From Armatimonadota bacterium (GTDB lineage: Bacteria; Armatimonadota; Fimbriimonadia; Fimbriimonadales; Fimbriimonadaceae): DNA of 45,205 nucleotides. The position numbers and the translations under genes are program-made. How positions within the stretch are numbered: the stretch's first letter is position 1; every line of letters starts with the position of its first letter. The stretch is from NCBI GenBank assembly GCA_018268335.1, contig JAFDWT010000012.1, forward strand, positions 1 to 45,205, in the 5' to 3' direction. The notes beneath the pieces are model-generated. The model worked only from the letters and a program-made list of their open reading frames with translations. It was not told the DNA's origin and made no database searches. Positions 1 through 45,205 of this stretch are shown here, piece by piece.

Positions 1-474
1 CATCAGGCCGAGGAATGTCGCGCAGAGTAGTTCGCCGTCGGCGAACGGCGTGTCTTTCTTTGTCTTGGCGCTTGCTGTCAGTTCAACCAAAAGGCCAGAC
101 CACTCTGACCAAATGACGGACAACTTCTTACGCAAGGCAGCCTCTGCGACACTGGCCACATAGAGTCCAGCAAGCACCTTCACGAACCGACTGCCCTTGC
201 GGCAATAGGCTTCGGCCAGGGCCAATTCGGCTTCAATCTTGTCAATCGGCTTTTCCGCGCCCGCCTGGAATCTGGTTCGGTCACGGCGCAGTTGGTCGAC
301 GGTGAACTCAGCGATCCCCGCCAAAAGGTCAGAGCGGTGCGGGAAGTAGTAGTGCACAGTCGCGTGGTTGATGCCTAGCTCGGCGGCCACGTTCCTGGCG
401 GTCAGAGACTCCAACCCTTGCACGCCCATCAGGTCATAGGCGGCTTTGAGAATATCGGGCCGTCGTGTCTTCAT
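1..474 (-). CDS. TetR/AcrR-family transcriptional regulator (3' end outside window)
   Basis: This reads as an open frame of 158 codons that runs off the left edge, so the C-terminus is missing. The N-terminus (MKTRRPDILKAAYDLMG, then residues 17-50) has the TetR helix-turn-helix pattern: a region like SLTARNVAAELGINHATVHY followed by YFPHRSDLL, which is the usual recognition helix and its YxxFxxKxxL-type continuation. The remainder should be the ligand-binding helical domain; the ligand cannot be told. The ATG at 474 is the first start in frame and lies 6 bases downstream of a TAATAT -10-like hexamer (486-481). It is divergent from alr with 79 bases between the starts, so it may regulate itself and possibly alr, but no clear palindromic operator is visible. 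Confidence 0.88.
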   Translation of the reverse strand, partial: MKTRRPDILKAAYDLMGVQGLESLTARNVAAELGINHATVHYYFPHRSDLLAGIAEFTVDQLRRDRTRFQAGAEKPIDKIEAELALAEAYCRKGSRFVKVLAGLYVASVAEAALRKKLSVIWSEWSGLLVELTASAKTKKDTPFADGELLCATFLGLM

Positions 475-553
475 AATTCTATATTAACCGGGTGGTGGGC
501 AATCCGTCAGGTCGGACCAGAAAAATCCAGCGAAAAGTCGCCAGAATAGAAGT
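475..553. promoter_or_regulatory. Divergent promoter region, tetR-like gene / alr
   Basis: These 79 bases separate the two divergent starts. On the minus strand TAATAT (486-481) precedes the TetR ATG by 6 bases, with CTGACG (510-505) at 18-base spacing as a weak -35. On the plus strand CAGAAT (542-547) precedes the alr GTG by 6 bases. Neither gene has a convincing Shine-Dalgarno sequence, so both transcripts may be leaderless. The calls are pattern-based only. Confidence 0.4.
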
Positions 554-1666
554 GTGGATCCCTATCCGCGAACCTGGGCGGTCGTCGACCTCCGTTGCTT
601 GCGCGACAACTTGGCGTATGTCCGCGCGCAGATGGGGACAAGCCCGGTCCAGATTGCACTGGTGGCTAAGGCGGACGCCTATGGGCATGGCTTGTTGCCC
701 GTCTGCAGGTTCGCAGCAACCAACGGCGCGGACGCCATCGCCGTGGCCACCGTCCAAGAAGGCGTCTCGCTGCGCGAGGCCGGCGTCGAAGTGCCGGTCA
801 TGGTGATGTCGCCGATCCTGCCGGCTGAATGCGATCAAGCCGTCTTCTACAACCTGGAAGTCTTTGTCGAGAACGCGACACTGGCCAAGGCCATGGACTC
901 AGCTGCGGCCAAGCAGTCGCGGACTGCGCGGCTGCACCTGAAGGTTGACACGGGCCTGCACCGCTATGGATGCCCGCCCAAGGACGCCTCGACCATCGCC
1001 CACGATATCGATGGCTATTCCAACACGAAGTTGGTTGGACTCTGCCAGCACTTCAGCGACAGTTCGGCAGACGAAGCTTCGACTGCCAAACAACTTTGGA
1101 TTTTTGAGCAAGCGCTCAAAGAGTGCCGGGCTCGGTCGGTGAAGTTCGAGCAGGTGCACATGGCCAACAGCGGTGCCGCCATCAAGTACCCGGCGAGCAG
1201 AGGGACGATGGTGCGGGTCGGTGTGCTGGCTTATGGCGTCGATCCCTTTGGCCTGACCGCGGGCTCGGTACGCCCGGTGTCCAGCTGGTTCGGGCGTGTT
1301 TTGAGTCTACGAATGGTGCCTGCGGGAGCAAAACTTGGCTATGCTGGCACCTACACGACCAGCCGTCAAACGGTCGTGGCGACGGTCGGCGTCGGCTATG
1401 GCGACGGCTACACCCGGGCACTGAGCAACAAGGGGTTCACCGCCGTCAACGGCCAAAAGGCCGCTGTCATCGGCCTTGTCTGTATGGACCAGATGCTCAT
1501 CGACGTCACGGGCATCACTGATGTGGGAATTGGTACGGTAGTCGAATTGATCGGCCCCAATGTTTCGGCGACCGAATTAGCGAAGCTCGCTGGCACCAAC
1601 GCCCACGAGATTCTCACCAACGTGACGGCGCGAGTGCCCCGGCGCTACGTCTACCCCGATATGTGA
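554..1666 (+). CDS. alr: Alanine racemase
   Basis: This PLP-dependent enzyme interconverts L- and D-alanine in the cytoplasm and supplies D-Ala for peptidoglycan. The 370-residue length is normal for the family. The N-terminal barrel carries the PLP lysine in VAKADAYGHG (Lys39). The C-terminal domain has GVGYGDGYTRALSNKG, the equivalent of the catalytic-tyrosine GYxDGYxR motif, and the conserved CMDQMLIDVT. The start is a GTG at 554, chosen because WAVVDLRCLRDNL then sits at the usual distance from the N-terminus; no upstream in-frame start fits. It ends 6 bases before the convergent serA stop, leaving no room for a separate terminator. D-alanine produced here is also the residue removed by the carboxypeptidase encoded at 5786-6988. 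Confidence 0.95.
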   Translation: MDPYPRTWAVVDLRCLRDNLAYVRAQMGTSPVQIALVAKADAYGHGLLPVCRFAATNGADAIAVATVQEGVSLREAGVEVPVMVMSPILPAECDQAVFYNLEVFVENATLAKAMDSAAAKQSRTARLHLKVDTGLHRYGCPPKDASTIAHDIDGYSNTKLVGLCQHFSDSSADEASTAKQLWIFEQALKECRARSVKFEQVHMANSGAAIKYPASRGTMVRVGVLAYGVDPFGLTAGSVRPVSSWFGRVLSLRMVPAGAKLGYAGTYTTSRQTVVATVGVGYGDGYTRALSNKGFTAVNGQKAAVIGLVCMDQMLIDVTGITDVGIGTVVELIGPNVSATELAKLAGTNAHEILTNVTARVPRRYVYPDM

Positions 1667-1672
1667 CCAAGG

Positions 1673-2878
1673 TCACGACTTCATCGGCAATACGCTAGCG
1701 TCGAACACCCAAGGGTGGGTTTTGATCGCCGCGATGCCGTGAGGGCTGGGCGATTTGTCCAGGCCGATTTGCGCGATGGCCGCCTGGGCGCCACCCAGGA
1801 CGATGTTCTCCATCTCCTGCACGTTGACGCCTTCGTCTTTCAGAACTCCCAAGACATGGGCCAGGACGCCGACACGGTCTTGGTGCCGGACGACCAAGAG
1901 ATGGGTCGCGACCTCCCCTTTGCTGACATTGACGACGTTTGGCACGATGCCGGTGGTCTTGTACTCGGCCACAATCCGCACGGTCTCGGCCGCAACAGCT
2001 TCTTGGGCCTGCTCAGTGCTGGCACCGATGTGGTGGGTGCAGTAAACGCCCTTGGCGGTTGTCAGCGGCCCTTCATATGACGCCGTCGCATCCGACGGCT
2101 CGCCCTCGAAGACGTCGAGGCAGGCTCGGAGTCGACCGGACTCCGTGTGCCGCAACAGCGCCGCTTGGTCGATCACTTCTGCGCGGCTGGTGTTGACAAC
2201 GATCGAGCCGTCCTTGAGTGCCGAGAGAAACTCTTCGTTCACCATCCCCTTTGTCTCGGGGCTAAGCGCGGTGTGCAACGAGACGACGTCGGCTTGCTTG
2301 GCCAAGTCGATGAGGTTACTCGCGCGCGCGATGCCGAGGGCAGCCGCCGCCACCGGAGTCATCCACCGGCTATACGCGATGACGGTCATGCCGAAGGCTC
2401 TGGCGCGAGGGATCATCTCCTGGGCGATTTGCCCCATACCCACGAGGCCAAGTGTCTGGCCATACAGCCCGCGGGCCTTGCTGAACCTCTTCTTGTCCCA
2501 ATGTCCGGCGCGCAGCTCTGCGACATTGTCTGGAATCTGGCGGTCAGCGGCGATGATCATGCCAAACGCAAGCTCGGCGACGGCAATGCTGTTCTTGCCC
2601 GGGCAGTTGGCGACATAGACGCCTTTGCGACTCGCGGCATCGACGTCGATCGTGTTGTATCCAGCGCCGGCCCGCACGATCAAACTCAGCTTGCCGGCCT
2701 CGATAACACTGGCGGGCACCTTGGTTGACCGCACGATCAGGACGTCGAAGTCGGTCTTGGCGACCACCTCGACCAGCGTGTCACCGCTGAGGTCAGGTTG
2801 GGACACCACCTCGCAGCCGATGGCCTTAAGGCCGTCGAGGCCAGATTTCTCCAGTTTGTCGGCGACGAGGACTTTCAT
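1673..2878 (-). CDS. serA: D-3-phosphoglycerate dehydrogenase (serine biosynthesis)
   Basis: It oxidises 3-phosphoglycerate with NAD+, the first step of serine synthesis. The protein has 401 residues. Residues 1-100 form the substrate-binding part (RAGAGYNTIDVDAA). The Rossmann NAD site is LGLVGMGQIAQE at about 143-154. The catalytic histidine lies in CTHHIGAST near residue 290. A C-terminal ACT domain begins near residue 325 (HLLVVRHQDRVGVLAHVLG). It lacks the long intervening domain of the actinobacterial type, so it is the short ACT form; ACT domains in this family commonly bind serine. It is the last gene of the minus-strand run and starts 12 bases after the DUF255 stop. No Shine-Dalgarno is evident, so translation may depend on the upstream gene. 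A related 2-hydroxyacid dehydrogenase is the only real alternative. Confidence 0.93.
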   Translation of the reverse strand: MKVLVADKLEKSGLDGLKAIGCEVVSQPDLSGDTLVEVVAKTDFDVLIVRSTKVPASVIEAGKLSLIVRAGAGYNTIDVDAASRKGVYVANCPGKNSIAVAELAFGMIIAADRQIPDNVAELRAGHWDKKRFSKARGLYGQTLGLVGMGQIAQEMIPRARAFGMTVIAYSRWMTPVAAAALGIARASNLIDLAKQADVVSLHTALSPETKGMVNEEFLSALKDGSIVVNTSRAEVIDQAALLRHTESGRLRACLDVFEGEPSDATASYEGPLTTAKGVYCTHHIGASTEQAQEAVAAETVRIVAEYKTTGIVPNVVNVSKGEVATHLLVVRHQDRVGVLAHVLGVLKDEGVNVQEMENIVLGGAQAAIAQIGLDKSPSPHGIAAIKTHPWVFDASVLPMKS

Positions 2879-2890
2879 AGTGCCGCCAGT

Positions 2891-5050
2891 TTACTGGGGG
2901 CTCTTGGGTGAGACGATCAACAGTCCTTCTAGCGACTTGGTCACCGGTGCCATGCACTTGCTGTCGTCGCACAATTGATAGGTGACCGAAATAACGAACT
3001 CGTGCCTTCCGGGGCTGGCGAAGAGACGCATAGGCAGCTCGACACGTCCGGTGTATTGGCCGGACGGCTCATCTGGAAAGCCGACTTCTCCCAGGACGCC
3101 CGAGACCGAAACGGTCGTCGGAACCAGCCATTTGGTGGGTGGTTGATGAGTGTTGATGTGGTGTCCGTCCGGCAGGTCGATGACGATGGATGTCTCGGCA
3201 CTTTTCGACTCCTCAGCTTCTAGCTCAAAAATCGTCAAGTAAACAAGAGCCTGACCAGGCGGCGCAAAGTCGACAGTTGGCGCCGAGTCATCGACCGACA
3301 AGAGGTCATAGAGGACTTCCCGTAGCAGGGACTCACATGCGGTCGGAGCCCGCTCGGCCCATCCGGCGACCTGTTGCAAATGGAACCTAAAAGCATCTCC
3401 TCTGCCCAACCGGCGCAGAACGCGCAACATCACCGACGTCGCGCTGGGGCAGGCAGAATCGAGCACCGACTTCATGCGACTGATCGGTGCGTGATGGCGG
3501 AGGGAAGAGTTCCAGAATCCTCCTTTCGGATCGCTGAATTCATCAAGTGCCGCATCGCACAGTTTGGTGGCAGCGTCCAACCAAAAGGATTTTTCGTTCG
3601 TCTCGTAGAGATCCAGGCAAGCATCTGCTAAGTAGGCATAGTCGTCAAGAAAGCCCAGTCCGTTTGCTCCGCCTGCGACCAATTGGTGAGGCAGATCGCT
3701 GGTCATCTCATCGAGCAGATTCTTGGTGATTAGCTCGGCGCGCTCGGTCAAGCCGCATTGGACCAAGGCACTGACAGCCAAGGCGTTCCAGGAGACAAGT
3801 CGTTTGGTATCCGTATGAGGTTTGTTCCGGGCTTGTCGGGCAGACGCCAGCACTTCCAACTCCTCGCCCATCGGCAAGGTGTCCGAGCGATAGAGGACAT
3901 TGGCACCAGTGGGATGTTGAGTGGCCTCCTCCAGGAAGTTGCCCTCGGGCTGGATGGAAAAGACCCGGCAAAACTCCTCGGCCCGGTCGCCCAGCAGATC
4001 CTGCACTTCGTCCCACCGCCAGGTGAAGTAGGCGCCCTCCTCGCCATCCGAGTCCGCGTCCTGGGCTGAGTAGAGCGTGCCGTCGGGAGCCGACATCTCA
4101 CGCCGCATCCAGGCCAAAGTCGACGAGAGGGCGACCGACAACTCCTCCCGTACATCACCCGGATCCATGATCTCGACCACCCGCGACAGGTTTCCGACCA
4201 TCAGGGCGTTGTCCGAGAGCATCTTCTCAAAGTGCGGCAACAGCCATTCGCGATCGGTCGAGTACCTGTGAAACCCGCCGCCGACGTGGTCGAACATGCC
4301 ACCGCGGCACATCGCCAACAGAGTCGCCACCGCCATGGTGGAGGCCTGGGCGACCAGCTCTTCCGCTTCTCCCAAGTTATGCCGCAGCGCCGCGTAGTCC
4401 AACAAGAAGGTAATCGCCGTATGTGGAGGAAACTTGGGCGCGCTACCAAACCCACCGAAGTCGCGGTCAAATGTCGACCACAGCGCCGAAACCGCCGCAT
4501 CCAACATCTCCACCCCAGGCTTCGACGTCGAGCCCGCCAGGCTGCGCCCGCCGACCTGACGGATCGACTCGGCGAACTCGCTCGCAGCTGTCACAACCTC
4601 ACTGCGCTGCTCCCGCCAGGCCTGTGCCAGGTTGGTCACGATGCTCAAAAAGCTCGGCATCCCGTCGCGTGAGTGGGCAGGAAAGTAAGTGCCGGTGAAG
4701 AACGGCTCCAGGTCCGGGGTCAGGAACACGGTCATCGGCCAGCCGCCGTGGCCGTTGGCCATCTGCACCGCAGCCATCAAAACTTCGTCGATGTCGGGTC
4801 TCTCCTCGCGGTCGACCTTCACGCTGACAAAGCTAGCGTTGAGGGCAAGGGCAACAGAGGGGTCTTCAAACGACTCGTGGGCCATCACGTGGCACCAGTG
4901 GCAGGCGCTATAGCCGACGCTGACGAACAGAGGCTTGTCCTCGGCCTTGGCTTTCGCCAGGGCCTCGTCGCCCCATTCGTACCAGTCCACCGGGTTGTCG
5001 GCGTGCTGGCGCAGATAGAGCGAGGCGGCGTCCGCCAGTCGGTTGGGCAT
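2891..5050 (-). CDS. DUF255/YyaL (SSP411) thioredoxin-fold protein with C-terminal DsbD-like domain
   Basis: The N-terminal region (MPNRLADAASLYLRQHADNPV, then VGYSACHWCHVMAHESFEDP) is the thioredoxin-like DUF255 signature with a CHWC redox motif near residue 60. The middle (about 150-590) is the long helical barrel typical of YyaL/SPATA20 proteins, with HPGGF-like pieces such as MFDHVGGGFHRYSTD and APKFPPHTAI. The last 110 residues or so do not look like the usual YyaL tail; they resemble the DsbD N-terminal (DsbC-like, PF11412) beta domain: HINTHQPPTKWLVPTTV, then a late YQLCDDSKCMAPV cysteine pair. The open frame extends to 5125, but ATG 5050 (719 aa) is preferred because it begins with the conserved family N-terminus and clears the upstream gene. 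No signal peptide is seen, which is odd for a DsbD-like module. The biochemical role of the family is not established. Confidence 0.88.
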   Translation of the reverse strand: MPNRLADAASLYLRQHADNPVDWYEWGDEALAKAKAEDKPLFVSVGYSACHWCHVMAHESFEDPSVALALNASFVSVKVDREERPDIDEVLMAAVQMANGHGGWPMTVFLTPDLEPFFTGTYFPAHSRDGMPSFLSIVTNLAQAWREQRSEVVTAASEFAESIRQVGGRSLAGSTSKPGVEMLDAAVSALWSTFDRDFGGFGSAPKFPPHTAITFLLDYAALRHNLGEAEELVAQASTMAVATLLAMCRGGMFDHVGGGFHRYSTDREWLLPHFEKMLSDNALMVGNLSRVVEIMDPGDVREELSVALSSTLAWMRREMSAPDGTLYSAQDADSDGEEGAYFTWRWDEVQDLLGDRAEEFCRVFSIQPEGNFLEEATQHPTGANVLYRSDTLPMGEELEVLASARQARNKPHTDTKRLVSWNALAVSALVQCGLTERAELITKNLLDEMTSDLPHQLVAGGANGLGFLDDYAYLADACLDLYETNEKSFWLDAATKLCDAALDEFSDPKGGFWNSSLRHHAPISRMKSVLDSACPSATSVMLRVLRRLGRGDAFRFHLQQVAGWAERAPTACESLLREVLYDLLSVDDSAPTVDFAPPGQALVYLTIFELEAEESKSAETSIVIDLPDGHHINTHQPPTKWLVPTTVSVSGVLGEVGFPDEPSGQYTGRVELPMRLFASPGRHEFVISVTYQLCDDSKCMAPVTKSLEGLLIVSPKSPQ

Positions 5051-5061
5051 CGCCCGAGAGG

Positions 5062-5784
5062 TTACCGTTCGAGCCCGACCAGGGCCCGGAGCCGTTGCAC
5101 GTCCTTCATGTGCAGCGTCCGGCACTCTCCTGGCTTCATGCCCTTCTGCACCAGGTGGGCGATGCGAGTCCGCACCAGCTTCACCACTGGACAGCCGACA
5201 GCGGCCAGCATCAATCGCACCTGCCGCTTGCGGCCTTCGTGGATGACGAGCGACACCAGGGAAGTCCCCGCTGAATTGAGCGGGGCTACTAAGTGCGCTT
5301 CTGCGGGGGCCGTCTTCTGCCCTTCGATGAAGATGCCACGGCGCAACCGGTCCATGCCGTGCTCGTCCGGCTGTCCCAAGACAGTCGCCAAGTACTCCTT
5401 CTCGACGCCGTACTTGGCGTGGCTGAGACGGGCGGCGAGGTCGCCGTCGTTGGTGAGCAGAAGCAGGCCCGCGGTGTCCATGTCCAGCCGTCCGACAGGC
5501 TTGACGGGCGCGCCGACGTCGGGAATCAAGTGCATCACTGTCCGCCGCCCACGTTCATCGGATAGGGTGGTGACATAGCCGGCCGGTTTGTTCATCAGCA
5601 GGTAGACGTGCCCCGCTGGCCGCACCACTTCGCCGTCGACGGCGACGACGTCGTCGGGGCCGACTTTGGTGCCGAGCTCGATCACCGGAACCCCGTTGAC
5701 GGTGACCTGTCCGGCAAGGATGATCTCCTCCGACTTGCGGCGGCTGGCGACTCCGGCATGGGCCAGGTAGCGGTGCAGGCGCAT
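5062..5784 (-). CDS. Pseudouridine synthase, RsuA/RluB/RluE/RluF family
   Basis: It should isomerise a specific uridine in rRNA. Residues 1-50 form an S4 RNA-binding domain (RLHRYLAHAGVASRRKSEE). The catalytic domain carries MNKPAGYVTTLSD and GRLDMDTAGLLLLTNDGD, with the catalytic aspartate at Asp101. A C-terminal EGRKRQVRLMLAAVGCPV closes the family signature. The length of 240 residues is normal. The frame is open upstream to 5943, but that extension overlaps the carboxypeptidase gene and is low-complexity; ATG 5784 starts exactly at the S4 domain and lies just after the upstream stop at 5786. Which rRNA position is modified cannot be told from sequence alone; RluB (23S) and RsuA (16S) are both possible. 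Co-transcription with scpB and scpA upstream matches an arrangement common in many bacteria. Confidence 0.92.
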   Translation of the reverse strand: MRLHRYLAHAGVASRRKSEEIILAGQVTVNGVPVIELGTKVGPDDVVAVDGEVVRPAGHVYLLMNKPAGYVTTLSDERGRRTVMHLIPDVGAPVKPVGRLDMDTAGLLLLTNDGDLAARLSHAKYGVEKEYLATVLGQPDEHGMDRLRRGIFIEGQKTAPAEAHLVAPLNSAGTSLVSLVIHEGRKRQVRLMLAAVGCPVVKLVRTRIAHLVQKGMKPGECRTLHMKDVQRLRALVGLER

Positions 5785-5785
5785 C

Positions 5786-6988
5786 TCACCAGCTGACAAT
5801 TCTGTTCCTCCTGCGTTGGTACCGGCCGCGCCGCATCCAGGCCCAGCCGCCGACCAACGCGCCGCCGATGAGCAGCGTACTGGGTTGCGGCAGGCGTTGT
5901 GCTGGCGGTTTGATGGCGACCGCCGCTGCCGCTTCGACCTCAACGGGCACCATGCTGCCGTCAGAGAGTTTCATCATCACAGTCCCCATGGCCTGACCTT
6001 CCTGTACCGGGGCGTTGACGGACTTGGGCGTTGATGACGGCGTGGCGGAAAACGGCGTCCCTGCTATCCAGGGCACGACGAGCCCTTTCGTGGCCCGCAC
6101 AGCGACCTCACCGGATTGGCCGTCCACCACTGGGGCACTGCCCAATGCCTGCCCGGCCCCCGCGACCACCTTGTCGACCAGGTTCGCCTCCGCCCAGCCC
6201 TCCAGGGTGGTGGTGTCGGTCATCCAGTCTTTGCCCCCCATGACCACCGTCACAATCGTGTGCCCGTTGACAGTGAACGCACCGACGAAGCACTTGCCGG
6301 CCGGGACAGTCCACCCCGTCTTGACACCCAAACACTCCTTGTCCTCCTTGAGCAGCTTGTTGTGGTTGGTCAGGGTCAGGTCTTTGGAGTCCGACGACCG
6401 CGTCACCTTGTGCCTCCAGGTCTGGACCACTTCCGCGAAGCGTTGGTTTTCCAGGGCGGCGCTGGCGATCAAGCCCAGGTCGTAGGCCGTCGTGTAGTGC
6501 TCGGGATCATGCAGGCCGTGCGGGTTGGTGAACTGCGTCTCCTTGCAGCCGAGCTCCTTGGCGCGCTGGTTCATCAGCTTGGCAAAGCCCTCGGTGGAGC
6601 CGGCGATCTGGAAGGCCATGGTCGCGCAGGCGTCGTTGGCGCTGCGCAGCATGATCGCGTAGAGCATGTCTTGCGCCTCGAGCTGCTCGCCCGACTTGAG
6701 GTGCAGGCTGCTTTCGCCGACTTCCTCGATACCCTCGGGAGCGGTGACGATCAGGTGCGGGCTCGTCTTTTCGGCCACCAAAAGGCCGGTCATGATCTTC
6801 GTTGTGCTCGCCGGAAAGCGACGCGTGTGCGCGGCCTTGGCCCACAGGACGCGGCGGGTTTTCTGGTCCATGATGACCGCGGAAAGCGATCCGATGTCGT
6901 CGGGGGCCAGTGTCTTCGCCCTGATGTCCTCTCCGGCCATAGCCGCCGCTGACAGGAGGATGGTCAGGACGAGGCTGGCGGGCTTCAA
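5786..6988 (-). CDS. dacF: D-alanyl-D-alanine carboxypeptidase (S11 family, PBP5/DacF type)
   Basis: It trims the terminal D-Ala of peptidoglycan pentapeptides outside the membrane. A signal peptide (MKPASLVLTILLSAAAMA) is followed by the catalytic triad motifs: STTK with Ser61 and Lys64, SANDA (SxN), and GVKTGWT (KTG). A beta-rich C-terminal domain follows. The tail has a short linker (AQRLPQPS), a hydrophobic stretch LLIGGALVGGWAWM and an arginine-rich end, so the enzyme is probably anchored by a C-terminal transmembrane helix. That tail superficially resembles a PEP-CTERM sorting signal. The start is TTG at 6988, overlapping the scpB stop as TTGA, which implies translational coupling. 400 residues is normal for the family. 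Confidence 0.92.
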   Translation of the reverse strand: MKPASLVLTILLSAAAMAGEDIRAKTLAPDDIGSLSAVIMDQKTRRVLWAKAAHTRRFPASTTKIMTGLLVAEKTSPHLIVTAPEGIEEVGESSLHLKSGEQLEAQDMLYAIMLRSANDACATMAFQIAGSTEGFAKLMNQRAKELGCKETQFTNPHGLHDPEHYTTAYDLGLIASAALENQRFAEVVQTWRHKVTRSSDSKDLTLTNHNKLLKEDKECLGVKTGWTVPAGKCFVGAFTVNGHTIVTVVMGGKDWMTDTTTLEGWAEANLVDKVVAGAGQALGSAPVVDGQSGEVAVRATKGLVVPWIAGTPFSATPSSTPKSVNAPVQEGQAMGTVMMKLSDGSMVPVEVEAAAAVAIKPPAQRLPQPSTLLIGGALVGGWAWMRRGRYQRRRNRIVSW

Positions 6989-7560
6989 ACGGTGGTCTCC
7001 TCTGGCAAGGGCAGTGTCGGCTGGTCGGGAGGCAGGTGCGTGCCGACCGCGTCCAGGGCGGCCCGGCCAAAGCCCAGGTCGGGCAGGTCGGCCAAGCTTT
7101 CCAGGTTAAAGACGTGCAGAAACTGCTGGGTGGTGCCGTAAAGGACAGGGCGACCCGGAGCCGCTTTGCGGCCCAGCTCGCAGACGAGGCGCTTCTCGAC
7201 CAATTGTTTCAAACCGTAGTCGCTCTGCACGCCGCGCACCTCGTCGATCTCGGACATGGTCACCGGCTGTTTGTAGGCGACGATGGCCAGGACTTCCATG
7301 AGGCTCCGGCTGAGCTTGTGCTTCTGTGGTTGCAGAAATTTTGTGACTATGTCGGCATACTCAGGCTTTGTACATATCTGGTAGCCGCCGGCGATGCGGA
7401 CGAGCTGCAGAGAGCTGGTGTGGGTCAACCGGCCACCCAGTTTTTCCAGCGAGTCCTCCACTTCGAAGATTGGCACCCCGATGGCAGTGGCCAACTCTTC
7501 GGCGGTCGCCGGGGTCTCGGCGACGAAGAGGAGAGCCTCCAGGGCCTTGAGGACGCTCAC
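6985..7560 (-). CDS. scpB: Segregation and condensation protein B
   Basis: ScpB is a winged-helix partner of ScpA and Smc in the bacterial condensin. The protein (191 aa) begins MSVLKALEALLFVAETPATA and contains SRSLMEVLAIVAYKQPVT and EIDEVRGVQSDYGLKQL, the classic ScpB core, followed by GRPVLYGTTQQFLHVF. The open frame runs further upstream to 7899, but that part lies inside scpA; the GTG at 7560 overlaps the scpA stop by four bases (GTGA), the usual coupling of this gene pair. A proline-rich tail (PPDQPTLPLPEE) follows the folded part. Confidence 0.95.
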   Translation of the reverse strand: MSVLKALEALLFVAETPATAEELATAIGVPIFEVEDSLEKLGGRLTHTSSLQLVRIAGGYQICTKPEYADIVTKFLQPQKHKLSRSLMEVLAIVAYKQPVTMSEIDEVRGVQSDYGLKQLVEKRLVCELGRKAAPGRPVLYGTTQQFLHVFNLESLADLPDLGFGRAALDAVGTHLPPDQPTLPLPEETTV

Positions 7561-8315
7561 GACTCGGCACCCCGGGCAAAGAGGACGTCGTATTCCGACA
7601 CGCGCACACGAGCTTGCCCAAGGCGGATCAACTCCAAGAGCGCCAAAAACCACCAGACCACCTCGCTCCGCGTGAACTCGCCCACGACAATCGAGTCGAG
7701 CGAAGAGAATTCCAACGGTAAGGCGCGGAGCACGACGAGCATCTGCTCGGCCAGCGAGCGGCGCGGCTTGCCCAAGGGTTCCATTGTGTCGGGGACGGCC
7801 CGGGCCAGCAGTCGCTCCAAGACGCCGGCCAGGTCGCCGATCTGGACGTCGCTGGTGTCGAAAGGCAGCTCGTAAGGGTGGCGGACGTTCTCGGACCACC
7901 GGAAAAAGAGGAGGTCACGCTCCTCTCGGCGTTCCAGCAGGTTCCGCACGGCCGGCTCGAACAGGTGGGCATACGGCTCGGCGGCGATGGAGAGAGCGTC
8001 GTCCTCTGGCTCTTCTTGTTCGGTCGGGATCAGGGCCCACGCCTTGCGCTCCAGCAGGTAGGCCAAGGCGGCCAGGGCGACGGCGGCCTGCTCCAGGTCC
8101 GTGTCGGTGGTAGCCAAGACGTAGTGGAAATACGCCTCGCAGATCGGGGCCATGGGCACGTCCAGCAAGTCGATCTTGTGGTCGTGGACGCACAGGAACA
8201 GGGCGCCCAGTGAGCCTTGGAACGCCTCACATTCGATGTGGATTTCTGGCGGGGAAGTGACGCCCAGAGGGCCGACCACGGCTCGCTCGGCCGCCAATTC
8301 CGACTTCTTAGCCAT
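7557..8315 (-). CDS. scpA: Segregation and condensation protein A (kleisin)
   Basis: ScpA bridges the Smc heads and binds ScpB during chromosome segregation. The 252-residue protein has the conserved N-terminal segment FQGSLGALFLCVHDHKIDLL followed by DVPMAPICEAYFHYV, then AAVALAALAYLLERKAWALI, and a C-terminal winged helix (REVVWWFLALLELIRLGQ-like region near residues 225-240) that contacts Smc. The N-terminal 25 residues are an extra extension. A CATAAT hexamer at 8335-8330 lies 14 bases upstream of the ATG and is a candidate -10 giving a very short leader. This is the first protein gene of a six-gene minus-strand run. Confidence 0.94.
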   Translation of the reverse strand: MAKKSELAAERAVVGPLGVTSPPEIHIECEAFQGSLGALFLCVHDHKIDLLDVPMAPICEAYFHYVLATTDTDLEQAAVALAALAYLLERKAWALIPTEQEEPEDDALSIAAEPYAHLFEPAVRNLLERREERDLLFFRWSENVRHPYELPFDTSDVQIGDLAGVLERLLARAVPDTMEPLGKPRRSLAEQMLVVLRALPLEFSSLDSIVVGEFTRSEVVWWFLALLELIRLGQARVRVSEYDVLFARGAES

Positions 8316-8379
8316 GGTCTCGCGTCCCCATTATGCCGGTCCAGAGGCGGGGTCGTCCCGGTCGGGCTGGGGAAAACGT

Positions 8380-8455
8380 TGGAGGCGCCGAGCGGATTCG
8401 AACCGCTGGATAAAGGTTTTGCAGACCTTCCCCTTAACCACTTGGGCACGGCGCC
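8380..8455 (-). tRNA. tRNA-Cys (anticodon GCA), CCA encoded
   Basis: The reverse complement folds as a tRNA. The acceptor stem GGCGCCG (8455-8449) pairs perfectly with CGGCGCC, the discriminator is U73, and a CCA end is encoded at 8382-8380. The anticodon arm is AAGGT-CTGCAAA-ACCTT, giving GCA. The T arm is GCGGTTCGAATCCGC with an intact TTCGAAT loop. U73 and the GCA anticodon are both identity elements for cysteinyl-tRNA synthetase. It lies about 64 bases upstream of scpA in the same orientation. Confidence 0.96.
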
Positions 8456-8566
8456 AAGGCTCACGATGATACCCCCGACGGGCGGCCAGGGTCTCAGGGC
8501 CGAAATGCCGGTGCCCGCCGCAAGCAGGGGAACCTTGGTGGTTCGAGGCTGGTACAACTTGCACAG

Positions 8567-9010
8567 ATGAGCAACCTCCTGTGCACGCTCGCCGTCGTGG
8601 TCACCCTCGCCGGCCCCTCAGACACCGACATGAAGGAATGGCAGGCGCGGTATGCGAAGATCGACAAGCTGTACTCTTCGAAGGACACGAAGACGCTGGC
8701 GTCTTATTTGACAGACGATTTCGTTTATGTCAGCAAGGCGGGCAAGAAGATCGACCGCAAGACGATCGTGGCGGGCTTTGGCGATTTTGCCAAGATCAAG
8801 AAGATCACGTGCACCCAGAAAGTGACGAAGGTGGAGGCCAAGGGGCAGGCGGTCGACGTCACTTTTGACTCGCAGATGACCCTGGACAACGGGCCGGGGC
8901 AGAAGGCGCTCTTGCATTCCATCGCCATCGACTCGTGGAAGAAGGTGAAAGGCGAGTGGAAGAACTTCAAGACGGTCGAGAAACTGAACGAACAGAAGAC
9001 AATAAAGTAG
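8567..9010 (+). CDS. Secreted NTF2-like (SnoaL/DUF4440-type) protein
   Basis: The 147-residue protein starts with a short signal-peptide-like segment (MSNLLCTLAVVVTLAG). The rest has the order typical of the NTF2-like fold: an initial helix (WQARYAKIDKLYSSKDTKTL), the ASYLTDDFVYVSKAGKKIDR segment that matches DUF4440-type proteins, then alternating beta strands ending KGEWKNFKTVEKL. No catalytic residues can be assigned and the substrate is unknown. A TACAAC hexamer at 8553-8558 sits 8 bases before the ATG and no Shine-Dalgarno is present, so the mRNA may be leaderless. The gene is monocistronic and convergent with the XRE/cupin gene. Confidence 0.75.
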   Translation: MSNLLCTLAVVVTLAGPSDTDMKEWQARYAKIDKLYSSKDTKTLASYLTDDFVYVSKAGKKIDRKTIVAGFGDFAKIKKITCTQKVTKVEAKGQAVDVTFDSQMTLDNGPGQKALLHSIAIDSWKKVKGEWKNFKTVEKLNEQKTIK

Positions 9011-9013
9011 TTA

Positions 9014-9040
9014 CAGGTCACTGGCTCGCTTGGTGCCCTG
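9014..9040. terminator. Weak hairpin between convergent genes
   Basis: CAGGTCAC (9014-9021) and GTGCCCTG (9033-9040) pair with one mismatch around an 11-base loop. The position, in the 36 bases between two convergent stops, suits a bidirectional terminator, but there is no T-tract. Confidence 0.35.
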
Positions 9041-9046
9041 ACAGAT

Positions 9047-9688
9047 TTATGAGCTGACACGCACTGAAAGCACAAGTCCGGCGGCATCGCCGACTGGCGC
9101 ATAGGCGTGGAGTTCGGCACCCCAGAAATCTATGCTCTCTCCCGTCTCCAATACGTAATCGTCGCCGGAGACGGTGACGCATATCGGGCCGCGCAAAACA
9201 TAAACAAACTCCTCACCAGGGTGGGATCGAGCCTTTGTCGGGCTGTGCACTTCGATCAAGGTCGGAAGCAATTTGCCCGACGCAAGGCGGCTCTGCAACA
9301 ACATCAACGGGTTGATGCCTTGGCCGCCTGCTGCCTCGGAGGTGCTTCCAAGTGGCAACTCGCCGGCGTCATAGGAGTCCAACTCATGCCAGCGGTCGTC
9401 GGTCCGACGATGGACAGCGACCACCTCGTGGCTGGCTGAGGCAAGTCGTTCAAGGTGCAGGCCAAGGGCTTCGCAGACTTTGACCAGAGTCGTGTGCCGG
9501 AAGCCGACTCCAGACTCCAGGCGCACGACGGAGTTGATTCCCAGGTTCGCTTGCTTAGCCAGGACCCGAATCGAGAGCCCCTGAGCCTGTCGTTCGCGTC
9601 GTATCCGGGCACCGATGACCTGAAGTGGCACGTTCTTGAGGATCTCAGCGGCAACGCCTTCCAGCCGCAACAATTCGCTTTGCGCCAC
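9047..9688 (-). CDS. XRE-family regulator with C-terminal cupin domain
   Basis: An N-terminal helix-turn-helix of the Cro/CI type occupies residues 22-80 (IGARIRRERQAQGLSIRVLA, then QANLGINSVVRLESG). A cupin_2 barrel covers about 130-213 (SHPGEEFVYVLRGPICVTV, then GESIDFWGAELHAYAPVGD). This architecture is common in regulators that sense a small ligand through the cupin. The histidine-glutamate metal motif looks incomplete (HPGEEF present, later H in ELHAY), so ligand binding is uncertain. The start is GTG at 9688, 7 bases after a TAGAGT hexamer. It is divergent from the unrecognised gene at 9743 with 54 bases between starts, so local control of that gene is plausible. Base composition here is lower in GC than the surroundings. 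Confidence 0.85.
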   Translation of the reverse strand: MAQSELLRLEGVAAEILKNVPLQVIGARIRRERQAQGLSIRVLAKQANLGINSVVRLESGVGFRHTTLVKVCEALGLHLERLASASHEVVAVHRRTDDRWHELDSYDAGELPLGSTSEAAGGQGINPLMLLQSRLASGKLLPTLIEVHSPTKARSHPGEEFVYVLRGPICVTVSGDDYVLETGESIDFWGAELHAYAPVGDAAGLVLSVRVSS

Positions 9689-9742
9689 GTTCTTGACTCT
9701 ACCCCCTTTACATGACTGAATCTAAATGGGTACTGTATCCAA
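9689..9742. promoter_or_regulatory. Divergent promoters, XRE/cupin gene and unknown gene
   Basis: On the plus strand TTTACA (9707-9712), an 18-base spacer and TACTGT (9731-9736) precede the ATG at 9743 by 6 bases. On the minus strand TAGAGT (9701-9696) precedes the GTG by 7 bases. Both starts lack a ribosome binding site. Confidence 0.45.
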
Positions 9743-10387
9743 ATGAACATAGCGTTCCTAACCGCGGTGCTGCTCAAGAGCCATGTGGCCATCGAGACCA
9801 GGACTCTCTTCGAAGATCTGGGCGGCGGAAAGAGAGGAGGCCACTTGATGTTCGAGCGAATCGTCTCCGACAAGGGCTTCACACTCATAACCAAGACGAT
9901 CAGCCCGGAAGGCGATGTCACGTTTGGCACGCAAGAGTTCACACTGCAAGGCGTCCCAGTCTCGTCGAGCCAGGAAGGTTCTTGGAACGAGCGCTGGAAC
10001 GTCTTTGAGACCGCATACGGGACGGGTGGCACTGTCCAGACGATCAACGGCGAGGTCACCAAGTCAAAGCATGGGGCTAAGCAGTTTGTCAATCCGACAG
10101 TACTATGGTTTTGGCAGACCCATCCCAAAGTGGGCACGAGCGTGACTGTTGACTTTCTGGCACAGAACACGATCGCAACGTTTAAGATCAAGTTCACTTA
10201 CGAGGGCGACGACAAGATGAAAGTGCAGGGGCGCGAGGTCGTGCTCCATCGTGTCCATGAGAGGCCGCTCTCTGCTCGTGATGGCGTCTACACTGTTTGG
10301 TGGTACGACGACAATGGTATGGGGGTCAAGCGCTATCACAAGACGACAGAGCACGAATTCCGGGCAGAACTTGCCTCATGGCGCTAA
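9743..10387 (+). CDS. Unrecognised protein, 214 aa
   Basis: I do not recognise this protein. It begins with a short hydrophobic segment (MNIAFLTAVLLKSHVAIE), too weak to call a signal peptide firmly. The body is rich in beta-prone, charged segments (FERIVSDKGFTLITKTISPE; FKIKFTYEGDDKMKVQGREV) and aromatic residues near the end (VYTVWWYDDNGMGVKRYHK), as in soluble or secreted beta-sandwich proteins that report on 'X-type ester or property' conversions, but no family can be named. A hand count of bases 9841-9900 gives 50% GC, below most of the window. It is divergent from an XRE/cupin regulator and is followed by OsmC after 69 bases. Confidence 0.7.
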   Translation: MNIAFLTAVLLKSHVAIETRTLFEDLGGGKRGGHLMFERIVSDKGFTLITKTISPEGDVTFGTQEFTLQGVPVSSSQEGSWNERWNVFETAYGTGGTVQTINGEVTKSKHGAKQFVNPTVLWFWQTHPKVGTSVTVDFLAQNTIATFKIKFTYEGDDKMKVQGREVVLHRVHERPLSARDGVYTVWWYDDNGMGVKRYHKTTEHEFRAELASWR

Positions 10388-10456
10388 CGTTTGGGAGTAA
10401 CGCGACTCATGCGGCGGGCCGGGGCGGTCACATGCACAAAGCGTACAATCCCCCGC

Positions 10457-10909
10457 ATGGCAAAGACGCATGAGTATCCGGTCCGGGTCACTTGGAAGGG
10501 AGGGCGAGACGGGTCTGGCGACGTGACCGACCAGCGCGGCAACATCACTGTCCCCCTGACGACACCACCGGAGTTCGGCGGCACCGGAGCCGGCACCAAC
10601 CCCGAGCAGTTGCTGGCGATGTCCGTGGCCGCGTGCTACACCATCACCCTCGGCATCGTCCTGACCAACCGCAAGGTCCCCTTCGCCGACATCCAGGCCG
10701 ACGTGGTCGGCGAAGTGTTGGAGAACGGCCCTTCGTTCACTTACACCAAGCTGACGATCCGGCCCCGAGTCGTCCTCACCGGAGCCGACGACGCCCAGGC
10801 CAAGGTGGCCGAAGACATGGCCCACAAGGCCGACGCTTACTGCATCATCACAAACGCGGTCCGCGAAAAGGTACAAGTGGTGGTGGAACCGGTAATTGTC
10901 CGGACGTAA
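10457..10909 (+). CDS. OsmC-family peroxiredoxin-like protein
   Basis: OsmC/Ohr proteins reduce organic hydroperoxides with two cysteines. The protein (150 aa) shows GTGAGTNPEQLLAMSVAACY with Cys60 and a second cysteine in ADAYCIITNAV (Cys129), the expected pair and spacing. The N-terminal YPVRVTWKGGRDGSGDV strand pair also fits. The frame is open upstream, but ATG 10457 begins at the family N-terminus; the TACAAT hexamer at 10444-10449 ends 7 bases before it, so the message is probably leaderless. tpiA follows after 8 bases and could be co-transcribed. OsmC versus Ohr subtype is not resolved. Confidence 0.9.
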   Translation: MAKTHEYPVRVTWKGGRDGSGDVTDQRGNITVPLTTPPEFGGTGAGTNPEQLLAMSVAACYTITLGIVLTNRKVPFADIQADVVGEVLENGPSFTYTKLTIRPRVVLTGADDAQAKVAEDMAHKADAYCIITNAVREKVQVVVEPVIVRT

Positions 10910-10917
10910 AGGTGTCT

Positions 10918-11709
10918 ATGCGAACAAAGCTCGTGGCGGGCAACTGGAAGATGAACCTGACGGCTGCCCAGGGGGCGGCATTGGTGGAAAGCTTCGCCAA
11001 ACAAGTGGCCGTGCGGTACGACGTCGACGTCGTCGTCTGTCCGTCGTTCTTGTCCATCCCCAAAGTCCGCGACACGGTCCGCCACCAAGGGATCCTGATC
11101 GGAGCGCAAGACGTGTTTTGGAAGGACGAGGGGGCCTTCACCGGCCAGGTCAGCGCCAAGCAGCTGGCTGAGCAGAGCGTGGCCTTCTGTATCGTTGGCC
11201 ACTCGGAGACACGCGGACGCTTTGGCAAGCTGGAGACGCCGGAGTCGACCGTCCCGTTCTTCGCCGAGACCGATGAGACGGTCAACCTCAAGATCGAGCG
11301 GCTGCTTTTTCACGGCATCACGCCGATCCTGTGCGTGGGCGAGACGCTGGCGGAAAGGGAAGCTGGCACGACCGACCAGATCATCGAAGGGCAGTTGCGG
11401 GCCGCGTTGGCGGGCCGCGACGCCAGCGAGCTCTATGGCTTGGTGATCGCATATGAGCCCGTGTGGGCCATCGGCACCGGTCAGACCTGTGCCGCCGACG
11501 AGGCGGAGCGGATCTGCCGGTTCATCCGGTCGGTGGTCGAGGCTTTGGCCGACAACGAGGTCGCCATCCACGTGCGCATCTTGTATGGCGGTTCGGTTAA
11601 GGCGGACAACGCCAAAGAGCTGTTTTCCAAGCCGAATATCGACGGCGGCCTGGTCGGCGGAGCGAGCCTGGACGCGGCTGGCTTTGCCGCCATCATCATG
11701 AGCGCGTGA
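10918..11709 (+). CDS. tpiA: Triosephosphate isomerase
   Basis: It interconverts dihydroxyacetone phosphate and glyceraldehyde 3-phosphate in glycolysis. The 263-residue sequence has every landmark: VAGNWKMN with the substrate lysine, CIVGHSETR with the catalytic histidine, AYEPVWAIGTG with the catalytic glutamate and loop 6, and LYGGSVKADNA plus GGLVGGASLD for the phosphate site. A GTG two codons upstream is an alternative start; ATG 10918 matches the family. It lies between osmC and the thioesterase gene with almost no spacing, so the three likely form one transcript, without the gap-pgk genes often found beside tpiA. Confidence 0.97.
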   Translation: MRTKLVAGNWKMNLTAAQGAALVESFAKQVAVRYDVDVVVCPSFLSIPKVRDTVRHQGILIGAQDVFWKDEGAFTGQVSAKQLAEQSVAFCIVGHSETRGRFGKLETPESTVPFFAETDETVNLKIERLLFHGITPILCVGETLAEREAGTTDQIIEGQLRAALAGRDASELYGLVIAYEPVWAIGTGQTCAADEAERICRFIRSVVEALADNEVAIHVRILYGGSVKADNAKELFSKPNIDGGLVGGASLDAAGFAAIIMSA

Positions 11710-12275
11710 TGGAGTCGAAGCGCGTATCCGACACGCGGCTGGTCATGGCCCAGCGCATGACGCCCAACGACGCCAACTACTTGGGCAACGTTTTTGGCGG
11801 GGCGATCTTGGCGCTAATCGACCTTGCCGCTGCTAGCGTGAGCACCCGATTTGCCCGCGAGACGTGCGTCACCGCTTCCTTTGACCGAGTCGACTTCTTG
11901 AAGCCTGTCGAGATCGGCGATTTGGTTGAGTTGGAAGGCTACATCAGCTTTGTCGGTCGGACGAGCATGGAAGTGATCGTGGACGTCCACGCGACCAACC
12001 TGATCCACGACGAGCGGCGGCACGTCAACACGGCGCGCGTGACGATGGTGGCTATCCGGGACGGCCGACCAAAGGAAGTGCCGCGACTGATCTGCGAGAC
12101 TCGGGATGAGAAGCTGCGGTTTTTGGAGGGCCGGCTGCGGCGCGAAGTGCGGCAGGAGCGGTTGAAGGAAAACGAGGCGAACCGCGTGGCACTGCATGCG
12201 GCTAGCGACGAAGACTTGGACAGGCTTTTGGCCTTTGACGGGCCCTTGAAACTGATGCTGTCGACGCTCAGCTAA
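11709..12275 (+). CDS. Acyl-CoA thioesterase, hotdog fold (YciA-like)
   Basis: The protein (188 aa from ATG 11709; a GTG at 11706 is also possible) has the hotdog thioesterase pattern: MTPNDANYLGNVFGGAILAL followed by IDLAAASVSTRFA, where the N-x-x-GG and downstream Asp form the usual active site, then VTASFDRVDFLKPVEIGDLV and VGRTSMEVIVDVHATN. It should hydrolyse acyl-CoA thioesters in the cytoplasm; chain-length preference is not visible. The C-terminal 50 residues (RFLEGRLRREVRQERLKENE) are a charged helix beyond the hotdog core. The start overlaps the tpiA stop, implying coupling. Confidence 0.88.
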   Translation: MESKRVSDTRLVMAQRMTPNDANYLGNVFGGAILALIDLAAASVSTRFARETCVTASFDRVDFLKPVEIGDLVELEGYISFVGRTSMEVIVDVHATNLIHDERRHVNTARVTMVAIRDGRPKEVPRLICETRDEKLRFLEGRLRREVRQERLKENEANRVALHAASDEDLDRLLAFDGPLKLMLSTLS

Positions 12276-12345
12276 GACGGAGATCAAGTTAGCACTGTAA
12301 CGTCGTTGACTTCACCACCTGGCACGATCAAGACCCACTTTTGAA

Positions 12346-12382
12346 CACTTGAGGCTGGCGCTCTGATGACCAGCCTCAAGTG
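12346..12382. terminator. Strong bidirectional hairpin
   Basis: CACTTGAGGCTGG (12346-12358) and CCAGCCTCAAGTG (12370-12382) form a perfect 13-bp stem with an 11-base loop. It sits between the convergent thioesterase and oxidoreductase genes, and is followed by no clear T-run on either side. Confidence 0.75.
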
Positions 12383-12393
12383 CATGAGTCAGC

Positions 12394-13704
12394 CTAGCTC
12401 CACTTCCGCTGCGGGCGGCTGAGCATCGCGTTGGCGTCGTCGTCGTTGAACCGCTCTTTTTTGGCGTCCCAGTCGAGTTTGCGACCGCCCAGCCGCAGCG
12501 AAATGTTCGCCATATGGCAGACCGACACCGACCGGTGGCCGATCTCGGGCTCGCAGATGGCTGCCTTGCGGGTGCGGATGCAATCGAGCCAGTTCTTCGC
12601 GTGGCCGTCGCTGGCGTAGAGCTTGACTGCGTTGGACGGCAGTGGCTCTTTCAAGAGCCGCTCCTCAGAGGCGCCGATGCGCTCGCGGCTGACGAAAATC
12701 CAACCGTCCTCACCCTCAAACGTCACGCCGTTTTCACCCTTGTTGGTGCAGTGCAGCATCACGTCGTGCGGGTAGGTGTAGAAGATGTCGAACTCGGGGA
12801 ACGTGGTGTACGCCATCATATCGACGACCGGCTGTCCCTTGGCGTGTCCCTCCACCGAGAGTGGTCCGGAGCCGTCAGCCCCAAGTCCCCATTGGGCGAT
12901 GTCGTTGTGGTGGGCGCCCCAGTCGGTGAGCATGCCACCGCTGTAGTCCAGCCACCAGCGGAAGGTGCCGTGGGTGCGCTCATGGCAGTAAGTCACCGAC
13001 TGCGTCGGGCCCTGCCACATGTTCCAGTCTAAGCCTGCGGGCACCGGCTCGGCCGAGAACGGTCCGCCAGTCGGGCCGGTCGGAAGGTGGGTGGTCACCT
13101 TTTTCAGCTTGCCCAGGCGACCGTTGCGGACCAACTCACAGGCTAAGCGGAACCTGCCGTCGCTGCGCTGCTGGCTGCCGGTCTGGAAAATCCTCTTGTA
13201 CCGAGCGGCGGCATCGGCGACCATGCGGCCTTCGCTGATCGTCAAGGTCATCGGCTTCTCGCAATAAACGTCTTTGCCCGCTTTCATCGCCGCGACGCTG
13301 ATGGTGGCGTGCCAATGGTCAGGCGTACCGATGACGACGGCGTCGATGTCCTTGCGCGCAAGGATCTCGCGGAAGTCGCCGGTCTTGAAGGTGTTGGGCC
13401 CGAAGTAGGCGGCGGCTTCGTTGCGGTGAAGCTCGTCCACGTCGCAGACAGCGATAACTTTGGCACCCGGTTGGCTGTGCACATAACGCGAGACGCCGAA
13501 GCCCTGCTGAAAACCGCCGCGACGGCCACCCGGGCCGATGACGGCGACATGGATGGTGTCGTTGGCTCCGGTCTTTTTGGGACGGTCCGCTTGGATTTCG
13601 GCGGTCTCGGCTTCGGCCCGTTCGGCAAACCAAGTGGGCACGGTCGCGACCGTTACTCCGGTCAATGTGTTCTTGAGTAGTGTGCGTCGGGTGAAATCGT
13701 CCAT
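12394..13704 (-). CDS. TAT-exported Gfo/Idh/MocA-family oxidoreductase
   Basis: The N-terminus MDDFTRRTLLKNTLTGVTVA carries a twin-arginine motif and a hydrophobic stretch, so the folded protein with its bound NAD(P) is probably exported. The Rossmann domain begins near residue 50 (IHVAVIGPGGRRGG). The family motif CEKPMTL follows AAMKAGKDVY near residue 145. The C-terminal substrate domain includes WWLDYSGGMLTDWGAHHNDI, as in secreted glucose-fructose-oxidoreductase-like proteins that are abundant in Planctomycetes and Armatimonadota. The 436-residue length is normal. The sugar or inositol substrate cannot be inferred. It is downstream of flhB by 40 bases; a functional link with flagella is unlikely. 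Confidence 0.9.
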   Translation of the reverse strand: MDDFTRRTLLKNTLTGVTVATVPTWFAERAEAETAEIQADRPKKTGANDTIHVAVIGPGGRRGGFQQGFGVSRYVHSQPGAKVIAVCDVDELHRNEAAAYFGPNTFKTGDFREILARKDIDAVVIGTPDHWHATISVAAMKAGKDVYCEKPMTLTISEGRMVADAAARYKRIFQTGSQQRSDGRFRLACELVRNGRLGKLKKVTTHLPTGPTGGPFSAEPVPAGLDWNMWQGPTQSVTYCHERTHGTFRWWLDYSGGMLTDWGAHHNDIAQWGLGADGSGPLSVEGHAKGQPVVDMMAYTTFPEFDIFYTYPHDVMLHCTNKGENGVTFEGEDGWIFVSRERIGASEERLLKEPLPSNAVKLYASDGHAKNWLDCIRTRKAAICEPEIGHRSVSVCHMANISLRLGGRKLDWDAKKERFNDDDANAMLSRPQRKWS

Positions 13705-13744
13705 GGGCCAGCTCCGCTTCGAGTGGCCTTGATCTTACCGGTTG

Positions 13745-14818
13745 TCAGCGTTGGCGTGTGCGTTGCGTGCTCTTCATAACGTAGGCAAGGACTTCGGCGA
13801 CGGGTCCGAAGAGGTCGCGTGGCACGTAGTCGCCAGCTTCACATTGGGCGTAGAGGGCGCGGGCAAGCGGCTTGTTCTCCACCGTCGGCACCCGGTTGTC
13901 GGCGGCGATTTCCCTCATCTTCAAGGCCAGCATGTCTTGGCCCTTGGCCAGGACGATGGGGGCATGCATCTTCGAGCGGTCGTATTTCAGGGCGACGGCG
14001 AAGTGGGTCGGGTTGGTGACTAGCACGTCGGCCTCTTTGATCTTGTTGACCATGCCGCCCTTCAGCAGCCGCCGCCGGCGCTGGTGCTGGGCCATCTTGA
14101 TTTCCGGTGAGCCCTCCTGTTCGCGCATTTCGCGCTTCAGCTCGGCCTTGGTCATCTTGATCTGCTTGTCCACCTCCTTGCGTTGGAAGAAGTAGTCGCC
14201 GGCAGAAATGACGAGCCACACGATTGCGATACGCAGGAGAATGTTATGGATGACACCTCCCAAAACGCCGGCGGCAGCTTGGGGAGGTAGGGCGCCGATG
14301 CCAATCAATTTGTCCCAATCTTGTTGCAGTGCATTAATGGCGATCCATGAGAAGAGAGCGAGCTTGGCCGTCGCCTTCAGGCCCTCCACCACCGCACGGC
14401 GCGAGAACATGCGCTTGAGACCTGTGAACGGGTTGACCTTTTCGAACGAAGGCTTGAGCGGCTCGCCGCTGAGCACGAACCCGACTTGGCCGAAGTTGCT
14501 GGCTAGCCCGACGGCGCAGAGGCACAGAGCCAGTGGCAGTGCTGCCATGGCAGCAGGCGACGCCATCATCTGGGCCTGACCGATGACGGTCGCGGGCGAG
14601 ATGTCGCGGGGCATCTTGGCGATGTTCGTCCCGACCGCTTGCAACAGGGCTTGGGCTATTCCGGCAGCCACTTGCGGCCCCATCATCGCCACGACCAAAA
14701 GGCCGATGGCACCGTTCAGGTCAACCGACCGGGCAACTGTGCCCTTCTTGCGCGCTTCCTGTTTGCGTCTGGGCGTGGCCTCTTCCGTTCTTTCTTGGCC
14801 GGATTGTTCCTCTGCCAC
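13745..14818 (-). CDS. flhB: Flagellar type III export switch protein FlhB
   Basis: FlhB controls the change of export substrate from rod/hook to filament proteins. The N-terminus EERTEEATPRRKQEARKKG-like segment (QERTEEATPRRKQEARKKG) is diagnostic, followed by four hydrophobic segments. The cytoplasmic domain contains the self-cleaving NPTH motif at residues 269-272 (ADVLVTNPTHFAVALKYD). 357 residues is normal. The ATG at 14818 directly abuts the fliR stop. flhA, the usual next gene, is absent: the strand continues with an unrelated oxidoreductase. Confidence 0.97.
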   Translation of the reverse strand: MAEEQSGQERTEEATPRRKQEARKKGTVARSVDLNGAIGLLVVAMMGPQVAAGIAQALLQAVGTNIAKMPRDISPATVIGQAQMMASPAAMAALPLALCLCAVGLASNFGQVGFVLSGEPLKPSFEKVNPFTGLKRMFSRRAVVEGLKATAKLALFSWIAINALQQDWDKLIGIGALPPQAAAGVLGGVIHNILLRIAIVWLVISAGDYFFQRKEVDKQIKMTKAELKREMREQEGSPEIKMAQHQRRRRLLKGGMVNKIKEADVLVTNPTHFAVALKYDRSKMHAPIVLAKGQDMLALKMREIAADNRVPTVENKPLARALYAQCEAGDYVPRDLFGPVAEVLAYVMKSTQRTRQR

Positions 14819-15580
14819 CTATCCGCCTCCGATCAGGCGTGGGATTTGGGTGAAGACAGCGTCCATGCCGCGCTGGACGGCCACCACCAAGGTCGGCAAG
14901 CCGAGCATGAGGGCCAATAAGCCGAGGCAGATCTTGACTGGCATCGAGATCAGGAACGGCTGCGTTTGGGGGACAGCCTTGTTCACCAGAGACGCCGCAG
15001 CGTCGATGACGATGGTGACGCCGACGACCGGCGCGGCGATCTGCACGGATGCGATCAGTAGGCGGAACAAGAGTTGCAGCAGCAGGGTGAGCATGCCTTG
15101 GCTCGGCGTCAGGCCTGCTGACGGATAGCGGTAGCTCTCCATGAACGCCTGGAACATCATGTGGTGGCCGCCCAGCAGGAGGATCAGAACCGTGCCCAGC
15201 ATCACCTTGAGGTTGGCGATGGGCGAAGCGGTGCCACCGACGGCGGGGTTGAATACCTGGGCGCTGGCCATGCCGATCTGTAGGTCTGTGATCGCGCCGG
15301 CCATCTGCAGGCAGTTGACCAGGAGCTGCACTCCCCAGCCAAGCGCCAGGCCCATGGTGCACTCGCGGAAAAACAATGCGGCAAAGTCGCCAAGGCCCTG
15401 AGGAACTGGAGGCATAAACGGCATCAAGGCCGGCGTCAAAGCGACGGAGACGACCATGCAGAACATCGCCCGAATCTGGAGCGGCACGACCTGGCCGTAG
15501 ATGGGGGCTGTCATGATCATCGCGGTCATGCGGCACAAGACGGCGAGAAACGCCACCATCCAGGCAGCGTCCAAGTTCAT
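14819..15580 (-). CDS. fliR: Flagellar export gate protein FliR
   Basis: FliR forms the export gate core with FliP and FliQ. The 253-residue protein is almost entirely hydrophobic helices, with recognisable segments RMTAMIMTAPIYGQVVPLQI, NPAVGGTASPIANLKVMLGT and APVVGVTIVIDAAASLVNKA. ATG 15580 (MNLDAAWMVAFLAVL) overlaps the fliQ stop by four bases; the longer open frame upstream only repeats fliQ sequence in another frame. Confidence 0.95.
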   Translation of the reverse strand: MNLDAAWMVAFLAVLCRMTAMIMTAPIYGQVVPLQIRAMFCMVVSVALTPALMPFMPPVPQGLGDFAALFFRECTMGLALGWGVQLLVNCLQMAGAITDLQIGMASAQVFNPAVGGTASPIANLKVMLGTVLILLLGGHHMMFQAFMESYRYPSAGLTPSQGMLTLLLQLLFRLLIASVQIAAPVVGVTIVIDAAASLVNKAVPQTQPFLISMPVKICLGLLALMLGLPTLVVAVQRGMDAVFTQIPRLIGGG

Positions 15581-15846
15581 TGCGTGACCTTGGTGATCTG
15601 GTCGAAGCAGAGGACCATGAACTTGACCAGGATCGTGAGCATCCACGAGCCCATGCCGGTCAGCACGGCCGCGCAGCCAAGCAGCTTCGGCAGGTAGGTC
15701 AGGGTCATTTCCTGGACCTGCGTCACCGCCTGGAAAATGCTGACGGCCAGGCCGACGAAGAGCGCCACCGCCAGGATCGGCAGGGTCACCATCATGCTGA
15801 CGATGATCCCTTGGCGGGTCAGGTCAAGGACGATGCCGTGGTTCAT
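15577..15846 (-). CDS. fliQ: Flagellar export gate protein FliQ
   Basis: The 89-residue protein has two transmembrane helices separated by a short polar loop: IIVSMMVTLPILAVALFVGL then SIFQAVTQVQEMTLTYLPKL, the family hallmark. It overlaps fliP (ATGA) and fliR by four bases each, so the three gate subunits are translationally coupled in stoichiometric order. Confidence 0.96.
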   Translation of the reverse strand: MNHGIVLDLTRQGIIVSMMVTLPILAVALFVGLAVSIFQAVTQVQEMTLTYLPKLLGCAAVLTGMGSWMLTILVKFMVLCFDQITKVTQ

Positions 15847-16637
15847 GTGCCGTACCCCGCCAAGATCGCCCGGATGAGGACGGACCAGCCGTCGGCCAGA
15901 ACAAAGACCAAGAGCTTGGCAGGCAAGGAGATGACCACCGGCGGCATCATCATCATGCCCATGCCCATCAGCAGGCTGGCAACGACGAGGTCGATGACGA
16001 CGAACGGCACAAAGATGTAGAAGCCGATGACGAAAGCGGTCTTGAGCTCACTGACGACAAAGGCCGGTACGACCGACATGAAGTCGATCTCAGCCCTCGT
16101 CTTGGGCTTCTGTTTGCGGAAGTCCAGGAACATCTTGAGGTCCGACTCGTAGGTGTTCTTGAGCATGAACTTCTTCAGAGGCTCTTCCGCGTTCTTGAGC
16201 GCGACATCCATCGGCACCACCGAACCTTGCGAGAAGAACGGCTCGATCGCCGCCTTGTTGATCTCGTTGTAGGTCGGCGTCATGATGAAGAACGTCAGAA
16301 ACAAACTCAGGCCGACCAAGACTTGGTTGGGCGGGATGTTCTGCGCGCCCAGCGCCTGGCGAGTGAAGCTGAGAATGATGATAATCCGCGTGAACGCCGT
16401 CGTCAGAATCAGCAATGCAGGAGCCACGCTGAGCACAGTCAGCAGTGCCAGGATCTTGAACTGAGCACCCAGTTGCTCGCGGTCGCTACCGTTCCCGATG
16501 CCAATGTTGACGCTGGGCACGGGCACTTGCTGCTGGCAGTAAGCCAGACCGGCCATGGCTAGGAGCGACAGGACGCTCGCCCAGACGAGGACGCCCCTGC
16601 GCCTCTGCCAGAACCATGCGAAGAGTCCGTTGATCAT
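15843..16637 (-). CDS. fliP: Flagellar export gate protein FliP
   Basis: The protein (264 aa) begins with a signal-like hydrophobic segment, then SVAPALLILTTAFTRIIIIL, SFTRQALGAQNIPPNQVLVG and FIFVPFVVIDLVVASLLMGM-type segments (YIFVPFVVIDLVVASLLMGM), which are the FliP signatures. The C-terminus includes MMPPVVISLPAKLLVFVLAD. It is 29 bases downstream of fliO and overlaps fliQ. Confidence 0.97.
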   Translation of the reverse strand: MINGLFAWFWQRRRGVLVWASVLSLLAMAGLAYCQQQVPVPSVNIGIGNGSDREQLGAQFKILALLTVLSVAPALLILTTAFTRIIIILSFTRQALGAQNIPPNQVLVGLSLFLTFFIMTPTYNEINKAAIEPFFSQGSVVPMDVALKNAEEPLKKFMLKNTYESDLKMFLDFRKQKPKTRAEIDFMSVVPAFVVSELKTAFVIGFYIFVPFVVIDLVVASLLMGMGMMMMPPVVISLPAKLLVFVLADGWSVLIRAILAGYGT

Positions 16638-16666
16638 TGTCGTCAGCTTGGGAATCTGTTGGACGG

Positions 16667-17314
16667 TTAGCCCGTGAGGCGAGACAAGCGTTCCAGGGCC
16701 TCGCGGACCCTGTCTTGCCGCTCGTCGGCCGGGGCCGCCGCCTTGGGCGTCTCCAGTCGGGCCTTGGTGGCCGTCAGCAGTTCCTTGGCCGCCTCGAAGT
16801 CGCGGCTGCGAACTGGTTCGTCTTCATCGTCCAACCCACCGAAATCGACGACAGCATGGGTGGGAGCGACGGGCTTTTCTTCAGCTCGCTTCTCGTCCAA
16901 AAGCTCGAAGAAGGCTTTGGGCTTCACTGCCTCGGCGGAAGGAGTCGTGGTCAGGTCGCAGACCAGGCTTGCACCGCTCGCTGTGACGCTGAGAAGCAGC
17001 GTGCGGTCGCGCACCTCGACGACCTGCAGCGTGCCGCCACCAAAATTGGCTGACTCCATGCTGCGGATTGGATTGTCGATGCTCGTGTCGAGCCGTTTGG
17101 TGAACTTCGACATAACGAAGGGAAGCCCCCACTTGAGGAGCCCAAAGACAACAGCAAGTGCTGCGACCATCTGGAAGACCTCCATACCGCTTACCGCTGG
17201 CCCGACCGACGTCGCCGGCGCTGTGGTCAAGTCCTTTTTGGTTCCCAGTGTCTCGCCTGCCCAGGCGAAGGATGTCAGAGTGAAAGCAAGTCCAAGCAGT
17301 GCGGTTTTCCTCAT
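16667..17314 (-). CDS. fliO: Flagellar biosynthesis protein FliO-like
   Basis: The protein (215 aa) has a signal-peptide-like N-terminus (MRKTALLGLAFTLTSFAWA), one transmembrane helix at about 44-62 (MEVFQMVAALAVVFGLLKWG), and a small cytoplasmic beta domain (GGGTLQVVEVRDRTLLLSVT) typical of FliO, which helps assemble FliP. FliO is poorly conserved; the call rests on topology and on its place directly upstream of fliP. The C-terminal third is long, charged and probably disordered (AAKELLTATKARLETPKAAA). The ATG overlaps the fliY/N stop (TAATG) and has a GAGGTGG Shine-Dalgarno. Confidence 0.88.
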   Translation of the reverse strand: MRKTALLGLAFTLTSFAWAGETLGTKKDLTTAPATSVGPAVSGMEVFQMVAALAVVFGLLKWGLPFVMSKFTKRLDTSIDNPIRSMESANFGGGTLQVVEVRDRTLLLSVTASGASLVCDLTTTPSAEAVKPKAFFELLDEKRAEEKPVAPTHAVVDFGGLDDEDEPVRSRDFEAAKELLTATKARLETPKAAAPADERQDRVREALERLSRLTG

Positions 17315-18222
17315 TAGGCCACCTCGTTCAGTTTCGAAAGTCGTTCTTGCAGGCTCAGGATTTCGGTGATGCGGACGCCGAAGTTGTCTTCGATGACGAC
17401 GACCTCGCCTCGAGCGACCAGTCGTCCATTGACCATGACGTCGACGGGCTCGCCGGCCGCCTTGTCGATCTGGACGATGGAGCCCGAGCCCAGCTCGACC
17501 ACATCCTTGACCAGCATCTTCATGCGGCCGAGTTCCACGCTGATTTCCAGCGGGATGTCCATGATCATCTCCAGGGCCGAATCGTCCACCGTCAAGGCGG
17601 GGCCGCTGATGCCGATCTCTGCCGACTGGGCACCCAGTACGCTGACGGCCATCTCCTCGTCGCCGTTGGCGGGCGTGTTGGTGATGTGGCGCGCCGTGCT
17701 GGCGTCGACCAGCCAAGTGGCAGTAGTTTCTATGCCGTCTCCGCTCAAGTCGACATCGACCTTGATGAGCTCCGGAGACCGTTGGAGGTTGTTCGGCAGG
17801 TTAAAGATCTGGTAGCGGTTCGACAGACCGCTCGCGACGATCGGCTCGTTCCGGATCGTTCCTGTAGCCTGGCAGATACCCTGGACTAGTCCCTCGACGA
17901 AAGGTCGGAGCTTGCCTGCCATCTGGTCGTCGGCGATCGACTTCGTCTCGCCGGTGACCAGCTCGTAGACAGCTAGCAGGGCTTCGGTCGGCAGTAAGAC
18001 GGCCTGGATGCTGTCGGGCGAGTCCGCAAAGCAGAACTGAATGACCAACTTCGGTGAAGCCATCTCCGCATAGATGTCCGTCAGCGGGACGGAGTTGACC
18101 TTGGCGTCATGGAACTGCAGGGCGGTCTCGACCGACTCGCTTGTCGTGTTCGACACCGTCTGCCAGACTTGGCTCTGCGCGTTGTTGAACTTATTGATGA
18201 GTTCGTCTGTGATCTTCGACAT
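17314..18222 (-). CDS. fliN: Flagellar motor switch protein FliY/FliN
   Basis: The last 85 residues are a SpoA/FliN C-ring domain (MDIPLEISVELGRMKMLVKD, then VELGSGSIVQIDKAAGEPVD and NGRLVARGEVVVIEDNFGVR). The 200-residue N-terminal part resembles the CheC/CheX-like domain of FliY. However, where CheC-type phosphatases have ExxN, this protein reads Glu110-Gly-Leu-Val113, so phosphatase activity is doubtful, and no FliM-like N-terminal CheY-binding peptide is visible. It therefore looks like an extended C-ring subunit. It lies 6 bases after fliM and overlaps fliO. Confidence 0.9.
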   Translation of the reverse strand: MSKITDELINKFNNAQSQVWQTVSNTTSESVETALQFHDAKVNSVPLTDIYAEMASPKLVIQFCFADSPDSIQAVLLPTEALLAVYELVTGETKSIADDQMAGKLRPFVEGLVQGICQATGTIRNEPIVASGLSNRYQIFNLPNNLQRSPELIKVDVDLSGDGIETTATWLVDASTARHITNTPANGDEEMAVSVLGAQSAEIGISGPALTVDDSALEMIMDIPLEISVELGRMKMLVKDVVELGSGSIVQIDKAAGEPVDVMVNGRLVARGEVVVIEDNFGVRITEILSLQERLSKLNEVA

Positions 18223-18228
18223 GTGGGG

Positions 18229-19272
18229 TCACTCGTTGTTGCGGATCGGGGCGGTCACTTCGAAAGCGAGTTTCTTGCCGTCTAGGCCTGGCCGCACGTA
18301 AAACTTGGCGGCGTCCTTGACGAGAAGGTGGAGGTCCTGTTCGGACTTCTGGTTGAGGCGGAGCGTGTCGCCGACTCGGAGGCGGAGAAAGTCGTGCACG
18401 CTCAACCGGCACTGGCCGAGTTGGACGGCGCAGTCGACTTGCGTGGCGTTAAGCTGGCCGACCAGGGCGCGACGGTTGGCGACGGTCTGCTTGCGGTTGC
18501 TGGCAGCGGCGAACCACTTTTGCGCGCTGAGCTTAGCGGTGATCGGCTTGAGGACCATGTACGGCACGCACAGGCTCATAGCGCCATGGGCGTCGCCGAC
18601 GCGGACCTCGAAAAGGATGCTGACGACGATGTCGGTCGGCGGAGCGATCTGGACGAACTGGGCGCTGGTCTCGATGGCCTCCAGCGACGGGTTGACGATG
18701 ACGACGCCTTCCCAAGCCGACTTGAGCGCCATGAACATCCGCTCGACGATCTGGCGGAACAGCGGCTGCTCGATGTCGGTGAGGACGGTGCGTTCCAGCG
18801 ACCGGCCAGGTCCGCCCAGAAGCTTGTCGATCATGGTGAAGACAAGACCGAACTCAAGCTCCAGCGCTGCTTGGCCGTTCAACGGCGGCAGCGACATGAT
18901 GGTGAAAACTGACTGGTTGATACTGCGGAGGTACTCCTCGTAAGGCACCTGCTCCAACGAGATGAGGTCGATACTGATGGTGCTGCGGAGGTAAGCGCTC
19001 AACGCAGTGCTGGCGAAGCGGGCGAACGTCTCGTGCAGCATCTGTAACGTGCGGAGCTGCTCTTTGGAGAACTTGTCCGGACGTCGGAAGTCGTAGACTT
19101 CGTAAGCGACCGCGGCGCGGTGCGATCCGATGCCTGAGGCCTTGAAGCTCGCCGACGCGGCAGGGGTCGCGGCCGAAGAAAGAGATCCGCCGGCAGCCGC
19201 GTCGGCCGCCTGTGGTTCGACAAGCGAACTCAAAAGCGCTTCAATTTCCGACTGCGACAGGATGTCCGACAC
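18229..19272 (-). CDS. fliM: Flagellar motor switch protein FliM
   Basis: FliM is the C-ring subunit that binds phospho-CheY. The N-terminus MSDILSQSEIEALLSSL carries the CheY-binding peptide. The middle domain (about 45-240) includes RRPDKFSKEQLRTLQMLHET, PPLNGQAALELEFGLVFTMI and LLGGPGR with the conserved GGxG. The last 80 residues form the SpoA domain (VDCAVQLGQCRLSVHDFLRL). The start is GTG 19272, preceded by AAGGCGG; another GTG at 19302 would add ten residues. It is the first gene of the seven-gene flagellar run, with an 82-base gap upstream. Confidence 0.95.
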   Translation of the reverse strand: MSDILSQSEIEALLSSLVEPQAADAAAGGSLSSAATPAASASFKASGIGSHRAAVAYEVYDFRRPDKFSKEQLRTLQMLHETFARFASTALSAYLRSTISIDLISLEQVPYEEYLRSINQSVFTIMSLPPLNGQAALELEFGLVFTMIDKLLGGPGRSLERTVLTDIEQPLFRQIVERMFMALKSAWEGVVIVNPSLEAIETSAQFVQIAPPTDIVVSILFEVRVGDAHGAMSLCVPYMVLKPITAKLSAQKWFAAASNRKQTVANRRALVGQLNATQVDCAVQLGQCRLSVHDFLRLRVGDTLRLNQKSEQDLHLLVKDAAKFYVRPGLDGKKLAFEVTAPIRNNE

Positions 19273-19354
19273 GTTTCCGCCTTGCAGCCCGACGAGGTCC
19301 ACTCGTGGGCTTCAGTTTGGTATCGGTGTATTTGCCAGGAACTGGAGTGCTTTG

Positions 19355-20494
19355 TTAGGTTTTTGGCTGCGGGTTCTTGACTTTCACGATCGCGCCAGTC
19401 GGTGCGACCTTGGCCCAGCCCCCTTTGCGTTCAATGACCGAGCCAGTGACAAGCGTCCCCTTGCCTAGTGGCAGCCAAAGTGGCTTCTTGCCGACGACGG
19501 CGGGGACGGTGAACTGCAACTCCTGCCTCTCTGCGCAGGCGTCGACGATGGCGGCGGCGAAGTCCGTGCCTCGGTTGCCAGCAGTGATGCGGAACGCCCG
19601 CCCCATAACTGCGGGAGGAAGAACTGTGTGGGCGTAAGTCGCCAGGGCGACATATGCGTTGTAGGCAGACTCAGAATCTTTGGCCAGCAAGGCCAAGTCA
19701 GGGCCACTGGCCGCTGTTGACTTCACCAATGGATCGACTCTGTCAACCAAGTAGTGTTCGAGTTCGGTGACGTTCGCTTTGGCGACGTCGGCGGGCACGA
19801 GCTTCTTGGCATGCATGGCGTCGACCAGCCACTTGATGTAAATCCGCTCGCCGACATCGCCGTTGGCCCACGACTCCGGCCCCTTGAACGGCCCGATCTG
19901 GGGCAGGCTGGCGTGGCCGAACTCATGGGCGACCTCGCGGACAAACTCGCGCGGCTCGGTGATGGTCTGGACTTGGTAGATGAAGACCGCGTTCATGTCG
20001 GTCATGGCCGGCTTGTCCGGAGTACCCAAGTCAGCGTTGACGAACATTTGCTCGCCCCCCGGCTCGCCTTCGGCGCACAGAAAGACATCGACTGCGCGGC
20101 GGTATTTCTCTGGGTTGTCGATCCCCAGGCGCTGGTAGTTCATGTCCCAGAGCCGCAGCAGAAGCCGGGTTGCCCAAACGGCGGGGTCGTTGTCGAGTGT
20201 CTCATTGCGATACTGCGAAAAGACACGGAACCGCACTTTTGAACCCGACTGCGTCGTGTCGGTCCGGCCATAGCCAGCGGTAACGAACGGGAACAGCCAG
20301 GGTTTGCGCGGGCATTTCTGCGGCTCTTCGGACGCGGCCAGCCTGATCCACAGCGTGTGGACAAGGCGCGGGTCTTCGACGCTCGGGAGGTCCGAGGTCG
20401 CGTAGGAAGGCGCCGTGCCAGGCGGCGGCTTGTTGGGGTCCTGCACCGGTTGCGGATACAGGAGCGCCAGAGTGATCAGCGCGGCAGTCACCAT
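19355..20494 (-). CDS. Secreted metallopeptidase-like protein with HEFGH motif, 379 aa
   Basis: A short signal peptide (MVTAALITLALLYPQP) precedes a 360-residue exported protein. The central VREVAHEFGHASLPQIGPFK segment near residue 190 contains HExxH, the zinc-binding and catalytic motif of gluzincin/metzincin peptidases, followed about 20 residues later by GERIYIKWLVD, where a third ligand could lie. I do not recognise the family. The C-terminal 60 residues (GKKPLWLPLGKGTLVTGSVI, then KGGWAKVAPTGAIVKVKN) look like an SH3-like beta domain. It starts 22 bases after the trxB stop on the same strand, so it may share that transcript. A TAGAAT hexamer straddles the trxB stop and could be an own promoter. 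Confidence 0.75.
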   Translation of the reverse strand: MVTAALITLALLYPQPVQDPNKPPPGTAPSYATSDLPSVEDPRLVHTLWIRLAASEEPQKCPRKPWLFPFVTAGYGRTDTTQSGSKVRFRVFSQYRNETLDNDPAVWATRLLLRLWDMNYQRLGIDNPEKYRRAVDVFLCAEGEPGGEQMFVNADLGTPDKPAMTDMNAVFIYQVQTITEPREFVREVAHEFGHASLPQIGPFKGPESWANGDVGERIYIKWLVDAMHAKKLVPADVAKANVTELEHYLVDRVDPLVKSTAASGPDLALLAKDSESAYNAYVALATYAHTVLPPAVMGRAFRITAGNRGTDFAAAIVDACAERQELQFTVPAVVGKKPLWLPLGKGTLVTGSVIERKGGWAKVAPTGAIVKVKNPQPKT

Positions 20495-20516
20495 CTCCCT
20501 CTACGACCCGACTATT

Positions 20517-21449
20517 CTACGCGCCCAAGCTCTCCAGGTGGCGTTCGGCGTCGATCGCCGCCATACAACCCGACCCGGCCGCCGTGATCGCTTGGCGATA
20601 CTTGTGGTCGGTGACGTCGCCGCAGGCGAAGACCCCGGAAACATTGGTCTCAGTCGAAAACGGTTTGACTTTGATGTAGCCGTTCTCGTCTGTTTCGAGA
20701 CTGTTCTTGAAGATGTCGCTGTTCGGGTGGTGGCCGATGGCCACAAAGACGCCGTCGAGCGGCAAGTCAGATTTGGTGTCGTCGATCGTGCTCGCCAAAC
20801 GGACTCCCGTCACTTTCTTCCTGGGTTCCATTTCGCCAGTGATTTCGTCGATTCGGCTGTTCCAAAAGACCTCGACCTTTGGGTTGGCAAGAACACGCTC
20901 CTGCATGATCTTGCTGGCCCGGAATTGGTCGCGGCGGTGGATCAGATAGACCTTGTCGGCGTGCCGGGTCAGGTAGTTCGCTTCCTCCATCGCGGTGTCC
21001 CCGCCACCGACGACCGCTACCGTCTTGCCGCGGAAGAAGAACCCGTCACACGTGGCGCAGGCGCTGACACCGTAGCCGCCAAATGTGACCTCCGACTCCA
21101 GGCCGATCCATTTCGCGCTCGCTCCGGTCGACACGATGACGGTGCGGGATTCGTGCTTCACGCCATTGGCCATGACCGAAAACGTCCCTGACGACAGGTC
21201 GGCCGATTCGACTGTCTCTTGTCTTATTCGCGCACCAAACTTCTCGGCTTGCTTGCGGAAAAGGTCCATCACATCAGGCCCCATGATCCCGTCTGGAAAG
21301 CCCGGGTAGTTCTCCACGTCGGTGGTGATCATGAGTTGCCCACCAGGCTCTGGGCCAGCGAACAAAAGCGGCTCCAAACCGGCGCGGCCGGCATAGAGTG
21401 CAGCGGTGTAACCGGCCGGGCCTGAGCCGACGATGATGACTTTTTCCAT
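20517..21449 (-). CDS. trxB: Thioredoxin reductase
   Basis: This FAD enzyme reduces thioredoxin with NADPH. The protein (310 aa) has the FAD motif IIVGSGPAGYTAALYAGRAG at the N-terminus, the redox pair CATC at 131-134, the NADPH motif VAVVGGGDTAMEEANYLT, HRRDQFRASKIM with the arginines of NADPH specificity, and the C-terminal FAD motif GVFACGDVTDHKYRQAITAA. The open frame extends to 21821, but ATG 21449 is the clear family start; a TTGACG and GAAAGAATC segment lie just upstream. A role in feeding reducing power to the thioredoxin-like protein at 2891 is possible but not shown. Confidence 0.96.
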   Translation of the reverse strand: MEKVIIVGSGPAGYTAALYAGRAGLEPLLFAGPEPGGQLMITTDVENYPGFPDGIMGPDVMDLFRKQAEKFGARIRQETVESADLSSGTFSVMANGVKHESRTVIVSTGASAKWIGLESEVTFGGYGVSACATCDGFFFRGKTVAVVGGGDTAMEEANYLTRHADKVYLIHRRDQFRASKIMQERVLANPKVEVFWNSRIDEITGEMEPRKKVTGVRLASTIDDTKSDLPLDGVFVAIGHHPNSDIFKNSLETDENGYIKVKPFSTETNVSGVFACGDVTDHKYRQAITAAGSGCMAAIDAERHLESLGA

Positions 21450-21618
21450 GTTGATTCTTTCGTCAATGGGATGTCCCGTGATTTCCATCCACGCCCTGTT
21501 GGTGCCGGTGACTCCACCCGATAAATGGATGGTAGGCGGGCGCCGATGCCGGTTTGTCGCATCCGTGCATGACTGTGTGAGCACAGTATCGCCTGTTGAT
21601 GACGTGATCGGGGCAGCA
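21450..21618. promoter_or_regulatory. Divergent intergenic region with palindrome 21572-21587
   Basis: The 169 bases between trxB and the diguanylate cyclase contain ACTGTG-TGAG-CACAGT (21572-21587), a perfect 6-bp dyad that could be an operator for either gene. Its spacing does not match the CRP or proteobacterial LexA consensus. No convincing -35/-10 pair could be assigned for the cyclase gene. Confidence 0.35.
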
Positions 21619-24573
21619 ATGGTGCGAAAGAACTGGACAGACCTCAGAACGAGTGCGACTGTCGCCCTTGCTTTGGTGGCCACCATCGTCCTCGTTGTCC
21701 AAGCTGTCTCTTGGCGTGACTCTGAGTCCCAGAGAATCCGGGCGAAGTCCAACTCCGATCTGCAAAAGCGGATCGAGAAGGCGTCCGTCAAGGTCAACGG
21801 CAAGCTGACCGACATGTACAAGTCGCTACGTACGCTGTCCAGGTTGCCGGGTGTCCGGTCGATAAGCAGTGATGGAAAGTCATTAGACTTGGTCGGCAGA
21901 ACGACGATCCAAGAACTTTACAATGACCTAGCTGACACGCTGCACGTCTCTGAGATATACATCGTCCCCAAAGACATCGACCCAGACAGTGCTGATGAGT
22001 CAAGAAGGGAACCGATCACCACATTCGACGAGTTGATCGTCGGTAAGACAGCTGGGAAGAAGGAATCGACCGAAAAAGTCGAGGAAGTCGAGATATATGA
22101 GTACCGCGAGATGCGGCGGCAGGCGCAAGTACTGGCTTCACTCTATGGCGACAAAACTCAACAGGAAAGCCTAGATATACCGTTCTTGTCCAGCCCGGAA
22201 GTTGTCACTTGTGATAATATGAAGTTCGACCCGGATCATCCCAATGATAGGAGCAGGTCTGGGCTCGTGCTTTCTGTTCCGATTTTCACTCCCGAAGGAA
22301 AGTTCAAAGGCCTGATGACTTCGGTGATCCTGAGTTCGGCTTTAGCGGACCTGCTTGCCGAAGATGGTCTGGCTCTGACCAACGGCGGTACAGGCGTCAA
22401 GATTGCTAGCACCCCAAGTGATGTGTCTAACTTGTCTTCTGAGGCTGATGTGCCAGCTCTCTCCGTAGCGGCAGATTTGCCGTTTAAGGACCTATCTGGA
22501 AAGTGGCGGGTCTCGACCGCATTTGACACGCATTTAGATATCAGCTCCGAGTTGACATCACTAAACTCGCAGTTTGCGATGCGAGCTGCTATTGCTGCGA
22601 TACTCGGGCTATGCATGATCGCTGCGGCCATCATTGAGTCCAGTTGGCGTAAGAAGCAGCTACAGACGAAGGAGGACCTGCACCGGCAAGTGGCCGAACA
22701 AACTGAGGCGCTGTCGAAGATGGTCGGCGAGTTGGAGAGTATCAACGAAGAGTACAAAGCCCAAGCAGACGAATTGGAGCAGTCGACGGGTTTGCTTCAA
22801 GAACGACAAAACGAACTGCACAAAGCTTTGGAAGATTCCGAGCTGCAAACTGCACTCTATGCACACGCATCAAAGCGCTTCGAATCACTCTTCAATGGTC
22901 TTCCAGTCGGCTGCGCCACGATCGACGCGAACCATGACGTCATGGAGTGGAACGCGACTATGGGCTTGCTAGCGAAGTGTCCGGCCCATGATGTGTTGCT
23001 CCGACCGGTCAAAGTTGTATTAAGTGGTATTGACGGAGATTTGTTGTCGAACGCCCTGGAGTCTGTTTTCCAGCATGGCGAGGCGGCAAAGTTCGAGTCA
23101 GAATGGAAGCGAGTCGAAGGGCCGCAGATGTTCGTGCAGATCAGCATCTTTCCGTTGCGGCATAGCAACGGCGAAACCGCTGGGGCGATCATCTGTGCGG
23201 CTGACATCACGGCAGCTACGATTGCGGCAAGGGAGATAGCGACCAGTGAGGCAAAACTGCGCGCCTTTATTGACCACGCTCCTGTTCCGTTCGCGATATT
23301 TGATATGGAGATGCGATACCAGGCGGTCAGCCGTGCTTGGTGTCAGACTCACGGTTTGAAACAGGATGACCTAATCGGCAAGGTCTATGAAGACGTCTTC
23401 GAAGAATCACCTGAGCTTTGGAAGACAGCTTTTGGTCATGCCCTGGAAGGGACACAAGTCTCTAGTGCGGAAGACAGGTTCCAACTCCATGACGGTACGA
23501 CACAATGGACAAAATGGGAGTGCTGCCCCTGGTATCAGCAAGAGGGTGTCATTGGCGGCGTCGCAGTGATCACAGAAAATGTGACTGAGCGACACACAGT
23601 ACTAGAGCAACTTTTTGATGCTCACGAGCAAGTGTCTTCGATTTTGGAGAGTATCAACGATTCGTTCATGTCCATCGACAACGATGACCTGATCGTGTAT
23701 ATCAACCACTCCGCATGTCAGGCCTTGGACATGCGTAAGTCTGTTTCCATCAACGGCTCGTTGAAGGAGTCGTGCCCACCAGAAGTTTATGACAAAATCT
23801 GGCCCTTCTGTGTTCAAGCGAGGCAGACAGGGTTGCGTCAGGATTGCGACTTTGAATTCGCTGGGGCCTGGCTTGAGTTTCGCGTTTATCCATCAGGTAG
23901 TGGTATTAGCATCTTCTTCCAAGACATCAGCGAAAGGAAGAGGATCGAACGTCAGGTATACAAGCTGCTCATCGAGATGAACGATGCGAACTGCGCACTA
24001 GAGGTTTCGCAGCTTGAATTGCGGTCAGCGAATGCCAACTTGCAGGCGCTTGCCACAACAGATGGCCTCACCGGCATCCATAACCACCGATACTTCCAAG
24101 ATTTTCTGGCAGAGCACATCGAGTCGTGCCGTGCGGAGGGGACTAACTTGTCGGTCATCCTGATGGACGTAGACAAGTTCAAGAGCTTTAACGACGAGTT
24201 TGGGCACCAAGCAGGAGACACGGTGCTCATTGGAGTCGCTAAATGCCTCTCAGAGGTTGTCGAGGCGCCGCACCTTGTAGCACGCTACGGCGGAGAAGAA
24301 TTTGTTGTAGTTGCTGTTGGCCTTGATCAAGAGCAGGCCTGGTTCCTTGCAGAGAAGATCAGGAAGGAGATCGAGGGCAACGAATGGACGTATCGTCAGG
24401 TGACAGCGAGCTTTGGCGTCTCCATGCTGATGGATTCGGACGACAAGCCCCAGAAGGTGATCGAGCGCTCGGACAAGGCACTCTACACCTCCAAGGAACA
24501 AGGCAGGAACCGATCGACCATCTTTGGCGAGCCACAGAAACAGGACGGGTCGAAAACGGCAAAGTCAGGCTAG
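21619..24573 (+). CDS. Membrane diguanylate cyclase with periplasmic sensor and three PAS domains
   Basis: The protein (984 aa) should make cyclic di-GMP. It has transmembrane helix 1 at about 10-31, an extracytoplasmic sensor region of some 285 residues, helix 2 at about 319-340, a coiled coil (residues 345-420), then PAS-like domains beginning near 422 (LFNGLPVGCATIDANHDVME), 546 (LRAFIDHAPVPFAIFDMEMR) and 674 (LESINDSFMSIDNDDLIVYI). The GGDEF domain begins TTDGLTGIHNHRYF and carries an intact GGEEF active site at 891-895. The inhibitory RxxD I-site expected just before it is not present (VVEAPHLVARYGGEEF), so product inhibition is unlikely. ATG 21619 is chosen because the longer frame overlaps trxB. 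A 60-base hand count at 21901 gives 47% GC against 65% for the next gene, suggesting a different origin or weak codon selection. Confidence 0.92.
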   Translation: MVRKNWTDLRTSATVALALVATIVLVVQAVSWRDSESQRIRAKSNSDLQKRIEKASVKVNGKLTDMYKSLRTLSRLPGVRSISSDGKSLDLVGRTTIQELYNDLADTLHVSEIYIVPKDIDPDSADESRREPITTFDELIVGKTAGKKESTEKVEEVEIYEYREMRRQAQVLASLYGDKTQQESLDIPFLSSPEVVTCDNMKFDPDHPNDRSRSGLVLSVPIFTPEGKFKGLMTSVILSSALADLLAEDGLALTNGGTGVKIASTPSDVSNLSSEADVPALSVAADLPFKDLSGKWRVSTAFDTHLDISSELTSLNSQFAMRAAIAAILGLCMIAAAIIESSWRKKQLQTKEDLHRQVAEQTEALSKMVGELESINEEYKAQADELEQSTGLLQERQNELHKALEDSELQTALYAHASKRFESLFNGLPVGCATIDANHDVMEWNATMGLLAKCPAHDVLLRPVKVVLSGIDGDLLSNALESVFQHGEAAKFESEWKRVEGPQMFVQISIFPLRHSNGETAGAIICAADITAATIAAREIATSEAKLRAFIDHAPVPFAIFDMEMRYQAVSRAWCQTHGLKQDDLIGKVYEDVFEESPELWKTAFGHALEGTQVSSAEDRFQLHDGTTQWTKWECCPWYQQEGVIGGVAVITENVTERHTVLEQLFDAHEQVSSILESINDSFMSIDNDDLIVYINHSACQALDMRKSVSINGSLKESCPPEVYDKIWPFCVQARQTGLRQDCDFEFAGAWLEFRVYPSGSGISIFFQDISERKRIERQVYKLLIEMNDANCALEVSQLELRSANANLQALATTDGLTGIHNHRYFQDFLAEHIESCRAEGTNLSVILMDVDKFKSFNDEFGHQAGDTVLIGVAKCLSEVVEAPHLVARYGGEEFVVVAVGLDQEQAWFLAEKIRKEIEGNEWTYRQVTASFGVSMLMDSDDKPQKVIERSDKALYTSKEQGRNRSTIFGEPQKQDGSKTAKSG

Positions 24574-24634
24574 TCCGATAGAGTCAAACCGGCAAAATGA
24601 CCGTCTGATCGAGAAGGAACTTCATTTACGATTC

Positions 24635-24651
24635 GGAGGTATAAGTCCTCC
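24635..24651 (+). promoter_or_regulatory. -10 element inside a short inverted repeat
   Basis: GGAGG (24635-24639) and CCTCC (24647-24651) flank TATAAG (24640-24645), which ends 8 bases before the aminopeptidase ATG. The hexamer would place the transcription start at or near the start codon; the flanking dyad could be a small operator. The 80 bases before it hold nothing else recognisable. Confidence 0.4.
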
Positions 24652-24653
24652 AA

Positions 24654-25709
24654 ATGAACCTCAACCTTCTGCAAGAACTGACCGAGGCCCATGGCGTGCC
24701 GGGCCAGGAAGACCGTGTCCGCGAGATCGTCGCCCGAGAGTTGAAGCCCTACGCGGACCTCTCCACCGACACGATGGGCAACCTGATCGCCCACAAGCAA
24801 GCCACTGGAAACAAGTCCGGCAAGAAGCTGATGCTGGCAGCCCATATGGACGAGATCGGCTTCATCGTCAGCCATATCTCCGACAAAGGGTTCCTGCGAA
24901 TCGTCCCCGTCGGTGGATGGGATCCACGCATGATGGCGGCGCAGAGAGTCCAAGTCAACACCGCCACAGGCCTGATTCCCGGCCTTCTGATGCTGGGTGT
25001 CAAACCCAAGCACCTTCTTTCAGCTGAGGAAGCGGGCAGGGCCATGAAGATCGAGGACTACTTCATCGACCTGGGCATGACGGGCGACGAGGCCAAGAGC
25101 AAGGTGCGCGTCGGCGACGGCGTTTCGATGGACCGCAAGTTCCAGACCATGGGCGACCTGTGCACCTGTAAAGCGATGGACGACCGTGTCGCCGTTTTTG
25201 TGATGATCGAAGCAATCAAGAAAGCAGCTTCGCACAATGTTGATGTCTACGCAGTAGCAACCGTCCAGGAAGAGATCGGGCTCCGAGGCGCCACCGCCGC
25301 GGGCTCGTCCATCAAGCCCGACGCTGTCGTCGCCCTCGACATCACGTTGGCTAACGACTTCCCGGGTATTCCTGAAGAGGCCAGCGTCACACGCCTGGGC
25401 CAGGGCACTGCGATCAAGTTCATGGACTCCTCGCTGATCTGCCACCCCAAGATGGTCGCTCACTTCCGAGACCTGGCCGAATCCAAGGGCATCAAGCATC
25501 AAATCGAGGTGCTGCCTTTTGGCGGCACCGACGCGGGCGGCATCCAGCGCCAGAACGGCGGCGTGCCGGCCTTTACACTTTCCATACCCTGCCGGTACGT
25601 CCACACGGTCAACGAGACCGTACATAAGCTTGATGTCCAAGCCAGTATCGACTTGCTTGCCGCCTATATCGAAGACGCGCACAACGGCGACTACACCTAC
25701 TCAGTCTGA
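24654..25709 (+). CDS. M42-family aminopeptidase (FrvX/glutamyl aminopeptidase-like)
   Basis: It is a cytosolic di-zinc aminopeptidase that should remove N-terminal residues from short peptides. The 351-residue protein has the ligands in order: AAHMDEIGFIVS with His64 and the Asp66 catalytic partner, KAMDDRVAVFV with the bridging Asp, TVQEEIGLRGA with the catalytic Glu, ALDITLAND with the next Asp, and CRYVHTVNETV with the final His. FGGTDAGGIQ is also typical. The family includes enzymes once labelled endoglucanase or deblocking aminopeptidase; substrate preference is not visible. It is followed after 12 bases by the DUF4337 gene. Confidence 0.93.
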   Translation: MNLNLLQELTEAHGVPGQEDRVREIVARELKPYADLSTDTMGNLIAHKQATGNKSGKKLMLAAHMDEIGFIVSHISDKGFLRIVPVGGWDPRMMAAQRVQVNTATGLIPGLLMLGVKPKHLLSAEEAGRAMKIEDYFIDLGMTGDEAKSKVRVGDGVSMDRKFQTMGDLCTCKAMDDRVAVFVMIEAIKKAASHNVDVYAVATVQEEIGLRGATAAGSSIKPDAVVALDITLANDFPGIPEEASVTRLGQGTAIKFMDSSLICHPKMVAHFRDLAESKGIKHQIEVLPFGGTDAGGIQRQNGGVPAFTLSIPCRYVHTVNETVHKLDVQASIDLLAAYIEDAHNGDYTYSV

Positions 25710-25721
25710 GGCGGTGGCCTG

Positions 25722-26300
25722 ATGGAGCCGCAAGAGATCCTCGAGTCGGCCAATGTCACCGAGGACAAGAGGAGCGGCAGGATCGACACGGTCGTGGCCG
25801 TGACGATCGCCCTTGTGGCGACGTTTATGGGCCTCTGCAAAGTCAAGGACGACAACATTGTCCAGGCCATGCAGCAGGCTCAGGCCGACCGGATCGACAA
25901 CTGGGGCTGGTACCAAGCCCACAAGACCAGGCTCGAAGTGGCAGAAGGAGTCGTCGCTGAGTTCCAAGTCATGCCCGCTTCACCCGCCAGGGACGCCGGT
26001 CTGGCCAAGTGGCAGGGGACGGTCGAAAAGCAGAAAGCAGAACAAGACGAAACCAAGAAGAAGGCCGAGGATGCCGAGAAGGCCTACAACGACTGGAACG
26101 TGCACGACGACCAGTTCGACCTCGCCGACGGGGCGATCGCCGTCGCCATTGCCCTCCTGGCGGTCACAGCGCTCACCAAGAAGTGGTGGCTTTTCTTCCT
26201 GGCTCTCGCTCCGACAACGTTTGGAGTCATCATGGGGCTGGCCGGGTTTCTGGGATGGTCTATCCACCCGGACGCGCTGGCCAAATTCTTGGGGACATGA
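25722..26300 (+). CDS. DUF4337-family membrane protein
   Basis: The protein (192 aa) has a cytoplasmic N-terminus, a first helix at about 22-39 (IDTVVAVTIALVATFMGLCK), a central charged coiled-coil segment (KQKAEQDETKKKAEDAEKAY), and two C-terminal helices (DGAIAVAIALLAVTALTKKW; FFLALAPTTFGVIMGLAGFL). This order, with DNIVQAMQQAQADRIDNWGW after helix 1, matches DUF4337 proteins, whose function is unknown. The stop overlaps the next gene's ATG (ATGA). Confidence 0.82.
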   Translation: MEPQEILESANVTEDKRSGRIDTVVAVTIALVATFMGLCKVKDDNIVQAMQQAQADRIDNWGWYQAHKTRLEVAEGVVAEFQVMPASPARDAGLAKWQGTVEKQKAEQDETKKKAEDAEKAYNDWNVHDDQFDLADGAIAVAIALLAVTALTKKWWLFFLALAPTTFGVIMGLAGFLGWSIHPDALAKFLGT

Positions 26301-27373
26301 TGGACAGAAGACAATTTTTGGCCGCCGCCGCCGCCGCTCCGGCCGCCGCACGGGCCACAATCGGTCTGGTTGGTGAAATGGACAGCACACCGTCGGCGAC
26401 TGGCAAGAAACTCTACGTCTGGGATCACTCTGACCCGAAATCAACGGCGGCTGCGAGCAAGAAGAAGTACCGAGGCCTCAAGGCCAAGGGGCTGGCGGGC
26501 GTCTTTCTTGGCGGCGGCCCGGTGGACCAGGAGTACGAGGCGGTCCGCGAAGCGGGATTGGAGCTCCATGTCTGGATGTGGACGACCAACCGCGGCGACG
26601 ACTGGGTGCGCAAAAACCATCCGGAGTGGTACCAAGTCAGCCGCAGCGGCAAATCATGTTTCGACAAGCCGCCCTACGTGGATTACTACCGCTGGATCTC
26701 GCCCCATATCCCCGGCGCCGTGCAATACATCTGCGACCGGGCCGAGGAGATCGCCCGGCACGCCGCCGTCCAGGGTGTCCACCTCGACTACGTCCGCTAC
26801 CCCGATGTGATTCTGCCCGACGCACTGTGGAAGGACTATAAGCTCGACCAGACTGACGAACTGGCCGACTACGACTTCGACTACGGCGACGCAGCGGTGG
26901 CTGCCTTCAAAAAAGCGACGGGCCGTGACCCGCGAGCCATCAAAGACCCAGCGACTGACCAAGAGTGGCTCCACTTCCGGTACGACGCCATCACCGCGCT
27001 TGTCAAAAAAGTGCACGCGACCGTCAAGCCGCACAAGAAAGTGCTGACCGCCGCTGTCTTTCCCACCCCCTCGCTCGCCCGCAAAATCTGCCGCCAAGAC
27101 TGGGACAAGTGGCCGCTCGACTTTGCGACACCCATGGTCTATCACAGTTTCTACAATAAAGACGAGCACTGGATCGGTGACGCGGTGCGCGAAAACGTCC
27201 ATGCCGCCCGGTTCCCGATCGTCGCTGGCCTTTACATGCCCGCGTTCGCCAGCCCGGAGGCGTTCGAGACTGGCATCAAGGCCGCCCTCCATCGGGGTGC
27301 CGTCGGCGTGTCGTTGTTCGGCGGCATTGGCGACGCATACTGGGAAGTCGCCACAAAATTGTTGCGTTCTTAA
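26297..27373 (+). CDS. TAT-exported GHL10/DUF187-like glycoside hydrolase-type protein
   Basis: The N-terminus MMDRRQFLAAAAAAPAAARA is a twin-arginine signal. The mature part is a TIM barrel of the hypothetical glycosyl hydrolase-like (GHL10, YngK-related) type: LKAKGLAGVFLGGGPVDQEY, LELHVWMWTTNRGDDW, HPEWYQVSRSGKSC, and HAAVQGVHLDYVRYPD, where the last motif with Asp and Tyr is the family hallmark. PLDFATPMVYHSFYNKDEHW forms a later barrel strand. It is 358 residues, and probably acts on an extracellular polysaccharide that cannot be named. A longer frame begins at 26009 inside the previous gene and is rejected. Confidence 0.85.
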   Translation: MMDRRQFLAAAAAAPAAARATIGLVGEMDSTPSATGKKLYVWDHSDPKSTAAASKKKYRGLKAKGLAGVFLGGGPVDQEYEAVREAGLELHVWMWTTNRGDDWVRKNHPEWYQVSRSGKSCFDKPPYVDYYRWISPHIPGAVQYICDRAEEIARHAAVQGVHLDYVRYPDVILPDALWKDYKLDQTDELADYDFDYGDAAVAAFKKATGRDPRAIKDPATDQEWLHFRYDAITALVKKVHATVKPHKKVLTAAVFPTPSLARKICRQDWDKWPLDFATPMVYHSFYNKDEHWIGDAVRENVHAARFPIVAGLYMPAFASPEAFETGIKAALHRGAVGVSLFGGIGDAYWEVATKLLRS

Positions 27374-27439
27374 CATTGCCGTGATTTGGAGTTTCGTATT
27401 TCGAGACTTCTGCCGATCGTCCGTGCGACAATGGTCGGA

Positions 27440-27727
27440 ATGCAGGTGATGGTCAAAGGGTCAGACGGCCAGTTTTATGGCCCGGTGGACACGATGGCTC
27501 TTTCGCAGTGGCGTGCCGAGGGGCGCGTTAATGACGCCAGCGAGACGAAGGACTTTGCCACCGGTGCCATGAGCACGGTCGGCCAGGTGTTGGCTCCCAT
27601 GGCGCCTCCACCAGTGCTTTCCCAGCCTGTCCAACCGGTGCAGCCCACAGGCTTCGGCAACCAATACGCCGACTATCGGCGACCGACCACCTACCAGACC
27701 CCCGCTTCGAACACGAGTGAAGGCTGA
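27440..27727 (+). CDS. Small GYF_2-domain (DUF4339) protein
   Basis: The 95-residue protein begins with a GYF_2 domain (VKGSDGQFYGPVDTMALSQW, then AEGRVNDASE) and continues with a proline-rich linker (APMAPPPVLSQPVQPVQPTG). GYF_2 domains are thought to bind proline-rich or other partners. ATG 27440 is preferred: GACAAT (27427-27432) ends 7 bases before it, and the upstream ATG at 27431 would lie inside that hexamer. Its stop directly abuts the next ATG; in many bacteria the GYF module and a membrane module are parts of one protein, here they are two genes. Confidence 0.72.
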   Translation: MQVMVKGSDGQFYGPVDTMALSQWRAEGRVNDASETKDFATGAMSTVGQVLAPMAPPPVLSQPVQPVQPTGFGNQYADYRRPTTYQTPASNTSEG

Positions 27728-27946
27728 ATGATTGCCGCCGTCTTGGGTCGCTGCGCTTTGGCGCTGGTGCTCTTCTTTGTGCTCCACGGCATCGGCCTGG
27801 TCGTGGCCGGGTATGCCGTGTTTTATGCCTTCCAACTCAAGGCGGCGGGCAGCAAGTACGGCACGTTTGCCCTCATCGCAACGATCAGCACCTTCGTGGT
27901 CATCGGCCTCGGCTGGTTCCTGAGGATCGGATCTGGCTGGCGCTGA
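27728..27946 (+). CDS. Small membrane protein, 72 aa
   Basis: Two hydrophobic helices are evident (CALALVLFFVLHGIGLVVAG and FALIATISTFVVIGLGWFLR) joined by a short basic loop. No family is recognised. It starts immediately after the GYF gene stop, so it is probably translated by coupling and may act as the membrane partner of that protein. Confidence 0.6.
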   Translation: MIAAVLGRCALALVLFFVLHGIGLVVAGYAVFYAFQLKAAGSKYGTFALIATISTFVVIGLGWFLRIGSGWR

Positions 27947-28001
27947 CGAAAGAAATTCCTGATCGGAAATCTTCTGCCTGCTTACACCGGTATGGATTGG
28001 C

Positions 28002-28661
28002 ATGTCCTTCTTGATCGCCGCACTTGTCGCGGGCCCGGCGACCTATCGGTTTCTGCCTGAACCTGGAAAGTCCTATGCCATTGACCTCAAGGTCTATTGG
28101 GAAGCCAAGCACAGCACCTCGACGCTGAAGATGGTCATGCAGGCGCGGCGAACCGGCGACGGCCTGTACACGATGGACCTCGACCTGGTCGGTGCGGTGG
28201 TCGATGGCAAGGACATGTCCGCCCTGCTCCGGTCGTCGCTAAAGTCACCACGAGTCAGCATGGGTTGGAACGACCTGGCCCAGCGGGCTGGCTCCATGAC
28301 CCAGCTACAGATCAAGCACATGCCACCGGCGTTGGCGCCGATCATCGGCGAAGCCGGTGTCTACCTCTGCGAGTTCGCCCGCAAGCCAATCGCGCCGGGC
28401 GCGACCTACACGGCTTCGACAACAGCCAGTGGCGGATGCACGACCGGCGCCTACACGTTTAAGGGCGTCGATGATAAGTCGGGCAAAAAGTTGGCGACCT
28501 ACACCGTCGACAAGATCGCCCTCTTTGCCGGCAAGCAGACGCAGACAATGGTGTTCACTGTCGATGCGAAAACGGGCGTCCCCTTGTCGATGACCTATCA
28601 GATCAACGACCCGGCCAAGGGCGGCAAAGTCAGCTTCCGGCAGACAATCACACAGATGTAA
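28002..28661 (+). CDS. Probable secreted protein of unknown function, 219 aa
   Basis: The start MSFLIAALVAGPATYRFLPE has a short hydrophobic segment consistent with a signal peptide. The rest is beta-rich with repeated strand-turn patterns (YAIDLKVYWEAKHSTSTLKM; RRTGDGLYTMDLDLVGAVVD; TYTASTTASGGCTTGAYTFK; TGVPLSMTYQINDPAKGGKV), resembling lipocalin-like or DUF6263-like exported proteins, but I cannot place it firmly. Two cysteines (in YLCEF and GGCTTG) may form a disulfide. A TATGGA hexamer lies 5 bases before the ATG. Confidence 0.68.
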   Translation: MSFLIAALVAGPATYRFLPEPGKSYAIDLKVYWEAKHSTSTLKMVMQARRTGDGLYTMDLDLVGAVVDGKDMSALLRSSLKSPRVSMGWNDLAQRAGSMTQLQIKHMPPALAPIIGEAGVYLCEFARKPIAPGATYTASTTASGGCTTGAYTFKGVDDKSGKKLATYTVDKIALFAGKQTQTMVFTVDAKTGVPLSMTYQINDPAKGGKVSFRQTITQM

Positions 28662-28692
28662 AGGTATTTTGACGGGGAAGAAGAGGGGAACA

Positions 28693-29175
28693 ATGGTGAC
28701 CACCGAACTTAACGCACCGGCCGAAGTGGCCGCTTTCATTCGCAACTCAGCCGGCCTCTATGGGCGCGACCTGGACGCGATTTCCGATGAGGACTATACG
28801 AAACCCATGGGCGGCGTCTGCCGCTCGGCGCATGAGTTCACTGTCGAGATCGTCGGCTTCAACCGCCACATCGCCAATCAACTCCGCGGCATCGAAGCGA
28901 CGCCATTGACCGACGAGCAAAAGGCCGAGCGGTCGGCCAAACTGAGCGACCGTGCCGAAGGCAAGGCGGCCGTCATTGTCAGCGCGGACGAACTTGCCCA
29001 AGCCGTCGTCGATCACCCAGAGAACTTAGCCAAAGAGACCATGGCGCCCTGGAAGGCACCGATGTCGCTCTTCACCCTCGTCCTCATCGGCATGAGCCAC
29101 ATCATGTACCACGACGGCCAGCTGAACTTCTTGCAGTCGTACCGCGGCGACGGCGAGATGCATTGGTTTGACTGA
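28693..29175 (+). CDS. DinB-family protein
   Basis: The 160-residue protein has the DinB four-helix bundle layout: AAFIRNSAGLYGRDLDAISD, then SAHEFTVEIVGFNRHIANQL with a metal-ligand histidine, and a C-terminal GMSHIMYHDGQLNFLQSYRG with the paired histidines. Members often bind a divalent metal and act as thiol-dependent S-transferases; the substrate here is unknown. ATG 28693 with an AGAGGGG Shine-Dalgarno is chosen over a TTG at 28669. It ends 3 bases from the convergent nuclease stop. Confidence 0.82.
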   Translation: MVTTELNAPAEVAAFIRNSAGLYGRDLDAISDEDYTKPMGGVCRSAHEFTVEIVGFNRHIANQLRGIEATPLTDEQKAERSAKLSDRAEGKAAVIVSADELAQAVVDHPENLAKETMAPWKAPMSLFTLVLIGMSHIMYHDGQLNFLQSYRGDGEMHWFD

Positions 29176-29178
29176 GGC

Positions 29179-29964
29179 TCATGCATCACTGGCTTCGCGG
29201 GGGCGATAGGCCTCCGCGAAGTCTTGGTTCTTGCGGCAGAAGGCGAGGAAGTCGCAGTCGTGGCACAGCGGCTTGGGCGTCGGTGCCAGGTTCTCGTAGT
29301 CGCGATGCAGGATTTCCTTGCCTATCGCCTGGAGGTCTTCGGTCAATGCATCGGCGTCTTCTAACGACGCCGTAGCCTTGGACCGCGAGCGTAGGGCAAT
29401 GATGGTGGCCACCACCTCTCGACCCGGGTAGGCAGCCCGCAGCATCAGTTGATAGCAGGCCATGGCGAGGTCGTCGGCCACGTCCGACTCGGACACCGCT
29501 TGCCGGCCGCTCTTGTAGTCGATGATCTCCAGTGTCCCGTCCTCGCGCTCGTCCACCCGGTCGATGCGGCCGATGAGGTCGAATTCGCCCATGTCGAGCC
29601 GCATTGACTTCTCCACAAACAGCGTCTTCGCCGTCACCGGTTCGCGCTGGACCGCCTCGATATAGTCGGCGACGATGGCCTTGCCCTCGGCTTGGGCCTC
29701 CATCATCTCCTCTTGGCTGGAATATCCAGCGTCGATCCAGCTCTCTTCTAGCGCGGCCACCGCCTCGTGGCTGGTCGTCACACCCGTGTCTCCGGCATCG
29801 TGGAAGCGCTGGAGCACGGCGTGGAGCGTCGTCCCGAAGCTGTAGTAGCTCTTGGACTTGAGATACCACCGGCCCCGGGGGTCGACATAGGTGAGCGCGT
29901 ACTTGGTCGGACAGGCCAGGTAAGTCGTGATCTTGCTCGGGCTCAGGGTCGGCTTGCGGATCAC
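29179..29964 (-). CDS. PD-(D/E)XK nuclease with probable 4Fe-4S cluster (RecB/Cas4-like)
   Basis: The 261-residue protein matches the PDDEXK_1 family. Motifs are LSPSKITTYLACPTKYALTY at the N-terminus, GTTLHAVLQRFHDAG with the motif-I histidine, FDLIGRIDRVDE with the metal Asp, and LEIIDYKSGRQA with the D-x-K catalytic core. Cysteines 18, 234, 237 and 243 (ACPTK; CHDCDFLAFC) are spaced like the iron-sulfur staple of AddB and Cas4. It should be a DNA exonuclease or end-processing enzyme. There is no CRISPR array or cas gene nearby, so a Cas4 role is not supported. The start is GTG 29964, just after TAGAAT (29973-29968). Confidence 0.88.
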   Translation of the reverse strand: MIRKPTLSPSKITTYLACPTKYALTYVDPRGRWYLKSKSYYSFGTTLHAVLQRFHDAGDTGVTTSHEAVAALEESWIDAGYSSQEEMMEAQAEGKAIVADYIEAVQREPVTAKTLFVEKSMRLDMGEFDLIGRIDRVDEREDGTLEIIDYKSGRQAVSESDVADDLAMACYQLMLRAAYPGREVVATIIALRSRSKATASLEDADALTEDLQAIGKEILHRDYENLAPTPKPLCHDCDFLAFCRKNQDFAEAYRPREASDA

Positions 29965-29985
29965 AAGATTCTATCAGGTGCCGAG

Positions 29986-29999
29986 AGTTCGACAGAACT
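29986..29999. promoter_or_regulatory. Palindrome AGTTC-GACA-GAACT in a divergent promoter
   Basis: A perfect 5-bp dyad with a 4-base spacer lies 12 bases upstream of the nuclease -10 and 57 bases before the divergent gene at 30057. It is well placed as a repressor site for the nuclease. It resembles, but does not match, known LexA boxes built from GTTC/GAAC half-sites. Confidence 0.35.
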
Positions 30000-30056
30000 T
30001 GTACCGATGACACCAGTAGAAGGACCTGACAAGGATTCCGCGTCCTGGAGTGAGCA

Positions 30057-30512
30057 ATGAGCATCAACAGCAACTACAACAACCCGCTACCGATTGATGG
30101 CGTCTTCAAGTCTGGCGGCACGGGTATGCAGGTCGACGGCCAGTTCAGGAGCAGCGGCAAAGCGTCGCTCGACGCCCTGGGATCCGCCTTGCAAAGCGGT
30201 GATCTGTCGGGAGCCCAGACGGCCTTCGCGAACCTGCAGGCTGCGCACAAGGGTCATCACCACCACGGCGGGGCTACAGCTGCCGGCGGCCGGGGCAACG
30301 ACCACGACGGTGATGACAAGAAGGTCAACTCGTCCAAGAGTGCGTTTGGAGCCGACTTCAAGGCCTTGGCCACCGCTCTGCAAAACAACGACTTGGCCGC
30401 CGCCCAGCAAGCCTGGACCAAGCTACAAGCCGATCGGCCGCAGAAGCCGACCGACCGGCCCGCGGTCGACCCGAGTACTGGCACGCCCGCCACGTTCAGC
30501 GTCACCGCCTAA
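30057..30512 (+). CDS. Small protein with two tandem ALQ-x-DL-x-x-AQ repeats
   Basis: The 151-residue protein has two similar 29-residue segments: LDALGSALQSGDLSGAQTAF (about 38-57) and FKALATALQNNDLAAAQQAW (about 99-118), each continuing into a short LQA stretch. They are probably two helix-turn-helix hairpins. Between them are a histidine-rich HKGHHHHGG patch and an Asp-rich segment (RGNDHDGDDKK), which could bind metal. Similar short proteins with ALxxGDLxxAQ motifs occur in other bacteria as hypotheticals; no function is known to me. GGAG lies 6 bases before the ATG. There is no signal peptide. Confidence 0.75.
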   Translation: MSINSNYNNPLPIDGVFKSGGTGMQVDGQFRSSGKASLDALGSALQSGDLSGAQTAFANLQAAHKGHHHHGGATAAGGRGNDHDGDDKKVNSSKSAFGADFKALATALQNNDLAAAQQAWTKLQADRPQKPTDRPAVDPSTGTPATFSVTA

Positions 30513-30528
30513 ACCCTTCCAGGACTGT

Positions 30529-30547
30529 GAGGGGCCCAGTGCCCCTC
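30529..30547 (+). terminator. Hairpin after the duplicated small protein
   Basis: GAGGGGC (30529-30535) pairs with GCCCCTC (30541-30547) around a 5-base loop. It lies 17 bases after the stop at 30512. No T-tract follows, so termination efficiency is uncertain. Confidence 0.5.
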
Positions 30548-30594
30548 CAGGGCCTTTGCGATTCCGGGTGGCATGGGTAACTTAGCCCTTAGCG

Positions 30595-31437
30595 ATGAAA
30601 ATCCGGATCGGCCACTCGCCCGACTCTGACGACGCCTTTATGTTTTGGGGGCTGGCCTCCGGCACCGTGGAGAGCCCGTACGAATACGAGCACATCCTGC
30701 GCGATATCCAGACGCTCAATGAATGGGCTAAGGAAGGGAAGCTCGAGAGCAGCGCGGTCAGCGTCCATGCCTTTGCGCATGTGGCCGACAAGTACGCCTT
30801 GCTCCGCCATGGCGGCTCGTTCGGCGAGCAATACGGCCCCATGCTCGTGGCCTTGGCCGACGTCCCGCTGGAAGAGATCAAAGAGACGACCATCGCCGTC
30901 CCCGGCCTACTGACCAGCGCCTATCTGCAGCTCAACTTGTGGTTCGAGGACCAGTTCGGCAAGGGTGTCCGCCCGAAGGCTGAGGTCGTGCCGTTCGACG
31001 AGATCGTCCCCGCAGTCCAACAGGGCAAGTACAAAGTCGGCCTGATCATCCACGAAGGGCAACTGACCTACGAAAAGGACGGCCTGGTCGAGCTGGCCAA
31101 CATGGGCAAGTGGTGGCACGCCAAGACCGGCCTGCCATTGCCGCTGGGCGTCAACGTCGTCCGCAAAGATCTGGGCGAAGAGGTCTGCACCGAAGTCAGC
31201 CGCTGCATGAGGGCCAGCATCGACGCCGGACTGAACAACCGGCCGAAGGCCCTGGAATACGCTCTGCAGTTCGCCCGCGACATGGATCCCGAGACAAGCG
31301 ACGAGTTCGTTGGCATGTACGTTAACGAACGGACCCGCGACATGGGCGAACCTGGCGTGGCCGCGATCAAGCTGCTGCTGCAGAAAGGTGCCGAGGCTGG
31401 CATCGTACCGCCAGTCGAAGTCGTAGTCGTCGACTGA
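30595..31437 (+). CDS. mqnD: 1,4-dihydroxy-6-naphthoate synthase (futalosine menaquinone pathway)
   Basis: MqnD converts cyclic dehypoxanthinylfutalosine to 1,4-dihydroxy-6-naphthoate. The 280-residue protein begins KIRIGHSPDSDDAFMFWGLA, the family's N-terminal signature, followed by SAVSVHAFAHVADKYALLRH and TIAVPGLLTSAYLQLNLWFE, then KYKVGLIIHEGQLTYEKDGL and GLPLPLGVNVVRKDLGEE. The fold is that of periplasmic-binding-protein-like lyases, but with no signal peptide. Its presence implies that the organism makes menaquinone by the futalosine rather than the MenFDHCEB route. The related enzyme MqnA is the main alternative; the SPDSDDAF start favours MqnD. Confidence 0.92.
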   Translation: MKIRIGHSPDSDDAFMFWGLASGTVESPYEYEHILRDIQTLNEWAKEGKLESSAVSVHAFAHVADKYALLRHGGSFGEQYGPMLVALADVPLEEIKETTIAVPGLLTSAYLQLNLWFEDQFGKGVRPKAEVVPFDEIVPAVQQGKYKVGLIIHEGQLTYEKDGLVELANMGKWWHAKTGLPLPLGVNVVRKDLGEEVCTEVSRCMRASIDAGLNNRPKALEYALQFARDMDPETSDEFVGMYVNERTRDMGEPGVAAIKLLLQKGAEAGIVPPVEVVVVD

Positions 31438-31446
31438 GCAGCACCG

Positions 31447-31452
31447 TATAAT
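31447..31452 (+). promoter_or_regulatory. TATAAT -10 element of leuA
   Basis: A consensus TATAAT ends 31 bases before the leuA ATG at 31484, and a GGAG ribosome binding site lies 8 bases before that ATG. No clear -35 hexamer is present. This is one of the few genes in the window with a normal leader. Confidence 0.5.
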
Positions 31453-31483
31453 GCTGGCGGGGCCCCGGGCCCGGAGATCGAAA

Positions 31484-32632
31484 ATGAGCGACCGAGTCTA
31501 TGTCTTCGACACGACTCTGCGAGACGGTGAGCAGAGCCCTGGTGTGCATTTGGACATGGCTCAGAAGCTTACGATTGGCCATGCGCTCGTCGACCTTGGC
31601 GTCGATATTCTCGAGGCTGGTTTTCCCATTTCGTCTCCCGGCGACTTTGAGTCGGTCAACACCCTCTCGAAGGAGTTGAAGGGCGTCACCATTTGTGGCC
31701 TGACACGGGCGCGGGCCAAGGACATTGAGGTCGCCGCTGAGGCGCTCCAACCTGCCGAACGGCCGCGCATCCACACCGGCCTGGGCGTCAGCAAGAACCA
31801 CCTGGAGCACAAACTCCGCATGACCGAGGACGAAGGCCTGGAGACCGGTGTCAAGGCGGTCAAGCTCGCCCGCTCCTTGGTCAACGATGTCGAGTACTTC
31901 ATGGAAGACTCGGGCCGCGCGGAGCGCGACTATGTGTACCGCGTGGTGGAGGCGGTCATCGCCGCTGGCGCGACGGTCATCAACGTGCCCGACACCACCG
32001 GCTTCTCGACGCCCCAGGAATACCGCGACCTGATCCAAGGGATCATCGAAAACGTCCCGAACTCCGACAAAGCGGTTTTTAGTTGCCACTGCCACAACGA
32101 CCTGGGCATGGCGACGGCGAACTGCCTCGCAGGCGTCCGCGGCGGCGCGCGCCAGGTCGAAGTCACCATCAACGGCATCGGCGAACGGGCAGGGAACACC
32201 GCCCTCGAAGAGGTCGTGATGGCCCTGAACGTCCGCCAGGACTACTACGCTTGCACGACTCGGATCCAGACGCAAAAGCTGCTCGAAGTTTCGCGGATGG
32301 TGAGCGAGATGACCGGCATGGTCGTCCAGCGCAACAAGGCGGTCGTCGGCGCCAACGCCTACGCCCACAGCTCCGGCATCCACCAGGACGGCGTCCTCAA
32401 GGAGCGCTCGACCTACGAGATCATCGACCCGACCCTGGTCGGGGCTCTTCGGTCGGAGATCGTGCTCACCGCTCGGTCTGGTCGACACGGGCTCAAGCAC
32501 CGGCTGTTCCAACTCGGCTACGAGTTCCCATCGGAGCGGTTCGAGACCATCTATGAGGCGTTCCTCAAGGTAGCCGACCAAAAGAGCGAGGTCGACGACG
32601 AGGATTTGCGGCAGTTGGTTAGCGTTCGGTAG
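31484..32632 (+). CDS. leuA: 2-isopropylmalate synthase, short form without the C-terminal regulatory domain
   Basis: It condenses acetyl-CoA and 2-oxoisovalerate, the first committed step to leucine. The TIM barrel contains FDTTLRDGEQSPG with Arg13 and Asp14, AGFPISSPGD, CHCHNDLGMA with metal ligands His202 and His204, and NGIGERAGNTALEEVVMAL. The linker GANAYAHSSGIHQDGVLK is typical of LeuA rather than homocitrate synthase. It has only 382 residues; full-length LeuA has about 500 to 560, including a LeuA dimer (allosteric) domain that is absent here. Only 43 bases separate the stop from the convergent gene, so the missing domain is not nearby in another frame. Citramalate or homocitrate synthase remain possible alternative activities. 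Confidence 0.88.
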   Translation: MSDRVYVFDTTLRDGEQSPGVHLDMAQKLTIGHALVDLGVDILEAGFPISSPGDFESVNTLSKELKGVTICGLTRARAKDIEVAAEALQPAERPRIHTGLGVSKNHLEHKLRMTEDEGLETGVKAVKLARSLVNDVEYFMEDSGRAERDYVYRVVEAVIAAGATVINVPDTTGFSTPQEYRDLIQGIIENVPNSDKAVFSCHCHNDLGMATANCLAGVRGGARQVEVTINGIGERAGNTALEEVVMALNVRQDYYACTTRIQTQKLLEVSRMVSEMTGMVVQRNKAVVGANAYAHSSGIHQDGVLKERSTYEIIDPTLVGALRSEIVLTARSGRHGLKHRLFQLGYEFPSERFETIYEAFLKVADQKSEVDDEDLRQLVSVR

Positions 32633-32675
32633 ATTGACAATTGGGTGGCTCGATCCCTTTCGGGTCGGGTCTCTT

Positions 32676-33461
32676 TTAGCCGACTTTGGCCACCAACGTG
32701 CCCAACCCCTCGACCATGAACGTGACCCGGTCTGAAGGCAGCAGCAGCCGACCAAGTGCCGACGTGTCCAGAGACGGTTTCGGCAGGGCTGGCCAGACCA
32801 AGACTTCGCCAGCCGCTACGGCGCCGACCAGAGTCGACTGCGCGACCAAGGTCGAAAAGCCCGGCCATGCCTCAACGATGCCTCCCGCAACGACTTCCTC
32901 GCCGACGCGAACCTGGAAGGGCCAGGCATAGACGTCTGTCTCTCCCGCGACCAGATAGTCAGAAATCTCCTCGGGCGTGACAATGAACGGGCCCATCACC
33001 ATGCCAGCGTCGCGGCCGGGCGCGCCAGAGCCACCGCGCATTTGGTCGTCTTCGACGACCGCTGGGACGTTGAAGGCGATAACCAGCGTATAGCCGAGCA
33101 GAAACCCGGCAGCCTCTTGCTCCTCGACAGACATCCCCGACGCCGAGACGACTGCCGCCACGTGGACGTCGAAATCGAGACCGTCGACGTCGGGAGCCAT
33201 TTCGATCTCAGAAATTGGCCCCTTGACCAATCCAGGGTGCCGGTAGCCGTAGGTCAGGTATCGCTCACCGGCCCCGTCGGCCACAGTCTCAAAGACGCGG
33301 ACTGCGGTTGCTTGACCCAAGGGCGACAAGAGGTGGAACGCACTCGGCTCGTGGATGCCGACCGCCTTGTCGCCGTCCGTCTCGTACACCCTGTTGTCAT
33401 GGAAAATGCCGGACCGCGCCAGTCCTGGCTGTTCAATGAGTTCAAAGCGGACGAGTTTCAT
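32676..33461 (-). CDS. Fumarylacetoacetate hydrolase-family protein
   Basis: The protein (261 aa) has an FAH-like start (MKLVRFELIEQPGLARSGIF) and an FAH catalytic barrel: EEQEAAGFLLGYTLVIAFNV, GRDAGMVMGPFIVTPEEISD and a late VEAWPGFSTLVAQS. The metal-binding EVEL of the family appears as FDVHV and the NDVSARD aspartate appears as FNVPAVV, so the usual Asp/Glu metal ligands are changed to Asp, His and Asn. Activity as a standard C-C hydrolase is therefore uncertain. The frame extends upstream to 33608 into the repeat region; ATG 33461 is preferred. It is divergent from the response regulator, with phenylalanine hydroxylase, another aromatic-catabolism enzyme, only 5.8 kb away. Confidence 0.82.
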   Translation of the reverse strand: MKLVRFELIEQPGLARSGIFHDNRVYETDGDKAVGIHEPSAFHLLSPLGQATAVRVFETVADGAGERYLTYGYRHPGLVKGPISEIEMAPDVDGLDFDVHVAAVVSASGMSVEEQEAAGFLLGYTLVIAFNVPAVVEDDQMRGGSGAPGRDAGMVMGPFIVTPEEISDYLVAGETDVYAWPFQVRVGEEVVAGGIVEAWPGFSTLVAQSTLVGAVAAGEVLVWPALPKPSLDTSALGRLLLPSDRVTFMVEGLGTLVAKVG

Positions 33462-33487
33462 GGCGGACAAGGGTACCGGGGAGTGGT

Positions 33488-33598
33488 CTTCAGGCTTCAG
33501 TCTTCGGTCCTCAGCGGATCGGGTCTGGGGTCTCGGGTTCGGGGTACGGGGTACGGGGTGCTGAGGACTGAGGCCCAGACCCCAGACCCCAGACCCCC
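33488..33598. repeat. Heptamer-phased composite repeat with complementary interleaved blocks
   Basis: From 33488 the sequence keeps a 7-base register: CTTCAGG, CTTCAGT, CTTCGGT, CCTCAGC, GGATCGG, GTCTGGG, GTCTCGG, GTTCGGG, GTACGGG, GTACGGG, GTGCTGA, GGACTGA, then after one extra base CCCCAGA, CCCCAGA, CCCC. Block A (33506-33515) is complementary to A' (33560-33569), with one G-T wobble. Block B (33521-33533) is a perfect 13-base complement of B' (33577-33589), with a second register one heptamer later. The order A-B-A'-B' is a pseudoknot topology. It fills much of the 228-base gap between the divergent FAH and response-regulator genes; the rest of that gap holds no gene. Confidence 0.85.
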
Positions 33599-33689
33599 TA
33601 TTCCCCACGGTCCCCTGTCACTTCCCACAAGGCTTGAGGTAGCATCCGCAGGTGTCCAGGGCTCCATGCTCTGGGCGGGGAATCCATCG

Positions 33690-34100
33690 ATGCCTCCGCT
33701 AAAGATTTTGGTCTGTGATGATGAAAGGCACATTGTGCGCCTGATCCAGGTGAACCTGGAGAAGCAGGGGTACCAGGTTGTGACCGCCTACGACGGCAAG
33801 GAAGGCCTTGAGAAAGTGCAGTCCGAGAAACCCGACCTCATGGTGCTCGACGTCATGATGCCGTACATGGACGGGTTCGAGGTTCTCAAGGCGCTCCGTC
33901 GCGACGCCGCCACCGAGACCCTGCCGGTCATCATGTTGACGGCCAAGGCGCAGGACAAGGACGTGTTCGAGGGCTACCACTATGGCGCCGACATGTACTT
34001 GACCAAGCCGTTCAACCCCATGGAACTGGTTGCCTTTGTCAAGCGCATCACCCAGGGCGGCGACGACAGCGGCGGCGGACCCAAGAAATACGACCTTTAA
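33690..34100 (+). CDS. Single-domain response regulator (CheY-like)
   Basis: The 136-residue protein is a receiver domain with nothing attached. Landmarks are the acidic pair in KILVCDDERHIVRLIQVNLE, the phosphoacceptor aspartate in PDLMVLDVMMPYMDGFEVLK, the conserved Thr in PVIMLTAKAQDKD and the Lys in DMYLTKPFNPMELVAFVKRI. The C-terminus ends GGDDSGGGPKKYDL. ATG 33690 is used; an in-frame ATG at 33666 would add eight residues. No histidine kinase lies beside it. A link to the flagellar switch or to c-di-GMP signalling is possible but not shown. A strong terminator follows. Confidence 0.93.
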   Translation: MPPLKILVCDDERHIVRLIQVNLEKQGYQVVTAYDGKEGLEKVQSEKPDLMVLDVMMPYMDGFEVLKALRRDAATETLPVIMLTAKAQDKDVFEGYHYGADMYLTKPFNPMELVAFVKRITQGGDDSGGGPKKYDL

Positions 34101-34120
34101 GAGAGGTTCAAAACTGGCTG

Positions 34121-34164
34121 GATACCCCGGGAGCAGACGTGGCTCCCGGGGTATCTTGTTTTTG
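34121..34164 (+). terminator. Strong intrinsic terminator
   Basis: GATACCCCGGGAGC (34121-34134) and GCTCCCGGGGTATC (34142-34155) form a perfect 14-bp stem with a 7-base loop, followed by TTGTTTTTG. It ends the response-regulator transcript. Confidence 0.92.
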
Positions 34165-34209
34165 TCGTCGGTGATTGGCACATGAATTGCCGATAATAAG
34201 CACGAAGCC

Positions 34210-34572
34210 ATGGACACGATGTTCATTTCCGCGCTGGCTCGGATGCCCCTGGGATTTGTCGAGAATTGGGAGATGCCCGCGATCAACCTGGCGGCAATCG
34301 TGCCGACGGCCATCGCCGCCGCACTCTATTTCGCCTTTCTGCGCACAAAGCCCGGTCTCAAGAACTATGCCTTAGTCCCGTTGGTCTGTGGCGTCGTCTT
34401 CGGCCTGATCTGCTGGTTTGATTCTAACCAGCCAGGAGTCAAGGATTTCGGCGACTTCGGCCGCAAGGCTTCGATGATGTTCGTTGTCATGTGGGTTCTT
34501 CCCCTTGTGGCCGCTGTCGCCTTGCTCCTCTGGAACAAGTTCGGCCAAGGCGGCCGCCGCGTCAACTACTGA
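34210..34572 (+). CDS. Small membrane protein with three hydrophobic segments, 120 aa
   Basis: Hydrophobic stretches are INLAAIVPTAIAAALYFAFL, YALVPLVCGVVFGLICWF and MMFVVMWVLPLVAAVALLLW, suggesting three transmembrane helices with a basic C-terminus (KFGQGGRRVNY). No family is recognised. A GATAATAAG segment (34192-34200) lies 9 to 12 bases before the ATG. It stands alone between a strong terminator and the LacI promoter. Confidence 0.65.
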   Translation: MDTMFISALARMPLGFVENWEMPAINLAAIVPTAIAAALYFAFLRTKPGLKNYALVPLVCGVVFGLICWFDSNQPGVKDFGDFGRKASMMFVVMWVLPLVAAVALLLWNKFGQGGRRVNY

Positions 34573-34584
34573 GGACGCGTCCCG

Positions 34585-34603
34585 GGATTTTTCCCAAAAA
34601 TCC
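34585..34603 (+). terminator. Inverted repeat GGATTTTT-CCC-AAAAATCC
   Basis: A perfect 8-bp dyad with a 3-base loop begins 13 bases after the small membrane protein's stop and ends directly before the LacI -35 hexamer. It could end the upstream transcript or be a protein-binding site; there is no T-tract after it. Confidence 0.35.
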
Positions 34604-34632
34604 TTGTGATACCCCCGAACCTGTGATATAGT
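34604..34632 (+). promoter_or_regulatory. Sigma-70-type promoter of the lacI-amylase operon
   Basis: TTGTGA (34604-34609), a 17-base spacer and TATAGT (34627-34632) form the best -35/-10 pair in the window. The predicted transcription start is near 34639, just before the operator. Confidence 0.72.
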
Positions 34633-34644
34633 CTCGTCGTCCGT

Positions 34645-34664
34645 GAATACGTATGCACGTATTC
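34645..34664. promoter_or_regulatory. Palindromic operator GAATACGT-ATGC-ACGTATTC
   Basis: The 8-bp perfect arms are separated by 4 bases. The site starts about 6 bases after the predicted transcription start and 23 bases before the lacI ATG, the place where a bound repressor would block transcription. It is most simply the autoregulatory site of the LacI-family protein encoded directly downstream. Confidence 0.75.
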
Positions 34665-34686
34665 GTCAACGGGGACTAGCAGGCCA

Positions 34687-35709
34687 ATGAGGGTCACGCA
34701 ACAGGACATTGCCAGGCTGGCCGACGTGTCGCAAGCGACCGTCAGCCGAGTTTTGGCTGGAGACGCGCGGGTCGAGGACGACAAGCGTGACCGGGTTCTG
34801 CGCGTCATCAAGCAGTCCAACTACCGCCCCGACGTCCGCGCGCAAGCGCTCCGCCGTCGCCGCACGAGCTTGGTCGGACTGGTCCTTAAGCGCCCCGACG
34901 GAGGGCTGAAAGACGACCCGTTTTACAGTGCCCTGATCTCCGAGATCACCGCCGTCCTCAGCAAGTCGCACTACCACCTCTGCCTCGACGTCGCCGCCGA
35001 CAGCAGTTCCCAGACCGGCGTTTACGACGAGCTCCTGCGCACCCGCCGCGTCGATGGACTCATCCTTGTCGAGCCCGAAACCGAGGACCAACGGCTGCAC
35101 AAGCTTCAAGACGACCGCTTCCCGTTCGTCGTGATCGGCAATCCGCGGACCTCGGTGATGCACAGCGTCGACAACGACAACGTCCTGGCTGCGCGCATAG
35201 CCACCCAACATTTGGTCGAGAACGGCTACCGGAGGATCGGGTTCCTCGGCGGCCCCGCGGGGGTCGCCGTGAGCGAGGACCGGGTGACCGGCTACCGCAT
35301 GGTCATGGCCGAGCACGGATTGACACCGCGCGTCTGGACCAGCGACTTTGGCTTTGCCTCCGCTTCTGCAGCTTCACGGCCGGTTCTTGACAGCGCCGAC
35401 AGGCCCGACGCTCTGGTGGTGCTCGACGACTTTATGGCGATGGGCGTGGCCCGCACCGCCCGCCAGCTTGGGCTGGCTCTCCCTGGTGACCTTGGCCTCG
35501 TCAGCTTCAACGACAGCAGCCTGTGCGAACTGGTCGATGGAGGCATCACCAGTGTCAACATGAACTTTGAGCAATTAGTGCAAGAAAGCTGCCGAAAACT
35601 GATTCAAATCATCGAAAGCAAGGTTCCGCCAGTGCCGAGTCGGCTGGTCATCCCTTGCGCCTTGATGTCCCGGGGCTCGTCCCGCCGACCTCTGGGGGTG
35701 GCCCGATGA
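34687..35709 (+). CDS. LacI-family transcriptional regulator (probable maltodextrin/starch control)
   Basis: The N-terminal helix-turn-helix is clear: VTQQDIARLADVSQATVSRV, then LAGDARVEDDKRDRV and the hinge-helix YRPDVRAQALRRR. The rest (about 60-340) is a periplasmic-binding-protein-like effector domain with SLVGLVLKRPDGG, GLILVEPETEDQR, NDNVLAARIATQHLVENGYR and DALVVLDDFMAMGVARTARQ. 340 residues is normal. The effector is presumably a sugar released by the coupled amylase, by analogy with other LacI-amylase pairs; this is inference. Its stop overlaps the amylase ATG (ATGA), so both are made from one message. Confidence 0.94.
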   Translation: MRVTQQDIARLADVSQATVSRVLAGDARVEDDKRDRVLRVIKQSNYRPDVRAQALRRRRTSLVGLVLKRPDGGLKDDPFYSALISEITAVLSKSHYHLCLDVAADSSSQTGVYDELLRTRRVDGLILVEPETEDQRLHKLQDDRFPFVVIGNPRTSVMHSVDNDNVLAARIATQHLVENGYRRIGFLGGPAGVAVSEDRVTGYRMVMAEHGLTPRVWTSDFGFASASAASRPVLDSADRPDALVVLDDFMAMGVARTARQLGLALPGDLGLVSFNDSSLCELVDGGITSVNMNFEQLVQESCRKLIQIIESKVPPVPSRLVIPCALMSRGSSRRPLGVAR

Positions 35710-37796
35710 TTGCGACCACAATGGCGGCGGCAGCAATGCTGCAAGTTGTGCAGCATGAATTCGTATTCGTAGCTGACGAGAATTATCATTCAGTCTGCGT
35801 TGCTGGCACCTTCAACGACTGGAACAAAGAGAAGAACCCCATGTCGCCTGAACCGGGCGGCACCACATGGAAGCTCAAACTGGCGCTGCGGCCGGGCAAC
35901 TACCAATATAAGTTCGTCCTGGACGGCGACAAGTGGATCACCGACCCTCGCGCCGCCAAAAACGTCGACGACGGCAACGGCAACACCAACTCCGTCCTGA
36001 CCATCGCGCCCGAGGGATACAACGCCACACTTGCCAAAGTCGGCGATGGCAAAATCACGGCGTCGGCGGTCTACTTCACGCCAACGGTGCCGAGACTGAA
36101 CCTGGACCGAGGCCGACTGTCGCTCCACATTGACACCCGCAAAGACGATGTCGCCACTGTCCGAGTCGTGGCTGGGGGCCAGACCTACACCGCGAGGCCG
36201 GTAGCGGGCGACGAGTTTACGACCGAATGGCAGGCCAGTCTGCCCTGGGCCGGCAAGAGCAGGCTGCGGTTCCACTTCGAAGTGGTCGATGGGAAGACCA
36301 AGTTGGTGTATGGCCCAAAGGGTGCAGGCAAGCAAGGCAATTTCGAACTGAAACCAGGCAATTTCGAGCCGTTCGAAGTCCCCCAGTGGGTCGAGCGCAG
36401 CGTCATTTACCAGATCTTTCCCGACCGGTTTGCCAACGGCGACAAGTCCAATGATCCGGTCGGCTCGATGCCTTGGGATGGCGATCCGACGTACTACAAC
36501 TGGTTCGGCGGCGACGTCGCCGGCGTCCAGTCGCACCTCTCCCACATTAGGGGCCTGGGCGCGAACGCCGTCTACTTCACACCAGTCTTCGAAGGCCCGA
36601 GCAACCATCGGTACGAGACCACGGACTATCGCAAAGTCGACCACCGCTTTGGCACCAACGCCGAGTTCAAGTCCCTGGTCGCCAACATGCACAAGGAAGG
36701 CATGAGGGTGGTGCTGGACGGAGTCTTCAACCACACCGCCGTCGACTTCGCGCCGTTCAAAGACATCATCGAGAAGGGCAAAAACAGCAAGTACACGGAT
36801 TGGTACTTTATCAAATCGTATCCCGTCGCGGTGAAAGAAAACCCGCCGTATGAGGCTTGGTTTGGATTCCCCTCGCTGCCCAAGCTCAACACCAACGCGC
36901 CTGGCCCCAGCGCCTATGTCCTCGACACCATCGACTTCTGGGACCGTGAGGCCAAGATCGACGGTTGGCGGCTCGACGTGGCCAACGAGGTGGACCAGCG
37001 CTTCTGGCGTCGCTTCCGGCCCAAGGTCAAGAGCCACGGCAAAGACAAGTGGATCGTCGGCGAAATCTGGGGCGACGGCTCGCCTTGGCTCCAAGGCGAC
37101 CAGTTCGACAGCGTCATGAACTACCGTTTCCGTGGTGCCGTGCTCGATTTTGTCGCCAAGGGCACGTCCTCACCGACCGCGTTCATGGACAACCTGATGC
37201 GGGTCTACACCAGCTACGTCCCCCAGGTCAGCCGCAACATGATGAACCTGCTGAGCAGCCATGACACGCCGCGGTTCCTGACCGAGTGCGGCGAGGACGG
37301 CCGGCGGGCCCGGCTTGGGGCATTGGTCCAGTTCACCTGGGTCGGCGCGCCGTGTGTGTACTACGGCGAAGAGCTCGGCATGTCGGGCGGCAAGGATCCG
37401 GAGAACCGGCGGGGCATGCGATGGGACCTCGCCACCGTGGAAAACCCCAATCTCAGTTTCTACAAAAAGTTGGCTCGCGTCCGGCTCGGATCGGAGGCCC
37501 TGATGGTCGGTGACCCTGTGCGGGTGCAGGCCGACGACCAACGCAATTTCGTCGCATACGGGCGCGTTTATCGTGATGACGCCGCCCTCGTCACGCTGAA
37601 CCGCTCGGACCGCGAGCAGACGGTGCAGGTCTCCCTGCCCCAAGCTTTGCGCCCGGCCTTGACCCGTAAATGTGTTGAAGCTCTGTCAGGTAAACCTATC
37701 CAGGTCTCTCCAGACGGAAAGCTAAACCTGACCCTTGCCCCGATGTCTGGCGCCATTCTGGTCCCGGCCAAAGGGCGGCTCCGAAGCTCCGCATAA
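35706..37796 (+). CDS. GH13 alpha-amylase-type enzyme (neopullulanase/cyclomaltodextrinase-like) with N-terminal CBM48-like domain
   Basis: The 696-residue protein hydrolyses alpha-glucans. An AMPK/CBM48-like domain occupies about 17-100 ([40 protein letters not shown]). A second beta domain (about 110-220) resembles the neopullulanase N-domain. The barrel starts at [20 protein letters not shown]. Catalytic residues are Asp424 ([12 protein letters not shown]), Glu453 ([13 protein letters not shown]) and Asp520 ([11 protein letters not shown]). [17 protein letters not shown] and [20 protein letters not shown] are further conserved regions. A C-terminal beta domain follows. The start ([16 protein letters not shown]) is mildly hydrophobic, so export is uncertain. 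ATG 35706 overlaps the lacI stop. Confidence 0.93.
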
Positions 37797-37800
37797 ATTC

Positions 37801-37819
37801 GTTCGCACTGATGGCGAAC
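37801..37819 (+). terminator. Short hairpin after the amylase gene
   Basis: GTTCGC (37801-37806) and GCGAAC (37814-37819) form a 6-bp stem with a 7-base loop, 4 bases after the amylase stop and 17 bases before the prepilin ATG. It could be a weak terminator or a 5' leader structure. Confidence 0.3.
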
Positions 37820-37836
37820 CGTTAGGTGATAACGCA

Positions 37837-38745
37837 ATGAAGCAAACTAACAAAGCATTCACGTTGATCGAATTGCTCGTCGTGATCGCGATCATCGCGA
37901 TTCTCGCGGCTATTCTCTTCCCAGTCTTCGCCCAAGCCAAAGCGGCTGCAAAGAAGACCTCGTCTTTGTCCAACATCAAGCAGTTGGGCACAGCCTTGCA
38001 GATCTATGGTGGTGACTATGACGACATGTCGCCGCACACGAAGATCTACGAAGGTTATGTCTTCCATGCCCGCCTCCTGCCCTTCGTGAAGAGCAAGCAG
38101 ATGTTCCAAGACCCGGCCTCCCCGGCCAAGCAGGGCATGCTGCAGCGCAAACAGCACGACAACGGATTTGGCTACTACATGACACCTCCGGACGACGGCT
38201 GCATCGGTGTCGGCACCTCGAAATACGGTTCGGGTGACGACAATGCCAACAGCCACTACTTCGAGGACATCTATCCGGCCTCGGACTATGATGTGAACAT
38301 CCGCCAGTTCGGCTACGACAGCCGCCTGTGCACTTCCGCCCGCACGAGCAACTACACCCAGCCGGGCTTCAACTTGACGACGGGCTCGGTCTCGGCTGAG
38401 GGCAACGAGGGCATCGGCCCTTCGCCGGCCAAGTTGTTCACGTCGGTCGCCAAGGCGGTCGTGTTCTACACCTTCGAGCCGGACAACACCGACTGGCCCG
38501 GACCTGCCTTCTGGGGCACCGGCTACAAGGGCATGCACGGCGACGGCAACAACATTGCTTTCGTCGATAGCCATGCCAAATTCCACAAAACCAGCCAAAT
38601 GATGGGCACCTACGGCAAGCGATGGAACGGTAGCTTCGGTGACTGGGACACCTGCCCGCCTGCCAACGCCTGGAGCGGCGACGCCCACGCTGGCGAGTGC
38701 TTTATCTGGTGGGGTACCAACTACGCCAACGCTGCGAACCAGTAA
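37837..38745 (+). CDS. Prepilin-type N-terminal methylation protein (DUF1559-like pseudopilin)
   Basis: The leader [20 protein letters not shown] is a type III/IV prepilin signal: cleavage after Ala7, methylated Phe8, and Glu at position +5 of the mature protein, followed by a long hydrophobic helix and [20 protein letters not shown]. The 302-residue protein then continues as the beta-rich DUF1559/H-X9-DG domain, with [19 protein letters not shown] near residue 250 as the H-x9-DG motif. Such proteins are numerous in Armatimonadota and Planctomycetes and are thought to be exported by a type II/IV pilus-like system; none is encoded here. The frame extends upstream to 37735, but ATG 37837 gives the signal peptide. 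A small lipoprotein follows. Confidence 0.9.
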
Positions 38746-38758
38746 GGCAACGACACAT

Positions 38759-38786
38759 GAAGGCGGCTCGTCAGCGGGCCGCCTTC
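38759..38786 (+). terminator. Hairpin between prepilin-like and lipoprotein genes
   Basis: GAAGGCGGC (38759-38767) and GCCGCCTTC (38778-38786) form a perfect 9-bp stem with a 10-base loop. There is no T-tract, so it may attenuate or stabilise rather than fully terminate the message before the lipoprotein ATG at 38807. Confidence 0.55.
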
Positions 38787-38806
38787 GGCAAAACAAGAAG
38801 AATCAA

Positions 38807-39091
38807 ATGATCAACAAGTTCCTGTCCTGTGCGGTGTTGGCTATGGCTGCTTGGGGGTTAGCTGCATGCGACAACATCGGCAACGCTCCTTCGGGCAAGT
38901 CGGCCGACGAGATGAAAGCCTACGTCGACCAGCAGAAGCCGGAAGACCAGATCAAGATGTGGGAAGCCTCTCCGGCTCCAGCGGCTGAGAAGGCGAAAAA
39001 GATTGCCGAGATCCGGAAGAAATACAACCTGCCTGAATCAGGCCCGTCCAACGGCGCCAGCTTTCCTGGTGATCCTCGGGCTGGCCGCTAG
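38807..39091 (+). CDS. Small lipoprotein, 94 aa
   Basis: The signal peptide MINKFLSCAVLAMAAWGLAA ends in a lipobox with Cys21 as the lipidated residue. The mature 74 residues are polar and mostly helical (SADEMKAYVDQQKPEDQIKM; AAEKAKKIAEIRKKYNLPES), ending in a flexible Gly/Pro tail. No family is recognised. It follows the prepilin-like gene by 61 bases, an arrangement seen repeatedly for H-X9-DG proteins in related genomes, so the two may work together. The frame is open upstream but only inside the previous gene. Confidence 0.8.
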   Translation: MINKFLSCAVLAMAAWGLAACDNIGNAPSGKSADEMKAYVDQQKPEDQIKMWEASPAPAAEKAKKIAEIRKKYNLPESGPSNGASFPGDPRAGR

Positions 39092-39134
39092 GCTTAGGTC
39101 TAACGAGTCCCAATCTACGCTATCGGATTTGTTG

Positions 39135-39160
39135 CCGGGGTGATGCCTTGTGCACCCCGG
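39135..39160 (+). terminator. Hairpin downstream of the lipoprotein gene
   Basis: CCGGGGTG (39135-39142) pairs with CACCCCGG (39153-39160) around a 10-base loop, 43 bases after the lipoprotein stop. No T-run follows. The remaining bases up to 39264 hold a CACAAT -10-like element (39242-39247) and a GAGAAGG ribosome binding site for the next gene, but no gene. Confidence 0.5.
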
Positions 39161-39264
39161 ACGCTCCTGCGTACCTGCGGCCCGAGGCGTGGGATTGTCG
39201 CTGTCCAGGGTCAAATGCCAGGCTCCGTCAAGCCACAAGTCCACAATAGGGGGACGAGAAGGCA

Positions 39265-40194
39265 ATGGCGCACGCTCTCAACCCTGATTTTCCTGACGGC
39301 GTAGGAATGACCACCACCGAGGCGCCGTTTATCGAACAGGCGGTATCCGAGGGAAGGCTGTACATAACACAGCCGTATGGCCTCTATTCGCGGGAAAACC
39401 ACCAGACCTGGCGTGATCTCTATGCCCGCATGCTCCCGAGCTGGGAGAAGTACGCCAATGAGCACTTTTTGCGTGGGATCAGTAACCTTTGCCTGGACCC
39501 AGAGATGGTGCCGAGGCTCGAAGACGTCAACACCTTCCTCAACCCTCTCACCGGCTTCAAAGCAAAGCCCGTCGCCGGCTACGTGCCAGCCTTCCTCTTC
39601 TTCGATTGTCTGCGCAACCGCGAGTTTCCGACCACGATCACCATTCGCAAGCACGACAACCTGGACTACCTGCCCGAGCCCGACATCTTCCACGACATCG
39701 CCGGGCACGTGCCGATGCACACCGACAAGGCCTTTGCCGACACCCTCGTCCGCTTCGGCGACTGTGCCCACACGGCGGCGCTGATCGCCCAGGAAACGAA
39801 GGACAAAGAAGAGCAGGTCCGCAAGCTGACCAGCGTGCTCAAGGCGATGGCCCGCTTCTTCTGGTTCACGGTCGAATTCGGTTTGATGCGTGGTCCCAAC
39901 GGGCTCAAGGTATACGGAAGCGGGCTGCTCAGCAGCCACGGCGAGATCGCCCATAGCATCGAGTCGCCCATGGTCCAGCGGTACCCGGTGCAATTGGAAT
40001 GGGTCGTCAACCAGTACTTTGAAATCGACCACTACCAGCCGCTACTGTTCGTCGTCGATTCTTTCGACCACCTCTTCAGCCTGGTCGGCCAATTGGAGAA
40101 TTGGATGAAGGAAGGAAAGCTTGATAACGTCGCACCTGGCGAACCGCTCATGAGCGAAGCCGACATCACCAGCTTTATCGAGGCGCAAGTTTGA
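39265..40194 (+). CDS. phhA: Phenylalanine 4-monooxygenase (aromatic amino acid hydroxylase)
   Basis: It hydroxylates phenylalanine to tyrosine using a reduced pterin and non-heme iron. The 309-residue protein has the iron ligands in PEPDIFHDIAGHVPMHTDKA (His143 and His148) and FFWFTVEFGLMRG (Glu204), with LTGFKAKPVAGYVPAFLFFD upstream and VYGSGLLSSHGEIAHSIESP downstream, all family landmarks. It lacks the N-terminal regulatory domain of the animal enzymes, as bacterial forms do. No pterin carbinolamine dehydratase (phhB) is in the window. The GNAT gene overlaps its stop. A possible catabolic link with the FAH-family gene at 32676 exists only by pathway association. Confidence 0.95.
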   Translation: MAHALNPDFPDGVGMTTTEAPFIEQAVSEGRLYITQPYGLYSRENHQTWRDLYARMLPSWEKYANEHFLRGISNLCLDPEMVPRLEDVNTFLNPLTGFKAKPVAGYVPAFLFFDCLRNREFPTTITIRKHDNLDYLPEPDIFHDIAGHVPMHTDKAFADTLVRFGDCAHTAALIAQETKDKEEQVRKLTSVLKAMARFFWFTVEFGLMRGPNGLKVYGSGLLSSHGEIAHSIESPMVQRYPVQLEWVVNQYFEIDHYQPLLFVVDSFDHLFSLVGQLENWMKEGKLDNVAPGEPLMSEADITSFIEAQV

Positions 40195-40790
40195 TCGACG
40201 TCCGACCGGTCCGGCTGGAGACGCGGAGTCTCGTTTTGGAGCCGTTGTCGCTAGACCACAGCGACGAGTTGCTGGAAACTGTCGACGAAAACACGTTTCA
40301 GTTCTACATGGGCATCATGCCCGCCACCTTGTCGCCTGCCGACTTTCGCCACTACATCGGGCAAACTCTGGCCTACCCGAACACCGTCAGCGTCGTGGCT
40401 CGCGACAAGGCGAGTGGCAAGCTGGTGGCCAAGAGCTCTTTCATGGACATCCGCGCCGTTCACGACGGCTTGGAGATCGGCATGACCTGGATCGCCGCCC
40501 CAATGCGAGGCACCTACGTCAACCCGGAGATGAAGCTAGAGATGATGAGGCACGCCTTTGAGGACTTGGGTTGCGTTCGCGTCCAGCTCAAGACGGACAT
40601 GCGAAATCTCCAGTCTCGAGCCGCCATCCTCAAGGCGGGTGCCAAGTTCGAAGGCACCCTGCGCAAACACGGCATTCGCCCCGACGGCTACGTCCGCGAC
40701 ACCGCCATGTATAGCGTCATCGCTGAGGAATGGCCGGAGGTGAAGCGCCTGCTCGAAGACCGAGTCGCCGCAGCGGGCTCACAGCCTTGA
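40191..40790 (+). CDS. GNAT N-acetyltransferase (RimJ/RimL type)
   Basis: The protein (199 aa) starts at TTG 40191, overlapping the phhA stop as TTGA. It has the RimL-type N-terminus ETRSLVLEPLSLDHSDELLE, a mid strand VSVVARDKASGKLVAKSSFM, EIGMTWIAAPMRGTYVNPEM as the acetyl-CoA beta4-alpha3 region, and AFEDLGCVRVQLKTDMRNLQ with SRAAILKAGAKFEGTLRKHG, the usual C-terminal motif of protein or small-molecule acetyltransferases. The substrate is unknown. The last codons, including the TGA, lie in the left arm of a 117-base inverted repeat, so the C-terminal residues appear to have been replaced or added by that element. Confidence 0.88.
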   Translation: MIDVRPVRLETRSLVLEPLSLDHSDELLETVDENTFQFYMGIMPATLSPADFRHYIGQTLAYPNTVSVVARDKASGKLVAKSSFMDIRAVHDGLEIGMTWIAAPMRGTYVNPEMKLEMMRHAFEDLGCVRVQLKTDMRNLQSRAAILKAGAKFEGTLRKHGIRPDGYVRDTAMYSVIAEEWPEVKRLLEDRVAAAGSQP

Positions 40791-40889
40791 CGGCAGTTCG
40801 CCCTTCCTTTTGCTCCGCCGTAATGCATACCGGAGACCAGTCCGCACGACTTGGGTGCGGGCGAACTGCCGTCAAGGCTGTAAGCCCGC
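40773..40889. repeat. 117-base inverted-repeat element (31-bp arms)
   Basis: The left arm 40773-40803 and right arm 40859-40889 are complementary over 31 positions with one mismatch (40780 against 40882); the inner 23 bp (40781-40803 with 40859-40881) are perfect. The 55-base centre contains two further small dyads: CTCCG (40813-40817) with CGGAG (40831-40835), and CCGCAC (40842-40847) with GTGCGG (40855-40860). The element overlaps the end of the GNAT gene and lies 45 bases before the E2 gene. It could be a MITE or REP-like unit, or an unusually large terminator; no transposase is present. Confidence 0.85.
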
Positions 40890-40934
40890 CGCCGGGACCA
40901 TCCACCTGGCAAGTCCATCAGCCATAATCACCCT

Positions 40935-42191
40935 ATGCCTGTCGAGATCTTGATGCCGGAACTCGGTGAGTCGGTGCACTCCGGCACCGTCAGCCGCTGG
41001 CTCAAAAAAGTGGGTGAATTCGTCAAGGAAGACGAGCCGGTCGTCGAGATCATGACCGACAAGGTCAACACCGAACTGCCCTCGCCCGCGAGCGGGATCC
41101 TCGTCAAGATCAACATTCCCGAAGGCGACGAGGTCGAAGTCTTCCACGCCATGGGCGTCATCGAGCCGGACGAGGCTGCCGCAAAAGCAGCGATTGCCGA
41201 CGGTGGTTCCCCTGCCGCCGCAGCTCCGACACCGGCCGCACCAGCCGCCGAGGCGAAGCCAGCTCCTGACACCAAGCCAGGCAAAGAGGTTCCGCTCCCG
41301 TTCAGCGGCCGCCGCTTCTTCACGCCATTGGTGAAGACCATGGCCAAGGACCACGGCGTCAGCCTGGACGAACTGGCAGCGTTGTCCGGCACCGGCGAAG
41401 GAGGGCGCGTCACCAAGAAAGACTTGCAGGGCTACCTCTCCAACAGGGGCCAGGCTCCAGCGGCCACCTCGGCCCCGCGCCCGGCCAGTGGTGCCGATTC
41501 CACCACGGCACCGCTCACCGGCCTGCGCAAGATGATCGCCGACGCCATGGTCCGCAACAGCCAGGTGCCGGTCGTCAGCACGCTGATCGAAGTCGATGTG
41601 ACCAACATGGTCAGCTACAGGGCCCGCAACAAGGACGCCTTCCTGGAGCAGCACGGCGTCAAGCTCACCTACACACCGTTCTTCATCAAGACTCTCGCCG
41701 AGGTCTTGCTGCAGTTCCCGATGCTGAATTCCAGCCTCACCGACAACATGGTGACGACGCACCACAAGGTCCACATGGGCGTCGCCGTGTCGCTCGGCAA
41801 AGACGGCTCAGGCGGACTGATCGTCCCGGTCATCCGCGACTGCGACAGCAAGAGCATCGTCGAAATCGCCCGCGACCTGGACGAGATCGCCGTCAAGGCC
41901 CGCGCCAGCCAGCTGGGCGTCCCCGACATCCAGGGCGGCACCTTCACCCTGACCAACCCAGGCTCCTACGGCGCCGTCCTCGGCACGCCGATGATCAACG
42001 CCCCACAAGCCGGTATCGCGGGAGTCTATGGCATCCAAGAGAAGGTCCAGGTCGTCAACGGCATGATCGGCATCCGCAGCATGATGAACGCCGTGTTGAC
42101 CTACGACCATCGCCTGGTCGACGGCATGACCGCCGGCCGGTTCCTGCAAGCGGTGAAAGCCAAACTGGAGGCCTTCGACTTTCTCAAGTGA
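40935..42191 (+). CDS. Dihydrolipoamide acyltransferase (E2) of a 2-oxo acid dehydrogenase complex
   Basis: E2 carries acyl groups on a swinging lipoyl arm and transfers them to CoA. The 418-residue protein has one N-terminal lipoyl domain with Lys43 in VEIMTDKVNTEL, an Ala/Pro-rich linker, a peripheral-subunit-binding domain at about 115-155 (FFTPLVKTMAKDHGVSLDEL), another linker, and the catalytic domain ending YDHRLVDGMTAGRFLQ with His392 and Asp396. EIMTDKVNTELPSPASG is closest to branched-chain or succinyl-type E2 enzymes, but the complex is not certain. No E1 or E3 gene lies nearby. CATAAT (40923-40928) ends 6 bases before the ATG. Confidence 0.93.
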   Translation: MPVEILMPELGESVHSGTVSRWLKKVGEFVKEDEPVVEIMTDKVNTELPSPASGILVKINIPEGDEVEVFHAMGVIEPDEAAAKAAIADGGSPAAAAPTPAAPAAEAKPAPDTKPGKEVPLPFSGRRFFTPLVKTMAKDHGVSLDELAALSGTGEGGRVTKKDLQGYLSNRGQAPAATSAPRPASGADSTTAPLTGLRKMIADAMVRNSQVPVVSTLIEVDVTNMVSYRARNKDAFLEQHGVKLTYTPFFIKTLAEVLLQFPMLNSSLTDNMVTTHHKVHMGVAVSLGKDGSGGLIVPVIRDCDSKSIVEIARDLDEIAVKARASQLGVPDIQGGTFTLTNPGSYGAVLGTPMINAPQAGIAGVYGIQEKVQVVNGMIGIRSMMNAVLTYDHRLVDGMTAGRFLQAVKAKLEAFDFLK

Positions 42192-42212
42192 GGCCGGTAG
42201 AATGGGGCTGAC

Positions 42213-42452
42213 ATGCAATCCGTCGAAGTAAGACTGACCGCCCGCGACGCCCAGGTCAACGAGCCGTGGGTGTGGCGTCTCTGCAAGGAGTTCGATGTGC
42301 GCGTGCACATCCAAAAGGCGAACGTCGACAGCGACTTTGGGACGATGCAGCTGCGACTGGAAGGCCCGGTCGAAGAAATCCAGCGCGCCACTGCCTGGCT
42401 CATGACGACCGGCATGCACGTCGACACCCTGCAACGCTCTGTCACCGCCTGA
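42213..42452 (+). CDS. Free-standing NIL-domain protein, 79 aa
   Basis: The whole protein is one ferredoxin-like NIL domain (VEVRLTARDAQVNEPWVWRL; VRVHIQKANVDSDFGTMQLR; EGPVEEIQRATAWLMTTGMH). NIL domains usually sit at the C-terminus of MetN transporter ATPases, where they bind methionine, or on ferredoxin-like proteins; here nothing else is attached. TAGAAT (42198-42203) ends 9 bases before the ATG. The esterase gene follows after 11 bases. Confidence 0.85.
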   Translation: MQSVEVRLTARDAQVNEPWVWRLCKEFDVRVHIQKANVDSDFGTMQLRLEGPVEEIQRATAWLMTTGMHVDTLQRSVTA

Positions 42453-42463
42453 GCCGGCCTAAC

Positions 42464-43345
42464 ATGCAGCTGCCGGCTGGCTTCGAGAGCTTTTGGCACG
42501 AGACGACCGAAGAGGCCCGGTCGGCCCCGCTGGACGTGTCCGGCCCGTATCCGAGTAGCCGTGACAGCGCGACCCATCGGGTCGAAGTCCTCACCTATCG
42601 CGGCATGGGCGGCTGCGAACGCCACGCTTGGGTCGCTTGGCCAGAGGTTGAGCAAGGCGCGTTTCTTTGGGTGCCGCCCTACAGTCGCTGGTCGATGAAG
42701 CCCAACGAATACGGGACGCGCGAAGGCTACGTGTCGCTGTCGCCCAACCTCTTGGGAGAGGACGCCTTTCACGACGAAGTCTACACACCGGCCCGCGGCT
42801 ACTTTGCCGAAGGCGTGGGGTCGCCCAACACGTATATCCTCAAGCGGCTCTACCAAGACTCCCTGCTTGCCCTGCGCGCCTTGCAGGCTCTGTCTGGATT
42901 CGATTCCGAGAAGACAGGATCGATGGGCATGAGCCAGGGCGGCGGGATTTCGGTCTGGCTCGGCGCTTGGTCGGGCTTGGTCGGGGCTGTCGTCGCTGAT
43001 ATGCCGTTCCTGAGCGAGATCAACAAGGTCCTCGCCGAAGACCGGGCGTTCCGCTACCCCATGAAGGAGCTTGTCGACTGGCGCGAAGCGAACGCAGACG
43101 GCCCGGCTCGGCTGGAGCGGACGCTTTCGTACTACGACACGTCGTCCCAAGCCGCTTTCTGCCACGTGCCGACACTCATCACATTGGGCCTGAAAGACCC
43201 GGCCGTCAAGCCGTTCCAGGCTGAAGCGGTGTTCGACGCTCTGCCCGGCACCAAGGAACTTGTCAAGATGGACTGGGGCCACGATTGGCACCCCTCGATG
43301 GTCGACCGCAACCTCGATTGGCTCGACCGGCACCTGGCCGTATGA
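42464..43345 (+). CDS. Acetyl xylan esterase (AXE1/cephalosporin-C deacetylase family)
   Basis: It is an alpha/beta-hydrolase expected to remove acetyl groups from carbohydrates or related esters. The 293-residue protein has the AXE1-type N-terminus (MQLPAGFESFWHETTEEARS), the nucleophile elbow GSMGMSQGGGISVWLG with Ser157, an aspartate in ITLGLKDPAVKPFQ and a histidine in MDWGHDWHPSMVDR. There is no signal peptide, so it acts in the cytoplasm. The frame is open upstream to 42266, overlapping the NIL gene; ATG 42464 is preferred. Its stop overlaps the glycosyltransferase ATG by four bases. Confidence 0.87.
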   Translation: MQLPAGFESFWHETTEEARSAPLDVSGPYPSSRDSATHRVEVLTYRGMGGCERHAWVAWPEVEQGAFLWVPPYSRWSMKPNEYGTREGYVSLSPNLLGEDAFHDEVYTPARGYFAEGVGSPNTYILKRLYQDSLLALRALQALSGFDSEKTGSMGMSQGGGISVWLGAWSGLVGAVVADMPFLSEINKVLAEDRAFRYPMKELVDWREANADGPARLERTLSYYDTSSQAAFCHVPTLITLGLKDPAVKPFQAEAVFDALPGTKELVKMDWGHDWHPSMVDRNLDWLDRHLAV

Positions 43346-44418
43346 GAGTCCTCCACATCGCCTCGTCGATGCCCGACGACTGGGGCGGCATCGAACGCTA
43401 TGTGGCCACCCTCTCCGCCGCGCAAGTGGCGATGGGAGTCGATGTCGAGGTGGCGGCATGGCCTGGCTCGCCGTTATCTCAGCGGCTGAGCGTCCCTCAA
43501 GTGGCCGCCCGCGTACCGCGCAAGTTCCGTTGGGCTGGCCTTCCCGACTATCTGCGCCTGTTTTCCTCGCGCCGCTACGACGTCGTCGTGCCGCACTTTT
43601 CGCCGGACTACGACGTTCCTCTGATCGCGGCGCGAATGTGTGGGCAGTGTGGGGTTGTCGTCACCCGCCACTTGGCCGTGCCTCTGCGCCCGGCCCGAGC
43701 ACGCTCGCTGGCCCGGCTCGCCGACGGGTTCATTGGCGTCAGCCAGGCCGCGGCGGATTCGCTAGTCGCATCGGGCATAGACGCGTCCCGAGTGCTGGCC
43801 GTCCACGGCGGCTGCGTTCCGCTAGTCTCTCGCCGAGATCGCAGCGAGGTGCGCAGGGAATACGGCATGGATGGATTTACCGTCGGCTTCTTTGGCCGGT
43901 TGGTCGAAGAGAAGGGGATAATGACTGCGGCCGAGGCCTTCCGTTCTCTCCCGGGGGTGCACCTGCACGTCTTTGGCGACGGGCCCCTATTGGGCGAGCT
44001 GCAGTCCATGCCTCACATCCAAGTCCACGGCAAGATCGACCAAGTGGCCGACGCCATGGCCGCGGTCGACGCCGTCATCCTCCCCAGCCTCTGGGCCGAG
44101 GCGTTCAGCGTGGCTCTGCTGGAAGCGATGTCGCTGGGCAAGCCAATTGTCGCGTCGGCAGTCGGCGGCGTCCCGGAAGCGGTGAGCGATCGGGTCGAGG
44201 CCCTGCTCGTCCCCCCAGGGCAACCGGTGGCCATGGCGGCAGCAGTCCGGTCGCTGGCCGACAACGCCGAACTGTCCGCAAGTCTGGGAGCCGCGGCCCG
44301 CGAAAAGTTCTACGCCTCGTACACCCCAGCCCATATGGCCCGGCGGCTCACAAGCGCCTACGCCGATTTGTCTCCGAAAGCCCCCTCTTTCTTCCGAGGG
44401 AGAGGGGGTTGGGGGTGA
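43342..44418 (+). CDS. Group-1 (GT4-type) glycosyltransferase
   Basis: The 358-residue protein has the GT-B fold: an N-terminal glycine-rich start (RVLHIASSMPDDWGGIERYV), then GFFGRLVEEKGIMTAAEAFR, and the nucleotide-sugar motif FGDGPLLGELQ with ILPSLWAEAFSVALLEAMSL, the E-x7-E motif, and GKPIVASAVGGVPE. The sugar and acceptor are unknown; such enzymes often build cell-surface polysaccharides. The final residues (PKAPSFFRGRGGWG) are encoded inside a C/G-rich hairpin and look unlike the rest of the protein, so the original stop has probably been displaced by that repeat. The start overlaps the esterase stop. Confidence 0.92.
   Translation: MRVLHIASSMPDDWGGIERYVATLSAAQVAMGVDVEVAAWPGSPLSQRLSVPQVAARVPRKFRWAGLPDYLRLFSSRRYDVVVPHFSPDYDVPLIAARMCGQCGVVVTRHLAVPLRPARARSLARLADGFIGVSQAAADSLVASGIDASRVLAVHGGCVPLVSRRDRSEVRREYGMDGFTVGFFGRLVEEKGIMTAAEAFRSLPGVHLHVFGDGPLLGELQSMPHIQVHGKIDQVADAMAAVDAVILPSLWAEAFSVALLEAMSLGKPIVASAVGGVPEAVSDRVEALLVPPGQPVAMAAAVRSLADNAELSASLGAAAREKFYASYTPAHMARRLTSAYADLSPKAPSFFRGRGGWG
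44381..44408. repeat. C/G-rich hairpin in the 3' end of the glycosyltransferase gene
   Basis: CCCCCTCT (44381-44388) pairs with AGAGGGGG (44401-44408) around a 12-base loop, followed by TTGGGGGTGAGGG. The hairpin encodes the last residues and precedes the stop codon at 44416-44418. Confidence 0.6.
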
Positions 44419-44444
44419 GGGTTTCCGGATTTCCCCGCCCCTAA

Positions 44445-44472
44445 CCCCTCCCCAACCGGAGTTGAGGAGGGG
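44445..44472. terminator. Bidirectional hairpin between glycosyltransferase and mfd
   Basis: CCCCTCCCCAAC (44445-44456) pairs with GTTGAGGAGGGG (44461-44472) at 11 of 12 positions around a CGGA loop. It lies between convergent stops, 4 bases before the mfd stop. Together with 44381-44408 it forms a composite C/G-rich repeat of a kind often dispersed in high-GC genomes. Confidence 0.65.
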
Positions 44473-44476
44473 AACT

Positions 44477-45205
44477 TCAGGCTCGAACGCCTAGAGCTGC
44501 TCGCTGTTCTTCCAGCTTCTCACCAGCCTCGCGCCAGGCGGACATCATTGCCTCGGCAGCGACGACGGGATCCCCTTCGAAGGGCCAGATCAGCCGGTCT
44601 TGACTGAGATAGGCTTCGCGCCTGCCCTGCTGGACCAAGGAGACTTGTCGCGGATGCGGCGGGCCGCCGCGGAAGGTGACGGCGATGCGGCCTTGGTTAC
44701 CGTCGACTTTGTCGATCTTCAGCGGGCGAGCCTCCAGCCGCAGCCGCATGATGCGGACGGCGGTAAAGACCTCGGGCGGCATGTGGCCGTAACGGTCCTC
44801 CATCTCCTCTCTCGTCGCCTCCAACTGAACACCGTCGCGGCAGGACATGAGCTGGCGATAGTAGAAGAGCCGTTGCCCCTGGTCGTCGATATAGGCCTCG
44901 GGTATCAGGGCGCGCACCGGCAGGTCAAAGCTCGGCAATGGTTCCAGGCCTGCCAGCGGGTCGAGCAGGGCGTCGGCGGGGTCGCCGTCGGCGTAGGTCT
45001 TCAAGAACTGCACCTCGCTCTCGATCAGCTGGGTGTAGAGGTCATAGCCGACCGCCATCATCTGGCCGCTCTGCTTGGCGCCAAGGAGGTCGCCAGCGCC
45101 CCGGATTTGGAGGTCGCGGTAGGCCAACGAGTAGCCGCTGCCGAGGTGACTGAACTCAGCCAGGGCCTGCAGGCGGCCGGTCGCGTTCTCGGTCAGGCTC
45201 TTGGC
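44477..45205 (-). CDS. mfd: Transcription-repair coupling factor Mfd, C-terminal part (5' end outside window)
   Basis: Mfd removes RNA polymerase stalled at DNA lesions and recruits UvrA. The visible 242 residues are the end of the translocase and the D7 domain. The first part reads NATGRLQALAEFSHLGSGYS followed by LAYRDLQIRGAGDLLGAKQS, the conserved last motif of the RecG-like motor. D7 begins near VQFLKTYADGDPADAL and contains AYIDDQGQRLFYYRQLMSCR and EEMEDRYGHMPPEV, the family pattern. The frame is open to the right edge without a start, so most of the protein lies outside. Confidence 0.93.
   Translation of the reverse strand, partial: AKSLTENATGRLQALAEFSHLGSGYSLAYRDLQIRGAGDLLGAKQSGQMMAVGYDLYTQLIESEVQFLKTYADGDPADALLDPLAGLEPLPSFDLPVRALIPEAYIDDQGQRLFYYRQLMSCRDGVQLEATREEMEDRYGHMPPEVFTAVRIMRLRLEARPLKIDKVDGNQGRIAVTFRGGPPHPRQVSLVQQGRREAYLSQDRLIWPFEGDPVVAAEAMMSAWREAGEKLEEQRAALGVRA

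Follow-up and report, generated by a model that had tools for sequence, protein, structure and literature searches.

The window, by which we mean the whole 45,205-nucleotide stretch of DNA that was analysed, contains a short heptamer array in the gap between two protein genes. The first-pass annotation had placed this array in the promoter gap of an FAH-family gene and a response regulator, and both assignments were confirmed by domain matches. The features of the locus are:

32676..33461, minus strand: FAH-family gene (PF01557), neighbour outside the element; likely start codon at 33461, conserved in a relative.
33488..33598, no strand: the entire gene-less heptamer array, missing at the same site of the same-genus genome G001.
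33488..33514, minus strand: block A, four GARGACY-family heptamers (plus strand CTTCAGG CTTCAGT CTTCGGT CCTCAG), read from the sequence; pattern A- matches at 33496-33512, and the family also occurs elsewhere in the genome.
33514..33561, plus strand: block B, GGGGTNN family (GCGGAT CGGGTCT GGGGTCT CGGGTTC GGGGTAC GGGGTAC GGGGTGC); pattern B+ matches at 33521-33559, and AGCGGATCGGGT is common to an arm at C26.
33560..33573, plus strand: block A', GCTGAGGACTGAGG, inverted partner of the end of block A.
33574..33598, minus strand: block B', CCCAGAC repeated 3.4 times, inverted partner of block B.
33690..34100, plus strand: response regulator (PF00072), neighbour outside the element; start at 33690.

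Elsewhere in the window, positions 8380-8455 hold a tRNA-Cys gene (anticodon GCA, minus strand), and positions 44385-44450 a weak inverted G-rich/C-rich stretch that looks decayed (GGGTTGGGGGTGAGGG ... CCCCTAACCCCTCCCC) and may be an old relic of an array like this one.

Across 33488-33598 the identity at a lag of seven bases is 0.70, against a mean of 0.28 and a maximum of 0.47 in 2000 dinucleotide shuffles, and the runner-up among 111-bp stretches of the window reaches 0.40. The array had been described as keeping a strict 7-base register; the register is real, but the word "strict" is slightly overstated, since at GCGGAT (about 33514-33519) the phase is shifted by one base. Two later blocks had also been read as reverse complements of two earlier ones. 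For B and B' (33521-33533 with 33577-33589) this holds as a perfect 13-bp inverted repeat, which none of 1000 shuffles reached and which can be extended to 23 nt at 87% (33521-33543 with 33574-33596); because B' is itself a repeat, the two blocks are able to pair in several registers. Blocks A and A' (33506-33515 with 33560-33569) are inverted partners as well, but over nine of the ten positions rather than all ten, with G33506 opposite T33569. The block order A-B-A'-B' is present in the sequence as described.

The two heptamer families, GGGGTNN and GARGACY, were found at about 26 places on 22 contigs of the host genome, counts that are to be read as minima. Seven of these places have convergent B..B' inverted pairs and three have A..A' pairs. 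The GARGACY pattern gave 16 matches in this genome against none for the reversed control, while the looser GGGT pattern gave 37 against 21, a weaker contrast because the reversed control contains the same G-runs. A search of the host genome, as proposed in the first-pass annotation, revealed a dispersed repeat family, although A-B-A'-B' occurs solely in the window and the other places show the orders B-A-B', B-B'-A', B-A' and A-A'. In G001, the sole same-genus genome compared, both neighbouring genes and their synteny are kept while the array is absent (about 131 bp versus 55 bp). A second array of the host genome, C115, is likewise missing there, with flanks 84-86% identical, and searches of G001 returned no match to the GGGT pattern and no PF05635 gene. 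At the window site G001 is about 77% identical and the spacer is partly unalignable, so that a target duplication is unreadable and the array could instead have been lost in G001. In another genome, G013, the reversed control pattern had 140 matches, above the pattern itself, which indicates another G-rich heptamer family there.

One place in the host genome differs from the others in carrying a gene. At C26:639-692 an array lies directly upstream of an open reading frame of 121 amino acids and its inverted partner lies directly downstream, so that mirrored GGGGTNN arrays stand on either side of the only PF05635 gene found in this genome. The encoded protein belongs to the 23S rRNA intervening sequence proteins (IVP, S23), which form a four-helix bundle (PF05635, E = 1.6e-31; also TIGR02436, "four helix bundle protein"). 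Its nearest solved structure is 2gsc, Xcc0516 of Xanthomonas campestris (E = 3e-20), and it has a weak similarity to the Avd profile NF033474 (E = 0.03). The full element of about 430 bp consists of a heptamer arm, one PF05635/TIGR02436 gene and a mirrored arm; the arms are tandem, slightly varied heptamers, and each arm matches its own partner. Besides this one full copy, the host genome has the same heptamers at about 25 places that carry no gene. The element at C26 is absent from G001, as judged from BLAST anchors and the lack of PF05635 in that genome.

The association of PF05635 with heptamer arms extends well beyond this genome. Among 71 PF05635 loci in the phylum, a period-7 array lies within 260 bp upstream in 44, downstream in 43 and on both sides in 40, against 2 of 66 and 1 of 68 control stretches 700 bp away (about 2%). 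Other periods were met at 0 to 7 of the 71 loci, except that lag 14, being twice 7, also scores high, and about 30-40% of the loci have no clear array. In 43 of 70 pairs one flank was an inverted copy of the other, and in one pair a direct copy, where mismatched loci give an expectation of 0.25. Outside the phylum, in about ten others, period-7 arrays stood on both sides at 22 of 29 loci, in a non-random sample of genomes picked for a GGGG-type array. The same was found for all seven plasmid loci, which are all cyanobacterial and were found by the protein alone, free of the array-selection bias. When proteins of different genomes are at least 55% identical, the cosine of their arm words averages 0.25 versus about 0.03, and this sharing of arm words by similar proteins indicates that the arms travel with the gene. 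Genomes with at least five GGGTNYN array matches contained PF05635 in 20 of 21 cases against 77 of 180 (Fisher p = 2e-6, without control for genome size).

Signs of mobility come from the comparison of cyanobacterial plasmids, where, between flanks 90-98% identical, the unit is present in some records and absent in others. On plasmid C of Trichormus variabilis the unit is flanked by two copies of GTAAT, a 5-bp duplication, and the empty sites in Nostoc linckia, Tolypothrix and N. carneum have a single GTAAT between flanks about 98% identical; in Nostoc sp. C052 the unit at this site is truncated. On pNsp_a of Nostoc ATCC 53789 the unit is flanked by two copies of TTCTA, again a 5-bp duplication. 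At three of the five full-element sites, and at two further compared sites, the unit is likewise present in some records and absent in others, but no clean duplication can be seen. Gene-less units behave in the same way: pC052_A of C052 has one that pNsp_b and pNsp_c are without, pNsp_a has a second gene-less unit nested in a gene-less unit of the pC052_A type with ATTTAA duplicated, and plasmid 1 of Aulosira has another gene-less insertion. Target duplications of 5-6 bp are thus seen at three insertions, two of full units and one of a gene-less unit. Nesting of gene-less units in this way could make mosaics like the window array. At about 1119-1135 of L379, where L382 has a gene-less unit and L381 a single TGAC, lies TGACTGAC, which could be an excision footprint. 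One query of a phage collection for carriage of the element gave no match.

The window array has inverted arms that are built of period-7 repeats and interleaved with a second heptamer family, and it shares its arm sequence (GGGGTNN, AGCGGATCGGGT) with the full PF05635-bearing copy of the same genome. Less in keeping with a copy of that element, no remnant of IVP is left in it, and its A and B blocks form a mosaic that differs from the standard mirrored pair; as 111 bp leave no room for a PF05635 gene, the array is classed solely as a gene-less derivative. We consider it probable that a small, widespread and apparently undescribed mobile element gave rise to the window array as a MITE-like mosaic copy without the gene. 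The array itself would have arrived by insertion of a gene-less unit, its block order could have arisen from one unit inserting into or beside another, and the number of heptamer units may have been altered by slippage. Within the gap between the two genes the array is probably without a function of its own, while effects on the expression of these neighbours are possible.

The full unit encodes no known transposase. IVP protein pairs mostly share only 25-55% identity, and still the polar residues Q38, R41, S45, N49, E52, R56, S72 and E75 (C26 numbering) are near-invariant, which makes the protein the leading candidate for reading the arms and perhaps for catalysis, although we know of no catalytic function of IVP. 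It may bind the arms, with the repeat period reflecting its mode of reading DNA, and, alone or together with a host enzyme, it might move the unit and, in trans, the gene-less copies. A wider proposal can be made only tentatively, namely that a new class of minimal transposable elements is moved by the PF05635/S23 proteins, each of which would read phased repeats in mirrored arms with a period specific to it (usually 7, in fewer cases 8-11), insert the unit with a 5-6 bp duplication and mobilise gene-less copies, and that much of the heptamer excess in bacteria is debris of such elements.

Alternatively, polymerase slippage could have given rise to the heptamers on the spot as simple repeats, and template switching during replication to their inverted partners, with IVP genes merely nearby. 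Slippage has already been proposed for bacterial heptamers (PMC4692102), the number and sequence of the units do vary, and the order of variant units is mirrored beyond what unit shuffling gives in only 18 of 49 arms (p <= 0.05). Against this stand whole gene-plus-arms units that some sites have and others lack, together with short target duplications, gene-less units that are inserted and nested, arms that follow the IVP protein across genomes and phyla, and control flanks that are without arrays, and we regard this origin as unlikely.

Very unlikely, in our assessment, is the proposal that the array is a selected regulatory structure of RNA or DNA, be it a pseudoknot, alternative hairpins or a quadruplex, in the promoter gap of the FAH-family gene and the response regulator. 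The array does have G-runs and strong inverted repeats, the G-rich blocks could plausibly form quadruplexes, and predicted folds are somewhat more stable than those of shuffled sequences. Yet this excess is modest (z = -2.1), and the minimum-energy RNA fold pairs other segments than the proposed blocks. Among the arm mismatches of 71 related elements, 134 would leave G·U and 135 would leave A·C, and this equality means that no selection on an RNA stem is visible; copying at the DNA level followed by drift would fit the pattern better than selection for RNA pairing. The relative G001 keeps both genes without the array, and the search of the array found no Rfam family (sub-threshold microRNA matches only) and no promoter or terminator signal. 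The pseudoknot that the first-pass annotation had considered possible is not supported as a selected structure: its block order is found once in the genome, the fold ignores it and the G·U test is negative.

A further proposal, that a REP/REPIN-like sequence is moved by a host Y1 transposase (RAYT, IS200/IS605-type), appears still less probable. The host genome has four Y1 genes and the array-free G001 has none, and the counts of Y1 and IVP genes correlate (rho 0.59), but genome size correlates nearly as strongly (rho 0.52), and G013 and G027 bear the element without having any Y1 gene. Y1 transposition is known to leave no target duplication, unlike the 5-6 bp duplications seen here. On account of the correlation, little above that of genome size, and of the exceptions G013 and G027, Y1 is disfavoured as the mover. 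RNA-mediated copying by a reverse transcriptase partnered with the IVP protein, as Avd is partnered with the reverse transcriptase of diversity-generating retroelements, would find a motive in the weak similarity to Avd, but is hardly credible and was rejected as the motor, since RVT_1 was not found in the host genome or in the element-rich G078, G099, G106, G005 and G128 and there is no sign of RNA-stem selection.

The mobile element favoured here has likenesses to several known systems. The intervening sequences of 23S rRNA genes with an S23p ORF, known from Coxiella, Leptospira and others, are considered selfish and possibly once mobile (PMC4990558). They too have a PF05635-type ORF between inverted repeats and are of similar length, 428 nt in Coxiella (PMC4990558), but they sit in rRNA helices and are cut from the RNA by RNase III. 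The elements described here lie between protein genes, as the window array does, which is not in a 23S rRNA helix; their arms are heptamer-phased, they show no sign of RNA-stem selection and they have duplications of 5-6 bp. G-rich heptameric repeats, GGGNATC and GGGGA(C/T)T, have been reported from Xanthomonas and Nostoc (Rehm et al., 2015, PMC4692102); these are dispersed, mostly intergenic and heptamer-phased with a G-rich strand, and in Xanthomonas many form convergent inverted pairs. The window array resembles them in heptamer phase, G-tract, intergenic position and dispersal, with the unit GGGGTNN instead of GGGNATC. However, they were described as simple repeats with quadruplex potential and raised locus stability, and no gene, mobility or duplication was reported (PMC4692102). 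MITEs and REPINs are likewise short, gene-less, dispersed inverted-repeat sequences mobile in trans, but MITEs have the ends of a known transposon and REPINs need a RAYT (Y1) transposase (e.g., PMC3116915), whereas here a four-helix-bundle protein is the product of the companion gene and phased repeats make up the arms. Avd of diversity-generating retroelements is also a four-helix-bundle protein, with weak sequence similarity, but here the unit, and in several cases the genome, has no reverse transcriptase.

The STRR heptamers of Calothrix and Nostoc are tandem repeats dispersed in cyanobacterial genomes, and small dispersed repeats inside heptamer tracts of Nostoc have reportedly been described by Elhai. 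Both tandem dispersed heptamers and nested insertions recall the elements described here; to our knowledge, these repeats have not been linked to a PF05635 gene. The papers that we found on intervening sequences and on G-rich heptamers do not join the two, the G-rich heptamers with convergent pairs from Xanthomonas and Nostoc are known without an explanation, and among open-access papers none was found that joins heptamer arrays with PF05635.

The copy in the window would by itself be ordinary, but the element behind it is not. Two old puzzles are the over-representation of heptamers among long simple repeats in many bacteria and the role of the common S23/four-helix-bundle proteins. Should a real link exist between them, a single widespread mobile element would be relevant to both, and DNA may be moved by a protein that lacks any recognised catalytic fold; a heptamer-armed element may then help to account for the commonness of seven-base repeats in bacterial genomes. 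In the same case, many "four helix bundle" genes found within operons, those of CRISPR-cas included, would be insertions and not operon members.

Across distant members of PF05635 (L110 709-1017) the near-invariant series Q, R, S, N, E, R, S, E resembles a binding or catalytic centre. Arms of other periods were seen at single PF05635 loci, with period 8 at L251, L255, L262, L280 and L325, period 9 at L252, L257 and L304, period 10 at L275, L277, L278 and L294, and period 11 at L310. Period 10 is common to three related proteins (L275, L277 and L278), while the resolved forks of the protein tree are too few for a firm test of period against phylogeny. A full-length four helix bundle unit lies between cas10 and cmr3 in Picosynechococcus PCC 7003 (L377 1483-1839) and is absent in PCC 7002 (L380), and another lies between cas6 and cas4 in Anabaena sp. 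90 (L378 1483-1851); these units in CRISPR-cas operons are probably insertions rather than accessory Cas genes.
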